64,000 bases of DNA from Neofusicoccum parvum (Eukaryota; Ascomycota; Dothideomycetes; Botryosphaeriales; Botryosphaeriaceae): assembly GCA_020912385.1 (NCBI GenBank), contig CP087221.1, positions 682,001-746,000 of the forward strand. The letters run 5' to 3'. Each line of letters opens with the position of its first letter. Position 1 is the first letter of the stretch. The notes under the pieces are model-generated. The model was not told where the DNA came from. It saw nothing but the letters and a program-made list of their open reading frames with translations, and ran no database searches. Positions 1-64,000 of the stretch are shown one piece after another. The position numbers were made by a program, and so were the translations under genes.

Positions 1-122
1 GTAACTATACTAAGCAAGCCGCTTGCTAAGGGTGCCTCTTATTAAGCGGTCTTGGCAAGCGCTTGCTTGCTAACTTGCTTGACTTGTTAATTTCGGCTTG
101 CTTACTGGGAGCCCTGGTGGCA
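1..122. repeat. AAGC/CTTGC-rich non-coding repeat, left copy
   Basis: The stretch is built from permuted AAGC, GCTTGC and TTGC words and contains the palindrome CAAGCGCTTG (56-65). It ends in GCTTACTGGGAGCCCTGG (100-117). A related element at 8501-8603 holds the same palindrome and an 18-nt end motif matching at 16 of 18 positions in the same orientation. Clusters of short subterminal repeats like this occur at the ends of DNA transposons; I infer a transposon relic, but no transposase lies nearby. The element may extend beyond the left edge of the window. Confidence 0.5.
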
Positions 123-136
123 GTGACTTTGAGAAA

Positions 137-2309
137 TCAAGCCACAGCAATCCGATACCACCCACCCGTCGCCTCCACCTCCATCCTCACACCCCCACCC
201 TCCGTCCTCTCCACACCCCCCTCCACCGCCTCCCCGTCCACACTAACCTCCACCTCCCCCTCCACATCCCCCAGCACCACCACCCCCTCCGTCCCCGCCG
301 GCACCTGCCACTCAACCACCGTCCCATTCGCCCCCCTCACCCACCGCGCCTCAAACCCCCCCAACACAGTCCTAAACCCCGCCCTCGCGCTCTCCAAGTC
401 CCCCCACTGCGGCGCCAACCGCCACGCCCGACCCGCCAACCCGACAACGCCCAGCCCAACCACGCACTCGGTCAGCACGCTCGTGGGGCCAGCCGACCAG
501 CCGTGCGCGTGGCTGACGTAGCTGGCGTCGAACGCGTAGCCCCTACTACTCCTATATCCGAACGAGCCGTTCGTCAGGTAGCCCTCGATGACGGTCGAGC
601 CGGTGCCGTTGGGGTGGTTGGCGTACCAGCCCCAGGCGCGGCGGGCGAGGGCCAGGGCGCGGTCGGCGCGGCCGGCGGCGCAGTGGCCGTGCAGCTCGAG
701 CGACGAGATGAACGGCGAGATGTTGCCCGGCAGCTCCGGCGCCTCGGCGCCGATGGGCGTCCAGTTCTGCGTGAGGCCGGCGCTGATGAGGGCGGTGGTG
801 TCGGGGGTGGCGACGGAGAAGTAGAGGGAGAGGGCGTTGGCGTCTTGGGGGTGGAGGGCGGTGAGGGTGGCGTTGTCGCGGTAGAGGGAGGCGGTGGCGT
901 CCCAGGTGTGGGTGTTGATGGCGGTGCGGAGGGAGGAGGCGCGGGACTGGAAGGTGGTGCTGAGGGTCGAGTTGATGGTGTTGGTGGCCCAGTCGGAGAG
1001 CGTGGCGGCGGTGGTGAGGGTGTGGTAGAGGCTGGAGGGTGTTAGCGAAGGGGGTATGGAAGGAGGGCTGCGAAAACGCACATAATGTTCGCTTCGGTGT
1101 TGTTCCAGCCTTGCTGCCAGCGCGCCCAGTCGCGGGTGCCGGTCACATTGAGGAGACCCGAGTCGTCGACTTTGGCGTAGACGTAGTCCATGGCTTTGAG
1201 ATACCGCTCCCAGACCAGCGCCAGGAAGTCCAGGTCCCCGCTGTAAAGCACGTAGTTGTACGTCCCAATCATCGTCCACATGTGGTACGTATCACTTCCC
1301 TTCTGCAGCAGCGGCGGTCCCGCTTCCGGGATAGCACCATCAGCTTCCTGCTCCCTGGTCAGCAGATGTCCAAATGCCGCGTCTCTGAAATCCGCTTGAA
1401 GTGTTCAGAACATACCTGATAGTCAAATATAACCTCCAAGGCCGCCCTCACGCTCTCCAACTCCCCCGTGCTCACGAACGCCGCCGGCACCGCCACCCCC
1501 ATATCCCCCGGCCACACCGCGCGATCCCTCTTCGCGCCGTCCACGATCACGGTGCTCCCGTTCGCCAGCGACCCGTTGTTGGCCCAACCAGCGCTCAGAG
1601 CCGGCCACGCGCGGCCCGTGTTGACGGGCACGGCGTTCGTCTGCAGCGTGTACGCGCCGGCGTACCAGATGCGGTTGAGCAGCTCGTCGCTGCTGTGGAA
1701 GTACCCGTTGTACGCCCGCAGGTTGGACCACGTCGGCTGGAACGCGATCTCCAGGTCGACGTCCCCGATGTCGATGCTCGCGTCGGTGGAGTTGGCGAGC
1801 AGGAAGAGCGTGAGGTACCTGAAGCCCCCGCGCAGCTTCTCGTCGGGCATGGTGTAGCTGTGGTTGCCGGTGCCGGCGAAGGGCGCGTCGTAGATGGCCA
1901 AGTCGCCGGATTTGAACAGTCCGTTGGACGAGTCGGAGGCCAGGCCGATCCAGTTCTTGGCTTCGCTGAAGGCGAGGCCGAGGACGCCGCTGCCGGAGGC
2001 GGTGTAGCTGAGGTGCACGATGCCGCCGACCTCGAGGCCGAAGTCGAAGACGAAGGCGGAGCCGTTGCCCGTGAGGGTGGCAGGGCCTGGGTAGGAGGAT
2101 ATTTCCGAGGCATTGGCGAGCGAGAGGATGGCTTTGGGTTGGACGGTGCGAGATGAAGGCGCGTAGATGTTGTCATCCCAAGGACCGGGGAAGGCGGCTT
2201 CAGAGGGCCCATCACAGACGGTGTCTCGCCAGCACGTCTGTCCGAGCACGGTGCATGACGTCAGCAAGGAAAGAAATGCGCATGATGCTTTGATTATGCT
2301 AAGCGACAT
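137..2309 (-). CDS. Secreted GH78-like alpha-L-rhamnosidase
   Basis: This is a six-hairpin glycosidase predicted to release L-rhamnose from plant glycosides or pectic side chains outside the cell. Three exons are supported: 2309-1416, 1347-1082 and 1031-137, giving about 684 aa. The introns are GTATGT...CAG (1415-1348) and GTGCGT...CTCCAG (1081-1032, with branch site GCTAAC); both keep the reading phase. The start at 2309 is preferred to the upstream in-frame ATG (2354) because it begins a good signal peptide (MSLSIIKASCAFLSLLTSC). The sequence RDRAVWPGDMG near residue 272 is the conserved acidic loop of the family. The helical toroid follows (KGSDTYHMWTMIGTYNYV), and the C-terminal part is a beta-rich domain. 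Many N-x-S/T sites fit secretion. Family assignment is from remembered motifs; exact substrate is unknown. Confidence 0.85.
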
Positions 2310-2650
2310 GCTGCTAGAAGCTCGTATCATGATTAAAGAGAACCCCCTTGGCAAGTGTAGAGGCCAATGCCAGAAGGAAGTGAAGTGCTTGCAAAATCAA
2401 AAGTGTCGAAAAGCCGTGAGACCGCCCCTCATATCAAGTTTCCGTCCTCAAAATGACAAGCTTTCCTCCAATGCGCCCTGTCCAACTAGCCAGGGGCGAT
2501 GACCCAAACGAGCAAGGGCACGGAAGACGTTGCACCGAGAAACTGATTATTCCGGGCGTTTGTTGGCGGGGGAGTCCATGCGACGTCGATCCCCCGCATT
2601 GCGTGCGTTGCGTGCCGAGATTGCGGAGAAGAACGACAGCACACACAACC
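2310..2650. other. Intergenic spacer
   Basis: The spacer separates the start of the rhamnosidase gene from the 3' end of the next minus-strand gene. It should hold the rhamnosidase promoter. I see no gene or clear motif in it. Confidence 0.5.
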
Positions 2651-3658
2651 TCAGACCAACCTGCCGGCAACGCGCGCAACGGTCGGCTGCTTCTCGCTGC
2701 TGTCTCTGTCCTTGTTCTTGTTGCGGTTGTCGAGCCAATCGCGGACTCTCTGGGCCTCAGAACGCGACTTGACGGGCTGCGAGATAACATCGAGCACCCA
2801 GATGCAGAAGAAGAACTGGAAGATGGCGAACACGGCCGACAGGAGCGTCGCCCAACGAGCATACTTAGTAAGCATACAGCGTTCCTGGATCAACATGATA
2901 GAGCTCGTGGGGCCCTGTTCCTCCCGAGTCCACAGCAGCAGGAGCTGGCAGATGTAGTGCTCGATGTTGAACGAGCCAATTCGGGCATCTCCGCGTAGGA
3001 CTTTGGCCGGGTCGAAGTTGTCTGAAGTGCCGTTGGCGATGAAGACGCTGAGGCAGGCGGCCATGGAGAAGAACTACGAGGCGTATCAACTTGGCGTGTG
3101 GGCGGGGACGGAATTGAGACTCACCAGGCACACCAGCAGGCAGCCACTGATGATGACACGAGGGTGGAGGAAGACCATCTTGGATGCCGCCTACCAAGGA
3201 AATCAGCTTGCTGTCCGCAGGGAACATGGAGGACAGACTTACGTTGCGCACTTCGGCCGGGCGCGAGAGCGGATTCTCGTTGTCGACCTTCTGCGTCTCG
3301 TCAGTGCAGAGGATCGCTGGGGAGGCTGGCCCGGGCTTACCAGAGCTTGCGGATTGCGGATCTTCCGCTGCAGACGGGACCAACCGGTGAAGCAAATGGT
3401 AATGAGCAGGATGACGAACATGAGGATGCCAACGACGCCGGAGGCGCAGGCGAGTTCGATGGACCAGAGGTGGAGGGTGAAGTGCGAGTCGCGGACCTTG
3501 CGCTCCTGGGTGTAGTGGCCAGCGACGAAGGTGTCTTCGCCAATGTGCAGACGAACGAAGGTCCGGGCCGGGGCGTTCAGACCCACGACGATGATGGAGA
3601 TGAGGAACTGGGCGGCGCACAGCCAGAGCATGATCTTGGGCTTGTTTTCCTCCCTCAT
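2651..3658 (-). CDS. Four-TM membrane protein, unknown function
   Basis: Four exons join in phase: 3658-3341, 3290-3243, 3190-3125 and 3073-2651, giving about 284 aa. The donors are GTAAGC, GTAAGT and GTGAGT; the acceptor of the first intron could be shifted six bases. Hydrophobic segments are visible at about residues 10-27 (LWLCAAQFLISIIVVGL), 69-93 (ELACASGVVGILMFVILLI), 133-155 (spanning the exon 3/4 junction) and 220-240 (FAIFQFFFCIWVLDVIS). The tail is charged and rich in Lys, Arg and Asp. The topology resembles MARVEL-like or tetraspan proteins, but I see no diagnostic motif, so no function is assigned. The gene is divergent from the F-box/ankyrin gene at 4013. Confidence 0.7.
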
Positions 3659-4012
3659 GGTGGCGGATCGAGCTCGACTTGGGTGGATACCGGTGCCGGT
3701 GGGGTGCGATTGCGTGCAGTTGGCGCGCGAGTGTGTGCGGCGAGGCGCAGAGGCCTAGAAGAGGCGCGTGTTCCGGGGGCCTGCGCAGGCGACGCGTTGG
3801 CACGAGGCAGGAAGACGCCGTGCGGCGGAGGGAAATGGAGGCAGGAGCGCCCGCGCCCGCGCCCGCGTTTGCAGCACACCAACGCCCGTGTTTGCAGCAC
3901 ACCGCCTCATCGCTTTGCGCACTGATTTATACCACCTGGCGAACTCTTCTCCGCGGCCATGTTCGACACGCCTGCTGGAACCTCACTGTGAACATCCTCG
4001 AAAAGAATTGCG
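3659..4012. other. Divergent intergenic promoter region
   Basis: The region lies between two divergent genes and should carry both promoters. It is GC-rich with a CGCCCG tract and contains the small tandem duplication listed separately. No gene is seen. Confidence 0.5.
3861..3903. repeat. Two-copy 20-bp direct repeat, 23-bp period
   Basis: GCCCGCGTTTGCAGCACACC at 3861-3880 recurs at 3884-3903 with one change (CGCG to CGTG). It sits in the divergent promoter between the four-TM gene and the F-box/ankyrin gene. It could be a pair of binding sites or a replication-slippage product. Confidence 0.6.
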
Positions 4013-5965
4013 ATGCCGGCCGTCCTGCAGAAACGCCCAGCTGGTGCACCCTTGCCTTGCCCCCGTCCGAAGCGTCTGGAAATCGGTACCACCAACCCGC
4101 ATGGCCATTCGCCCACCCGCCTGACAGACCTTCCTCCGGAGATGTTCCAGGAGATCATGGCATTTTTGGTTCAAGGGGACCGCGACTTCTCCTACCTGGG
4201 CAATGCCCGCTTGGTATCTCGTGCGCCCACTTCTTTGCCATCAGCTTGATGTAGAGGCTGACACTTCCTAGGTTTGTTCAACCAAGAGATCCTTGCCGAG
4301 ATCTTCTGGGGCGGTGTCGTCCGTCGATACTTCTCCCGCTGGCCGTTAGCTCTCCCGCAGGAATGGCGCGCCCGCCTCCTGCGTGACCTGATAATGACCA
4401 AGCGGCATTCTGTCAAGAACGGATTCTTGCTACACGTTCGAGATGTAGTCAATACCGTCCTGCACTACAAACGCGACTGCTCGGATCAGGCGGTGATGAA
4501 CTTTTCCACCGCGGCGTGCTCCCTTGTGGTGACATATTTGTCCGAAGCAGTGGTGGCGAAGGCATTGCCCAAATATTTCTTCTGCTCCGCGTCTGATCGG
4601 CTCCTACCACCAACCGCTACCTTTATAGCCTGCGCCTGCGTCGCTTCTTGGCTCGGAGACTACCGCATGTATCGCTATTTCCAGAGCAGGGAAGACTTCC
4701 CGTTCGACCGCATCGCTTTGTTCTTCGGCCCTCCCACATGGGCTGCAGCATACCAGGGCAATGTGGACTTCTTGAAACGCTTGCGGGATGACGGCGTGAA
4801 ATTCCACTCCTACAACAAAGACAGCATGTCTCTTGCTGTGGTACCCCAGTCTGCACTGATGGTGGCAAGTTGTCGTCCCAGCAAGGCTCATCGAGACGCT
4901 ACCGCTGTTATCCTTGACGCTATGCTAACGAGTCGTGGTTGGGCTACGCCTATGGAGCTGAGGATTTGTGCTGCGCATGCCATGGCCCTCAAGGATCACA
5001 CTATCTTTCAAATAATGACCTGTAGGGATGTATACGTCGATGTCCGGGACATGGTCGAAGCGGCATTTGTCCACGAATGCGAATTGTCCTTCCATTACGG
5101 CGAACCGTCGGAACTCATCAAGTTTCTTCTATCACACGGCGTAGACCCGAACATGAAGGCAAAATTTCAGCCCGCTCAACAGAACCGCCACGCTTTTGAG
5201 CAGAACATGTTGAATCCGCTCCAGATTGCTATCAGAAATAAGGACAGCTCTCTCGTCGCCCTGCTACTCCAATTCGGCGCCGACCCCAACTTCGCTGGCA
5301 TGATGGCCCATCAAGCTCCGCTCTACATGGCTCTGCAACACCAACAGCCTCTCATCGTGAAATCCCTCCTTAGCCACGGCGCCCGCAAGTACGGCCCCTC
5401 CACCTACACGGATGAGACTTACAACCTACTCCTGGTGCCTCTAGTCCAGTCCCAAATCGAAATCTTCCGAGACGCCCTCTCACTCTTCCACATCAAAACC
5501 AGCGCAAAGGATCGCCGCGTCGCCTACAGCACCCTCAACCACGCCGTCAAAATGGGCCGCAACGACCTCATCCTCGCCCTCATCGACGCCGGCTGCACCA
5601 TCCACGGCATCTGGGACCCCCCTCTGAAGAACTCCCCCTCACCACCAGCTCCCTCAAAACCAGCCCCCGCCCGCAGCGCCCGCGTCACCAGGAGCGCCAC
5701 CAAACCCGTCCCAACCCCGCTCCCGAAGTACCATCGCTGCCTAACGAGCCCGGCCATGCAAATTGCGCTCCAGAACGGCTGCTGGAACACCGTCAAGATG
5801 CTGCTCGGGCTGGGCGCCGTGTGGAACTACCCGTACGACTACGTGCTGCGCCGCGCGGACGAGTCGCCGGAAGATGTGGACAAGAGGCTAAAGGAGCTGC
5901 GGAATGAGCTGGCTTCGCGTGATGAGGAGATTGAGAGGGCGAGCGTGCGGGTGGAGGAGGTGTAG
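4013..5965 (+). CDS. F-box and ankyrin-repeat protein
   Basis: Two exons, 4013-4220 and 4272-5965, encode about 633 aa. The 51-nt intron runs GTGCGC...CCTAG with a GCTGAC branch site and joins NARLVSR to LFNQEILAEIF in phase. An F-box-like segment (LTDLPPEMFQEIMAFL) lies at about residues 37-52. Ankyrin-type repeats follow in the middle and C-terminal half, for example SELIKFLLSHGVDPN, NPLQIAIRNKDSSLVALLL and PLYMALQHQQPLIVKSLLS. A Pro/Ala/Arg-rich linker precedes the last repeat (CWNTVKMLLGLGAVW). F-box/ankyrin proteins are usually substrate receptors of SCF ubiquitin ligases; that role and any substrate here are inference. The gene converges with the F-box gene ending at 6657. Confidence 0.85.
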
Positions 5966-6656
5966 GGGACGGAGGCGGGGGAAGGTTTGTAGGGCGGGAA
6001 TCCCTTAGATGCGGTTGGGTAGGAGCGTGTGTCGTTGAGATGGAGGTTTTTGAGTGTTGAGTTGACTGGGATCTGGCGGTGCTTGGGGCTTGTAAGGCTT
6101 GTGAAGATGACTTCATATCTACGTTTTGTTTTCGTTGCTCTTCAGAGATGCGTTTGGGATTGGAGAGGATCATGGAGCTTCTACACTGATATGGGAAATT
6201 GGGAAATTGGAAAAATGGGGGAAATTTACTTTGCTTGCATGTAATGAGAAGGAAATGACACTTCAGCAAGGTAGAAAAACCAAAATGAAACAGCTTTGGA
6301 TTGACGGATTCTTGATAGAGCAAGATGCAGATGCATTTCCCGATACAAGTCACCGGATTATTTATGAGAAGGTTTGACGGCATGTGGGTACCGCAAGAGG
6401 GTGGGTATGTGGGCGGAGATATATGAACGTGGAATTGGATCGATCTTCACGTATGTAAGCAGACAGCATGGATCTTGATAGATTTTTGAGAGTAATTATT
6501 GAGCCAGGAAGTTCTAGAGTGTTGATGCTACTTGGGAGTCCATGCCATGATGTGCATCATGAAGCGATGGGAGATGCAGAATCCGCCCGTATAGAGGATT
6601 TCTCCAAAATGTATGACAAATGTATCCGTGCGACTACTTCAACTGCCCCTCTACAT
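5966..6656. other. Convergent 3' intergenic region
   Basis: The 3' flanks of two convergent F-box-type genes meet here. A purine-rich tract of GGGAAATT-like units lies around 6192-6226. No ORF here is convincing. Confidence 0.5.
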
Positions 6657-8274
6657 CTATCTATCTGGCTTGATCCTATCCAGCAGTTCCTCGAAAGCCC
6701 TCTCATCCTCCCTATCCTGCTGCTTTATGTGCGTCAGGAATCCGACCACCTTCTTTCCCTCCTCCGTATCGAGACAAACATCGGCGTAGGGACCATCGTT
6801 GACGTAGTCGCGGATCTCCTCGGCTACTGCCTCCCCCGCCTCATCAAACAAATTTTGATAGTGGAACCATCCATTTCCACTATCCATTTCGAACATTTGG
6901 TACCTATCGGGACAGAGGCACTGCTCCATATCCTCGTACGCCAACGCATTGAAGTTTGTGTTGACTTCCTCCCCATACAATGCCATGCGCTTGTTCATCT
7001 TATCCCAACGCGGTGACTTTCCGATGCGGAAGCAGGTGAGGTGATCCATGTTCTCGCGCACGTGGTGAAAGATGTGAGACCATGTCATCACATCAGCGTA
7101 GAACTGTCCCTCGAATTGGTCGCCATTTCCGATGTCGGGGTATCCTTCATCGTCCAGATGGCAGGTAAGGTAAGCGTAGTAGACAACGACACAGTTGTCG
7201 AGGTAGAGGCTCTTGAGCGTGGAGGCATGGGTGGAGAGGAATTCCAGCTGGTGGATGTGCGAGAAGCAGTAGTTTCCCAGGGCGAGGGTTTGAAGGGCCG
7301 GTAAATGCACACCGCGGAAATCGAGCCTGGGCCAGTACCCGAAAGGGAGGTCCTGGTAAAGAACTAAGGTCGTGAGGTTGTTCGAGGCGGGAGACAGCCA
7401 AAGAGGGTAGAGCTCGCACATGAAACTCTGCATTTCTTCCATCTCAGGACTGTTATTGGGCGTTGTATCGTCGTCGGTGACAATGTAGAGGCGCAGGGCG
7501 CTGATCTTGCGAAGAACGCACTTAACCTGCTGGGACTGCATGAAGATCTCATCATTGATGTTATGAATGTTGTGGATGCAGATCTCCTTGAGTTGAGAAG
7601 ATGTAGCAGATTGGGCGAGAGTGTCAAAGAGCTGCTGCAGGACGGGCTGACGGTAGGTCTTATCCTGCGGCCACTTGGAAAATATACGTCTCTCGCCAAA
7701 ACACAGGTGAGGAGAGAAGCCGAGGGTGACACTGGTCAGATTAGGAATGCGATTGAGATCCCCAATTGCGGCCCGAAGATTAGTAGAAGGTTTCGTCGGG
7801 TCTTGGGTATGCTCTTTCTACTCAGCTGTAAGTAATATGGAGTCAAATGTGGCAATAGCAATGGATTTCTCAAAGAAGTGCCCATGTATGGATGGAGCTG
7901 AAGCATTCATCCATCCGGATAGACAAGTCTACTTTTGTGACCGACAAAGTCATCCAGAAGAATACTTCAACTCCTTGCAGCCCTGAAGCAAAGCCGTGGC
8001 AGACAGATGGCTTGATACATACCTCGTCTTTCTCAAGGGTGTAGAGCTCCACATAGCGGATGTGCTTCTTGTAATCCGGGTGGCCGACGACCTTGTTGTA
8101 CCTCTCGATGCTCTCGTCCGTGGGGTAAAGGCGAACGAAAGTGAAGAGGGCGCGCGTAGCGGGAGCAAGGAGCATCCCACACGAGAGTCGAAGAGTGCAG
8201 AGGTCGTCTCTGGCCAAAAAGCCAGCGACGTTGGACAGTAGCTCCTGCGGAAGCGCAAGCAGACAGGGCGCCAT
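6657..8274 (-). CDS. F-box protein
   Basis: Exon 1 (8274-8023) encodes 84 aa beginning with an F-box-like segment, LLALPQELLSNVAGFLARDD. Exon 2 (7817-6657) encodes about 386 aa, including leucine-rich, LRR-like stretches (LTTLVLYQDLPFG, LPALQTLALGNYCF, LKSLYLDNCVVV). The 205-nt intron (8022-7818) has donor GTATGT and acceptor GAGTAG, and both exons join in phase 0. The intron is long for this window, so an extra small exon inside it cannot be excluded. The product is about 470 aa. The architecture (F-box plus irregular LRR-like region) fits the expanded fungal F-box families that recruit substrates to SCF ubiquitin ligases. A TATA-like element lies about 54 bp upstream of the start. Confidence 0.75.
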
Positions 8275-8327
8275 GGTTGTCGAGGTGGGTTATGTTGTTC
8301 GGAGAAAGTCACGAAGGTAGCTGTCAC

Positions 8328-8335
8328 TTTATATA
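8328..8335 (-). promoter_or_regulatory. TATA-like element of the F-box gene
   Basis: TATATAAA reads on the minus strand about 54 bp upstream of the ATG at 8274, a normal position for a fungal TATA box. Confidence 0.45.
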
Positions 8336-8500
8336 AGCACATATGTGCACGCGAGCGCGCTAATGCAGGTACCTGGCGCCGCTTCACGTGATTGTCGTTA
8401 CGTTCGGAAGGAACCAACAGTGACTTCGCTTTACATGATGATCACCAGAAGGAGCTAAGATTAACACTGTGCGGCTGAAGGACTATTAATAGTCGTAACG

Positions 8501-8603
8501 CTGCTTAGCAAGCGCTTGAAGGTTAAAAAGCTTGCTTGATTGACGCTTGGTTGCTAAGGTACCAAGCAAGCAGTGCTTATTGGGATCCCTGGCCGTAGCC
8601 AAG
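8501..8603. repeat. AAGC/CTTGC-rich non-coding repeat, right copy
   Basis: This is the partner of the element at 1-122. It contains CAAGCGCTTG (8509-8518), several AAGCAAG and CTTGCTTG words, and GCTTATTGGGATCCCTGG (8575-8592). The shared end motif is in the same orientation in both copies, so the pair are direct and not inverted. The rest of 8275-8700 is promoter and spacer sequence with no gene seen. Confidence 0.5.
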
Positions 8604-8700
8604 CGTGCATTTTGATGTAGGAAAACCGTATTCTTCAACTCCGCGAACCATCCGTACAAAACCGCGACAACTCCCGAGTAACAAATCCCACTCTCAAGCC

Positions 8701-9486
8701 CTAAGCATCACCCATATCCGCATCCCCCGACGCCTCCCCACCATCCATCCCATCAGACTCCCCAACCACCGCCGGAACACACACCCACTCCTCCCACTCC
8801 TCCCCCTCCTCCCCCTCCATCTCCACCTCCCCACCCCCACCGCCCACCGACCAAACCAACCGGCCCGACAACGTCCCACCCGGCATCCCAACCGCCCTCC
8901 TCGCAAGCCCGTCCTTCCAGGAAGCAGCCCTGCCAACCGACCTCTTCGCCACGCCCGCGCCGCCCCGACCGCGCCGCCTCGCCGCCTCGAGCGCGGCCCT
9001 CTCCCGCCGCAGCCACGCTGCGGGCGCGGCCCGGCACTGCGCGATCCGCTTCTCGAGCATCCTCTGGTCCATCGTCGCCCACAGCCTCCTCAGGTTCGAC
9101 AGGCGCTCCGCGTGGGCGTCGGACTCCGGCAGCGCCGCGCCCGGCGTCCAGGCGTCTCCGTTGCCGTCGTGCTCGGGGGTTCGTGGGCGCGTTGGTGGGG
9201 TGGCGGGCGCGGGCGCGGGCGCGGGCGTCGGGGCGGGAGGCGCGAGGTCGAGGGTTTCGAGCTGGTGCGCGACGGACGATATGGTGGGGTCGGCGGCTGG
9301 TGTTGCTGCTGCGGCTGGGCTGGGGGAGGGGCCGGCGGCGGGGGTGTCGTCGGGTTTGCTTTGCATCTGCGCTTCTGCGTTCTGGTCGTTCGCCGTGGGG
9401 AGGTCGTACTGGAGATCCGCCATGGCCAGGATCTCGGATAATGCGCCGAGCCCATAGACAGGGGGTCTGTAGGCTTGACCAGACAT
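8701..9486 (-). CDS. Hypothetical Ala/Pro/Gly-rich protein
   Basis: A single open frame of about 261 aa from the ATG at 9486 (MSGQAYRPPVYGLGALSEIL); an upstream in-frame ATG at 9558 is less likely. The N-terminal 40 residues look ordered. They are followed by an Ala/Pro low-complexity linker (about 50-120), a basic helical stretch (WLRRERAALEAARRRGRG) and a Glu/Gly-rich acidic tail. I do not recognise a family. The frame stays open through strongly GC-biased sequence, where chance ORFs are common. The coherent N-terminus and the acidic/basic segmentation favour a real, possibly nuclear, lineage-specific protein. Confidence 0.45.
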   Translation of the reverse strand: MSGQAYRPPVYGLGALSEILAMADLQYDLPTANDQNAEAQMQSKPDDTPAAGPSPSPAAAATPAADPTISSVAHQLETLDLAPPAPTPAPAPAPATPPTRPRTPEHDGNGDAWTPGAALPESDAHAERLSNLRRLWATMDQRMLEKRIAQCRAAPAAWLRRERAALEAARRRGRGGAGVAKRSVGRAASWKDGLARRAVGMPGGTLSGRLVWSVGGGGGEVEMEGEEGEEWEEWVCVPAVVGESDGMDGGEASGDADMGDA

Positions 9487-11110
9487 GCGGAGTAGTGGTG
9501 CAAGTTGCAGAATTTTTGTGGTGAGTAGCTGCCGTGGCGGGGCGTGGGTGGATTTCAAGGTATTCTGCAGCTCAGCACAAAGTGTGAAGCGAGGAGGCCG
9601 CGAATTTTAAACACCTAAGATCGTAGTCTATACCTGGCTCTTGGAAAATTTTGGAACTCGCGTCTGTGGTACTGGATCCTGGCGTACCAGGTAATGGCCG
9701 CAAGGAAGATGTCACAGAGCCACTCGAACCGCATCCCACAAGCATAGTAGGGTATTCCATTGAGATTTCCTTCAAACTCAGACGTTTTAATGTCTATTTT
9801 GTCACCGTTTCCACATTCACCGCTTTGATAGGCTTCTCAGCCAAACGCATTGTGCATTGTTGAGGCTCTTGGTGGCCACGTGGTAAGTTCGTGACTCATA
9901 CTTTGAGGTTTTGGTATCCTGGGTCGTGTGATGTCACCTGGTACTTTGTACTTAGTACTTGGAGCCTTTCGTGGCTGTCCATATCGGCTCACTACGTATG
10001 CAGATGTTACGGGGGCAGGCGGTACCGCCGGAATAGTGGGAGGACGCAGTGGGAGGCCGCGCTGGAAGGCCTGAATAGTAGGATGGTAGATGACGCTGTA
10101 ACTGAGAATGCGCTATGTCGCGGTGCCGCTCATGTAGCCCCGATGATCAGGCAGGCGGCGAGGGCAGGCGCGCTCGTGTGGGCGATGTCTCACGAGAAAT
10201 AGGCGTAATCTAGCGTAGATAAGCAACTATGATGAGTCTTTCTGGCAAGAATGGCAGCGTTAGGGAATTTGTGGCGTTTCTGATACCCGGAATCATACCG
10301 ATGCGGCCATTCCTGGAACTGTACTTGGTGCCGAAGCATCGGTGACTCCGTGCCCTTTTCTTCTTCTTTTTTTCTTGCTCTCTTTTTTTTTGAGCAATTT
10401 GTGCGGCAAAATCCAAGTCCAAGGGCAGGAATTGCTAACTCTCAAATGAATACCTCACAAAGGAGTGAGCAGCACTGCACGGGACAAAGTTCTAGGGTTT
10501 CCGGTCTATTTGCAGACAGAACTGGCTGCCTATTCGTATCACTGAATTGGTGCGTGAGATGCGGCGGGCCGCACGTAACGTGTTCAACGGCATTGCCCTG
10601 TTTCCCTCGCTGTGAGCTGCTTCAGATCTCAGAGGCAGTCGTTTGAACACAGAAGGGAGGTGTTGGATGGGAATGGAGGAGAGGTTGAAACGGAGTGGGG
10701 CGAGTCATGGGCGCAGCCTGAAACGGGCGTTTCTTCTCCGCCGCACGCTGCAGATCGTCCTCCACCTCAACACCATCGCCCTGCTCGCTTCACCCGCACA
10801 TCTCACTTGCCACCGCCGCGATTATGCCATCGGATTCTGCAGCGCGAGATCAACGGTGCTGCCACTCCTCCACAGGCCCCGCCCGCCAGCTGCAGCGCAC
10901 CAGTTTCTCCGGCATTTGATGAAATCTGGAGAGCGGATGATGATCTGCTCCGCGGCGCCCTTCCGGCCCGCACGTATATGACCTGCCTGGTCGCCTTCTG
11001 AAACACGACAGGAGCGACATGGCAAACATATGTACATGGCCCATCCCGTGCACTCTACCCCTCTGTCGGTCGCTTCTTCCACTTCTCTCGCCTCCGTTTC
11101 CGCCGCCGCC
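9487..11110. other. Intergenic region, no gene recognised
   Basis: About 1.6 kb upstream of the PL1 gene. It contains a run of TACTT words (9941-9960) and a T-rich pyrimidine tract (about 10347-10391). The short ORFs on both strands show no recognisable domain or splice-consistent structure. The proximal part should hold the PL1 promoter. Confidence 0.5.
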
Positions 11111-12695
11111 ATGGCGTCCCGTCTTTCTTTTGCCCTAGTGGCCCTTTCTTTGCTTGCGCCCTCTTGCCACGCCCTGCAGCCCTACAATGGCCCGGCGCCA
11201 GAGCTCCCCGACCGCAGCCCGTTTGGCTTCGGCGCAGCTGCCACTGGTGGCGGCACGCCCACCGCGAACAACACCTACCTGGTCGACAACATGCCCGACC
11301 TGCGCGCCGTCTTGAAGATGGAGTCCCCGCGCACCGTCTACGTGAAGGGCGAGATCAAAGGCAGCGAGATCAACGAGACCACCACCGGCGATTGCCAGTT
11401 CTACATTGACACCAGCAACAACCCCAACTTCAACTTCACGCTGTATGTCCAGGCCATGAACGAGACGTACATGGACCAGATCAAGGCCGCGTCCGAGGCC
11501 GGCGAGCAGTTTGAGGGCCAGAATGCCACCGAGCTGCTCTCTCTGCTGGACCACCAGAATGTCAGCAGAACCCTGCCACCGCTGTCCGAATTAAACACTG
11601 ACGACCCAGCAGGGCTGGCGCAGCCAAGTGCAAAACGTGCAGAAATCGTGGGAGTCCATCGACGCCGCCGGCAACCTCACGTTGATTGGCTGGGACTCGT
11701 CGACGTATCTCCACGGCGTGAACCTCAACTTCAACTCGCGCTCCAATATCATCATGCGCAACATCCGCATCTCCTCCCCGCGCGACTGCTTCCCGGCCCC
11801 GGAGACCTATCCGTCCAGCTGGAACGCGCGCTATGACGCCGTGTCCATGGTATCCTCGCACACCGTCTGGTTCGACGGCAACATCTTCGAGGATGGACCG
11901 ACGGCAGTGGCGCCAGACGACTTCCTGTACGGATGGAAGGTGGACCGGTACGACGGCCTCTTCGACGCCGAGGACGGCACCGACAACGTGACCTTCTCGC
12001 ACAACGTCATCGCCAACCACCACAAGTCGCTCCTCTGGGGCGGCGGCAACAAGGAAGCCGACCGCGACATCGGCAAGATGAAGTTCACCGTCTACGCCAA
12101 CCACTTCGTCAACAGCATGTCGCGCAACCCGCTCATGCGCTTCGGCACCTTCTACATCGTTGGCAACGTCTTTGAGAACCGCGCCGAGCGCGCCCCGCTC
12201 TTCCCCGACTCCTCCGTCTCCAACAACTCCGCCTTGACGACCCGCGCGGACAGCAACGCCACCTACGCGCCGGACTTCCAGTACAACATGGGCATCTACA
12301 ACGGCTCGACCGTCCTCGTCGCCGCCAACGCCTTCGTCCAGACCGGCTCCTTCGCCTCCGACTCCTCGCGCATCTTCTCCTTCAGCGACCTCGCCACGCC
12401 CGCCGCCCCCGCCCGCCTGTGCTCGCCCGCCGACACCAATTCTTCACTCGCCGGCGTCTTCGCCACAAAGAGCACCTTCAACGGCGCCCCAATCGACCTC
12501 GACGCCAACGCCCGCACCACCTGGGACTTCTTCCTGGAGAGCGAGAACGACGGCGCCGAGTTCGTGGCCGGCGGGTTCGTGCAGGGGTGCGCGGGGCTGG
12601 CGGCGCAGGACGTGCCGGTTGCGTTCGAGGACGGCGCCGAGGTCGTCGCGTACGTGGGGGTGAATGCGGGGGTTGTGGGGAGGGCCGGGCCGTGA
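11111..12695 (+). CDS. Secreted PL1 pectate/pectin lyase-type protein
   Basis: This is a right-handed beta-helix lyase predicted to cleave pectic polygalacturonate by beta-elimination outside the cell. Exons are 11111-11560 and 11613-12695, about 510 aa. The 52-nt intron uses the weaker donor GTCAGC with a CACTGAC branch site and CCAGCAG acceptor. It joins LLDHQN to GWRSQVQNVQKSW in phase. The start at 11111 begins a signal peptide (MASRLSFALVALSLLAP); the upstream in-frame ATG at 11030 would bury it. Family landmarks are NLTLIGWDSSTYLHG, RNIRISSPRDCF, DGLFDAEDGTDNVTFSHN (Asp residues of the calcium/substrate face) and SRNPLMRFGTFYIVGN, carrying the R-x-P-x-x-R catalytic arginine pattern. At 510 aa it is longer than classical lyases (about 320-380) because of the N-terminal insert and extended C-terminus. 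Confidence 0.88.
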
Positions 12696-14115
12696 AGGGG
12701 GCAGGCGGCGGCGGGTTTGTGCGTGGGAGCACGGTGGGGAGGGAGGGAAATACGATCGACGATGGTGCTGGGGTTCCTGCTCTGCGGGACGGCTTTGTGA
12801 AATGGGAAAGCGGGATCGTCGATGAACGGTGTTCTTTGCTCTGGAATGCCAGGTGCCCGCGTGCTTGGGTTGTGGCAACCCTGCGCGCGGGAGCTCGGGT
12901 TCCCCTGGGCGGGAATGCTGGGCGCTGGGGCGATGGGCGATGGGCGGTACGGGTTGTGGGGCCGTCGGGGTGGAAGGCTTGTGCGTTTGGGAAAGCTTGA
13001 TGCCGATGCGGTGGTTGTTGGATCCGGCTGTTTTTGTGTCACTTCGTGTTTATACTTTGGTCGCGACCCTTGGGATGTGCCCCTGACGCATTCCAACCGT
13101 ATCCTTTTCGGCCCTTTGTACATACTGCTATACAACACCAACGGAAGAATCTCCGTGGGCAGTCTCCGAAGACCGCGTACCTCGTTGTGATCTGTTTCAC
13201 TTCCGGATGCAGTTGCGAAGTGGTATTCTGCCGCTCTCGACGGTTTCGGATCGACACATATGCGCAATCGTCGATGAACATGTCAAACTTTGGGGTTGAG
13301 GGAGGCGCAGCAAGAGAGCGTTGCATCGAGCGAGATGGAGGCAGTGGAGGAAGCATGCGTTCTGCGAATGCGAAGGATGCATTCGTGCTGCCGTGAGCGG
13401 AATGAGACAAACTTTCGAAATGCGACATATCACATTCGCCAACGTGATCCGTCAGGAACGGGTCGTGGTAGCTGGAAACGGCAAAACTATCACCTTCGGA
13501 TGAGGCAGGTTTGAAGGAGAGCGAAAATGCAAAGAATGAAGCTTCAATTGCGTGGCACTCCCGAACAGCATGTCTTACTGTACCGGAAGATTTTATCATC
13601 ACTATGAAGAGATGGAAGAGCGGAATTTGAGCGTTCTAGTGGATTTTCATAATCCTACGACAAGTTAAGAGAGAGAGAAGTATGGTAAAATAAATTAAAA
13701 TTGATGTTCAAGCTGTAAACCTGATGAAAGCGTCCGAGATAAAAAATCGGCAGGACTATGAGCGTTACAGACTGTTTTCAACCACAAATGCCATTGATCA
13801 TAATGCAAGAGGTAATCACAAGTAGCAAAGTAGACCAAAGTTATGTAGACGTAGTAAATTTAACTTTTTGTCCTCAAAAAGTAATACAAACTATTTACAT
13901 GAAGCGGTTAAACTAGTAATCGTACAAATCCGAAAGTCATTGCAGCTACCAGCTGCGTCCCAGAGAGAGAGTCCGTCTTCTTTAAGACCAAAGGGGTATT
14001 CATATCATCAGAGAGAGTGAGCATAATCTTTCGGCCGTGATCTCATAAATGGGGGAGTATCCCGAAGGAGTGTCGTAGAGTTCGTCATAAAAGGAAAAAA
14101 ACAAATGCGAAGAGC
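12696..14115. other. Convergent intergenic region, AT-rich distal half
   Basis: This lies between the convergent 3' ends of the lyase and protease genes. The first part is GC-rich, while 13600-14100 is AT-rich, fitting 3' UTR and terminator sequence. A 187-codon minus-strand ORF (13602-13039) has no recognisable domain and was not called. Confidence 0.5.
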
Positions 14116-15504
14116 TTATGAAGTGTAGCTCAGGCCAGCCTGCTTGGCGAAGCCAACGCGGGGCGGGGTGGTGGACTGGTCGTAAACGATGAACTGGCTC
14201 TTGATGAAGATGTCACCGAGGATGGCGATACCGATGTTGTCGTTTTGCTGCAGGCCGCCGTAGCAGTTGCCGACGTAGTCGATCGGGCCGTAGGTCATCA
14301 GGCTGCCGGGGACGGTGGTGACAGCGCCGTTGACCAGCAAGTTGAAGTTGGGGAGGGCGGCGGTGCAGGGGTAGATCCACGCGGCGTAGGCGGTGGAGTA
14401 GGTTGCGTTGGTGACTTTGGCGTAGTAGGCCGACACGATGCCGGAGGGCATGACCATGAGGGTGGTGCCGGTGTCGACAACGCTCGGGACGGACTGCTGG
14501 ACGGCGGCACCGCTGCCGATGCTGTAGCCCTGCGAAGTGAACTGCCACCAGCCGTTGGAGGGGTCGACGGTGGCGTAAGTGATGGCACCGGTGTACTTGC
14601 TGGAGTCGATGTAGCCGAAGTCGTAGGATCCGGGCGCTGCGTGCTTGAGAAGAGAGGTGAAGAGCTTGGCGGGGAGCTGGTTCATGATGTTGCTGAATAG
14701 CGTCTTCTGCTGCACTGGCCTGACCGTGTTGAGCACGTCAAAGGCCAGGCCAAGCATGCCGTCGTAGGCGGCTGTCACAAAGGAACTGGAGGCGGACTGG
14801 GCGGCTTCCACGGGGATGTTGGGGAAAGTCATGCCGCCCAAGCCAACGGTGTCCTTGTAAACAAGACCGCTTGCCGCGCTTCCGTCAAGGTAAGTCACGT
14901 TCCAGTTGTATCCGGGCATGATGTTGGCCGGGTTGGGCGAGTAGACGTTGTGACCGGCCGTCTGGCTGCTGGGCTGCAGGTTGGAGAAGGCCCAAAGGTC
15001 GGAGGAGCCGGTGTCGAGGTCAACCATCACGGTGGTGCCGCCGAGAGTGATCGGGATCATGTATGCGGTGTCGAACTGGTTGACGGGCGTCGCCACGGCA
15101 GAGCCGGACTGGGTGGATGATGCCTTGGAGGAGCTCGAAGCTACCGATGAGGATTTGATAGTGGAAGAAGTGGAGCTGGCCTTGGTGGAGGTCGGAATCG
15201 GAGTCGAGCTCGTCGTCGTGGTCGACGACGGCTTAGGCTTTGCGGGCACGGCCCTCTTGTTGACATTTGCAGGAACTTGCGACTCTGTTGCAACAGCGAA
15301 GGCCTCAGAAACCTCGGTGGGCATGTCGACGCCGACCTTCTTGTAGAGGTTGCCCAGCGCAATGGGGCCGTTCTTAAGGCGCTTGCCGTAGACCACCTGC
15401 TGGAGGGTGAAGCCCTTGTTTTGGCGGCCCTCAATGGCCCTCGACTCGACAGGCGAGAAGGAAAAGGCAGACAGAGCTGCGAGGAGAACGGTTGCGGAAT
15501 GCAT
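14116..15504 (-). CDS. Secreted pepsin-type (A1) aspartic protease
   Basis: A single-exon, 462-aa acid protease precursor. A signal peptide (about 1-20) is followed by a propeptide and a Ser/Thr-rich segment (about 93-138), an O-glycosylation-type linker between prosegment and mature enzyme. A KR at 83-84 is a possible kexin site. The two catalytic aspartates are D164 in DLDTGSSDLW and D344 in VVDTGTTLM. The flap tyrosine is in WNVTYLDGSAASG (about 205), and the C-terminal cysteine pair is in YPCTAALPN and VGNCYGG. The last residues do not form a GPI signal, so free secretion is likely. The layout fits aspergillopepsin/penicillopepsin-like enzymes, with a longer linker than usual. The mature domain would be about 320-330 residues, normal for the family. 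Confidence 0.93.
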   Translation of the reverse strand: MHSATVLLAALSAFSFSPVESRAIEGRQNKGFTLQQVVYGKRLKNGPIALGNLYKKVGVDMPTEVSEAFAVATESQVPANVNKRAVPAKPKPSSTTTTSSTPIPTSTKASSTSSTIKSSSVASSSSKASSTQSGSAVATPVNQFDTAYMIPITLGGTTVMVDLDTGSSDLWAFSNLQPSSQTAGHNVYSPNPANIMPGYNWNVTYLDGSAASGLVYKDTVGLGGMTFPNIPVEAAQSASSSFVTAAYDGMLGLAFDVLNTVRPVQQKTLFSNIMNQLPAKLFTSLLKHAAPGSYDFGYIDSSKYTGAITYATVDPSNGWWQFTSQGYSIGSGAAVQQSVPSVVDTGTTLMVMPSGIVSAYYAKVTNATYSTAYAAWIYPCTAALPNFNLLVNGAVTTVPGSLMTYGPIDYVGNCYGGLQQNDNIGIAILGDIFIKSQFIVYDQSTTPPRVGFAKQAGLSYTS

Positions 15505-17273
15505 GATGATGGTTGATGGCTGTAGAGTTGAGAGGATGGTGGGTTGGATGCTGATTTCCTGGAGGACGGGGCAGCCATCTTATACAACTAACGGCGCAGT
15601 GTTGCTGCATACAAATTTCCGTGAGTCCAGGCCTCTGCGCGGGTAGCAGATGCCAACGGCGCGGAGAATGCCAGCTGATGATGCGTATGGAAAGCCGAGA
15701 GAATCAGGGTTCAGCGGTCCAGATGCGGCTCGAAGATCCCAGCCTGGTGGGTAACTGTTGCCCACGTTGATCCATACTACCGATTGTGACCGCGTGTGCG
15801 GTAGCGTGCAGATTATTGTCAGCGGGTGCCGTGGTGTTGGGATGTGTGCAAGTGGGGACGGCAGGGCGTGCAAGTGTCCGGATGCAGACACTGCTTTCCG
15901 TTTGCGGAAGTCGACCACCAGGAACGCTAGCGGCTAGCGGCTCATGGGCCGTCTAGAGTATGCATAGCGCACGACTGCATTTTGGCCAGTGCTCGGCGGC
16001 CCGCGGGCAGATCGGCGGGCAAACGTGTGAACAGTGGTTGGCCGCGGGAGGATCTCCAAAAGCAGGCGTGGAGGGCGGAGAAGGCGTCGAGGCTACGCGC
16101 GGGTGACGTCTAAAGCAGCATGTTCGGTCCCCATTGGTCCAATCTGCCAAGGAGCGAGCACAGGGAGCTGGAAGGCTACGGCAGAGCGCCAATAGTGGCG
16201 GGCGTGCCGAAGTAGATGCAGCTCCAGAGGCATCCACAGGCGAAAGACTTAGCTCATCAACCATACTCGGGATTCCCGGCCGCACCTCTGAGATGCGTGC
16301 TTCTCGAGAGCAGTCCCCTTGCCACTGTTCTCTTCCGCAGGGGCAGGCTTCCAGATGCACCGTGGGAAAGCACAGCCCGTTGACCATGCTCGCAAATCCA
16401 GGTCATTGGGACTCTTCAGTCCAGGTGCACGGCAGTGCCGTGCTACTAGCATGACATCGATGCTAATCCGCTAGAGGCTGCGGCGTGGGTCCGATTGGCC
16501 TCCTCCCAGGCTGTGGCCCAGGTGGATTGGGATGCTCGTGGGCGATAGTCCCCGGCCACGGCGTGTGCAGCGGAGCCCCCGGGCCTCGCTAGCCGGGCCC
16601 AATGGGGCAATTGCGGATATCGATTCTGTGAGGAATTACACAGTGGGTAATAATGCCGTGCTCCAGACTCTCGCTCGCAGTCTGTCGGGGGTTCCAATGG
16701 CGATGGCCAACGGCGACTAGGCGCAGAGGCATCTGAGGCCGTACTATTGAGAGCATGCCCAGACAGGCGGCGGGGACAAGGCGGCAGACCAACGGCATTG
16801 TGAAAAGAGCGCAGGGCGAGGGAACGGCCAGTGGCCACAGGCGAGTGGGCAGCAAGCAGGCAAGGGCGGGCGGATTGGACTCGCGCTGACTGCAGATCTC
16901 CGCGGCGGCCGTCAACGGCACAGGGAGATGCGCAGCGGACAAAGGCGCGCGGGTGCGATGATGATGGGGCGTGGTGTTGAACAGGGCGCAGCAGCAGGCA
17001 CGACCCAGGGAGGCCAAGCGCGACCAGGTGAGACCAGGTGAGACCCTGCCGCGAGCCGAATCCTCCCCGGATCCTGCGACTTCTTGGCAGCTGAACCCCA
17101 AAGTCTGTCCGCTCAACGTCACCCAGCTCCCCCCGTCCCCGCGTCCGCTGTGATCGCCGGCCCTCTGCCTGCCTGTCAGCCCTGTGAGGTCATTGGACTC
17201 CGCCCTGCATTCGTTGCGCCCTGCCACGCGTCGAACCCGGCCCTGCATTGCCTTCAGCCCTGCGCCGCCCGCC
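15505..17273. other. Divergent intergenic promoter region, no gene recognised
   Basis: This 1.8-kb GC-rich region separates the divergent protease and P450 genes. A TATAAG-like site on the minus strand near 15580-15585 is about 75 bp upstream of the protease ATG. The overlapping open frames on both strands at 15950-17180 have no recognisable motif and look like GC-driven chance ORFs. Confidence 0.5.
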
Positions 17274-18878
17274 ATGGACGCACTGCCGCCCTTGTCCGCG
17301 CCCACCAAGGGCGTCCTGGCCCTGACTCTGCTGGCCGTCGTCATCGCAGCCCTGCAGCGCATCCTGCGCGTGGACCACGACCCGAGAGAGCCGCCGCTGG
17401 TTCCGACAAGGATCCCCATCTTCGGCCACGTGATCGGCCTGTACAGGCATGGGAAGCGGTACTACCAGATGATCGAGTGAGCCAAACCCTCCCACCAGTC
17501 CGAAAGAGGCAATATAATCTGACGCACAAACAGAGAGAAGTACGGCCACGACATCTACACCCTCGCCCTTCCCGGAACGAAGCAGTATGTCATCACCAGC
17601 CCGGCCCTGACCGCAGCCGTGAGCCGGCAGTCCAAATCCATCTCCTTCCGCCCCTTCATCATCGACTTCACCAAGAACGCCATGCTCTTCGATGACGAGG
17701 CCGACCGGATCAACCGCCTCAACTTGTTCGACGAGAACGGAACGGGCCTAATCACCGCCAGCCACGACGTCTTCTACAGCATGCTGCCGTCGGGCCCGGC
17801 CCTGGATGAGATCAGCCAGTCGCTCCTGAACGGCGTTGCCGCCACCTTCAACTCCCTCCCGGACAGCAAGGAGCCGCTGGCCATCGGCCTGACGCAATTC
17901 GCAAAGGAAATCATCGGCTTCCCCACCGTCCGCGCCCTGTGGGGCCCGCACAACATCCTCGACGCGGACCCGACGCTCCTCTCCGCCTTCTGGGACATGG
18001 ACTCGGGCCAGATCGCGCTGGGCATCGGCGTGCTGCCGTGGCTGCTCGCCCGCCGCGCCTACCACGGCCGCAGCCGCCTGCACGCCGCCATGACCGCCTA
18101 CTTCGAGAGCGACCGCTGGCTGCAGGCCTCGGCGCTGGTGCAGGCGCGCGCGCGCGCCCACTTCGCCCACGGCTACAGCAAGAAGATGTTCGCGCACTCG
18201 GACACGGGGCTGCTGGTCGGCGCGCTGCCCAACTCGACCTTCTCGACCTTCTGGTTCCTGGCGCGCCTGCTCGCCGACCGCGCCCTCGTCGCCGACATCC
18301 GGACGGAGCTCGCGGGCGCGGGCGTCGTGTCGCGCGTCGACGGGTCCAAAACCGCCGTCGTCGACGTCCGCGCGCTCCGCTCCCGCTGCCCGCTCTTCGC
18401 CTCCGCCTTCCGCGAGACCCTGCGCCTCGCCATGCCGACGTCCAGCGTGCGCGCCGTCCGCCGCGACACGCTCCTTGACGGCGGCGGCGGCGCACACCTG
18501 CTGCGCGGCGGCGCCGCCTGCCTGATCGAGGCCGGCGTCATGCACGCCCGCGCCTCCGTCTGGGGGCCCGACGCCGCCGAGTTCAACCCCCGTCGCTTCA
18601 TCGACGGCGGCGGCGTCGCGCGCGGCGTCCACCCCGCCGCGTACCGCGCGTTCGGCGGCGGCGAGGTGTTCTGCCCCGGCAGGAACCTGGCGCTGGTCGA
18701 GGTGCTGGGCATCGCGGCGCCGGTGGTGATGGGGTGGGAGGGGGAGGGCGATATCAGCGTGCCGGAGCCCGTCGACGACGTGATGCCGATCGGGGTGTGG
18801 AAGCCGCGGGAGGACGTGGTGGTGAGGCTGAGGCGGAGGGAAGGGTGGGAGGACGTGAGGTGGGAGTATCGCGTTTGA
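17274..18878 (+). CDS. Cytochrome P450, clan-7-like (CYP7/CYP8 type)
   Basis: A microsomal heme-thiolate enzyme of about 515 aa from exons 17274-17476 and 17534-18878. The 57-nt intron GTGAGC...ACAG joins YYQMIE to EKYGHDIYTLALPG. An N-terminal membrane anchor (GVLALTLLAVVIAAL) precedes the proline-rich hinge. The K-helix ExxR is RETLR, and the heme loop is FGGGEVFCPGRN with the cysteine ligand at about 448. The I-helix reads LVGALPNSTFSTFWFLARL. It lacks the usual AGxDT acid/threonine pair and instead resembles the N-T-x-P-x-T-F-W pattern of CYP7A and CYP8 enzymes, which include sterol hydroxylases and prostacyclin-synthase-type isomerases. Substrate is unknown. The C-terminal half is extremely GC-rich. 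Confidence 0.88.
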
Positions 18879-20130
18879 GCGGGGGGCTGGTTCCTCGTTG
18901 TCGAGTGCTGGTGTTGCTGTGTGGGATACGTTTCTGAATATGCGGAGCTGATGCGTCCGCAGACTTGGCGTGAATGGCTTTCGATATCCCTAGCTGCGTG
19001 GCTGGCTTAAGCTTTTACCTGGACGGTGTGGTATGTATGCGAAGCCTTTGTGCCCAATGCTTGATCTATGCGCGACTAGCGAGTGCGATTTGACTGGACT
19101 CAGTGTCGTCGGAGTACTATGATCTTTGCGCTGGTCGCCGGCTGCAACACCGCCCTGTAGCATCCGGTGGTGGGAGGGAGTGCAAGCACGGAGTGCAAAG
19201 GAAGACGCGTGTAGTTGATCACGGATCCGAGCTGGCGGAAAGACGGCGGGGCGGGAGTGTTGGCGAGCGAGGGGGCCACGTCATTCGCCGGTGCCACCTC
19301 GTACAGGGCAATATAGAACACAGACCACCTGCCTGTTTCGGTATTTCCAGGGCGTAAGGCAAGCTGCACTTCCGACTCGCGCTGGCGGTGGTGACTGAAG
19401 TCCAGAACACGCTCATTCGTATCTGGTGGCCGCACGTGGATGAGTAATATATCCTCGGGACCTTGCCGGGCGCGGAAGGCCCGGTGCGCGTATGACTGTG
19501 CATCGGTCTTGGCTGTGTGCGCGCACACGTTCCTCCAACACTTCGAAACATGACCACTTTAACATTGTCATATCGACCCGTGAATCCGGAATTCAAGGGA
19601 GAAATAGGCGTTCAGCATGTGAGAGAATAATGTAAAGTAGCCTCGCTCGTTTAGGGTCGACCGTTCATGGTCACATAAGATAAGCATAACTCCGCCGTTG
19701 CGGAGTTTCCGAGCTCATCGGCCGAGCCACAACCGGGCAGCCGCAGAATCCAAGCCGCCGATCTTCAAGGCGGTGTGGCGGCAGAGGAAACAGCGCCTCA
19801 CGCAGTTTCAAAAGACGAGACAGCCAAGCGCATTCACGTCATCCATTTGTTCACCGGAGTCAGAAGAATCTTCGGAAGCGAGGCTTTCATTGTGATTGTT
19901 TCCAAGCTGCATGCCGTTCCTCATCGCCAAAAGCATATATACATGTAGAAAAGGGAAAATAGAAAATACGTCGAAAAGTAGAAAAGTGTTCCGGGAGCAT
20001 GCCAGACAGCCCGAGCCTCGCTGGAGATGCAAGCCGGCGAGACCAGTCGATCGTCCCCCCATGCCCGACGGACCCGCTCCTCCTATGTACAAAACCGCGG
20101 ATCGTCCTTTGGTGTTCCGTGCGAAGGCGT
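18879..20130. other. Convergent intergenic region, no gene recognised
   Basis: About 1.25 kb between the P450 3' end and the 3' end of the secreted protein gene. A 142-codon minus ORF (19528-19100) shows no domain, signal peptide or splice support and was not called. Confidence 0.5.
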
Positions 20131-20934
20131 TTACTTGTGCTCGCACTCGCCGATCAGGCAAGGGACGGGGTACTGTGTCGAGGCGGCCAGGCCGATGGCG
20201 CCCTGCACCCAGGTGAGCTCGCCGCTCTTGACCTCCTCGGCGTAGACGTCGGCGGACCAGGCCTCGGTGGTGGGGGCCTCGGCGCAGCCGTAGATGTAGT
20301 TGCCGGTGTAGCGGGTGGTGACGGGGTTGGAGACGACGGCGCCGTACATGGCCTCGCCGGCGTCGGTGGGGTTGAGGAAGTACGAGTAGGTCTGCGACTC
20401 GGAGGTGGTCCAGGTGGTCGAGAAGGAGACCTGCAGCGTCGTCTTGAGCGACTCGATCAGCGCGCTGAGCCCGACCTCGAACGACTGCGACACCGAGACC
20501 GAGTTGGCGAGCGAGTAGCCCTTCTGCACGGCCACCGTGGCCTGGTCGTAGCGCGCGGTGATGACGGGCGACATGACGACGTCCCACTGCAGGAAGTTCT
20601 CCTCCTTGAGCACCTGCACCTCCTCGACCTCGCCCTGCGTGCAGTCCGCGCGCTTGCTGACCGACCGCGCCACCAGCGGGCCGGCGTAGCTGTTGGGTGA
20701 CGTGCCGACCTCGAGGCTGCGGCGCTTGACGCGCTCGTTCAGCGCGGCCAGGCGCTTCTCCTCGTGCGCCTGCCACTCGTGGCGCTTCATGATCTGCGTC
20801 TTGCCCTCGCCGTACAGGATGACGTCGTCCTGCTCGAGCATGATGGGGCCGGCCTTGGGGACCGCGGCGGCCATGACGGCGCTGGCGCCAGCCAGGCCCG
20901 CAACGAGAGTGCTGAAGTGCATGGTGGAGTGCAA
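20131..20934 (-). CDS. Secreted beta-rich protein, candidate effector
   Basis: A single-exon ORF of 267 aa; translation starts at 20934 or at the second ATG (20922, MHFSTLVAGLAG), both giving a signal peptide. A pro-like region with dibasic sites (KRR near 69-71, SKR near 94) precedes the main domain. From about residue 128 the sequence is a long Ser/Thr-rich alternating pattern (SLANSVSVSQSFEVG, TTLQVSFSTTWTTSE, VVSNPVTTRYTGNYIYG). That pattern predicts amphipathic beta-strands and recalls aerolysin/ETX-MTX2-type pore-forming folds. Four cysteines lie outside the early pro-region. It may belong to fungal proteins annotated as Celp0028-like effectors; that link is from memory and unverified. 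Function is therefore open: secreted effector, lectin-like or membrane-active. It is divergent from the Cys-rich gene at 22143. Confidence 0.75.
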   Translation of the reverse strand: MHSTMHFSTLVAGLAGASAVMAAAVPKAGPIMLEQDDVILYGEGKTQIMKRHEWQAHEEKRLAALNERVKRRSLEVGTSPNSYAGPLVARSVSKRADCTQGEVEEVQVLKEENFLQWDVVMSPVITARYDQATVAVQKGYSLANSVSVSQSFEVGLSALIESLKTTLQVSFSTTWTTSESQTYSYFLNPTDAGEAMYGAVVSNPVTTRYTGNYIYGCAEAPTTEAWSADVYAEEVKSGELTWVQGAIGLAASTQYPVPCLIGECEHK

Positions 20935-22142
20935 AGAATGGATGACGTGGGAGTCGAGAAAGAGTGGCTGGTTCCTGGTCTGGAAGAAGGTGATGGAGGC
21001 CGTGGTGGATGGGTCTGTACAAGCAGTGGCTCGCGCTCTTATATGCAGCGATGCGTCGACTTCGACGGCCTGCCCGACCTCCGCGCTGGCACCGCCCGCG
21101 GCGGCCTAATTACGGGCACGGAGAATTCGGAGTCAGGACGGCTGCAGGTGTTGAGCATCAGTCGACCGGTTGGCGATGCAGCGGGAAGGGCTGACCGCGA
21201 GTCGTGGCCGCACGAAGCGACTCGGCAGCCGCCATCGCGCGGGCCTGTGCGGGCCCAGAAAGTGGGGAGCGGCGCGAGGGCAGCAATCGGCGCGCCGGCC
21301 AGTCCTCAGGCGTGCTGCGGCTCATCTTCGACTTTCCGCGTTGAGAAAGGGGAGCGGCAGGGCGCTGCGATGCCGCCCTGCAGGCCGCGTGGTCGGCACA
21401 AGCAGCCCTGCCCCCGGGCGACGCTGCTGCTAAGAAAAGCATAAACTTCTTCTGGAAGCGGGTTCCTGCAGATGCGCCTCGTAGGGCTGCGAGTCAGATG
21501 GCGTCAGGCAACCTTAATTGGAGGGGTGCACCAACCCCCCGGCGACGCCCTGGGCCAAGCACTTTGCCGGGCGGGACCTTCCTGGTCGAGCAGCTCCTCG
21601 ACGCCGATTTCAGGCCGCCAGCAGCGCGGGAACCGTAGCGCCGCCGGGGCCACGCTCGTATCTTGTCGCAACGTAAAACCGCCAAGCCTGCAGATTGCTG
21701 TCTTCCCGCTTCAGGCAACTATCAGGCACTCCACCACCAGCGAGCATCCCCCACAGGGCGAGGCATCCTCCGTGCTGGGCCACATGTGCTGCTGCTCCAC
21801 CAGTAGCAGCCGCCCGTGATGTTTCCGGGCACAGCCGCAACGCCCTGCCCCTTGCAGCCGCTTAGCGAACACCCGTCATGCCACAGTGCGCCGAGCCTTG
21901 CGGGATGCGCCCTGCGAGGCAAACGCGTGGTTTGGCACTGGTCATATCGGCTATCGAGACCTCGAGTTTCGCCGGTGGGCTAATTCACCGAGACGCAGGC
22001 GGTGCTGTAGACAGAGGGCTCGCGTGCGGCGTTAGGACCGGTGTATAAAGCGTCGAGAGATCATCTGTCTTCTTGCCGGACCACCAGCAACACCACTCCT
22101 TGCAATCCAATCCACATTCTTTTCTCCGAAGCAACATCCACC
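20935..22142. other. Divergent promoter region between two secreted-protein genes
   Basis: A 1.2-kb GC-rich spacer serving both the beta-rich protein (minus) and the Cys-rich protein (plus). Minus-strand CATATAAGAG lies near 21037-21046, and TATAAAG near 22044 faces the plus gene. No ORF in the spacer is credible. Confidence 0.5.
22044..22050 (+). promoter_or_regulatory. TATA box of the Cys-rich secreted protein gene
   Basis: TATAAAG lies about 93 bp upstream of the ATG at 22143 and is followed by a pyrimidine/CAA-rich leader typical of strongly expressed fungal genes. Confidence 0.55.
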
Positions 22143-22613
22143 ATGCTCTTCTCCAAGCTCTTCTCCGTCTCCGCCGCTCTGGCTGCCACCTTCGTTGGCG
22201 GGTAAGCTACCCCGTCACTTCCAAAAAGACACCCCCGGCTGACCGCTCTGCAGTGTCCTTGCCGACAAGCACCACCAGTGCGACTGCAACAACGTTGGAA
22301 CATACAACTGGCGCATGACGTCGAAGGCCTGCGATCGTTACAACGAGAAGGGCTACGCAGTAAGCACACTCTCCTACCCCTCTTCACCCATCTCAGCCAC
22401 TGACTTTACCAGTCTGGCCTTGTCAAGTACGACGGACCATCAGGCCGCTGCTGGGGCTCTGATGACGCCAACTACATCATGGGCAAGGAGTGGGAGGCTG
22501 CCTGCAGGGAGGTTGGCACCACCGGATTCCCCTGCGCCGACGGTCAGGGCACCTGCTACCAGACGAACTCGGACAGTGTTCGCGGTGCCTGCTATGGCGA
22601 GTCTTGGGACTAA
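22143..22613 (+). CDS. Small secreted 8-cysteine protein, candidate effector
   Basis: Three short exons (22143-22201, 22254-22359, 22413-22613) join in phase to a 121-aa protein; no single exon is long enough to stand out as an ORF. Introns are GTAAGC...CTGCAG (52 nt) and GTAAGC...TACCAG (53 nt, with CACTGAC branch site). The signal peptide is about residues 1-23 (MLFSKLFSVSAALAATFVGG). The mature part has eight cysteines at 29, 31, 46, 68, 86, 96, 103 and 115, consistent with four disulfides. It is rich in Gly, Tyr and Trp. Size, cysteine density and signal peptide fit the small secreted effector class. The family is not recognised. A TATA box and clean splice sites argue for real expression. 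Confidence 0.8.
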
Positions 22614-23398
22614 GCGGTCCAGGATGGAATGTTGTGACGCTTCTTTCTTGTACAAACTTTTTCTTCCTTCTGTGGATATTATACCAATATGATAAGGATT
22701 TTGATGTATCTTTGAGCTTGACTGTCCGGTATTTTGTCTCGATCGTGAACGCATGCGCTTGAGACTTTGTTCCTACACGTGTGGATTGAAATTAGCGATT
22801 GGTTGTGCTTTGTAAGATGTAGCGTGATATGCTTATAAATGCTGCAGGTGCAATGTGCAGCTACTGTGACGAAATGTTTGCAAATCGAGCACTTGCACGA
22901 ATGTCGTTCCATCACACATTGATAGTAGCCAATTAGACCTTTGTAATTTTCCCTTGTAAAGCTTAATGCTATCACGTAACCCTTCCGCAATGTAGATCAG
23001 TCTCACTTCAGTAGACACTTACCAGTCACACCATCTTTACCTGCCCCCTTCCAAGACGCATCCTCCGCAACACCGCGACCCCGCCCGAATAACAAATTAA
23101 CCACCGCAACAACCCTGACCAAGTCCCTCCGGAAGTCGGTGATGTCGTGAAGCGGGTTTGTAACATCCACAGATTTTGGTCCGTCGTTAGTAATACCCGT
23201 CCCGTCCTCGCACAAACCCGGACGAAGCCACGGACCAAGCCACCTCCGCATTCGATCAACGCCCGCAACCCACTGCACCGATAAAAGCAAGCCAATGGCC
23301 AATAATACACAACCGCAAACGCACCCAAAAAGTTCCAGCTCAAACCTCCTTCACCCAGCAAACCCACCCACCAACCTCAAAAACCCCCAAAACAAAAA
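22614..23398. other. Intergenic region
   Basis: AT-rich 3' flank of the Cys-rich gene (22614-23000), followed by the promoter of the oxidoreductase at 23399 with a CAAA-rich leader. No gene seen. Confidence 0.5.
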
Positions 23399-24457
23399 AT
23401 GGTCAAAATCTTCGCCATCGGCGCCACCGGCTACATCGGCAGCACCGCCGTGCACGCCATCGCCTCCTCCTCGCCGACGCACACCTGGACCGTCCTCGTC
23501 CGCAGCGCCGCGCGCGCCGCCGTGCTCCGCGCCACCCTCCCCCCCAGCACGCGCTACGTGGTCGGCGACAACTCCTCCACCGCGCTCATCACCGCCGAGA
23601 GCGCCGCCGCCGACGTCGTGATCAACTGGGCCAGCAGCGACAACGAGCCGCTGGTGCGCGCCGTGGTCGCGGGCATGGAGGCCAAGGCCGCGCCGGGGTA
23701 CCTGATCCACGTGTCCGGCACCGGCCTGCTGGAGTGGGAGGACATGCGCACCGGGACGTACGGTGTTGAGAGCACGAAGGTGTATGATGACTGGGAGGGC
23801 GTGGGCGAGGTGACGAGCTTCCCGGACGAGGCGCTGCATCGCGTGATCGACAAGGTCGTGCTGGAGGCTGGGGCGAGGGGGAAGGTGAGGACGGCGGTGG
23901 TGTGTCCGCCGGCGGTGTACGGGCGCGGCGAGGGGACGGTGGGGGACGAGCATGGGATTGTGCCGTGGACGGTGAAGCCCCTGCTGGAGCGCGGGAAGGG
24001 GTTCGTCGTCGGGGATGGGGGGGCGGTGTGGAATACGGTGCATGTGCAGGACCTGGCGGGCTTGTTCGTGCGGCTGGTCGAGGAGGCGGCGAAGGGGGGT
24101 GGGAGCGCGACGTGGGGCCCGGAAGGGTACTACTTTGCTGAGAACGGGCAAGTGGCCTGGAGGGATGGGATGTCGCGGCTGGTGGATGCGGCGTTCCAGA
24201 AGGGGCTCATCAAGTCGACGGAGGTGGAAAGCCTGGATGAAGAGCAGGCGAAAAAGATCAGCCCGTTCGCGTTGATAATGTGGGGCATGAACTCGCGGTC
24301 CAAGGCGGTGCGGGCAAGGAAGCTACTCGGTTGGCACCCCGTCAAGTCAGACATGATTGAGGATGCGATTCAGAACTGGAGATGGTCTTCAGCTGACGAG
24401 ATCCCAGCGTTCAGTTTCGATCCACCGAAGGAGTTGAAGGGCATTGTGGATGTATGA
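23399..24457 (+). CDS. NAD(P)-binding epimerase/dehydratase-like oxidoreductase
   Basis: A single-exon, 352-aa atypical/extended short-chain dehydrogenase. The N-terminus carries the dinucleotide-binding motif GATGYIG (residues 8-14) after a hydrophobic beta-strand (MVKIFAI). ADVVINWASSDNEPL and YLIHVSGTGLL correspond to the later Rossmann strands. VVCPPAVYGRGEGT is the conserved substrate-side segment of NAD-dependent epimerase/dehydratase and NmrA-like proteins. No canonical YxxxK is obvious. The C-terminus (RKLLGWHPVKSDMIEDAIQNW) matches the usual epimerase end. Substrate is unknown. The ATG at 23399 sits right after an A-rich leader (AAACAAAAAATGG), a good fungal start context. Confidence 0.85.
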   Translation: MVKIFAIGATGYIGSTAVHAIASSSPTHTWTVLVRSAARAAVLRATLPPSTRYVVGDNSSTALITAESAAADVVINWASSDNEPLVRAVVAGMEAKAAPGYLIHVSGTGLLEWEDMRTGTYGVESTKVYDDWEGVGEVTSFPDEALHRVIDKVVLEAGARGKVRTAVVCPPAVYGRGEGTVGDEHGIVPWTVKPLLERGKGFVVGDGGAVWNTVHVQDLAGLFVRLVEEAAKGGGSATWGPEGYYFAENGQVAWRDGMSRLVDAAFQKGLIKSTEVESLDEEQAKKISPFALIMWGMNSRSKAVRARKLLGWHPVKSDMIEDAIQNWRWSSADEIPAFSFDPPKELKGIVDV

Positions 24458-24574
24458 GACTGTTGTTCCAACAAACACTCTTATCAAATTGGGTTAGTGT
24501 CGCGCGCGTTCATGTATTTCTCCTTTCCATAGAGGCGTCAATCCGGACAGTCTTGGTTCTCGTCATGAAACCCT

Positions 24575-25010
24575 TCCGGCAATCCCATCATTCTGGCCGC
24601 CAAGACCGGAGATGCTGCGATGGTAGAGCTTCTACTCCAGTATGGCGCGTCTGAAATTGTTATTTTCAGCTCTAATCACAAGTTCAACTATACTCCGTTG
24701 ATGCTTGCAGTCAAGGGGATCCATATTGAGACCGCCAGAGCGCTCCTAAAAAGAGAGTTCGTAACGTCGGCCAATCATGGATCCAGACATGGCCGGGTCA
24801 TCTCTAACGATACTTGCAAAAAGGGGTACATCGACATGGTCCGGATGCTGGTTGCAATTGAACGGCAATGAGCTCCTTGCCGAAGCGTTCCGCAGCCGCG
24901 AGTTGCTTTCCCCTTTAGAGACCGCGAAAGTGTCCCACTAGACTGGGGTGGTGACAGTACTGAGAGAGCTTGGTGTGACGGAATCTGACGAAGAGGGCGG
25001 TGCTGGTTAG
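24575..25010 (+). pseudogene. Decayed ankyrin-repeat gene fragment
   Basis: Frame 1 (24575-24871) reads PIILAAKTGDAAMVELLLQYGAS, then NYTPLMLAVKGIHIETARALLK and KKGYIDMVRMLVAIE: clear ankyrin repeats with a corrupted stretch between the second and third. It then stops. The next open frame continues with NELLAEAFRSRELLSPLE (about 24862-24941). After another stop, a third reads VVTVLRELGVTESDEEGGAG up to 25010, which looks like the C-terminus of such proteins. At least two disruptions are needed and an in-frame TGA lies just upstream of 24575, so the gene appears broken at both ends. An unrecognised intron could explain one break, but not the loss of the 5' part. Confidence 0.65.
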
Positions 25011-26557
25011 GCGGATGGAACGGACCAGGGCTGAGATGAATATAGAACGCGACATGGTGCTTCCTCCCTATGAACATTTTCAATCAATTTCAAAATCCAT
25101 GTTCGCATTTCTCAGGAATACGCAGACTTGCCTAGAAAGAAAAAATAGGGCAATGCTTACCGGCGATAAGCATTGCCGTGTTCCCGGGAACAAACGAGGG
25201 CGTCGAGGGTGTCGGGAATGTTGCATTGTTCAGGCACACCACCGGGCGCCTTACGCCTTGCACCCACCCCCTCCTTAAGTTGTCCTGGAGGACTTCCCAC
25301 CCTGCACCCGTCATTCATGCATTGTGAAACCATCGGGAACAAGACCCACCGAGATCTCGTAGCCCCGTTCATAAGGCTCCGGGCCGACCGTTACATTGGC
25401 AGTTGCCGAGTGTTTGTCAGGGTCCGATGTTGGCGGAGCCGCAACACCGCCGACCGGTCGACGTCGATAGAAGGTTTGCCCGTGTTTGCCTGTAAATCAA
25501 CCGCGCCCGCCTGGCGATCAGCCGCCTCGAAATTTTTAATGTGCATCCTTTTAGATCCAGCGGTAGCGCCCGCGCGCTGGAGGGAAATCAGGCTGGCAAG
25601 GCCCGTCGATTGCGCGCGCGCTCATCATCGCTATCAGCCGTGAGGGAGAGACGATCAGGCCTCGTCGATTGACGGCCTAGTGTTGGCCTGAGAACGCACG
25701 TTATCCGACTCCACAGAAAATCGACGATCTTTGCAGAAGAAGGTACTAGTCTGGAGCGCACAGACAGTGGCTCTTTCATTCCCAGTCATGGCTGCGGCAC
25801 AAGCGTTAAATATAACAGCGTGGTCCAAGCTATGTTTGCGAGGCCAAAACTCAAGGATTTCGGAGTATCCCGTAGTCGGGACGAGCACGTCGACCCAGCA
25901 GGTGAGGTCTGCCTTGGTTGAACAGCGACCGCAATTTGCGCGATGAATGCAACCCTGCGAAACCCAATCTTGTTGTCGAAGAGCAAAAGACCATTGAGAA
26001 GAGATCTGCACATCGCACAAAGCAGAGATATATACGACGTCCACTTGAGTTAGAGCCCGATTAAAGCAGTAATAAAAAGGAGGGAAAAAGTGATGGAAAG
26101 GAGGAAAGAGTAGACACAGGATGATGTGCTCGTGCAAGAAAGAAGGGAAACCGGGATGAGAGAAAACTGAGTTTATTAACATATAGTTTATCATGCTGCG
26201 AAGCATATCAGCATTGCTTATGGAGAAGGAACCATTTGACATACAAGCATGATTCTTTCTGCCAGCATCGCGGTTCTTGATGGCGTGTTCTCTCCAGGAC
26301 TTTGTCCGTTCGTACTATGTACAGCTGTAGCGCACCTAGCAGCCACATACTGTGAGAACCCCGCAGGAGGGGTTTCCCGTTGAGAGAGATGCCTTCTCGG
26401 CTGCACAAACCCTGACTACAATTTCACCACTCCGTGGCGATGCGATTATATTGGAATGCCATACGCATGTGGGGTGTCGTATGGAGAGAACAAGAGAGTG
26501 GCCAGGGGCTCATCCGGAATGATAGAGCACTTGGTCTGAAACCCATCTGCGGTGATG
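25011..26557. other. Intergenic region with hairpin, no gene recognised
   Basis: About 1.5 kb between the ankyrin relic and the first Zn2Cys6 gene. It contains the inverted repeat at 25149-25177, the palindrome GTTCCCGGGAAC (25180-25191) and a mixed GC-rich/AT-rich composition. A 195-codon minus ORF (26242-25655) has no domain and was not called. Confidence 0.5.
25149..25177. repeat. Perfect 11-bp inverted repeat (hairpin)
   Basis: GGCAATGCTTA (25149-25159) and TAAGCATTGCC (25167-25177) are exact reverse complements around a 7-nt spacer CCGGCGA. A perfect 12-bp palindrome follows at 25180-25191. It could be a mobile-element terminus, a protein-binding palindrome or a chance structure. Confidence 0.6.
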
Positions 26558-27819
26558 TCAAATCGTCCATCCAATCTGCTCAGCTGGCCACCGTATCCAG
26601 GGCTTGTACTCTTCGGGAAGTAAGCGGCAGATTCCTGTCATTATATGGTCTGGCCAGTCCTCCATGAACCAGTAGCTACCAATGCCATGGATCATGACGA
26701 CAAAATACGATAAAATGACAAGGGCCAGCGGCTGATGTTGCTGAAGACAAAGGATAAAATCTTCCTCCAGGCAGTATATCCAGGAGAACACGAACATCGA
26801 CGAGTTCGATTGATCCCCGGCTTTCTTAGCCTCAAGTATTGGGTGAAGAGAACGGACCAGGCGGTCGAAAGCCCCAACGTAAGTTCCAGCGTTGGGCTCG
26901 GTGACAGCCGTGCTGACGAGAAATCGGCGGAAACTCTGTGTATGCTCATTGATCTCCGGGGCTTGGCCATCGCCGAAAGCAACTCGAAGCTTCCGGCCAG
27001 CTGTGCGGAACATGGCTGACAGCTTCCCGGACCAAAGGACGTCGCGTTGCGACTCGATGATGGCGCGCGTTCCTCGATTCAGGATAAGCCACTCAGACAC
27101 GCCTTGGTCGCTGATTATGAGGTAGTCTCCAGGTGTCGGACCTCTTGCGAATGACAAGGAACAGATTAGAACAGCAGAAATATAGAGTGAATCACAATTG
27201 TTGGCGTCGAGGTACGGAAGCATTGCTGTAACCCGCTGGATAGCTGCGTTGTGATATTCTTCTGCGACGTTCCGGAGGTATGCTTGCCGCTCGGGCTGAT
27301 GGCGGGCCAGGTGGAAGGCCGAAGTTGCGAATATCAGTTGAAGAACATAATGGTCGGCGAATCCTATCTGAGGTATGGTCGTTTGCCACATGGCGTGCAT
27401 CATGGGGCCTCCGCCTAGGGTATGGCTGGTTGAGGTGATGTAAGTCTGCAAAAGCTCGAGCTCTATAAGATTCAAGCTGGCGTCTGATAAAATACTGCTT
27501 GTCTGGGAAGCCGGAGATCCAATGGGAAGCGGAGTGACTGCAGAGGGGCTGAGGAGATAGCCGGGGCTCGGGGCGTTCGATGCGATAGGTGGAGATGCAG
27601 CGGCGAAGTCGCAGCGTATGGAGTGCCGGACACAGTTGGTACATGCCGGCTTTTCCTCATCACACTGCACGTCACAGGTCAGGCAGGGTGGCACGTGAAG
27701 CACAAGGGCGGGCATACCTTGATCCTCCGTTTCTTGCAGTTGGCGCAGCCCAGGCGGGATTTGCGATGTGTCCGCCTGGAAGCGGCGGCCTTCCGGGTGG
27801 GTTTTCGTGCGGCATCCAT
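26558..27819 (-). CDS. Zn2Cys6 transcription factor (Upc2/Ecm22-like architecture), paralog 1
   Basis: Exon 1 (27819-27718) encodes 34 aa ending in GCANCKKRRIK. Exon 2 (27664-26558) continues CDEEKPACTNCVRHSIRC, completing the six-cysteine binuclear zinc cluster. The 53-nt intron (27717-27665, GTATGC...GTGCAG) splits the cluster right before the third cysteine. The product is about 402 aa. A Ser/Pro linker follows, then a C-terminal regulatory domain (LNLIELELLQTYITSTS through PWIRWPAEQIGWTI). The N-terminal cluster plus this C-terminal layout is that of fungal Upc2/sterol-uptake-control-like regulators, inferred to act in the nucleus. It is a clear paralog of the product of 30822-32216, which shares the same intron position, RKSRLGCANCK motif and PWIRWP C-terminus. 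Target genes are unknown; the adjacent RTA1 gene is the obvious candidate. Confidence 0.87.
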
Positions 27820-29061
27820 GGCAGTTGCCCGCTGAAGCTTCGCTGGCTGAGAGGCGGACGGTGAAGGCGGATTGACAGCCGACGCACGGCAACGGGTGGA
27901 GGCGAAAGGGATACGGCGGCACCTGAGCGGCGGCGGCTGCGCTAAACCCGACGAGGCCGGCCGGCACCGAGGCCACAGCGCCAGCGCCGCCTGCAGCCAA
28001 GCCTGCACTCGAGGGGGAGCAATAGAATGCAGAGGCAGCACCGCCGTATTGTTGAGCTCGCCGTGCTTGGCAGGCCCGCAAAGCTTGAATCCACACGCTG
28101 GTCTTCAAGGCGGAGCGTCCGTGCAGTCGAGCTGTCCACAGCGGCTGCGAATCTGCAACAACTGCCGCAGATCACACTACATAAGCTTGCGTCCAGTCGT
28201 CGCAGACCTGCCGTCAGTGTGGCTGGCGTCGAGAACGAGCTTACGACGACGGCGAAGGTGTGACGCCGGGCGCAGGCAAAGCTGTGCAGCGCGTAGGGCT
28301 GAAAACGAACACGAACGAATACGGCGGCGCGGTACGCCAGCGTGGTCTGTGCCCGACGATCCCAGATAACAGAGAGGCTGGAACCACAGAACAACACCGC
28401 ACACGTTTTTCTGGTGGCGGAGGCTCGGCTGCTTGGCCTTTTCGTGCCAATTTCTCCGGCGCAATTGTGGGGGTGGCTCAAAAATGGGAGGTGCTCTCCA
28501 GATCTCTGTCTGTTAATAGAATGGCTGGTGCTGGCTGGCACAGCCCTGCGGGAAAGCGGCACGTTGGAATAGGTCAGTAGAGAGGATGTTTGGTGGCTTC
28601 GACTTCTGTCGCCAAGCTTTGCAGAGAAGCATTAAGGTAGAGAGAGGCCATGAGCTTGAACTCACGCCAGAAATTTCAGGCGCTTGCCTCTCTTCGGCCC
28701 AGCCCTTTGTGTCAGTAAAACCACGAGCAGCTTGATATCAACATTGCCCTAGAGTCACTACTACGTACGGTCTATTTTTGTGATCTGGAAGCAATGTCTG
28801 TTTCCAGGGGCAGGATTCCGTTGCTGCCTTAGCGCCCGCATGAATGTAGTCACGTGACGCGTATTCGTCTCGTACTCGTACGTGAGTATTCGCATGGCGC
28901 CAAATTCGAAGGCACCAGCAGTATAAACAAAGATGGGGCTCCTACAAGTGCCATTCTACTGCATCCACAGCTCTCTTCTTCTTCATCAACTTCCACAACC
29001 ACAGTCCCCATACGAACGTCGCCTCCACTTCCGCCTCGAAATTACCGATTGAATCTTCGAA
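27820..29061. other. Divergent promoter region: regulator 1 and RTA1 gene
   Basis: A 1.2-kb spacer between the minus-strand regulator and the plus-strand RTA1 gene; both promoters must lie here. Open frames on either strand have no recognisable motifs. The proximal RTA1 leader is CTTCTTC/CCA-rich (28970-29020). Confidence 0.5.
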
Positions 29062-30068
29062 ATGGCGTGCGACAACGTGGGCTACAAGCTCTATGAGTAC
29101 AAGCCCAGCGTGCCTGCGGCTGTCATCTTCGTCATTGCATTTGCCCTCACGACATCGTTCCATACCTTCCAGTTGATCAAGCACAAAACCTGGTACATGC
29201 TTGCGTTCCTCATCGGAGGTTTTTGTGAGTCGACCCTGCGCAAGGGGTGGAGGATCCACCAGGCTGACAAGTTCTACCCAAACAGTCGAAGTTGTCGGTT
29301 ACATCGGTCGTGCTGCCTCTGCTAGTCAAGATGAGTGCGAGTGGACGGTCGGCCCATATGTCATCCAGAGCGTCTTTCTCCTCGTCGCGCCAGCTCTCTT
29401 CGCAGCCTCAATCTACATGATCCTTGGACGCATCATTCTCCTCACCGACGGCGAGAGCCACTCGATCTTTAAGAAGCGCTGGCTCACAAAGTTCTTCGTG
29501 TTCGGAGACGTATTCTCCTTCCTGATGCAGTCTACTGGTAAGTGATCCCGGATGATAATACAAAGCGCGGCTAGCTGACTCTACTACAGGCGGTGGCCTC
29601 ATGGCCAAGGGCACCGATGACCCCGACTCGATCAAGATGGCGCAGAATATAATCATCGGCGGTCTGATCCTACAGCTCGTCTTCTTTGGCTTCTTCATCA
29701 TCGTCGCGGCCATCTTCCACAAGCGCATGAATGCCGTTCCCACGGTGAAATCCGAACAACCGGAGATTCGCTGGCGCCACTACCTGACCACACTCTACGT
29801 GGTCAGCATCCTCATCATGATCCGTTGCATCTTCCGAGCGATCGAGTACATCCAGGGCCATGACGGATACTTGCTCCAGAACGAGGTTTTCCTCTACATC
29901 TTTGATGCGCTTCTCATGTTCCTCGTTATGGCGTACATGAACTGGCAGCACCCCTCGGAGATCGGGCACCTCCTCCGCGGCGAGAGGCCCTCTGCCAGTG
30001 GCTTCACACTGGAGTCGGTAGACTCCAACAAGGAAGACCGTCTTCATGGTCCCCGTGAGATGGTTTGA
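29062..30068 (+). CDS. RTA1-family 7-TM protein (lipid/sterol stress)
   Basis: Exons 29062-29224, 29286-29537 and 29590-30068 join in phase to about 297 aa. The introns are GTGAGT...AACAG (61 nt) and GTAAGT...CTACAG (52 nt). The first junction restores GGFFEVVGYIGR, a hallmark of the RTA1 family. Seven hydrophobic segments are visible, including VPAAVIFVIAFALTT, WYMLAFLIGGFFEVVGYIG, VIQSVFLLVAPALFAASIY, GGLILQLVFFGFFIIVAAIF and FDALLMFLVMAYMN. RCIFRAIEYIQG is the conserved loop near TM6. Yeast relatives (Rta1, Rsb1, Pug1, Rta2) act at the plasma membrane or ER in resistance to aminocholesterol, sphingoid base release or azole stress. The exact role here is unknown. The gene sits between two paralogous Zn2Cys6 regulators. 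Confidence 0.92.
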
Positions 30069-30821
30069 TCGGATGTGATGATCCGGGGGGAATCAAAACA
30101 GGATAGAGGTTTTTTTTTTCAGTAGACATGACTTGCGAAAGCCCACGATGGCGGTGGCGGGCAACGACTTTGGGTTCTGGGCGCTGGTTTTTGAGCTTGC
30201 TTCTCTTTTTTATTCGTGTGTCGGGCGTTCGTTCATACAAGCGCGCGTGGGCAGCAGCACCCCGGGAAGATGCTGGAATGAGGGGCCACCTTAACGAAAG
30301 GGGATGGAAATTGGCTAGAACGGGATAGATACACCCACAGCAGTCAGAAAGAGTAATTATCAGAGTCCGAACGTTTTGGCCAGCACAGGAAGGCTTCGTG
30401 AGAGCGGATCGTCAGTGCCGTGGACGGCCCCACCTGCGCGGAGCAGCCGAAGAGATGTGCGCGTACGTGTAGATAGACTCAGGCCCAGGCGGCCGCTTGC
30501 AGCAGAGACGCTCGTGGTGGTATCAGACCCGACGCGTTTCAGTCTCGTGTGCGGACCAATCCGGAGAGGTGAAACGCGAAAGTGGTGGCCGCGGGGAAGC
30601 TGCGCCACGGCGTTATCCCGGCGCACCAGGCAAGCGGGCCCGAGCTTCCGCGCCTGCACGCTGCGCCTCCTCGCTCACTGGCTACAAGACCCGTCAACCC
30701 CTCTGCGTCGACCTCGCCCTGAGCGTGCTGCCTCTACACAACCCCCTCTGGACGCAGCCCAATCAATGACCGCTGAGTCTTGACTCACGCACCTCCAGGC
30801 CAGCCCTGGGGCCATGTGACT
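30069..30821. other. Intergenic region between RTA1 gene and regulator 2
   Basis: About 750 bp with a T-rich stretch (30110-30120) just downstream of the RTA1 stop, then GC-rich promoter sequence for regulator 2. No gene seen. Confidence 0.5.
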
Positions 30822-32216
30822 ATGCCCGAGCAGCAGCCGGCGCAGAAGAGCCTTGGGCCCATTGCGTCGCGGCGATCCCACCGCAAATCCCGACTGGGTT
30901 GTGCCAACTGCAAGCGCCGCAGAATCAAGGTGAGTGCTGCCTGCGGGTTGAACAGGTTGGCAAACTCCAGCCTTGCTCTCTTCGCCCACCTCAGTCTCTG
31001 CCACCTATGCTACCGAAACCGAGATCCTGATGAAACCGCGCAGTGCGATGAGAAAAGGCCCGAGTGCACACAGTGTGTCAGACACTCCATCCACTGTGAC
31101 TTTATATCCGCCGCCAGCTCTCAATCGGCAACGTCCAGTCCAGCAGACCATCTAAGCCCTTCAGATGCTCTGCTGGCGGGGGCGAGGACCCCATCGGGCC
31201 CAGGCGGGGTTCCCAGCCCATTCACTGACTTTTCCGCCACTACTCCAAACGAGTTCAACTCTCCTCCGGCCACAGTAGCCCAGCCTGCTGCCGTCTCAAA
31301 CATCTCCGACCTGGAGCTCCTGCACAACTACTCCACCTCAACAGCCTACACCATCACAATCGTGCCCGAAATGCAAACCTTTTATCGGGTCAATGTACCC
31401 CAGATCGGCTTCTCCTATCCCTTCCTTTTGCATGCCCTTATGGCTTTATCCGCGCGCCACCTCGCCCACTTCAGGGAGAATCGCCGGGCCTCATACATTG
31501 CCAAAGCCGACAGCCACTGGGAGGTAGCGTTGCGCACAGCCTCCGCCCTCCTCCCCACTGTCAACAACGAAAACGGACCAGCACTCTACATGTTCGCCGT
31601 CATCTCCTGCTTCTACACGCTCGGCAAAGGCCCCAGGGAGCGCGACTTCCTCATCTTCAGCGACCACGGCCTCGCCGAATGGCTGGTCCTCTTCCGCGGC
31701 GTGCGCGCCATCATGGAGACCTCCAGGGACGCCATCCGCGACGGCGCGCTCTCGCCGCTCTTCACCATCGCGACGGCGCGCCTCCAGCGCTTCCACAACC
31801 ACGACATCGAGGCCGACGAGCACCCGCACATCCAGGAGCTGCGCCAGCTGGCGCTCGAGCTCATGGCCGACAACCCCAACCTGCCCACCTACATCGCCGC
31901 CATCGACGACATCTCGCGCTCCTACGCCGCCGTCTTCGGCCCCGACGGCACCGGCATGGCCGGCTACTCGCAGAACATCTTCATCTGGCTCTACCGCGTC
32001 TCCGACGACTTCGTCCTCTGCCTCCAGCAGAAGCAGCCCATGGCCCTCACCGTCTTCGCCCACTTCGTCGTCCTCATGAACGAGATGGGCTCGCACTGGT
32101 GGATGAAGGGCTGGGTCTACCACCTGCTCTCCGGCATCCACGACGCCCTGGACGAGGGCAGCAGGCCGTGGATCAGGTGGCCCATGGAGAAGCTGGGGTG
32201 GATCCCTGACGTGTGA
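30822..32216 (+). CDS. Zn2Cys6 transcription factor (Upc2/Ecm22-like architecture), paralog 2
   Basis: Exon 1 (30822-30929) encodes 36 aa ending GCANCKRRRIK; exon 2 (31044-32216) starts CDEKRPECTQCVRHSIHC, for about 426 aa. The intron (30930-31043, GTGAGT...GCGCAG) sits at exactly the same codon as in the paralog at 26558-27819. It is 114 nt, a multiple of three with no in-frame stop, so retained transcripts would keep the frame and insert 38 residues into the zinc cluster. After a Ser/Pro linker the C-terminal domain runs from SDLELLHNYSTSTAYT to PWIRWPMEKLGWIPDV. Upstream ATGs in frame are absent; MPEQQPAQK is the first good start. It is probably a regulator of sterol/lipid stress genes; that is inference from family and neighbours. 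Confidence 0.88.
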   Translation: MPEQQPAQKSLGPIASRRSHRKSRLGCANCKRRRIKVSAACGLNRLANSSLALFAHLSLCHLCYRNRDPDETAQCDEKRPECTQCVRHSIHCDFISAASSQSATSSPADHLSPSDALLAGARTPSGPGGVPSPFTDFSATTPNEFNSPPATVAQPAAVSNISDLELLHNYSTSTAYTITIVPEMQTFYRVNVPQIGFSYPFLLHALMALSARHLAHFRENRRASYIAKADSHWEVALRTASALLPTVNNENGPALYMFAVISCFYTLGKGPRERDFLIFSDHGLAEWLVLFRGVRAIMETSRDAIRDGALSPLFTIATARLQRFHNHDIEADEHPHIQELRQLALELMADNPNLPTYIAAIDDISRSYAAVFGPDGTGMAGYSQNIFIWLYRVSDDFVLCLQQKQPMALTVFAHFVVLMNEMGSHWWMKGWVYHLLSGIHDALDEGSRPWIRWPMEKLGWIPDV

Positions 32217-32916
32217 GGTTGGGGTCAGGGGAAATTTTTTGAAAGCGCTCGGTAGCTTGTCGAATAAGTTTCTTGTATAAAAAAAAGAAGTCTTCAATTT
32301 TTTTTTTCAAACCCGTTCATCACCTGCGGTGATCTCAATCCGTCCAGGCTCCACCAGGAGCTTGGTGGCTGGACCCACTCAAAGACCATGAGAGAAAATG
32401 CATGAGAGGAAATGCTTTTAATCCGCCTGAGAAAATGATGAACAAATCTTCATCAAAGTTCTAACCGCCATCTCGAGCACCACAGCTATCTACCCCTTTG
32501 GACAGCACGGGCCAGATCAAGGTTGAGGAGGGCAGAAAGTGGGCCAGGGCCTCCTCACAGACGATTTCCCAGTATGTGCTTCTGTCTGGTGCGGTATACC
32601 TGCTCAGAATTGTTGCTTATGTCTCACTCACAATGCAAGGAGGCATTTCTTAACACTATAATACAAGTTTTCATTTTTTTTATCGTCTTTCGTTTATCTA
32701 CTGCTTGTATTTGATTAACCCCTCCTTCAGTTAGAAAGCGCAGACCGAATATGAACCTCTCCAATTTAGTAGAGGAGAAAGGTCTGCAGAGTTGTTGAGA
32801 AAAGAAAGCCACACTCGCAAGAGCAAAACAAGAGCAAGTATCCACCCCATCAACCGATAGCAAAAGCAGCATATCCACCCATTAAACCCATCGTAGAATT
32901 CCGCATGAAGCCGTAA
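32217..32916. other. Convergent 3' intergenic region
   Basis: AT-rich 3' flanks of two convergent genes, with T/A runs at 32278-32309 and the imperfect hairpin at 32342-32374. No gene seen. Confidence 0.5.
32342..32374. repeat. Imperfect hairpin downstream of regulator 2
   Basis: GTCCAG/CTGGAC (32342-32347 with 32369-32374) and CCACC/GGTGG (32351-32355 with 32364-32368) can pair, with a 3-nt bulge and an 8-nt loop. It lies between two convergent genes and may be a 3'-end structure. Confidence 0.4.
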
Positions 32917-35641
32917 TCAGAACTGCTGGTAACCGGGAGCGGATGGGAAGCCACTGTTGTAGCTTTGTCCGCCCTGGTAACTACGCCTCTCTCCACCGAG
33001 GCCACGGAGTTGTTCTTCGCGCTTATCCTCAAACAGAGTGAACCTGGCCTGACCGAAAGTTGGCTGGAACCTGGGGTCACGGCCGATACGCCTGGGAGCC
33101 TCTCCCCAATCTTCTCCGAAGTAGCTCTTATGGCCATCGCGGCTGCGATCGATAGCCCATTCAGGCGGCGGGGAAAAACGCCGGAAGTAGTCCGGAGCCT
33201 TATCTGCGTCGCCAGGAAGACGTACGTAAGAAGCGAGGGTCTCGTACAGCGGAACAAGAATGCGATCGGTGACCATGAAGTCCTTGTCGTCCTTGTTCAG
33301 ACGGTCCTTGTGCAGCCCTGCGCCTGGCGGTGTAATAAGCGATTTCAAAAAAGCATCGTGACGCTGTGTGAGAGTACCCGAGTTCCACCACTCATCCAGG
33401 TCTTCAATATGGGACTTACGGATAGAACGATGCGCCGTAGGATTGGCCTGAGTAGGCATATCATCTTGAAAGAACGGGCCTTTGAAATTCTGTGGGCTGG
33501 GTCCGTTAACGTCCAAAGTGTTGTAGATGCTTGCATGACGATTCTCATAATATCCGGGCTCAGGATCGCTTGTACGCAGAGCGGTACGCGAGACTTGAGA
33601 TCCAGACGAAGTGGGCTTCTCATAGAGTACCATTTGACCAGTGTTCTTCGTGTTCTTGGTTGCAGTCTCCGAGTGTTGGAATCCAAGCTGCTCTTGAGGT
33701 GGCACGTGTGTAGACTCATATTCGTCGCCAATACGGTTGAGGTAATCGAGCATACGCGCACGGCTCTCTACGGGCTGTGGCGCCGAGGATTGACGGATTC
33801 CCAGGAAATCATTCATATTCTTCCCACCTGCAGTCGCTGAGCCATTGGGTCCAGTCCAGATGTTCGCCTTTGGAAACTGACTGACTACGGGCATTGCTGG
33901 AGCTTGTCCTGATGTAACCCTGGGAATCATGTTTGACATGCTCGACAAAGGTGTGTCGTCCTTCTTGGGTTGGCGCTCGGGGCCGCGGTCAGAACGGTCT
34001 GATGGAGCCAAGCTCTGACGGATCTGCTCAGCACGGTGGCGCTCCTGCTCGGCGAAGAATGCCCGGCGATCATGATCACTCGTTGAGGGTGACTCGAAAT
34101 GCTGTCCACCAGTAATGCTCGACGGGAAGCGAAAAGCAAAGTCCATTTTTCCGGGGTCGCGCTGAGCGATTTGCTTTCGTAGACTCTCAGAAGTTGAGTT
34201 GAAAGGCCTGGCCGTCCTCGGAGAGATTGGAGAATCGGCAGCAAACGGATCGTCACCTGGAGTACCAAGGCCTTGCGGAGTAGAACTAGCACGATTGGTG
34301 ACAGGTTGACGAGGCGTAGTGGAAGGGCGGTCACGCAAAGAAAGTGACGACAAAGTAGGAAACTCGGTCTCGTTCAGAGATCCAGAGATAGTGGACAGGG
34401 AATCGTAACGAGACGGTTCGTGGGCTGCGGGCTTTGTGCTTAGGACCGGGCGCGGCTGGGAAACAGTTGCCGGGTGCATTGAGGACAGCGGTGGCATTAT
34501 CACTGCCGGTCGGGTTGCCGAGTAGCGGAGATACTCGTTGGCAAGCTCAGTGAAGTAGGCGAGAGACGCTGGACGGCCCTTTGATGCACGCACGTACTGA
34601 AGGAATTCAGTAGACATGACTTTGCCTTCGATGATCTTGCGAGCGCATGAGTAGCGGCCAAGCTCAACCCATTCGTACTTTTCGTCGGACCAGGTGTGAG
34701 CAGAAACGTCTCTGTTGGGGTACTGGATGAACCTGAGCTCCCCGTCTTGCTTGCCAGGATTGACGCGCAGCCAGACAGGGTCCGGAAGTCTATGGCCGAA
34801 CTCATCCATTATTTCGTCCCTCTCATTCGCTCCAACTGGAGCGGCTGGGTCAACGGAGGAAAGTGGAGCGTGGAAGGACTCCAGCTGCCCAGGGCGCTGA
34901 GAAACGGGACTGACTTCTGCTTCGTCTGGAGAGCCGTCTGTGTCAATCGGTACCGGGCTGACTGATGACTCTGAGTCTTTTTCGCGTCAGTTCTGTCACT
35001 GAAAGGATTGTGTGCCTTAGAAAGGCACGGACAGCAAGTAATGTGGATGCCTCTATTGCATGTGAAGGACAGAAATTGTGGGATGAGGCGCCAAGGAAGT
35101 GAAGAGGTGGGTACTGACTATCAGGGTCGCCCAGGTCAAAGGGCTTCCAGACGCCTTTGAGCTTGGCTTTGGGCTTGAGCTTCATGAGACCGCCGGGCGG
35201 AGGGGCAGCTCTGACGGCGAAGGGGTCATTCTTCTTCGATCCGCCGGTGCGCGCCATGTCTGCGAAGGTGTGGCCGGGCGCAACGACGGAGCTTGAAGAT
35301 GTGTCGCGGGTGAGGGTGGAGCGCAGACTAGTGATATCGGTGTCTGAGCCGGCGTGGCGGAATGAGGCAGACGCGAAGTCGGAGGTGGATGTGCTGTCAA
35401 GATACGCGCTAGTGCTGCGAGGTTGTCGGCGCTCGTCGTCGCGGCTCACGACTTGAATGTGAGCGAAGGACTGCGGAGGCTGTTGACGGCGATTGCGGCC
35501 GCCGCGACCTGCGGGGAATGTGCGCGTTAGTCGCAGGCGCGTCTTGTAGGCAGCAGTGACGTTGGTGACCGCGAAGATCTACTCACGGCGACGACGAGTG
35601 CCGCCGTTCCCTGCTTGCGCTTGAGACGACGCCAGCTTGGA
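32917..35641 (-). CDS. Conserved low-complexity protein, unknown function (5' end uncertain)
   Basis: Three coding exons are supported: 35641-35587, 35508-35119 and 34976-32917, at least 834 aa. The first junction forms an Arg/Gly stretch (GTRRRRGGRNRRQQPPQ), an RNA-binding-like RGG tract. The second (donor GTCAGT, weak) links KGVWKPFDLGDP to SESSVSPVPIDTDG. The rest is mostly Ser/Pro/Arg/Gln-rich. Ordered blocks are PDPVWLRVNPGKQDGELRF, YLRYSATRP, EDLDEWWNSGTLTQRHDAF and PPPEWAIDRSRDGHKSYF. No ATG begins the first exon; a TAG just upstream serves as acceptor, so the start codon must lie in another upstream exon I could not find. No family is recognised; an RNA/ribonucleoprotein role is a guess from composition. 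Confidence 0.6.
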
Positions 35642-37033
35642 CTAGAGGAGACTGTAGCAGTGAAAGACGGCGGAGAAGAGTGTAGCACCAAACAAAAACC
35701 AAGGCTGGCAGGGCGGCGGCGGCTGCGCGTGGCCTTGAGTGTGCAGAGATCGCGGGAAGGTAAGACACGGACGGCCGCGACACCCGCTGCGAGCCCGCCG
35801 TTGGGGCTTCGCCCAAGAATGGCAGGCGCGCTGTGATGTCACCGCTACATGCCCGCCTGCACATCTCTGGGCAAAAAGCACGGCGAGAGAGAGCTGCCAG
35901 AGACACTCGTCCAGCCATGCGCTTCCCTGCAGTGCAGGTCCGACTCATGCTGTCGCCTATGTACGAGCGGGTGCCTGCAGTGGCATATCCGCTATTGTAT
36001 GCAAGAGGCAGCACCTTGCATACACCGCTGTTGTGTCGTGGACATCGAAGGTCAACACGAGCGGTTGTTTGGGCAGAACCAAGGGCCAACTCACTCTATG
36101 TACTACATATTCCACAGCCATCTTGGGTGGTTATCTATTCTAGGGGCCTAAGCCAGCTTCCCCTCTTTTTCTCTAAGCATGCACTTGGTTCTGTGTGGCA
36201 GAATATGAGGCTAACGTAGATCAGCAAATCGCCGCCCATTCGCTCGCGGGATGCAGCCCCACCTTGAGCAAGAAGGTTGAATGCAGATACCCGCCTGCCA
36301 TCCAGGTCCATACCCTATCATGCAGCGACGCGCCGTTTGGCGCTTTCGGGCGGTATGGGCGTCATTCGGGCGGTGACGGCCGTGCAACCATCACGTCGTC
36401 GCAGCAGGCAGGGATCGTCTCTGCTGCGGCATCAGGCCACGGCTATGAAACATATCAAAGCCAAGGAGAAAACCCATTGAAAATTGGAATGTAACCAAAC
36501 ATGTTGGGGGTAGATGAGGTTGATGCATGGTTTTCGTGCGATTGCCGACGTTGACGCCCTGGTTTGTGTTCCGCCCCACGCTCGAATAGGCAGTCTTCTC
36601 GAAGCCTGCCGCTCTGAGCTCATTGCGCAAAGGAGCAACGTCTGGTATCACGAAGGATTTACGACAATTCCAGGGGGAACCTGGAGGATTTTTCATGACA
36701 CAGACTCTCCTATTTTTAGTCTGAACCGCCTTCATGTAGCCCGTCTGATAGATCTACCCTTTTCCTTTCCTAAGCTCGAATTAGCCGTCCCGTTTCCTGC
36801 AAAATTTCATGTCTATCTGAAGTCCCCAATCAGCGCAATTCTAATGATCCAAAGGAAACCAACGCCAATCCTTTGTGTAGGTCCGCAGATCTTCAATGCT
36901 AATATTTGTGTGAGATGATGATCCATTATTGGGATCTCTTTCTTCCCGCAGACTGCGAGAGGGATGCGCCAATGACTAAAAAGAAGATGAGGCAGGTTGT
37001 GAGAATATGAGAAATAATGAAGATATAGATCCA
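35642..37033. other. Intergenic region; may hide the first exon of the preceding gene
   Basis: Upstream of the minus-strand gene ending at 32917 and downstream of the minus-strand gene 37034-38578. A missing start exon for the former should lie in its left part. No other gene is recognised. Confidence 0.4.
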
Positions 37034-38578
37034 TCATGAGTAGTAAGGGGAGATCCAATCGAATGGGTCCATCTTGTCGGCGTCATTGGCGATCTCCATC
37101 CCGGTGTTTTCTGAAATTCTTCCGATTGAGGCGTCTTTCTTGTGGAGCGTAGTTGTGGGCAGAGCTGGCTTAGATATGATTGAGGGGCCTGAGCTTATGT
37201 GGGGATGGGAATTCTGGCGACTTCCATCACCATTAGGCTGGATGATGGACTGTATGGTGGAAGTCTTAGATGCGGGCGAAAGTGTGAACCAAGTCATGGC
37301 ATCAGGATTGAAGGGCAACTCACCTTGAGGTGGAGTCGCGTCTTGCACCTTGAAAGTAAGCCTTGCCTGTTTAAGACCTCGGGTGTCTTCTTTGTCTGAG
37401 GCTTTTCCCTTATTCCTTTTCCTCTTTGAAGGAAAGCTAAGGAGTGCGCTAACTGGCCTGCGACTCGCAGAAATGGTAATGCCATGTGGGCATCCTACTA
37501 GCCGGCTTTGGTAGAATTTTTGTGCTGGTTTGGATTTTGTATCAAGGACTTTGATCGGCAGCGGTTTGCCGTGCTCGTCGCGAAGGAGACACCGAGGCGC
37601 ATGCTTGCACGCATGGTAGGGTCGTTTACGGCTGTGGCACTGTTTCCTGTCCCAGTTGATCCTACCAGGCTCCATAGTGTGGTGACTGGGACGGATGCAG
37701 CGCCAATTCCCACACAGGTGCGACAAATGCCAGCTCTCGTATATCCAGCCGTACTTTTGCTCTTCTGTCATCGAACTTTTGACGACCATCCAAAGTGTTC
37801 CCACTTGACCACCGAGAGACCGTATTTTCTTGCTTCCGGAACATTTTTGATCTTTGAAGCTGAAGTACTTTTGAACCTTTTCTCCCTTCGCCCTTGCCTC
37901 GGGCCCTCTGTATATCCAGCAACGGTCATCATCTCCATCATCATGGATGGCCTGTGCAAACATGTGCTCCAGCATGAGTTCTCCTCTCTTTCTGTCCTCA
38001 GCGGACATGTTCCAGCTGCTCTCCTTGGCGAGAATGAGGTCAATTTTCGTATTTTAAGCGTTCGACTGTTTATTGCCTGTGTCTTTGAAAATGTCCTGCG
38101 AATCAGGTTGATCTGAATCTAGTGTGCCGAGAGCCGGCTCTTCTGGGTCCTCAAAGAACATGCCTTTATCAGTTTGTGGAGAGCTATCATTTCCTTGGCT
38201 CTCACATTGCGGACCCCGCTCTTGCGGTCCTGCTATCCCTGACTCTGTAAGTGCTCCGCATTCCAGGCAATCATCCTTGGATACCGCTGAAGAAGCTGAT
38301 GACTGTATCTCTTGAGAGCTAGACAATTCTCTAGAAGAATGAGAAGACTGTGATGAAGAAGTCTGGCTGCTTACTTGTGCCTCTTGACTTAGCGAATAGG
38401 ACGTTGCTGGATACTGAAGACCTTGCTCATTCTGATCCTGTCTAGCATCCCCATAGTGGCGGTCGAGAAAGCGCACTTCGTCCTCAAAAGTGTTGATCTC
38501 CGAGTCGGTTCGGTACATGCCAGTAGTAGTTCGTCGTTCACTCAGCGAGCCGAGAGATGTTCTGGCATTACTCATCAT
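37034..38578 (-). CDS. Protein with His-Me/HNH-like zinc-binding loop
   Basis: Exons 38578-38067 and 38015-37034 give about 497 aa. The 51-nt intron uses donor GTCGAA, which is weak, but phase and the loss of a stop support it. The N-terminal third is Ser/Gln/Glu-rich and disordered. The ordered core has C272-G-N-W-R-C277, H282/H283, N291 and C297, followed by C307-x-H309-x3-C313. This is the cysteine/histidine/asparagine pattern of the zinc-binding loop of His-Me finger (I-PpoI-like) homing endonucleases (Pfam zf-His_Me_endon). The C-terminus is basic then acidic. In fungi such domains are found in stand-alone nuclear genes of unknown role. Whether it is a nuclease or only a DNA-binding protein cannot be judged from sequence alone. 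Confidence 0.75.
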
Positions 38579-40559
38579 GTGTAGGTGAGGCTGGCCTACT
38601 GAACTTGGCCGCTAAAGGGGTTCCGTCTTTACTATCGTCACAACATCCCGGAAGTCGGAGTCTGTTTTGCAATATGGTGATGAGAAGACTTTGAACCTGC
38701 TAGATGGTGATTAGGCGTAGTTGGTTGTAGATGTTGTGTGGGTGGCAGGTTTGCGTTGTTGTTTGAAGGTCGTTGAGGTGAGAGGTAAAAGGCTGCAAGA
38801 GTTGAGAGACTTGGTAAGAGTTTGTGTAGGCTGTAAGTTCAAGTTCTCAAAGAACGACGGTCTTTGCTGCTGAACCGTAAGCAGGACGAAGCCTACCGGA
38901 CAGAAGGTGTCCGTGACAGCCCTGATGGCGCTGGATGGCCGGGTGGAAAGCGTGGTAGTTGAGAGTTCCGCTTGCAGTTGCTAGTGAAGAAAAAAAGGAC
39001 TCCGCACGAAGACTGTCTGAAGAGGAAGGAGACCCTGATTTGGAATCCAAGATGTAGCTTGTGCGGGCAAGAGCGACGTATCGTGTACCGATCTGTAAAG
39101 CTTTTGCCGTCTTTTTCATGCATGTTGTAAAGACAGGGTGAACTCATCGGGAGAAGTAAAACGCGAAAATCCGTCATCCCTCCAGCAGCGCTAGCCTCAG
39201 GTCAAAAATTCTTTGCTACTTCTGGCTGAACTCAAGCAGGCCTTTCTTTCCCTGTGAGCATAGGTGTTGGCTGACTACGTGTTCGTAGTGTGGCTTGATT
39301 GCCATAGCTATAACGCCATTCTCTGGCATGTGCGTCAGTACGGTGGTCACGTCAATCACCGAAACCTTCAGAAACGCGGAATGCAACCGAGGCCGGACCA
39401 AGCGTACCGGCCGTCCTGGAGGTCATATCCTTTAGAATTCTGAGGCCCACTCAATATGCGTAGCCGGCCCCCGGCCCCTGGCCTGCGATGCAATAGCAAG
39501 AAAACATCTACGCTGCAAAATATGATGCTGTTGACGACACGGACTCGTCGTCCGACGGATGCATCTCGAGCGCATCACGCGAGGAAAGAGCCACGATCAC
39601 GAAGTCCGGAGCAGACGGAGAGAAGCTTTGGGCTTCGGCTAGATATACGTTTTGGAGAATAAAAAGGCGGAAACGGCGGAATCGCGGAGCGTGCTACCGA
39701 GCGTCGCCGGACGACAAGTTCCCAGATCCGGATCGGTGAAGGCAATAGCTTGGCCCGGTGGCTCATGCGCTGATCACGACGATGTCGGCTCAGTTGCGGG
39801 GGGCGCGGGTGTTGCCGTCGGATGGCAGGCTGGACGCCGGTGAGGACCGCGTGGAGAGCGATGGGCCAAGCGGAAGGGCGACGCTGTCACTGGGGCGGCA
39901 GGCCTCCAGATATGTATGAGGCCGTGTTGAGGGGCGCGAGAGCATTCGCGGTCGGGCTTGGGAGGCGGCGCTTGGCGAAACTTTTGGATGAAACGGCGGC
40001 CGACTCACGCGAAGCCCTCCGCAATCATCTCCACCTCCAACCCAGTCCCCGCAGCCACGGCACGACCACCCACCACCGCTTTGTTTCGCCTTGACGACCG
40101 CGCCTGTTGTTCCGCCAGCCAGCGACGCGACAATGCCGCCCGTGCAATATGCAGGTAAGCACACGGGGCCGACCGACGATTGGCTCATGGGCACTCACCA
40201 CTGGCCTTGGGCCGGCTAAATGCGTGTCATGCGCCCACCACTGCCCTGGCGATCCCTCCTCCGCGCGGTGGCCTGCCAAGTGACCAGCCCCGAGGCGTTT
40301 CCCAGGCTGTCCCGGCCCGGCAGCTTGCCCTTCCATGATAAGTTTAAGAGCGCCCCATTGACGTCGGTCCCTGCCGTTATTTTGCAAACCGTTGCGACGT
40401 CGGTCCTCTCTTTTGCTCACAAATCGCGCTCGAGTCCGGCCTGTGGAGACCGCTGGTTGTGCCCACCCGTCCGTCGCTCATTGCTATAAAGGCGTCGCTT
40501 GCTCGTTGCCAAGTTTTGTTGCTAAGAGCTTAGAAGAAACTTTCCTTTCCCACGGCACC
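38579..40559. other. Divergent intergenic region, no gene recognised
   Basis: About 2 kb between the HNH-like gene and the lactonase gene. ATGCCGCCCGTGCAATATGCAG followed by GTAAGC near 40133-40160 resembles a short first exon and donor, but no continuation is visible. Other ORFs lack motifs. Confidence 0.45.
40485..40490 (+). promoter_or_regulatory. TATA box of the lactonase gene
   Basis: TATAAA lies 70-75 bp upstream of the ATG at 40560. Confidence 0.5.
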
Positions 40560-41803
40560 ATGGTCAACGTCCCCCTTCTGCTCTCCGCGTCTGCGGCCAG
40601 CTGCACCGCCACAAACCTCTTCGTTGCCTCTTACGGCGGCACTGTCACCACTGTCACCCTCGATGACTCTGCCAATGGCACCTACGCGCTGAACACGGCC
40701 TACTCGAGCACTGACTGCGGCTCCAGCCCGTCCTGGTTGACTCTCGATTCTGAGCGCGGTATTCTTTACTGTCTGGACGAAGGTCTTACGTCCACCAATG
40801 GCACCGTCAACTCCCTGCTGGTAGGTGACGATGGTGGTCTTACTATCGCGACCTCGCAGCAGGCCATTTCTGGTCCCGTCAGCAGCGTGCTTTACGGCAG
40901 CCCCAACGCGAGGAGCCTCGCTGTGGCACACTACTCTGGCAGTTCCGTTTCGACCTGGGCTGCCCCGAAGAACGGCTCTTTGTTTCCCGAAGAGCGCTTC
41001 ACCTACACTCTGAGCGGGCCTGGCCCGAATCCTGACCGCCAGGATGCGCCCCACGAGCACGAGGCTATCCTGGACCCGACTGGGCAATTCATCATCGTTC
41101 CGGACCTGGGCGCCGATCTGGTGCGCGTTTTCAGCTATGACAGCACCGGTGCTCTGACTGAGGAGGAGTCTCTCGTGGCCGAGTCTGGCTCCGGCCCGCG
41201 TCATGCTGCTTTCTGGACGGGTAACTCGTACTACGGCAACTCCACATTCTTCTACCTGGTGGGCGAATTGGACAACACCGTGACGACGTACGCTGTCACC
41301 TACCCTCCGGCGGGTGGCCTCTCTTTCACGGAGGTTTCCAGGACCAGCAGCTTCGGTGAGGCTCCGCAACCGGAGGGAGCTGCTGCTGCTGAGATTGAGG
41401 TTTCGGTGAGTTTAAGGAAGCTCCGATAATAGGATCTGCGCCGTTTCAATGCTAACAGAGCAACTAGCCCGATAACAGATTCTTGGTCGTGTCGAACCGC
41501 AATGATTCGTCGTTCGAGATTTCCAGCGCCTACAACGGCACCAAGCAATACTCTGACTCGCTTACGACCTTCTCGATCCAGCCGAACGGCACCTTGCACT
41601 ACGAGCACCTGGCACCGGCTGGCGGCTCCTTCCCCCGCCACTTCTCTTTGAACGGCGACGGTGACCTGATCGCGGTGGCGCTCCAGTATGACAGCAAGCT
41701 GATTGTCAGGAAGCGCGACATTCAGACTGGCGTTATCGGCGACGAGGTCGCTAGCATCTCGATCCCGGGTAACTTGACTTGTGTGGTTTGGGACGAGTGC
41801 TAA
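40560..41803 (+). CDS. 7-bladed beta-propeller lactonase-like protein
   Basis: Exons 40560-41405 and 41468-41803 encode about 393 aa. The 62-nt intron (GTGAGT...CAACTAG, with a GCTAAC branch site) joins AAAAEIEVS to PDNRFLVVSNRN in phase. The repeats follow the lactonase/6-phosphogluconolactonase-like propeller: LFVASYGGTVTTVTL, GILYCLDEGLTS, HEHEAILDPTGQFIIVPDLGADLVRVF, GPRHAAFWTG and FPRHFSLNGDGDLIAVALQ. The H-x-H-x6-D-P-x-G pattern and the P-R-H repeats are the family signature seen in cycloisomerase-type lactonases. The N-terminus is short and may be a weak signal peptide (MVNVPLLLSASAASCTA). N-x-S/T sites are frequent, so secretion is possible. Natural substrate is unknown. Confidence 0.88.
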
Positions 41804-42263
41804 GCGATTCATAATCGGACGCCGGAGTTGAGCATTGGTTAAGATAGACATATTATCGGGACCATCAGAGTGGATCTCAACGCGCCAAGAGCGTGTGTTC
41901 TACAAAATAAGAGAATTTTCAGTACATGGCATGGACCAAGCGCTACACGTGGACGAATTGTTGGATGGTGATGGGCTATGCAATGTTGTGGTTGGATTCG
42001 CCAGGGTCCACAGCAGCGGCTGACAGCAGGGTGTTTGCTTGACAGCACAAAAGAAAGCAAACCATTCACATGCCCTCAGTCATCAACAAAGTCTAGATTG
42101 ACGTGCGGCGATATCGGCCGGAGGTGTGACCGTCAGGACCACCCTGCTGGAGGCGTGCACACGCGTCTTGGCGTGCATCAGCGGGGCGCGCCGCCTCCAG
42201 CAGAGCCTCTGACGCCAACTAGCTCTCAATCAGTCCAGCAGCCCATCGCCCAACCTCGACACC
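41804..42263. other. Intergenic region
   Basis: 3' flank of the lactonase gene and promoter of the HAD gene. Nothing else seen. Confidence 0.5.
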
Positions 42264-43832
42264 ATGCAGGCGTGCGCCCCGCCCGCCCTCTTCGCGCGAT
42301 GCCTTTCCCGCTCGGCCCCGCGCTCCGGCTGGACCGCCGCCCGCCTCGTCGCCCGGAGAGCTGAGTGCGCGCGACAGTCCCGCGGTCTGCAAACAGCAGC
42401 CAACACGCCGTCGCGGGTACCCGACTTTGCTTTTGCGTTCGAGTACGTTACACGCCCGCGCCGTTAAAACGGGCAATGCGAGACAAGTGGCTGTGGGAAA
42501 GCCGCCAGGGAGCGTTCGCGGCGCGCGGGAACAGCTGTCAGCCGTCAGCCATCGCGGAGCTTCCCCGCTTCTCCCACAGACACCTTGACGTCCGCGTCAA
42601 CACCACGCGTCGCCCATGCCTCCTTGTCCGAGGAGGTTGAATGACGGCTAACGGCGCGGCAGCATCGATGGCGTCCTCCTCCGCAGCGCCGACCCGCTCC
42701 CTCGCGCGCACAAGGCGCTCGCGTACCTCCAGAGCCAGCGCATCCCGTTCATCCTGCTCACCAACGGCGGCGGCAAGCACGAGTCGGAGCGCGTGGCCGA
42801 GCTGAGCGAGAAGCTGGAGGTGCCGCTCGACACGTCCATGTTCGTGCAGAGCCACACGCCCTTCGCCGGCCTCGACCAGTACAAAGACAAGACGGTGTTG
42901 GTGTGCGGCGGGGACGGTGCGAAGTGTCGGGACGTGGCGGAGAAGTAGGTCATACCGGAAACAAGCCATGGCGTGAGGAAGCAGGCAGGGTAACAGGGAC
43001 ACAGGTACGGCTACAAGACGGTCGTCACGCCCGGCGACATCTACGCGGCGTACCCGGAGATCTGGCCCTTCTCCAAGAACTTCTTGGACTACTACCGCTC
43101 CTTCGCCCGCCCGCTGCCGCGCCCCATCGACGCCGCGAATCCGGACGCCTCGCTGAAGATTGATGCTGTCTTCGTGTACAACGATCCGCGCGATTGGGGG
43201 CTTGACGCAGCCGTCATCCTGGACGTGCTGCTTTCTCGTCAGGGCATCATGGGCACAATCTCGCCGAAGAATGGCGATAGGAGCTTGGCCAACAGGGGAT
43301 ACCTGCAAGATGGCCAACCACCGCTGTACTACAGCAACCCGGATTTGTGGTGGGCCGCCAAGTACCACCTGTCACGCCTGGGACAAGGTGGCTTCAGAGA
43401 AGCGCTCGAGGGGATCTGGACAGCGGTGACGGGTGGTGAAAGGAACGGCGTTGAGCTCCAGAAGATCGTCATTGGAAAGCCCTTCCGCATGACGTACGAG
43501 TTTGCCGAGGAGAGGCTAAGCAGACATCGTGAGGATCTGTTCGGCGGAATCAAGCTGGAGCCGCTGAAGAGAGTCTACATGGTTGGAGACAACCCGGGTG
43601 CGTGTGATACTCTCCCTCAGATCACCGTCCTGCTAATCGTACTACAGAGTCTGATATTCGCGGCGCAAATACCTACGACAGCCCACTTGGGACGGACTGG
43701 AAGTCGGTCCTCGTCAAGACAGGCGTATATCAGGAAGGATCTGAGCCGAGCTGGAAGCCAAGGACCATCGTCGGCGACGTGTACGACGCAGTGAGGTATG
43801 CTGTAGAAGATTCCAAATGGGAAAAGCCTTGA
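42264..43832 (+). CDS. HAD-superfamily hydrolase, CECR5/HDHD5-like
   Basis: Four exons (42264-42442, 42663-42944, 43005-43597, 43648-43832) join in phase to about 412 aa. The N-terminus is basic and Arg/Ala-rich with no acidic residue before about 34, typical of a mitochondrial targeting sequence. The first junction restores the HAD motif I FAFDIDGVLL, with nucleophile D60 and D62. Motif II is FILLTNGGGK. The K/R of motif III lies in VIGKPFRMTYEFAEE, and motif IV is VYMVGDNPESDIRGANTY, restored by the last junction. The layout is that of the CECR5 subfamily (yeast YKR070W, human HDHD5), mitochondrial phosphatase-like proteins of unclear substrate. The first intron is 220 nt, long for this window. 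Confidence 0.9.
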
Positions 43833-44532
43833 ACATATCACTTCGAATAATATAATTCCACACAAAATCCTTAGTAGACGTTCAAAGAGGAGCCCGAAAA
43901 GGAGAAGATGAACGTGGGAGGATCATCGTTGCGATTAAAGGAGGTTTTGCAGATGGATGTGAGCAAGGGCTTCAAGGTGAGACAGAAGCTTTCAAGTGGG
44001 TGCGGTATTATTTAAGGGCTCACAGTGCTTGCAAATCGATAGGTTCAATCTGCCTCAATGGGGGTCAGCTCGAGAGACAAGTCTGAGCGATAATATCGAT
44101 AACTCAGCTCTTTTAAGTGTAATCATTCAGCCAAGAACGCGGTAAAGAAGGTCAGCTCATGTAACGTATACAGTACAACGTGTCTATCCGCTGAGCAGGC
44201 AGCAGCTTCAATGTCTTACCCTTGTACAGTGTAACGCAGGCACTAATGGTGTTTTGCCAGGATCATAGCCATCTCCTTGTTTGAACAGGAAAGACCCAGA
44301 AGAATACCTTGACGTTGTACCAAGGCTGAACACACCCATTTTTGCACAACCTATTCTTGGTCGCGCTTGAGAGGCTGTGACCGCAGGACTTGGCAGCTGA
44401 GAACGACAGCCTTCTCATATTAGACCTGATTTTCTGCTACTGTTTGAATAATATTCAGCTCGCTTCCGTCTTCTCCCGGCCTCGGTTGAATTTTGCTTCT
44501 CAGCCTTCCCATTACCTGATTCTCCCTACAAG
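43833..44532. other. Intergenic region
   Basis: AT-richer sequence between two plus-strand genes. No gene or clear motif seen. Confidence 0.5.
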
Positions 44533-46638
44533 ATGACGAGGCAACGCCTGAGCTCCCTTTCTTTGACTCCATGTCCATCACCTGCCGACACCGGAGAGTC
44601 TACTACCTCACGTCATATATTTTTAGCAGATGCCGCACGCCCTCCTTTACTCGCCCAATACAGCGCCCGGCTATCATCATCTTCAGAAGCCAGTTTTCAG
44701 TCAGAGGAACCAGCCTCACCAGTCTTCTCTATACCTGATCGACAACCCTCGCGAGTATCGAGGGGTCTGGAAAAGACTATTCCGAGCCTATCCAGGCTGC
44801 GATCGAAAATTTTCACAGACTTTTACATCCTCCTCACAGCTCTTGCGCCGGTCGTTGCTTTCTTCATCTGGTTGGGACATTCTCTGAAGGAACATCGGGA
44901 GATCCAAGTGCTTGTCGGAGCAGGCATTGGAGGCCGGCTTTCTCAATTCGACGCCAAAGCCATCGACTTCGTCTGTGGTGCCGTCTTGGCTCCACTGTTC
45001 ATGGTTCCACTGAACTACCTCTGGTTTGGAAAAGCTCGTACATGCGCTATAAACGAGCAGGGATCGTCCCGCGGTATATCTTTGTCTGTTTTGGCAGAGG
45101 CCAGCAATACTTCCAACGGAACGTACGATCTCGTCAAGCTCTGCAGTTTGTTCTCCGGAAAAACCTGGAGGCTCCTCCTCTTGGGCATACTAGCTTTATT
45201 TGCCGCGCTTGCCAGGACTTCATTCGCCAACATGATTGCTTACGAGTCTTATACCGAGGCTGTGTCCATCCCAGGCTCTGTGGAAGTGAGAATGCTTCAG
45301 GACGAGGCAATCAGCCAGAACTCTCTACCAGACGACATCCTCGACTACCCCAATCGACTCAATTTCAATCCTGCACAAAGTACTGAGACAGAAATACAGG
45401 TTTATAGTTTGTTGAAAAAACTATATGCTAAACAAGCGGTTGAAATGCTTGCGCAAGGCGGGGCGTATGTTAGCGCTAATGCCACGAATAGCTCAATCAG
45501 TCTCCTGCCTGCGTCAGTCACCTCACTGAATATATCGGGATACCGGATGACCCTGGACTGCAACATACTCGACTCTGACATTTCATATGTGTGGATGCTC
45601 CCTAGCGAAGCTCTATCCACTCTCGAGTTTCACATCAAGGACACTTCCTTCACTTATCCCTTCATAGGAACCGAGACGTGGTTGAGTAATCAGTGCGACA
45701 GCTATTCCCTCGATCAGGTGTTCCCTTATGTGGCAGTCAATGACACCGAGGCAATCATTGGCTTTTTGTACGGGTGCGATGTGTCCGGCATAACTTTTTC
45801 TTCGCCCTTCGGCGACATCAGACCAACGGCAACCGTATTCCGCACCAGGAATATTGACTCTGCGTGGACGTGGGGCCTGAAGTGCAAGATCCACCGGCAC
45901 GATGGCTCGATCGTCTACAAGCGAGGCCCAGGTCAACAATGGGATGTATCCGATACAAACATCACTACCGCAACGAACACAGCTCCTGGTTTCTTCGATC
46001 GCTGGGTCAGTATGCTTTGCAATTTCTGGCCCTCAAACCTTGGGGCCTCCGGGATTGGCTGGGCTCTCGTGGATACGCCTACTAGCACTACACAAGGTCT
46101 GAATCTGATGGAATGGCTCTCCGAAAGAATCAACGGCACCGGCCACACAGACATGATCGACTGGACAGCATTCATATCCAACTTCCTTTATGCCGTCGGC
46201 GAGGTCGAACGGCTTACCTATGAATTTGCTGCTGAGGATTCCACCAGAGATCGCCCGGAGTATTTCTACCATGTGGATGCGGTCGAGAACCAACAATTCT
46301 ACCGCATGACCTACGTCCCGGCCCTGTTGTTCGTCGGTTTGGTATGTACATTTGCTGCCGCTGCCATCACCGGAGGCATGGCGCTTTACGCTCGAAACAC
46401 ACGAAGTGCGCGTAGCAGAAGAGAAGTGGATGTGCTGAGGCTTGTGGTTGACGCAGCTGCGGGATTGAAGGAAGACTCGGGGTTGATATCGGAGCTTGCA
46501 GCGGGGGACAAGGGGAAATTGGAGAAATGGGCCAAACGGTACCGGGTCCGGTATGGTGAGGTTGTTGAAGGAGAACATGGTGATCGAGACGTGGCTCTCA
46601 GATTACTCAAAGTTGAGGCGCAAGGGGAGGAAAAGTGA
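44533..46638 (+). CDS. Large fungal membrane protein, unknown function
   Basis: A single-exon, 701-aa ORF. The N-terminal 90 residues are Ser/Pro-rich and presumably cytosolic. Three hydrophobic segments follow at about 96-115 (FYILLTALAPVVAFFIWLG), 143-163 (FVCGAVLAPLFMVPLNYLWF) and 215-235 (LLLLGILALFAALARTSFAN). A long region (about 240-590) with many N-x-S/T sites and several cysteines is predicted to face outside. A fourth segment (PALLFVGLVCTFAAAAITGGMALY) near 600 leads to a charged cytosolic tail. This topology is common in lineage-expanded Pezizomycotina membrane proteins with no assigned role. I recognise no enzymatic motif; a receptor or sensor role would be speculation. Confidence 0.8.
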   Translation: MTRQRLSSLSLTPCPSPADTGESTTSRHIFLADAARPPLLAQYSARLSSSSEASFQSEEPASPVFSIPDRQPSRVSRGLEKTIPSLSRLRSKIFTDFYILLTALAPVVAFFIWLGHSLKEHREIQVLVGAGIGGRLSQFDAKAIDFVCGAVLAPLFMVPLNYLWFGKARTCAINEQGSSRGISLSVLAEASNTSNGTYDLVKLCSLFSGKTWRLLLLGILALFAALARTSFANMIAYESYTEAVSIPGSVEVRMLQDEAISQNSLPDDILDYPNRLNFNPAQSTETEIQVYSLLKKLYAKQAVEMLAQGGAYVSANATNSSISLLPASVTSLNISGYRMTLDCNILDSDISYVWMLPSEALSTLEFHIKDTSFTYPFIGTETWLSNQCDSYSLDQVFPYVAVNDTEAIIGFLYGCDVSGITFSSPFGDIRPTATVFRTRNIDSAWTWGLKCKIHRHDGSIVYKRGPGQQWDVSDTNITTATNTAPGFFDRWVSMLCNFWPSNLGASGIGWALVDTPTSTTQGLNLMEWLSERINGTGHTDMIDWTAFISNFLYAVGEVERLTYEFAAEDSTRDRPEYFYHVDAVENQQFYRMTYVPALLFVGLVCTFAAAAITGGMALYARNTRSARSRREVDVLRLVVDAAAGLKEDSGLISELAAGDKGKLEKWAKRYRVRYGEVVEGEHGDRDVALRLLKVEAQGEEK

Positions 46639-46932
46639 CGTGGTGTTTGGAGGGGGAGTAGCGGGGGACAATGGCGGGCCACACTAATGGCGATGGTGCA
46701 AACCACCACCAGCGACGGCTATTTCGTCATCCCGCCTAGCACGCAGCTGGCAGGTAGACCCTGCATCGTCGGCGCTGGACCCCGCAGCTCGCCCCCACTT
46801 ACGTCGGGAGGATGCGATGACTCAATCACATGGGATTCTCTCTCCAACGTCTTCCTTATTTTCCTGCAATTGACTCCCAATTTCTTTTATCTTTTGTCCA
46901 ACACTCTTCCCGTCTGTCAATAGCCCGTCAAG

Positions 46933-48383
46933 ATGTCCAAAATCAGCAAGATAATCGGCACCCACCGGCCGGACCTTGCGCCATATGAGGCCCTCTACAA
47001 GCACCTCCACGCCACCCCGGAGCTCTCCTTCCAGGAGCGCGAAACGGCCGCCACCATGCGCGACCGGCTGACGGCCCTCTTCGCCTCCTTCCCGGCCCTC
47101 GCGGCCGAGATCCACACCGACATCGGCTCGCACGGGCTGGCGGCGGTGGTGCGCAACGGCGGCGGGCCGACGGTGCTGCTGCGCGCCGACATGGACGGGC
47201 TGCCGGTGGCGGAGCAGACGGGGCTGCCGTACGCCAGCACGCGGACGATGACGGCGCTGGACGGCGCCGAGAAGCCGACGATGCACGCGTGCGGCCACGA
47301 CATGCACATGTCGGCGCTGCTGGCGGCCGCCGAGCTGCTGTGCCGCGCGAGCGCCGAGTGGCGCGGCACCGTCGTGCTGTGCTTCCAGCCGGCGGAGGAG
47401 CTGGGCAAGGGCGCCCAGGCCATGGTCGAGGGCGGGCTGTACGACCGCGTGCCCGTGCCGGACGTGGTCGTGGGCGGGCATGTGATGTTCCAGAAGGCCG
47501 GTAAGGACTTGAGCTCACGGGGGGATGGCCGTGGCGGGATCGCGGAATCTTGATGGTTGAGTGGAGGCTGAGATGCTTCATTTCTTCGCAGGGACAATCG
47601 GCACGCGTCGTGGACTGATGGCTTCGGCGGCGGACTCGTACAAGTGAGCTCCCACATCTCTTCTTTCTGCATATCCTTTCCCACCCTCTTCAGCATCACC
47701 ACTGACCACGCACCAGCCTCACCATCCACGGCCGCTCCGGCCACGCCTCCCAGCCCCACCGCACCTGCGACCCCATCGTCACGGCCGCCCACACCATCAC
47801 GCGGCTGCAGACCATCGCGGCGCGCGAGGTCGACCCGCAGGACGCGGCCGTGGTGAGCGTGGGCTACATCCACGCCGGCGACGCCGTCAACATCATCCCG
47901 GCGGCCGCGCAGCTGGGCCTCGACGTGCGCACCTTCTCGCAGGCGTCGCGGCGCCGCGTGCTCGACGCCGTGCGCCGCATCGTCGACGCCGAGAGCGCCG
48001 CCGCCGGCGCCCCCAGGCTGCCCGAGCTGCTCGAGACCCGCACCTTCCCCTTCCTCGTCAACGACGTCGCCGCCACCGTCAAGGTCGAGGACGTGTTCAC
48101 CGCCCACTTCGGCGCCGACTACAACCCGGACGTGCCGCGCCTGGGCGGCAGCGAGGATTGCGGCATCCTGGCCACCGCGGTCGGGAAGCCGAGCGTCTTC
48201 TTCACCTACGGCGGGACGGATCCGGCGTTGTGGGAGAGGCTGGAGAAGGAGGGTGGGGAGGAGGCGGTTCGGGCGGGCGTGCCGATTAATCATTCAGCGT
48301 TCTTTGCGCCGGTGCTGGGCGCGTTGAGGTATGGGGTTGATGGGTATGCTGGGGGTGCGTTGGCATTTTTGGCAGAGGCATAG
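46933..48383 (+). CDS. M20-family amidohydrolase (aminoacylase/hippurate hydrolase-like)
   Basis: Three exons (46933-47500, 47592-47643, 47717-48383) give about 428 aa. Introns are GTAAGG...TCGCAG and GTGAGC...CACCAG, the second with a CACTGAC branch site. Family motifs are VLLRADMDGLPV (D87), HACGHDMHM (C120 and H122), CFQPAEELGKGA (E155/E156), GGHVMF (H183), the dimerisation-domain strand LTIHGRSGHASQPH, and the C-terminal metal ligand in INHSAFFAP. M20D enzymes hydrolyse N-acyl amino acids or amide conjugates using two metal ions; here a cytosolic N-acyl amino acid or auxin-conjugate-type substrate is possible. The 52-nt middle exon is small but needed for phase and for the conserved GTRRGLMASAADSY segment. 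Confidence 0.92.
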
Positions 48384-49456
48384 ATGTGGTGGTTGGGAGG
48401 TGATTTGGAAGCACTTTTGTAAGCTACTTGAACAGTGTCGACTGTTGGAGTGGTTGGAAATCAAAACTGTATTTATACTTTGCAGACTGATATCTCCAGA
48501 AGTTTGAGGAACATCAAGTACAAAAAGCTATGATGGCAGTCACAATACATGCGGCTACTGCCAATGCGCTGCTGTAGAACCAAAACGCGCTCGTGCAGAG
48601 AGGCAAATCCGAATTCTTCGAAGCAAATTTTTGACTGAAGTTACGGGATAGAGACAACAATATTCATAGTATCCTTAGATGTGTTGTCTCTGATCAGGAA
48701 CCTCCAGGGAAGCCGTGCCCGATTGTCTTGCTCCAGATATTATCGTCCTTTGTTGAAGAGGAAGACGTGTTGTACGTTAGAAAGAAGCTGCTCTGTGGAG
48801 GAAACCCGTCTGACTGGAAGGTGAGAGAGACGACGAGAACTTCAACGTCCGGCCTGGCATATTAGATTCTGGAAAATCAATCAGCGATTAGGCTGCACTT
48901 CGTCCCTTTGGGTGCAGTACTAGAGAAGCGAGTTCCATGCACCTCCACGGCTTGGAAATTATAAGGCTATACGAGGTCAGTTCAGGCAGAAGTCTGAAGC
49001 GTGCCTACCCTCATGGGTAGCTAAAGCATTGACCTGGACGGGTTTGATATTCCATTCACTGCATATTCGCGTCTGTATAAGTGCTTAGCCGCTAATGCGT
49101 GAAGAGCATGTTTTTCTCAAAATATTTCACGAACTGGCCACTGAGTAGGCGTGGAGACTCATGGCTCTCATCTCTCACCCATGCTGTGGTCAACACGCGG
49201 CGCGTCAAGCTGAATGCGGCAGAATCAACCGTGTAGCCTGTATAATTGTTGGTGCACGAGTCCCCTTCATCGAAAAGCCACCAGTCATTGTTCAAAAGAA
49301 TAAACTGTGTATTGCAAATACCCTACTATCAAATCAACAACTTTGATAATTGTAAAATATCCCCTCCCTCTACCAATCAAGACACACGAAAAGTGCTCTC
49401 GCCACATCTTCACCCTAAACCCGTTGCCAACACCATGAAACAGCTTAACCACCCGT
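48384..49456. other. Convergent intergenic region, no gene recognised
   Basis: About 1.1 kb of AT-richer sequence between convergent 3' ends. Short ORFs lack motifs. Confidence 0.5.
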
Positions 49457-51741
49457 TCAGTTTTTCCCATCGTTCTCCAACTGCTGCTCCAAACTCCCAA
49501 AAATATCCACTTCACTCTCCGCCGCCTGGCTTGGCTCAGGCGCCGGCGGTTCCGGTTCCAGCTGCGGTGCCGAATCGACCTCCATCTTCTCCGGGCTCGG
49601 CTGCTGCTCTACTGACTGCTCAGGCACTGGTATTTCCTGCAGCACCTCCTCCTCCTCCACTTTTTTCTCCGGCGTTTTCTCTGGTGTCTTCTCCTTCGCC
49701 GGTTCTTGGGGCTGTTCCGTCATCTGCTCCGGTACGATGATGGGAGCAGGGGCCTGCTGCTCTGTAGCCGGCTCCTTCGTTTCCGTAGGCTGAGGCGGAG
49801 TCGCGGACTTCTTTGCTGCAGGTGTAGGCGACCGCGTTTGGCGCGCGGCTGAGGTCGGGCGGCTGTTGCCCTTTTCGGCCGAGGCAAGCGGCAGATCTGG
49901 GGAGCTTGAGGGATCACGGTCGCCGGAGCCGGCACGTCGCTTCTTTGGGATGATTTGCTCGGGCGCAGCAAGAGGGGCGGGCGGGACGGCTGGTGGTATT
50001 TCAGTAGTGGCCACCGGCGTTGACTCTCCTTCGGGCGGGACGGATGTGGGAGCAGATTCCGTGGCGGCTGGAGCAGCCGCTGGAGTAGGCTGTTCTTCGG
50101 TCTTGGGTAAGGGCGTAGCACCGGCGGGCGTCGGTGAGCCTTCTCTGTTTTCGTCGTCATCCTCCTCGCCCTCTGAGCCATCTGAGCTCCCATCATCGTC
50201 TCCTCCTTCGGCCATCGGTGTGTCTCCTGGAGCGGGCGTACCCTCAGTCTTGATGTTCGGGTCACCGGCCTGTGTTGTGCCATCTGGGTTCGTTATGGTG
50301 CCATTGGCACCTTCGCCAGGCGTGAACATGACCTTCTTGCGACCTCGTCCAGGTCCCTTCTTAGGCTTTCTGCGCGGTGGAGGCGGCCTGCGTCTAGGAG
50401 GCGTTGGTTGGTTTGCAACCACAACGCCTTCAGCGTTGACGACGCCAACACCCTCAACAACGGTGCCTGGGGCAGCTTCTTCCGGAGCAGCTTCCTTCAT
50501 TTCCACGTCTTCCTCGGCTACTTCACCCTCTACCGTTTGACCCTCGGGTACCAAAACTTTGTAGACGTGGACACTTCCATCTGCACCGGTCTTCTTTACT
50601 TTGGTCTCACGCATAGGTCCGCTAGGAACTGTTTGGCCATTGCCACTGGTGTTCCCTGAAAAGGCCGATGGCAGCCCCTTCCTGCGTTTGGCGAGATACT
50701 CTGGTTCTGGTTCTTCTTGATGGCGAGGGACTTGAGCCCACTTCTTCGTGACGTAGCCAGTTTGAGTCTCCTTAGCTTCTTCATCTTCCTCGCCCTTCTC
50801 CTTCTCGTCCTCATCGGGCGGCGTGGGTAATTTGTAAAGCCTGCCTGCACGAGCGGCTCGTAGTAAAATTTGACTATGATCGGGAAGTAGGTGCGAGTCT
50901 CGCGGCAGTGGAGGTTCAGGCCAGTCATCCTTGGACAACGGTTGTTGGGTTTGATTGGCTGCTGGTCCAATAGTGGTCTCGGCTTGTCGCCATTGCCGGA
51001 TGGGTAAACCTTCGAACACGTCATGGTCAACTTGACCACGACCGGACCGGTTGCTTCGACCACTGGGGCGGAACTATGGAAAGGTCAGCAACAATATTCC
51101 AGCCTAGATCTCTAGGCAGAATAAGGAGACGACGAGAAATTGACAGTGCCGCATGGTTCAGGTTTTCCAAGAAAGTTGGTAAAGAATATAATGGGCAGCG
51201 GATGATCCAGGATGGCGGCAAAGACAGCCTTGGACTAAGGAAACGGTGCTTTCGGCGGCGGCAAGGACAAAAAAGGATCTTGATTAGACTGAAGCTGGGA
51301 GGCACACCATTGATGGCCCTTGCAAGTAATGCGATCCACGGATTCCCCTCCTGACTGGTTGACGTGGGTAATCCGGAGGAAGACGATACGCGTGAAAACA
51401 AAATCCGGTGCATGGAACAAGAGACGTAAGGTACGAAGAGAGAAAAGATGAGATGAGATAGAGAGTGAGGAGACATGATAAAAGTGGAGCTGCAATAGAG
51501 TAGCTCCCGATCAAGTCGCGACATTGAGATGAAGGCGCTGGTGAAGGCCTTATGATGTTTGGTGTCGCCAGTAACTCCAGAATACTGTTGAGGTTCAGGC
51601 AAACAGGGTGGGGTCCAAGCCCATTGAGGCTCAAGGTCCAGGTCCAGGTCCAGGTCCAGGGCGAATCGGCCAGATCGGGGGTATGGGGCGCGTGTACGTG
51701 TGAAAACAGAAATGAAAGCAAGTATGACTCACCGGTGCCAT
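49457..51741 (-). CDS. Pro/Glu-rich nuclear-type protein with basic AT-hook-like tract
   Basis: The main exon (51073-49457) is 538 codons plus stop. It is open upstream of its first candidate start (a GTG, so not real). A tiny first exon at 51741-51733, ATGGCACCG followed by GTGAGT, joins it in phase across a 659-nt intron ending CCATAG, giving MAP then FRPSGRSNRSGRGQ and about 541 aa. The N-terminal 90 residues are conserved-looking (VFEGLPIRQWRQAET, PRDSHLLPDHSQILLRAARAG). The middle has a basic tract, RRRPPPPRRKPKKGPGRGRKK, like an AT-hook/HMGA element, and the rest is Pro/Glu/Thr-rich and disordered. I infer a nuclear, chromatin-associated protein; the family is not recognised. The N-terminal exon assignment is tentative. 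Confidence 0.7.
51635..51660. repeat. (GGTCCA)4 microsatellite in a long intron
   Basis: Four perfect GGTCCA units plus two bases, located within the 659-nt intron of the Pro/Glu-rich protein gene. Confidence 0.85.
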
Positions 51742-52274
51742 GCTGAATGGGGTCGCGCACACCGTCTCGAGCGAGCGCCGTGCGGTGAAGGGATGGGAGA
51801 GCGACCGACAGAGGAGCGCGGCGCGTGGGATGGGTGAGGGAGCTGCGGTCGTCGCGAGTCTGCGGCGCCCTGCACGTGTTGTTGTTTCCAGCCGAGTCCG
51901 TGCGCGGACCCGTGCGTGACTAAGCAAATCGCGTTTTTGCCCGCCGCCGCACTCGCCCTGCGACGGCTGGGCGTCTCACGAGCTGCAATTGGGCTTGCGC
52001 GCACACGCTGCCAGCGGAAATCGTAAGTGCCTCTGTATTATCGCTGATGTACACGCATACGCCTTCCAGCACTATCCTATAGATACAGTTCCAGCGGAGA
52101 TTGATATCAAAATGCCCGAGCCCCGTCAAGTGCCCTCCGTGCCCGTGAATTACAGAAATGCCTTTCCAACCAAACCCATGCAGACTAGTCCCAGCTGTGC
52201 CACGGGCGTCAGAATTGCTCCCATGAACTGTGCGTCGCTGACCGGCGCAGGCGTTGTTGTGATTTGCGGAGAAC
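51742..52274. other. Intergenic region between minus-strand genes
   Basis: 3' flank of the Isd11 gene and promoter of the Pro/Glu-rich gene. No gene seen. Confidence 0.5.
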
Positions 52275-53026
52275 TCACCCAGTGTCCTTCTGCCTAACGA
52301 TTCCTCCGTCCCGGCCCGTCTGCTTGCCGGTATTGCCGCCTTCTACTACTAACCGATCCAGTTGGTAGAATTGGCTGATAACAGTTTGCCTCTGTGCACG
52401 CCGGATATTAGCAGTTGTTCACGGTCAAATACAAGTGTTGGGCTTCGGCGGTGCTGCACCCGATCGCCTCCGCGGAGGAGACGCTGGCACTCGAAAGGCG
52501 GTTTGGAGGATGTGGCTGCGGACAGCAGTCATCCCCTTGCCCCGCTCATGTCTTAATGGGCTTTGCCCAAACAGAATGTCTCTTAGGGTGCGCCGGGCGG
52601 GAAACACTGAGGTCCGCCTCCAACCGAATGCGCGGAACAACGCACCTTCAGACTCTGCAGCTCCTTCAATCCCTTCGATATCGCATCTTGTATCTCTCGC
52701 GAGTCGGTCAGGCGCTGGTTTGCGCGGAAAGAGTCCTTTGTTCGGCGGATCGCATATTCGCGGAAGTTGTAGGCGGCAAACTGGCGGCCCTGGCGGAGGA
52801 GCGAGCGGTACTAGGGGACGGCGAGTGTCAGCAGAGGTTCGAGACGGTAATACACACTGAAAGAAATCGACCGCAAGGAAGATTCGACTGCGAAAGGGCG
52901 ATATGCGATTTACGGAGGCGCGAAGCTTGATGACGAATGCGAAGGCAAACACTGCGACGCGGGCGGTGGCAGGCGACTCACCAATGACCGCGCTTGATAT
53001 GCGGTGTCTGCTGCGGCTCCGGCCAT
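52275..53026 (-). CDS. ISD11: Isd11/LYRM4, LYR-motif iron-sulfur assembly protein
   Basis: Three exons (53026-52982, 52810-52646, 52391-52275) join in phase to a 108-aa protein that no single ORF reveals. Introns are GTGAGT...CCCTAG (171 nt) and GTGCGT...GCACAG (254 nt). The LYR motif (residues 15-17) is split: Leu is the last codon of exon 1 and Tyr-Arg open exon 2. The core reads [20 protein letters not shown], followed by [17 protein letters not shown]; the C-terminal helix is [17 protein letters not shown]. This matches Isd11, which binds and stabilises the mitochondrial cysteine desulfurase Nfs1 together with acyl carrier protein. Length is normal for fungi. It is an essential housekeeping gene in yeast. 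Confidence 0.88.
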
Positions 53027-53457
53027 GACGATAGTGTAGCGCGCGGGCTGATCTGGAGCGTTGGTGCTGAGAAGGCGGGCGATGGCGGAGAGGTGTCGCG
53101 CGGCGTTTATGTCATGGAAAAGAGCTCGCTCGAAGGCGCATCCTCGGTGCGCGGAATAGCTGCGGAGATAAGGGCCCGAAACCCTAGCACCTCAAAAAAT
53201 CACCACCATCGGTCGCCCATCGTCGCACACACAGCTGCGCCTTTAATAGTTCATCTGATTTGCTACACCGGGTGCTTTTTAATGCGCATTTGCACCGCCG
53301 CGCCGAACTACCAGAAATTGGCTCTGTCAGCCTGATATCCTTAAAAGCAAGCCTAAGAAGTCCTTAGCCCCACCAACGCCAGTTATGCTCCCAAATACAT
53401 TGGCCACCCACGAACCCGTAGCTTTGTCGTTTTGTACATCTCCGGACCTTGAATACT
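53027..53457. other. Intergenic region between ISD11 and SF3A1 genes
   Basis: Promoter of ISD11 and 3' flank of the SF3A1 gene. Nothing else seen. Confidence 0.5.
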
Positions 53458-55017
53458 TCACTGCTTGAACTTTTGGTGGATTTGGCGGATCTGCTCCTGG
53501 ATGTTCATGCCCTGCATCTGAGCCATCTGGGCTGCATCCGCGTTGGTCGGCTGTCCATCGTATCCGGTGGCCGCCCTCTTCCTCCTGGCCTCCTCCTCGG
53601 CAGTTATGCGTGCGCCAGTGGCCGGGTCGAAGATGTCGTCGCGCTGGCTGGCAAGACGCTTGAGGTTGTTCGCTACGTCTTGTGTGGAAAGGTTGCTGGT
53701 GGCGTAGCGGGCGTCGGCCTTGGCCTTCTGTTCCTTCCACTGCGGGTCCAGAAGCTCGACTGTGAAATTCTGTTAGTATCTTACAATAAAACGAGAAACT
53801 GGTAACTTACTCCTCATGTGTTGCTCCAAATCGTCGACATCTATCAACTGATGACAGTTCGGGCACGGGACCTGGGTAGTGGCCTTGCGCTTGGCTTGCG
53901 CCCTCGGCACATAGTCGCTCCTGATCTTCATCTGCGGTGGGCCCGCCTTGGCCGCAGCCTGCGCCTGCTGGGCCCTCTCCCTCTCCAGCTGTCTCTCGCG
54001 AATGAGACGCTCCTCCTCTTCCTCTTGTGCCGTACGTTGAGGGCCGTAATCGGTCGAATAGGTTGCTTGGGGCTGGGGTTGGTATGGCAAGACCTGAGGC
54101 GGGGGCATCTGGACGGCAGGAGAGGGCTGGTTCCACTGAGAGAGGTCCTCGTCGGGCATTGCCTCTTCGATGCGCATGTTATGCGGGCGGAGTGACATGG
54201 CAGCCTTCTGTTCTAGTGAGGCGCTCTGCAGGTCGGAAAGCGTCGCAGGAGGGGGCAGATCCGTCTGCTCATCGGCATCGGTGAAGAGCACCGTCTCGAC
54301 CACGACGAAGTCATGCCAGTCGATCTCGGCGTAAGCGACACGCTCGCTCTCGGCCTCCTGTTCCTTCTTCTCACGCTGCTTCTCCATGTACTTGACCCAC
54401 TCGGCACGGGCCATGGCCTTTTCCAGCATGTTGAACTTGTTCTTCACATTTACCTCCAGCTGCGCCTTGCGCGCTTCCTCCTCCTCGGCAGACAAGAGTT
54501 CCTTGTATTGCTCAACCAGACGGTTGAAAAACTGGTTCAGGCTGTGCTGCGGGCGGAGGAAGTCAAACTGCGAGTTGCTGGCCTCTCTCTGAGCGAGTTG
54601 GGTGGTGAATGCGCGTCCGTTCTTCGCAGTGAAGCGAGCGGTTAGTTTGATGACATCCAGATCCTGCGCGTTGATGTTTGGCATACGTGCAGAGAAGTGG
54701 AACTCGGGAGGCTCGGTCGGGCCCGATGGCTTGGACGGCTGAGGGGCACCGTCCTCACCAACGCGTCCCGCGCCAGCTGCAGTTCCGCGGCCACTCTTGT
54801 TCTCGTCAATGCGCCACTGGAAGAAGGGCCAGAACGCGTCGTCCTCGAAGACGAAGGAGAACTTCGGGTTGCTCTTGTGGTTCGCACGAAGGCGGTCGAT
54901 GAAGGCGCGTCCATTGCGGGCGACGTAGCCAGCGGTCTTCTCGATTGTGTCGTGGAGCTCCTTGGGTGGGCGAATGACACCCTGCGGCAGCTCGCTCGCG
55001 GGGGCAGGAGTCGCCAT
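53458..55017 (-). CDS. SF3A1: Splicing factor 3A subunit 1 (Prp21/SF3a120)
   Basis: Exons 55017-53811 and 53759-53458 give about 502 aa. The 51-nt intron GTAAGT...CACAG joins LEQHMR to IELLDPQWKEQK, restoring the conserved RISLLDPRWKEQK-type segment of SF3a120. Two SURP domains are visible at about 24-70 (TIEKTAGYVARNGRAFIDRL) and 120-170 (VIKLTARFTAKNGRAFTTQL). A charged coiled-coil follows, then the EIDWHDFVVVETVLF segment that contacts SF3a60/SF3a66. A CxxC-x-H-like motif (CPNCHQLIDVDDLEQH) lies near 385-403. The C-terminus has no ubiquitin-like domain, as usual for filamentous fungi. The protein is part of the U2 snRNP SF3a complex, needed for branch-site recognition in the nucleus. The ATG at 55017 is preferred to 55032 because MATPAPASELP matches orthologs. 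Confidence 0.93.
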
Positions 55018-55962
55018 GGCGCAGGCTTGCAACGGTTCGGTGGCGGGTGCGGATACGAAACAGACCGTGCAGCGTCGGCGGTGGGAGGAGCTTTAGGAGT
55101 GGCGGACGTGTGTGGGGCGCGGGCGTCGAGTGCTTCGCCGTCGCATGAGCACGAAGGCGGCGCTGCGCGAAGCTGTCGAAGATAGATCCAAACGCCAAAC
55201 ACGCCGCAGCGTTAATCCGGCACCGAGCGGAGCGGAGCGGAGCGGAGACTCTTGGCTCCAGTCAATGCGTGCCAGGGTCCCGACGCGCCGCATCGCCTGC
55301 TCAGGGGCCATGCAGATTCGGCAGAAACGCAATGCCTGGCCGCAGAGGCCATTGATGCCGATCAGCTGTCCCGCTGGCTCCAATGCCTGGCGATGCTTGG
55401 CACACAGTAAGCTGGAGCGCGACGGCGCGCTCGCGCTAGCAGCAGGCTGCGACGCGTCCGAGCCGGTCCCAACGAGGAGCGAAACAACGCGGAGAGGCAT
55501 GCATCGGATGGCCGCGAAAAATTTGGGCAGACCCGGATCGCCATGCAGCTCATATCCTTCACATGCCTGCGCGTGGTGCATGTTGCCGGCACCCCGCCCC
55601 GCCGTGTGCAAGCCTCGGCGCCATTTGCTCTATTTTTGAGAGCTTGCGCAGTGGCCACATTTACATTGCGCGGCAAGGGAGATCGCCCAGCGAATCCCCT
55701 GGCCCTTCGAGAACTCCATCGCAACACTCGTCCCACCGCGGCCAGGTGTCTTCTTCGCCTTCTCGTCATTCCTTCACGCCTTTTCCTGTCTCCTCCACCT
55801 GCCGCTCCGCCCACCCACCTTTCAATTGCCTGCCCACGCTTGCACGCGTGGCCCCGCTCACCGTCCGCCGTCTCCCATCAGCCTAGGCCAAGCCGTAGCA
55901 TGCCTGTCGCGAATCAGCCTCAACTCTAGATTAAACTCTGAGCATACTACGGCACACTCGCC
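55018..55962. other. Divergent promoter region of SF3A1 and PMT2
   Basis: Nearly 1 kb between two divergent housekeeping genes, with a GAGCG microsatellite (55225-55247) and a C/T-rich leader before the PMT2 start. No credible gene. Confidence 0.5.
55225..55247. repeat. (GAGCG)4 microsatellite
   Basis: Four GAGCG units followed by GAG, in the SF3A1/PMT2 divergent promoter. Confidence 0.85.
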
Positions 55963-58958
55963 ATGGGCTCGGAAAAGACGCTGCTTCAGCAGCAACCCTC
56001 GCCGCGCGGCGGCCGGGGCAAATCCCCTGCGCGCTCCAAGAATCAGCACAAATCGAAACCCCGCGACTACTCCTCCGAGGGCGTCAAGGACAATGACCTC
56101 TCGAAGTTGCCGGCGTCGGATTGGCAGCTGCTTGGCCTGCTCACGCTCGTCGCCGCTGGCGTGCGCCTCTTCCGCATCTACCAGCCCGGCAGCGTCGTTT
56201 TCGACGAGGTCCAGTAAGTTCAGCCGCACCACTGTCAAACAATTCTCCGCATGCTGACCGCGCGTCTCTCACAGCTTCGGTGGCTTTGCCTCCAAGTACA
56301 TCAAGGGAAAGTTCTTCATGGACGTCCATCCTCCGCTCGCGAAACTCCTCCTTACCTTAGCCGGATGGCTGGCCGGATTTGACGGAGAATTCGATTTCAA
56401 GGACATTGGCAAGGACTACATCGAGCCCAAGGTTCCTTACGTGGCTATGCGTCTTCTGCCCGCCATCCTGGGCGTTATGACAATTCCGACCATGTTCTTG
56501 ACCCTGAAGGCCTATGGAACCCAGACCAACATTGCCGCTCTGGGCGCCGGTCTGCTGATCTTCGGTATGCAACAGCTGTACCTCATTTTATTTTGTGCAT
56601 ACAGCCGCTGACGAGAACATAGAAAACGGCTTTGTCACCCAGTCCCGTCTGATCCTCCTCGATTCCCCTCTCGTTATCTTCACCGCCTTTACAGCGCTCA
56701 TGTGGACTCTTTTCACAAACCAACACGAGCAGGGACCTTCCAAAGCCTTCAAGCCGGCCTGGTGGACCTACCTCGCGCTTACTGGTCTTGGCTTGGGCGC
56801 TACTGCCAGCGTCAAGTGGGTTGGCCTTTTCACAATTGCTTGGGTTGGCAGCTTGACTATTGTTCAGCTGTGGGTTCTTCTGGGCGACTCGAGGAACGTT
56901 ACTCCGGTATGTCTGCATCCATGATGCTCTCCGATGTTTACTGACATATTGCAGCGCCTGTGGTTCAAGCACTTCTTCGCCCGTTTCTTCTGCTTGGTCA
57001 TCATCCCTATTGGCTTCTACGTCGGCATGTTCGCAATCCACTTCCTGTGCTTGGTCAACCCTGGTGACGGCGATGGCTTCATGTCCTCGGAATTCCAAGC
57101 CACTCTCAACAACAAGGGCATGGCCGACGTTGCGGCGGATGTTGTCTTCGGGAGCAGAATTAGCCTCCGCCACCATAACACCCAGGGTGGCTACCTCCAC
57201 TCCCACGCCCACATGTACCCCACCGGAAGCAACCAGCAACAGATTACCCTGTACCCCCACAAGGATGAGAACAACGTGTGGCTCCTCGAGAACCAGACCC
57301 AACCTGTACTTCCCGACAACACGACAATCCCTGGACCCGCTGCCTGGGATGCCTTGGACCCCGCCTGGATCGAGGATGGTGCTGTTATCAAGCTCTACCA
57401 CATCACCACCGACCGTCGTCTCCACTCTCACGACGTCCGTCCCCCTGTTAGCGAGGCTGACTGGCAAAATGAGGTTTCTGCGTACGGTTATGAAGGATTT
57501 GAGGGTGACGCCAATGACTTGTTCAAGGTTGAGATTGTCCCGTGGTTGTCCGATGGCGAAAAGGCCAAGAAGCGTGTCCGCACTATCGAGACCAAGTTCA
57601 AGCTTGTCCACATCATGACTGGATGCACTCTTTTCTCGCACAAGGTTAAGCTTCCCGACTGGGGTTACGAGCAGCAGGAGGTTACCTGTGCTAGAGGCGG
57701 TACTCTCCCCAACAGCATCTGGTACATTGAATCGAACGAACACCCCAAGCTTGGCCCCGATGCCGAGAAAGTCAACTACAAGAACCCTGGTTTCTTCGGC
57801 AAATTCTGGGAGCTCCAGAAGGTCATGTGGAAGACGAACGCCGGCCTCACCGAGTCTCACGCCTGGGATTCTCGCCCTCCGTCGTGGCCCATCCTTCAGC
57901 GTGGTATCAATTTCTGGGGTCAAAACCACCGCCAGATCTACCTCATTGGCAACCCTCTTGTTTGGTGGTCTTCCACTGCGGCCGTCGTCGCCTACCTGGT
58001 CGTCAAGGCCCTCGCGGTTGTTCGCTGGCAGCGCGGCTTCAACGACTACAGCAACGTCACCTTTAAGCGATTCGACTATGAAGTTGGCATGACGCTTCTC
58101 GGCTGGTTCTTCCACTACTTCCCCTTCTACCTCATGCAACGTCAGCTCTTCCTACACCACTACTTCCCGGCTCTCTACTTTGCCATCATGGGTCTCTGCC
58201 AAATTTACGACTTCACGACAAACCGATTCTCCGGTCTCGGTTTGAAGCAACGCCCTGTCATCGGGCAGACTGGAGCTGTTCTCTTCCTGGCAGCTACCAT
58301 CACTGTGTTCACCCTATACGCCCCTCTTGCGTATGGCAATGCCTGGACCCAGGATCAGTGCAAGGCTGTGAAGCTGTTCGATAAGTGGGACTGGGACTGC
58401 AACACCTTCCACACCTCGGTAAGTTTTTTCTCAAACGATGACGAACATCTCTCTAACATTGAGGAACAGTATGACCAATACGGACCGTTGTGGGTGCCGA
58501 AGTCTTCCGGTTCCCCTGCTGTGGAGACGCCCGCCGCCCAGCAGGACCAACCCAAGGAGCAGGTCGTTACTCCTCAAGCCGAGAACCCCAACATCATCTC
58601 GCGTGAAGAGAAGATCGAGTACCGCGATGAGGCAGGCAACCTGCTTGATGAAGAGGCAGTCAAGTCCCTTGAGGGTAAGGTCAGCTTCAAGACGCGCTAC
58701 GAGACGCGGACGCGCGTAGTCGACGCCCAAGGCAACGAGGTCGATGGCGAGGGCGAGGGCGAGGGCGTCGCGCCGCCTCACCCCGATTACGAGGGCCAAA
58801 ACCCCGAGACGGTAGAGAAGGGAGAAGACGAGGCCAGCCGCCAGCCGCCGGTCGTTTCTGCCAGCGAGGACGAGGCCAAGGAGGCAAGTGCGGAGGGCAA
58901 GGAGAAGAAGGGTGCGCCGAGACCTGCAAGCGAGGCGAAGGAGGCGACCAAGCAGTAA
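55963..58958 (+). CDS. PMT2: Dolichyl-phosphate-mannose protein mannosyltransferase, PMT2 type
   Basis: Five exons (55963-56213, 56275-56564, 56605-56906, 56955-58418, 58470-58958) give about 931 aa. All introns are 40-61 nt with good splice sites. The last (51 nt, no stop) would be in frame if retained; CTAAC branch and CAG acceptor favour splicing. The enzyme transfers mannose from dolichyl-phosphate to Ser/Thr in the ER membrane. Landmarks are FDEVHFGGFASKYIKG (D81-E82, the catalytic pair in luminal loop 1), MDVHPPLAKLL, AADENIENGFVTQSR and the MIR-domain histidines (YLHSHAHMYPTGSNQQQ, RRLHSHDVRPP). The C-terminal TM block is LGWFFHYFPFYLMQRQLFLHHY. A charged tail of about 140 residues, rich in Glu and Lys, makes it longer than the usual 740-780 aa of fungal PMT2. 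Confidence 0.94.
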
Positions 58959-59807
58959 CAAGCTCTAATGACGTGGGGGGAGGGGTTGATAAGCTTTTCT
59001 TGTTTTCCGCCGCGTCGGGTCGCTCCGGCGTGGGTTTCGACGACGAACACGGTCTCCCGTCTTCAGTACCCCCGCAACTTTTCTTGTGTGTAAGATAGTC
59101 TGGGTTGGGAGCAGCAGGCAAGGCGTCTATGATGGGTCTTACTTGCTCTATGTTCACTATCTCTCGTATCAGACGAACAAAACCAATGGATGGATACATT
59201 CTCTAGACGACGGACCGAGCAAGGACACAGTCTGCACACATGGGTGCCTGACGCATTCGTCCGGATGTGACTTCCCTGAAGGAAATGTCGAGTCCACCCA
59301 GACGCATGCCTCAACTGCCCATGAGGGTATGCTTCCCCGCGCAGCAGCTGGCGGGGAGCCGTGAAACATTGGGCAGAGGCGGTGTTCCTGGCCATTAACC
59401 GAGAAACGACGAGCGCCAATGGAGGCGCTCCGGGCCCCTATAGCGGCCTCTGCAGGGCCGGGAAATCTGGGCCATGTTTTAATGCAACTGCCTGTTCCGG
59501 AAAGGTTTCCTGGCTTGGCGCTAGGCGGGACCTGGCATCTCGTTAATCACGGGCGGCGTTCGCCTCGTCTGATTCGCATTCTTGTCGCCGGCTTCCTTAT
59601 TATCCCCGGATTACACTAAGAAACACACCTCCGCCGCCGCCGGACCTGACCGACGCTGTAGGACGCTGCTATCTCTCCACTCGTTGCCCCGTGCGCGGTG
59701 CGCCCACGGTATTTAGAGCTGCCGAAGTCGCTGCTCCATGTGTGCTCTCCAGCCGCCGTTCGCTCCGCCACTGTCGTTGCTCAGATTGTCCATCTTACCA
59801 GTCGAAC
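58959..59807. other. Intergenic region
   Basis: 3' flank of PMT2 and promoter of the S1/P1 nuclease gene. No gene seen. Confidence 0.5.
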
Positions 59808-61135
59808 ATGGCCCGCTCCTTGATTCTCACCGCTCTGCCGCTGCTGCCGGCCGCCAGTGCCTGGGGCACGCTCGGCCACGAGACGGTTGCCTTCATCGCC
59901 CAGAACTTCGTGTCGGCAGACACCAAGACCTGGGCCCAGGGCATCCTGGGCGACACCTCCACCAGCTACCTGGCCAGCGTCGCCACCTGGGCCGACAGCT
60001 ACAGGTACACGACCGAGGGTGCCTTCTCGGCGGACTATCATTACATCGATGCGAATGATAGCCCGCCTGACACGTGCAATGTCGAACTGGAGAGGGACTG
60101 CCCGGACAGCGGGTGCATTGTGAGCGCGATTGCGAACTACGTGAGTGGGATGCGAGGACATGGAGTTTGTTTGAAGACTTATTTCTGATTATGTGTATAG
60201 ACAAGCCGTGTCCAGTCGTCTAGCGTGTCGACAACGGAGAAGCAGAAGGCGTTGAAGTGGGTGATTCACGTAGGTTTTGCTCCAGCCAACTCCCCCAACT
60301 CCCTCGCCTTTAGTTCCAATCATCGAACTAGAGCTGAATTTGTGTTCTGCAGTTCCTCGGTGATATTCACCAGCCGCTGCACGACGAGGCGCTCGAAGTG
60401 GGTGGTAACACCATCGATGTCACCTACGACGGCGACTCCACCAACCGTTAGTCAATCCGCCCAGGAACCCAGCAACCATGTATACTGACTACTTTAATCA
60501 CAGTCCACCATATTTGGGATACTAACATGCCCGAACAACTGGTCGGAGGCTATGCTTTGGCCGACGCAAAGTCCTGGGCCACCACCCTGACCACCGCCAT
60601 CAAGTCCGGCACCTACAAGTCTTCCGCAGCCGGCTGGCTCAAGAACATGGACGTCGACGATGCCGAGGCGTCCGCACTTGTCTGGGCCAAGGACACGAAC
60701 GCGTACGTCTGCTCGACCGTGCTGCCCGACGGCGTCTCGGCGGTCGAGACCGGGGACCTGAGCGGCACGTATTACGACAACAGCATCGACGTTATTAAGG
60801 AGCAGATTGCTAAGGGTGAGTAAAACCTTTGATCTATGCTTTATTTCCACTTGCTGTTTGGTTTATTCTTCCTTCGCTTTCACCCTCTCCTTGTTCATTT
60901 TTCCTTTTATTTTCTCTTGAGTCAAGAGCTGACGCAGATGGAACATACAGCTGGCTACCGCCTTGCTGCCTGGCTCGACCTCATCGCTACCGGCGAGACT
61001 GGCCTTGCTAAGATCAAGCGCGACGTGTCTGCCAAGGTCGATGACTACGTTTTCCCGCCCGCGAACTGGGCTCGTAGGGACAACAGTGCCGAGCGCCAGA
61101 AGCACAAGAGGCACGCTATTGGCTGCACTTGTTAG
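59808..61135 (+). CDS. Secreted S1/P1-type zinc nuclease
   Basis: Five exons (59808-60140, 60201-60269, 60353-60446, 60504-60815, 60951-61135) give about 330 aa. The signal peptide ends at ...ASA, making W19 the mature N-terminus, which is itself a zinc ligand in this family. Other ligands are H24 (WGTLGHETVAFIA), the D of ATWAD, the YHYID histidine, FLGDIHQPLH and LHHIWD, the last restored across an intron. The conserved AGYRLAAWL segment starts exon 5; an alternative acceptor in the last intron would add nine residues. S1/P1 enzymes cleave single-stranded DNA and RNA and 3'-phosphate at acidic pH, serving extracellular nucleic acid use. The C-terminal tail is basic and ends in Cys. The start is the only ATG giving a signal peptide. 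Confidence 0.92.
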
Positions 61136-61351
61136 ATGGAGAATCATGAGGAGTCGGCGTTTTGAGGAAAGCTCGTGTGGGAATCGCAGTGATGTATGCT
61201 GAGTGGAGTTTGGTGGGTGGTGATGAGATGTCTTATGAATGATGACGGTTTCCGTAGGATTCACGTGTGGATGCTAAGTAGTATCTCTTCCAGAAAAGGA
61301 AATGTGTTGAACAGATTTTTAAGCCCGCGCCCAGGTCCACTGCTGTACCGA

Positions 61352-63041
61352 TCAAGGTTTGCCCTTCGCCTTTGATACCTTGGCCATTAAAGGCAGCTTG
61401 CTCCATAAGGAGAAGGTCTTCTGGTCGGTCCAATTACTGCTCTCCTCGCAAAGCTCCAAATCGAAATGCCAGATGATGTTTGCCAGAATTAGACGGATCT
61501 CATGATTAGCCAGGCTACGAAGAAATGTCAGCTCAACACTTTCAGGAATTTTTGGATAAAGCTTCCTCACTTTCTTCCAATGCAGTTCCTTGGCCCTACA
61601 GAAAACGGCTGGAAAGCCTTTTTGTCATCCTTGGCAAAATGCGGGTCGCAGTCTGGCAGCCATCTCTCTGGCACAAAAGAGTCCGGCAAAGCAAAGTTGT
61701 GAGGAGAGCGGAAAGCGCAATAGTGCGTGATGAACACCGTTGTCTACAAAACTCGTCAGTAAATAGCCCAGAGCTCACAAAGGGACAATGTCTTACTCCT
61801 CCAGGCACGAACTTCCCACAGATCTCCGCACCCTCGGGCGGCACCGCTCTCATCAGCGCCTCCGGCGCCGCCGGATACACGCGCATCGCCTCATTGATCA
61901 CCGCATTCAGATACGGCAGGTGCGGCAGCCTCTCCAGCGTCATCTCTTCCGCGCTCTCGAAGGCGCCGTACACCTCCTCCTTCAGCCTCCGCAGGCAATC
62001 CGGGTGCCGCAGCAGCAGGTACACCATGCCCGACAGCGCGGTCGCGGTGGTCTCGGTCCCGGCGATCATGAACACGCCCGCGTTGCTGTGCATCTCGCCG
62101 ACCGTCAGCCCGGGCTCCTTCCCGGCCGCCGCCTCGCGCAGCACCAGCGTCCAGATGTCCGGCCTGTCCGTCCGCCTCCCCAGCCGCGCGTCGACCTGCG
62201 CCGCCGCGTACGCCAGGTGCTCGGCGCGCTTCCGCTTCATGCTCTCCGGGATCAGATACGGCATGATCCGGCCGGTGACGGGGAAGTAATACCCCAGGAT
62301 CATGCGGAAGGTCAGCATCTTGATGGCCGCGAACGTCAGCGCCACCCACGGCGTGTACGCTCCGTGCTCGAGCAGGCCGAGCGGCGCGCCGAACGCCAGG
62401 TCGCCCATGATGTCGAACGAGGTCCAGTTGAGCAGGTCGACCACGTTGGTCGCCAGGGTGGTCTCGCTGCCGTCGCAGCACCGCCGCGACAGCTGCGCCA
62501 CCAGCGCCCCCACGTGCCGCCCCAGCAGCGCCTCCTGCTCCTTGAGCGCCCGCTCAGAGAATGCCGGCGCGAACAGCCGGCGCTGCCGCCGGTGCTGCGC
62601 GTCGTCCGCCACATTGATCAGCGCCGCTGCGCCCGTCGGCGGCGCCGGGTTGGCCAGCGCGTCTTTGGGGAGGGACCGCCCGCCCAGGCTGCTGTTCGCG
62701 CCGTAGATGTCTTTCCAGGCTGCGCTGGACGTGTAGCTGAGCTCGTTGGGGCTGACGCGGACGACGTGGCCGTAGCGCGAGTGGAGGGCGGATGTTTGGT
62801 AGATGCTGAGGCCGCGCCAGCGCGCGATGATGCGGGGGATGGGGGTGGCGCGGTGGAGGAGGGGGCCGGGGTAGGCGCGGAGGGGGTGGAGGAGGAGGTT
62901 GTAGAGGATGTAGGAGATGAGGTATGCGAACTGGAGATTTGTGAGTAGGTGAATGCCATGGTACACTAGAATGTGTTCGCGGTCCTTACTGGCGCAAAGA
63001 GGAAGAGCTGTATGGACAACATGGTGGTACGGAAACCTCAA
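61352..63041 (-). CDS. Cytochrome P450 (fungal secondary-metabolism type)
   Basis: Exons 63041-61797, 61743-61571 and 61514-61352 give about 526 aa. Introns are GTAAGA...TTGTAG (54 nt) and GTGAGG...TCGTAG (56 nt). The N-terminal anchor (LQFAYLISYILYNLLL) is followed by HPLRAYPGP. The I-helix is FMIAGTETTATALSG, the K-helix ExxR is INEAMRVYP, and PERW precedes the heme loop FQPFSVGPRNCIGR, with the cysteine at about 469. The protein resembles fungal P450s that modify small secondary metabolites (isotrichodermin-hydroxylase-like group). The N-terminus upstream of the anchor is 30 residues long, and the true start could be slightly downstream or in an extra exon. It is divergent from the sulfotransferase-like gene at 63708. 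Confidence 0.9.
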
Positions 63042-63707
63042 CTCGACAATTGCCTTTGATTTGAAGAAATTGGAGCAATTGGACTAGAAGAGCACCAGCG
63101 AGAAGAAAAAAGCGAGGAATAAAGATGGACTGGGAGGAGTCTTGATACGAAGCACTTGGCGAGTCGGTGGGCTGGAGAATCAAATCACTGCATTGCCCTG
63201 GCGTGTCCCGCACTCTTCAGCTCCGGGAGATGCGGAGAATAAAAAGCCCCGGAGACGACGTCCTTCGGATAGATACGCAGTCCGTGGTGACACTGACACA
63301 CGAAGCGCGAGCAAAAGCTGTTCAACACGGAGAAAGAACAGGCCATGACTCTCGGCAGCACTCTTATCATGATAAAGCTCTCTATTCAAGCAATTCTACT
63401 TGTTGGCGCCGGAATGCCTGACGCGACCCTGATTCGCTAGCCGACGTGCTCGGCAAAATTGGCTCACGGCTTTTCCGCTCTCGGAAAGTTGTACGACTCG
63501 CGTGGTCGTTCTATCATGACTGCTGGGCGCCGGAGTACGAAGCTGGAGATGCGGGTTGTGTCATGGCTGGGAGAGCTATGGCCGCAGACGCGTTGCTCTT
63601 AAAATCCTCGCGTCAGCTGCACCCTGTAAGCATTGCTGCAGCGGCTTTCCTCGCATTGCGCTTTGCACTGAGTAAACTTGCTCAAGGCGGCAGGACAACC
63701 CACAGCC
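63042..63707. other. Divergent promoter region: P450 and sulfotransferase-like gene
   Basis: Between two divergent genes; no other gene or repeat seen. Confidence 0.5.
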
Positions 63708-64000
63708 ATGGCACCGGAGAAGAAGGTCGTTGGCGATCGCCGAATCGTCAGCACCGACATTGATCGTCGGCAATGCCAGCGTGTCGTGCCTATGAAAGTT
63801 CTCTGCTTGGGGCTCTCTCGAACCGGAACGTCATGTAATGCCCCAGGCCGAAGTCTCACGGTGCAGGCTCCAATGGTCCGCCGATCAAATGCTGATTAAA
63901 ATTTACAAGCCCTGAGACAGGCTCTCTTCGAGCTCGGATACTCCGACGTCTACCACATGGCCTCCGCCGTGAACGAAAACCCCAAGGACTGCGAGATGTG
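63708..64000 (+). CDS. Sulfotransferase-like P-loop protein (5' part, cut by window end)
   Basis: Exon 1 (63708-63834) begins MAPEKKVVGDRR and ends in VLCLGLSRTGTS. The intron (63835-63909, GTAATG...TACAAG) joins it in phase to SLRQALFELGYSDVYHMASA. GLSRTGTSSLRQAL is the modified P-loop of the fungal/animal sulfotransferase-like family (Pfam Sulfotransfer_4), often misnamed NAD-dependent epimerase. The gene runs off the right edge, so length and C-terminal PAPS-binding residues cannot be checked. Confidence 0.82.

What the first reader, a model, noticed from the sequence alone, without database searches (positions are those of the whole stretch)
26558..32216. RTA1 gene flanked by two paralogous Zn2Cys6 regulators
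Two Upc2-like paralogs (same intron position, same zinc cluster and C-terminus) sit on either side of a single RTA1-family gene. RTA1 relatives act in sterol/azole/sphingoid stress and Upc2-type factors control sterol genes, so this may be a self-contained membrane-stress module with duplicated regulators, perhaps activator and antagonist.
Basis: partly seen in the sequence, partly recalled or inferred. Interest (0 to 1): 0.75.

Follow-up and report, generated by a model that had tools for sequence, protein, structure and literature searches.

The report
Upc2-like regulators paired with RTA1 genes
A fungal membrane-protein gene sits between two relatives of the yeast sterol sensor Upc2, and the same partnership recurs in this genome and in other moulds, along with a shared DNA word in front of many of the membrane genes, which suggests a repeated sensor-plus-exporter unit whose wiring can now be tested.

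Summary
The triplet is real. TF-A (26558-27819, -) and TF-C (30822-32216, +) are Zn2Cys6/Fungal_trans_2 proteins, 39% identical; RTA1 (29062-30068, +) lies between them. The best solved relative of their family profile is the Upc2 ligand-binding domain (E 9.7e-30).

The locus is one case of a genome-wide pattern. Of 32 listed family TFs, 14 lie within 4 kb of an RTA1 gene (0.21 expected), and a second TF-RTA1-TF triplet exists. Of other zinc-cluster hits examined, 0 of 150 and 0 of 80 do. Partners' distances correlate (10 pairs, p 0.0015). A and C belong to different family branches, so they are not a local duplicate. The shared intron is family-wide (26 of 27).

CGTATTCG stands before 11 of 22 RTA1 genes read but only 1 of 7 held back. 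Both sites in the 64-kb window lie between TF-A and RTA1.

Ten annotated proteins of other fungi join RTA1 to a family TF, so the genes are neighbours there.

Likeliest: cognate lipid- or sterol-responsive regulator-exporter cassettes. Activator/antagonist is unsupported. There are no binding or expression data.

The parts
26558..27819 (-). TF-A: Zn2Cys6 / Fungal_trans_2 (Upc2-like) regulator, 402 aa, exons 27819-27718 and 27664-26558; divergent from RTA1
   Evidence: spliced model, found again with TF-C as guide; Pfam; N-terminus aligns from residue 1 with Diplodia corticola P0028 (58%)
29062..30068 (+). RTA1-family membrane protein, 297 aa, exons 29062-29224, 29286-29537, 29590-30068
   Evidence: PF04479 E 7.1e-70
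30822..32216 (+). TF-C: Zn2Cys6 / Fungal_trans_2 (Upc2-like) regulator, 426 aa, exons 30822-30929 and 31044-32216; tandem downstream of RTA1
   Evidence: found again with TF-A as guide; Pfam; Macrophomina relative P0001 67% over the whole query
28860..28867 (+). CGTATTCG site, 202 bp before the RTA1 start codon; candidate regulatory element
28316..28323 (-). second CGTATTCG site (CGAATACG on +), 745 bp before RTA1 and about 500 bp before TF-A
   Evidence: with the one above, the only exact sites in the 64-kb window
27820..29061 (.). region between TF-A and RTA1 (1242 bp) that holds both sites
27665..27717 (-). TF-A intron, phase 0, inside the zinc-cluster coding sequence
   Evidence: same place in 26 of 27 family models
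30930..31043 (+). TF-C intron, phase 0, same place

Best explanation
The locus is one copy of a repeated cassette: an Upc2-type zinc-cluster regulator beside an RTA1-type membrane protein. SHOWN by sequence: recurrent adjacency, correlated divergence of TF and RTA1 partners, an Upc2-like ligand-binding domain, and an enriched word CGTATTCG before 11 of 22 RTA1 genes read and 1 of 7 held back, mostly 179-336 bp before the start codon. INFERRED: the regulator's C-terminal domain binds a sterol or other lipid/amphiphile as Upc2 does; a change in that ligand (sterol depletion, azole-type or amphiphile stress) activates it; it binds CGTATTCG-type sites and switches on RTA1, which moves or shields the membrane lipid or amphiphile. 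Here TF-C is probably the older partner (loci on C14 and C15 have the same RTA1-then-TF order with TFs near TF-C), and TF-A is a second input from a sister branch that shares the divergent region. With nearly the same zinc-cluster recognition segment, A and C probably read similar sites, together or in competition.
For: 14 of 32 family TFs within 4 kb of an RTA1 gene, 0.21 expected, at most 3 in 20,000 random placements, none at 4-20 kb. Controls within 4 kb: 0 of 150 scored Zn_clus hits (356 candidates) and 0 of 80 non-family Fungal_trans_2 hits. TF-RTA1 distance correlation over 10 pairs r 0.43, p 0.0015; {p8,p12,p16a} is a group in both trees. Upc2 LBD best solved relative. CGTATTCG in 11 of 20 promoters (last 600 bp), 0.46 expected, best of 9132 8-mers; 15 sites in 19.9 kb of RTA1 promoters against 0.47 expected, and 5 in 176.9 kb of other held sequence against 4.17. 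Four places in the genome have two sites within 30 bp; 3 stand before an RTA1 gene or a family TF. Ten of 11 candidate proteins of other fungi match both the RTA1 set and the family TF set of this genome (TF part E 2e-77 to 7e-14). Papers, passages read: RTA1 genes among the most azole-induced genes of A. fumigatus (PMC10455693, PMC6327609); Upc2 motif noted for the S. cerevisiae RTA1 promoter (PMC9697666); CGTA is the core common to C. glabrata and S. cerevisiae Upc2 sites (PMC8509923).
Against: No expression, binding or ligand data. The exact word is absent from 11 of 22 read RTA1 promoters (9 lack even CGTATTC) and from 6 of 7 held back. It stands before unpaired RTA1 genes too (4 of 9 read, 1 of 7 held back; paired 7 of 13), so adjacency and word are not tightly coupled. 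TF-C's own upstream region has none. TCGTATA (the yeast site, recalled) is in 1 of 22 promoters. 18 of 32 family TFs have no RTA1 neighbour. In C. glabrata, RTA1 was induced more by fluconazole without Upc2A (PMC8509923 passage). Which factor binds CGTATTCG is unknown.
Confidence: 0.6

Rival explanations
1. The pairing is inherited linkage only: an ancestral TF-RTA1 neighbourhood was copied by segmental duplication, and the TFs now regulate other genes; CGTATTCG is the site of an unrelated stress factor.
For: 18 of 32 TFs are unpaired; the word also marks unpaired RTA1 genes and is absent from several paired ones; correlated trees follow from co-duplication alone. A TF relic beside an RTA1 gene on C4 shows that RTA1 can outlive its partner.
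Against: The TFs of different pairs are only 23-49% identical, so the linkage is old; the same partnership is seen in species of three classes (class names recalled); one of the four genome-wide double sites stands before an unpaired family TF.
Confidence: 0.25
2. Local duplication: one TF beside RTA1 was copied to the other side recently, giving activator and antagonist.
For: Two paralogues flank one gene, same intron and domains.
Against: A and C are not sisters: A groups with C1:4128787 (100/100), C with C14 and C6 genes (96/95). Identities: A to C1 52%; C to C15, C10, C1 and C14 genes 42-43%; A to C 40%. The intron is family-wide. Both zinc clusters are intact.
Confidence: 0.04
3. The triplet is part of a larger detoxification or metabolite cluster in which RTA1 and the TFs are accessories.
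For: Fungal clusters often hold a TF and a transporter (general knowledge). A table of a Fusarium graminearum gene set ends with two RTA1 genes and a C6 TF in consecutive rows (PMC4022177 passage).
Against: Ten window ORFs chosen by length gave an epimerase-type protein, a weak PFU hit below its cut-off, an aspartyl protease, ankyrin repeats, a zf-His_Me_endon hit, a P450, and nothing for 4 of 10; I see no pathway. This was not a full annotation, and I did not search for a third gene common to the pairs.
Confidence: 0.08

Closest known systems
Upc2/Ecm22 zinc-cluster sterol regulators (S. cerevisiae, Candida)
   Same: N-terminal Zn2Cys6 cluster and a C-terminal domain homologous to the solved Upc2 LBD over most of its length.
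   Different: Many paralogues in one genome; PMC3894159 (abstract and passages) and PMC5412356 (passages) hold Upc2 to be restricted to Saccharomycotina; TCGTATA (recalled) is in 1 of 22 RTA1 promoters; ligand unknown.
RTA1 / lipid-translocating exporter family (PF04479)
   Same: PF04479 match over positions 1-203 of 208.
   Different: 29 genes in this genome (merged), 13 of them within 4 kb of a family TF. I saw no such pairing described in the listings.
Bacterial one-component regulator beside its efflux gene (TetR type, recalled)
   Same: Proposed logic: a ligand-binding regulator next to the exporter, often divergent.
   Different: Unrelated proteins, eukaryotic; gene order varies: 7 divergent, 4 tandem with RTA1 first, 1 tandem with TF first, 2 convergent.
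Upc2/Pdr1 control of RTA1 and RSB1 in yeasts
   Same: An Upc2 motif is noted for the S. cerevisiae RTA1 promoter (PMC9697666 passage).
   Different: In C. glabrata RTA1 was induced more by fluconazole without Upc2A, while RSB1 fell further (PMC8509923 passage). Neighbourhood of those genes was not examined here.

Membership tests
Upc2-type sterol regulators | N-terminal Zn2Cys6 cluster | tested here: met
   PF00172 E 2.2e-9 (TF-A) and 9e-10 (TF-C)
Upc2-type sterol regulators | C-terminal domain homologous to the solved Upc2 LBD | tested here: met
   TF-C vs 7vpu E 3.3e-10; 7-sequence profile vs 7vpu E 9.7e-30, profile positions 91-390 of 416
Upc2-type sterol regulators | Binds ergosterol; moves to the nucleus on sterol loss | not testable with these tools
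   no ligand data; structure prediction not accepted
Upc2-type sterol regulators | Orthology to yeast Upc2 | not tested
   no tree with yeast Upc2 was built; PMC3894159 finds no clear orthologue outside Saccharomycotina
Upc2-type sterol regulators | Target promoters with a CGTA-core sterol response element | tested here: inconclusive
   CGTATTCG holds CGTA and is enriched, but TCGTATA is in 1 of 22 promoters and the binder is unknown
RTA1 / lipid-translocating exporter family | PF04479 domain | tested here: met
   E 7.1e-70, positions 1-203 of 208
RTA1 / lipid-translocating exporter family | Seven transmembrane helices | tested here: inconclusive
   a simple hydropathy scan gave 6 stretches, two of them overlapping
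RTA1 / lipid-translocating exporter family | Lipid export or amphiphile resistance activity | not testable with these tools
   none
Cognate TF-RTA1 cassette (as proposed here) | TF and RTA1 are neighbours more often than chance | tested here: met
   14 of 32 vs 0.21 expected; controls 0 of 150 and 0 of 80
Cognate TF-RTA1 cassette (as proposed here) | Partners diverge together | tested here: met
   r 0.43, p 0.0015, 10 pairs; not all partners match in the trees, e.g. p6a
Cognate TF-RTA1 cassette (as proposed here) | TF controls its neighbour | not testable with these tools
   no expression or ChIP data

The most novel reading that the evidence does not exclude
Moulds carry a family of Upc2-related receptor-type regulators, many paired with their own RTA1 exporter and tuned to different lipids or amphiphiles: a eukaryotic counterpart of bacterial regulator-efflux pairs, spread by co-duplication, with a CGTATTCG-type operator in part of the family and other sites in branches such as p9/p10. 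The locus here is a two-input version.
Probability: 0.35. Interest if true: 0.8.

Novelty: new variant of a known kind. Interest (0 to 1): 0.6.

Why it matters
RTA1-family genes are numerous here (29) and, in A. fumigatus, are among the most azole-induced genes, while their role is said not to be established (PMC6327609, PMC10455693, passages). Upc2 is described as restricted to Saccharomycotina (PMC3894159, PMC5412356, passages). A recurrent Upc2-like TF-RTA1 partnership with a defined promoter word gives a concrete regulator, target and candidate binding site to test, and a way to assign ligands to members of one family through partners in the other.

Tried and rejected
Recent local duplication of the TFs: rejected by tree and identities. 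Shared intron as a sign of duplication: rejected, family-wide. Activator/antagonist: no supporting feature seen. Word explained by plain promoter composition: rejected. TCGTATA (recalled): 1 of 22 promoters. Held-back test on 7 RTA1 promoters: weak, 1 of 7 promoters with 2 sites against 0.09 expected. The fourth double site (C4:330886) is not before an RTA1 gene or a listed family TF; it lies some 400 bases from a small ORF and about 1.6 kb before a less related zinc-cluster ORF. Full TF beside the RTA1 gene on C4: not found, only a 55-residue relic (score 97; highest of 20 shuffled queries 49), not counted among the 14. Structure prediction: not accepted. Paper searches for a described TF-RTA1 pair: 1 of 1 listed; 25 of 136; 8 of 8; 12 of 12; 0; 17 of 17; 1 of 1; 15 of 204; none seen described as such. 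One search (the word itself) listed 10 of 48 papers, none evidently about this element.

Limits: the 32 TFs came from queries that are themselves RTA1 neighbours, which may favour paired branches; three entries are fragments or weak (C5:289285, C5:3149640, C2:3568229). In the controls distance was taken from the start of the hit, in the family test from gene ends. The lengths of C7 and C13 were not known separately and were halved. Trees used 27 of 32 TFs and 22 of 29 RTA1 genes; the TF at C9:2336347 was not modelled. Names such as p8 or p12 are my labels for pairs. Shared contigs in other species rest on equal contig lengths, not on reading them.
Full report
WHAT IS THERE. The window is G000:C16:682001-746000 of a 44-Mb fungal genome in 18 contigs. 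The species is very probably Neofusicoccum parvum: a 258-aa N. parvum record is 99% identical to TF-C over 61% of it (lineage Dothideomycetes, Botryosphaeriaceae). Three genes are confirmed: TF-A (minus, 26558-27819), RTA1 (plus, 29062-30068), TF-C (plus, 30822-32216). Pfam gives Zn_clus plus Fungal_trans_2 for both TFs and RTA1 for the middle gene.

UPC2 LIKENESS. TF-C alone matches the solved Upc2 ligand-binding domain over its first part (7vpu, query 120-229, E 3.3e-10). A profile of seven family members matches it over positions 91-390 of 416 (E 9.7e-30; three more Upc2 entries 5e-26 to 1.3e-25). No solved relative of the RTA1 protein was found by sequence up to E 10. Orthology to yeast Upc2 was not tested, and PMC3894159 (abstract and passages) reports no clear orthologue outside Saccharomycotina.

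A GENOME-WIDE PATTERN. The RTA1 family has 46 exon hits, which I merge to 29 genes. I list 32 TF genes of the A/C family. Fourteen of the 32 lie within 4 kb of an RTA1 gene, ten within 1 kb, none between 4 and 20 kb; random placement gives 0.21 on average and at most 3 in 20,000 trials. They make 12 loci with 13 RTA1 genes, counting both at C14. Arrangement: 7 divergent, 4 tandem with RTA1 first, 1 tandem with TF first, 2 convergent. A second TF-RTA1-TF triplet is at C8:1453420-1461250. Controls: of the 150 Zn_clus hits scored among 356 candidates, none fell in a listed family gene and none was within 4 kb (1 within 6 kb); of 97 Fungal_trans_2 hits, 17 fell in listed family genes, 7 of them near an RTA1 gene, and of the other 80 none was within 4 kb (2 within 10 kb). 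Query bias toward paired branches is possible, but the 0 of 80 limits it. On C4 a short TF relic stands divergently 189 bp before an RTA1 gene; it was not counted.

CO-DIVERGENCE. Maximum-likelihood trees of 27 TFs and 22 RTA1 genes share the group p8, p12, p16a (TF 100/99; RTA1 98/95). TFs p3 and p10 are sisters (94/85); their RTA1 partners lie in one group of six that also holds p9 and unpaired genes (93/96). The p6a and p14 partners do not match neatly, and several branches are long or weak. Over 10 pairs outside the window the pairwise distances correlate (r 0.43, p 0.0015; adding TF-C p 0.0026, adding TF-A p 0.0038). RTA1 of the window is closest to p15 (62%) and C8:2092036 (61%). p15 and p14 have the order RTA1-then-TF with TFs in the same group of five as TF-C (91/85), so I infer that TF-C is the older partner. 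TF-A's nearest relative is an unpaired gene (52%); its relative p6a is divergent from an RTA1 gene, as TF-A is.

THE SHARED INTRON. 26 of 27 modelled family TFs have a phase-0 intron just before the third cysteine of the zinc cluster (models were guided by A or C, so some bias is possible). It is a family trait.

PROMOTER WORD. In the last 600 bp before 20 RTA1 genes, CGTATTCG is the top 8-mer: 11 of 20 against 0.46 expected from a second-order Markov model, among 9132 words (the two distant C17 genes were left out there and have none). Over all 22 promoters, 11 carry 15 exact sites, 14 of them between -179 and -336 and one at -745. Two further promoters, p3 and p16a, have CGTATTCT. In the last 450 bp no single-letter variant occurs in more than 3 of 20, and 400 permuted words average 0.20 with a maximum of 4. 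The genome holds 1038 sites, one per 42 kb; the pattern read backwards has 835. In the sequence held, RTA1 promoters have 15 sites in 19.9 kb against 0.47 expected, family TF promoters not shared with RTA1 have 3 in 21.8 kb against 0.51, and all other sequence 5 in 176.9 kb against 4.17. A held-back set of 7 RTA1 promoters (521-541 bp each, start codons estimated) gave sites in only 1 of 7, two sites against 0.09 expected: weak support, and a sign that the element belongs to part of the family. Two sites within 30 bp of each other occur at four places in the genome: direct, C14:62063, before RTA1 (reversed-pattern control 2); inverted, C10:1119676, before an unpaired family TF, and C15:45107, before RTA1 (control 0); everted, C4:330886, by a small unrelated ORF (control 0). 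So 3 of 4 stand at RTA1 or family TF genes (chance about 1e-8; C14 and C15 were in the discovery set, C10 was not). In the window the only two exact sites lie between TF-A and RTA1.

OTHER FUNGI. A query of RTA1 followed by TF-C returned 39 proteins; I read 11 of them that looked joined. Ten of the 11 match both the RTA1 genes and the family TFs of this genome in separate stretches (TF part E 2e-77 to 7e-14); P0119 does not. By Pfam (10 of the 11 scanned), P0107, P0108, P0109, P0111 and P0121 have RTA1 and a TF domain above cut-off; P0110, P0112 and P0116 have the TF domain below cut-off; P0113 and P0119 show RTA1 only. RTA1 comes first in Penicillium (2), Rhinocladiella, Trichoderma, Lecanicillium, Colletotrichum and Aspergillus; the TF comes first in Stemphylium and Fusarium (2). 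In P0107, P0108, P0110 and P0112 the TF part begins at the exon-2 start (CDE), so the likeliest reading is that gene finders joined two neighbours and skipped TF exon 1; a true fused protein or read-through transcript is not excluded. Either way the genes are adjacent in those species. For the triplet, five A-like proteins have at least 55% identity, and three of them share a longest-contig length with a C-like protein: P0028 and P0007, Diplodia corticola, 454,120 bases; P0132 and P0005, 8,221 bases; P0135 and P0104 (the first exon of a C-like gene), 21,158 bases. P0133 (8,399) and Macrophomina P0134 (294,299; C-like P0001 on 196,332) do not. Equal lengths make one contig likely but were not checked by reading it, and RTA1 between the two was not seen.

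LITERATURE. Read as passages: RTA1 genes strongly azole-induced in A. fumigatus (PMC10455693; PMC6327609); Upc2 sites share CGTA, and C. glabrata RTA1 was induced more without Upc2A (PMC8509923), which is against a simple activator role in that yeast; Upc2 motif noted for the S. cerevisiae RTA1 promoter (PMC9697666); two RTA1 genes and a C6 TF in consecutive rows of an F. graminearum table, without comment in the passage (PMC4022177). I saw no description of a TF-RTA1 pairing (listings; two of them capped).

MECHANISM AND VERDICT. Shown: the triplet, recurrent pairing, co-divergence, Upc2-like domain, enriched promoter word. Inferred: lipid or sterol sensing, binding of CGTATTCG by these TFs, control of RTA1, export function. 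I put the cassette model at 0.6. The activator/antagonist idea has no support here. Interest 0.6: the single locus is ordinary in its parts, but the genome-wide pairing and the promoter word make a poorly understood family directly testable.

Noticed in passing
N. parvum records P0003 and P0092: Two TFs of this family (P0003 is TF-C; P0092 resembles the C15 TF by eye) carry the public name 'Rta1 domain protein', a mislabel that may come from joined gene models.
   Followed up: partly
P0107, P0108, P0110, P0112: Annotated proteins of three genera that join RTA1 to a TF lacking the first zinc-cluster exon; artefact or read-through transcript not decided.
   Followed up: partly
G000:C4:3318025-3318189 (L078, L088): Relic of a family TF divergently upstream of an RTA1 gene.
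   Followed up: yes
G000:C4:330886-330905 (L087): The only everted CGTATTCG pair within 30 bp found in the genome, near a small ORF that looks secreted by eye.
   Followed up: partly
window 37037-38053 (-): ORF with a zf-His_Me_endon (homing-endonuclease zinc loop) match, E 6.1e-13.
   Followed up: no
G000:C14:56772-61747: Two diverged RTA1 genes and one TF in tandem on one strand; an F. graminearum table lists a similar row (PMC4022177).
   Followed up: partly
P0122: A Fusarium agapanthi protein model joins TF-like, RTA1 and CHAT-domain parts in 1042 aa; probably a merged gene model.
   Followed up: partly
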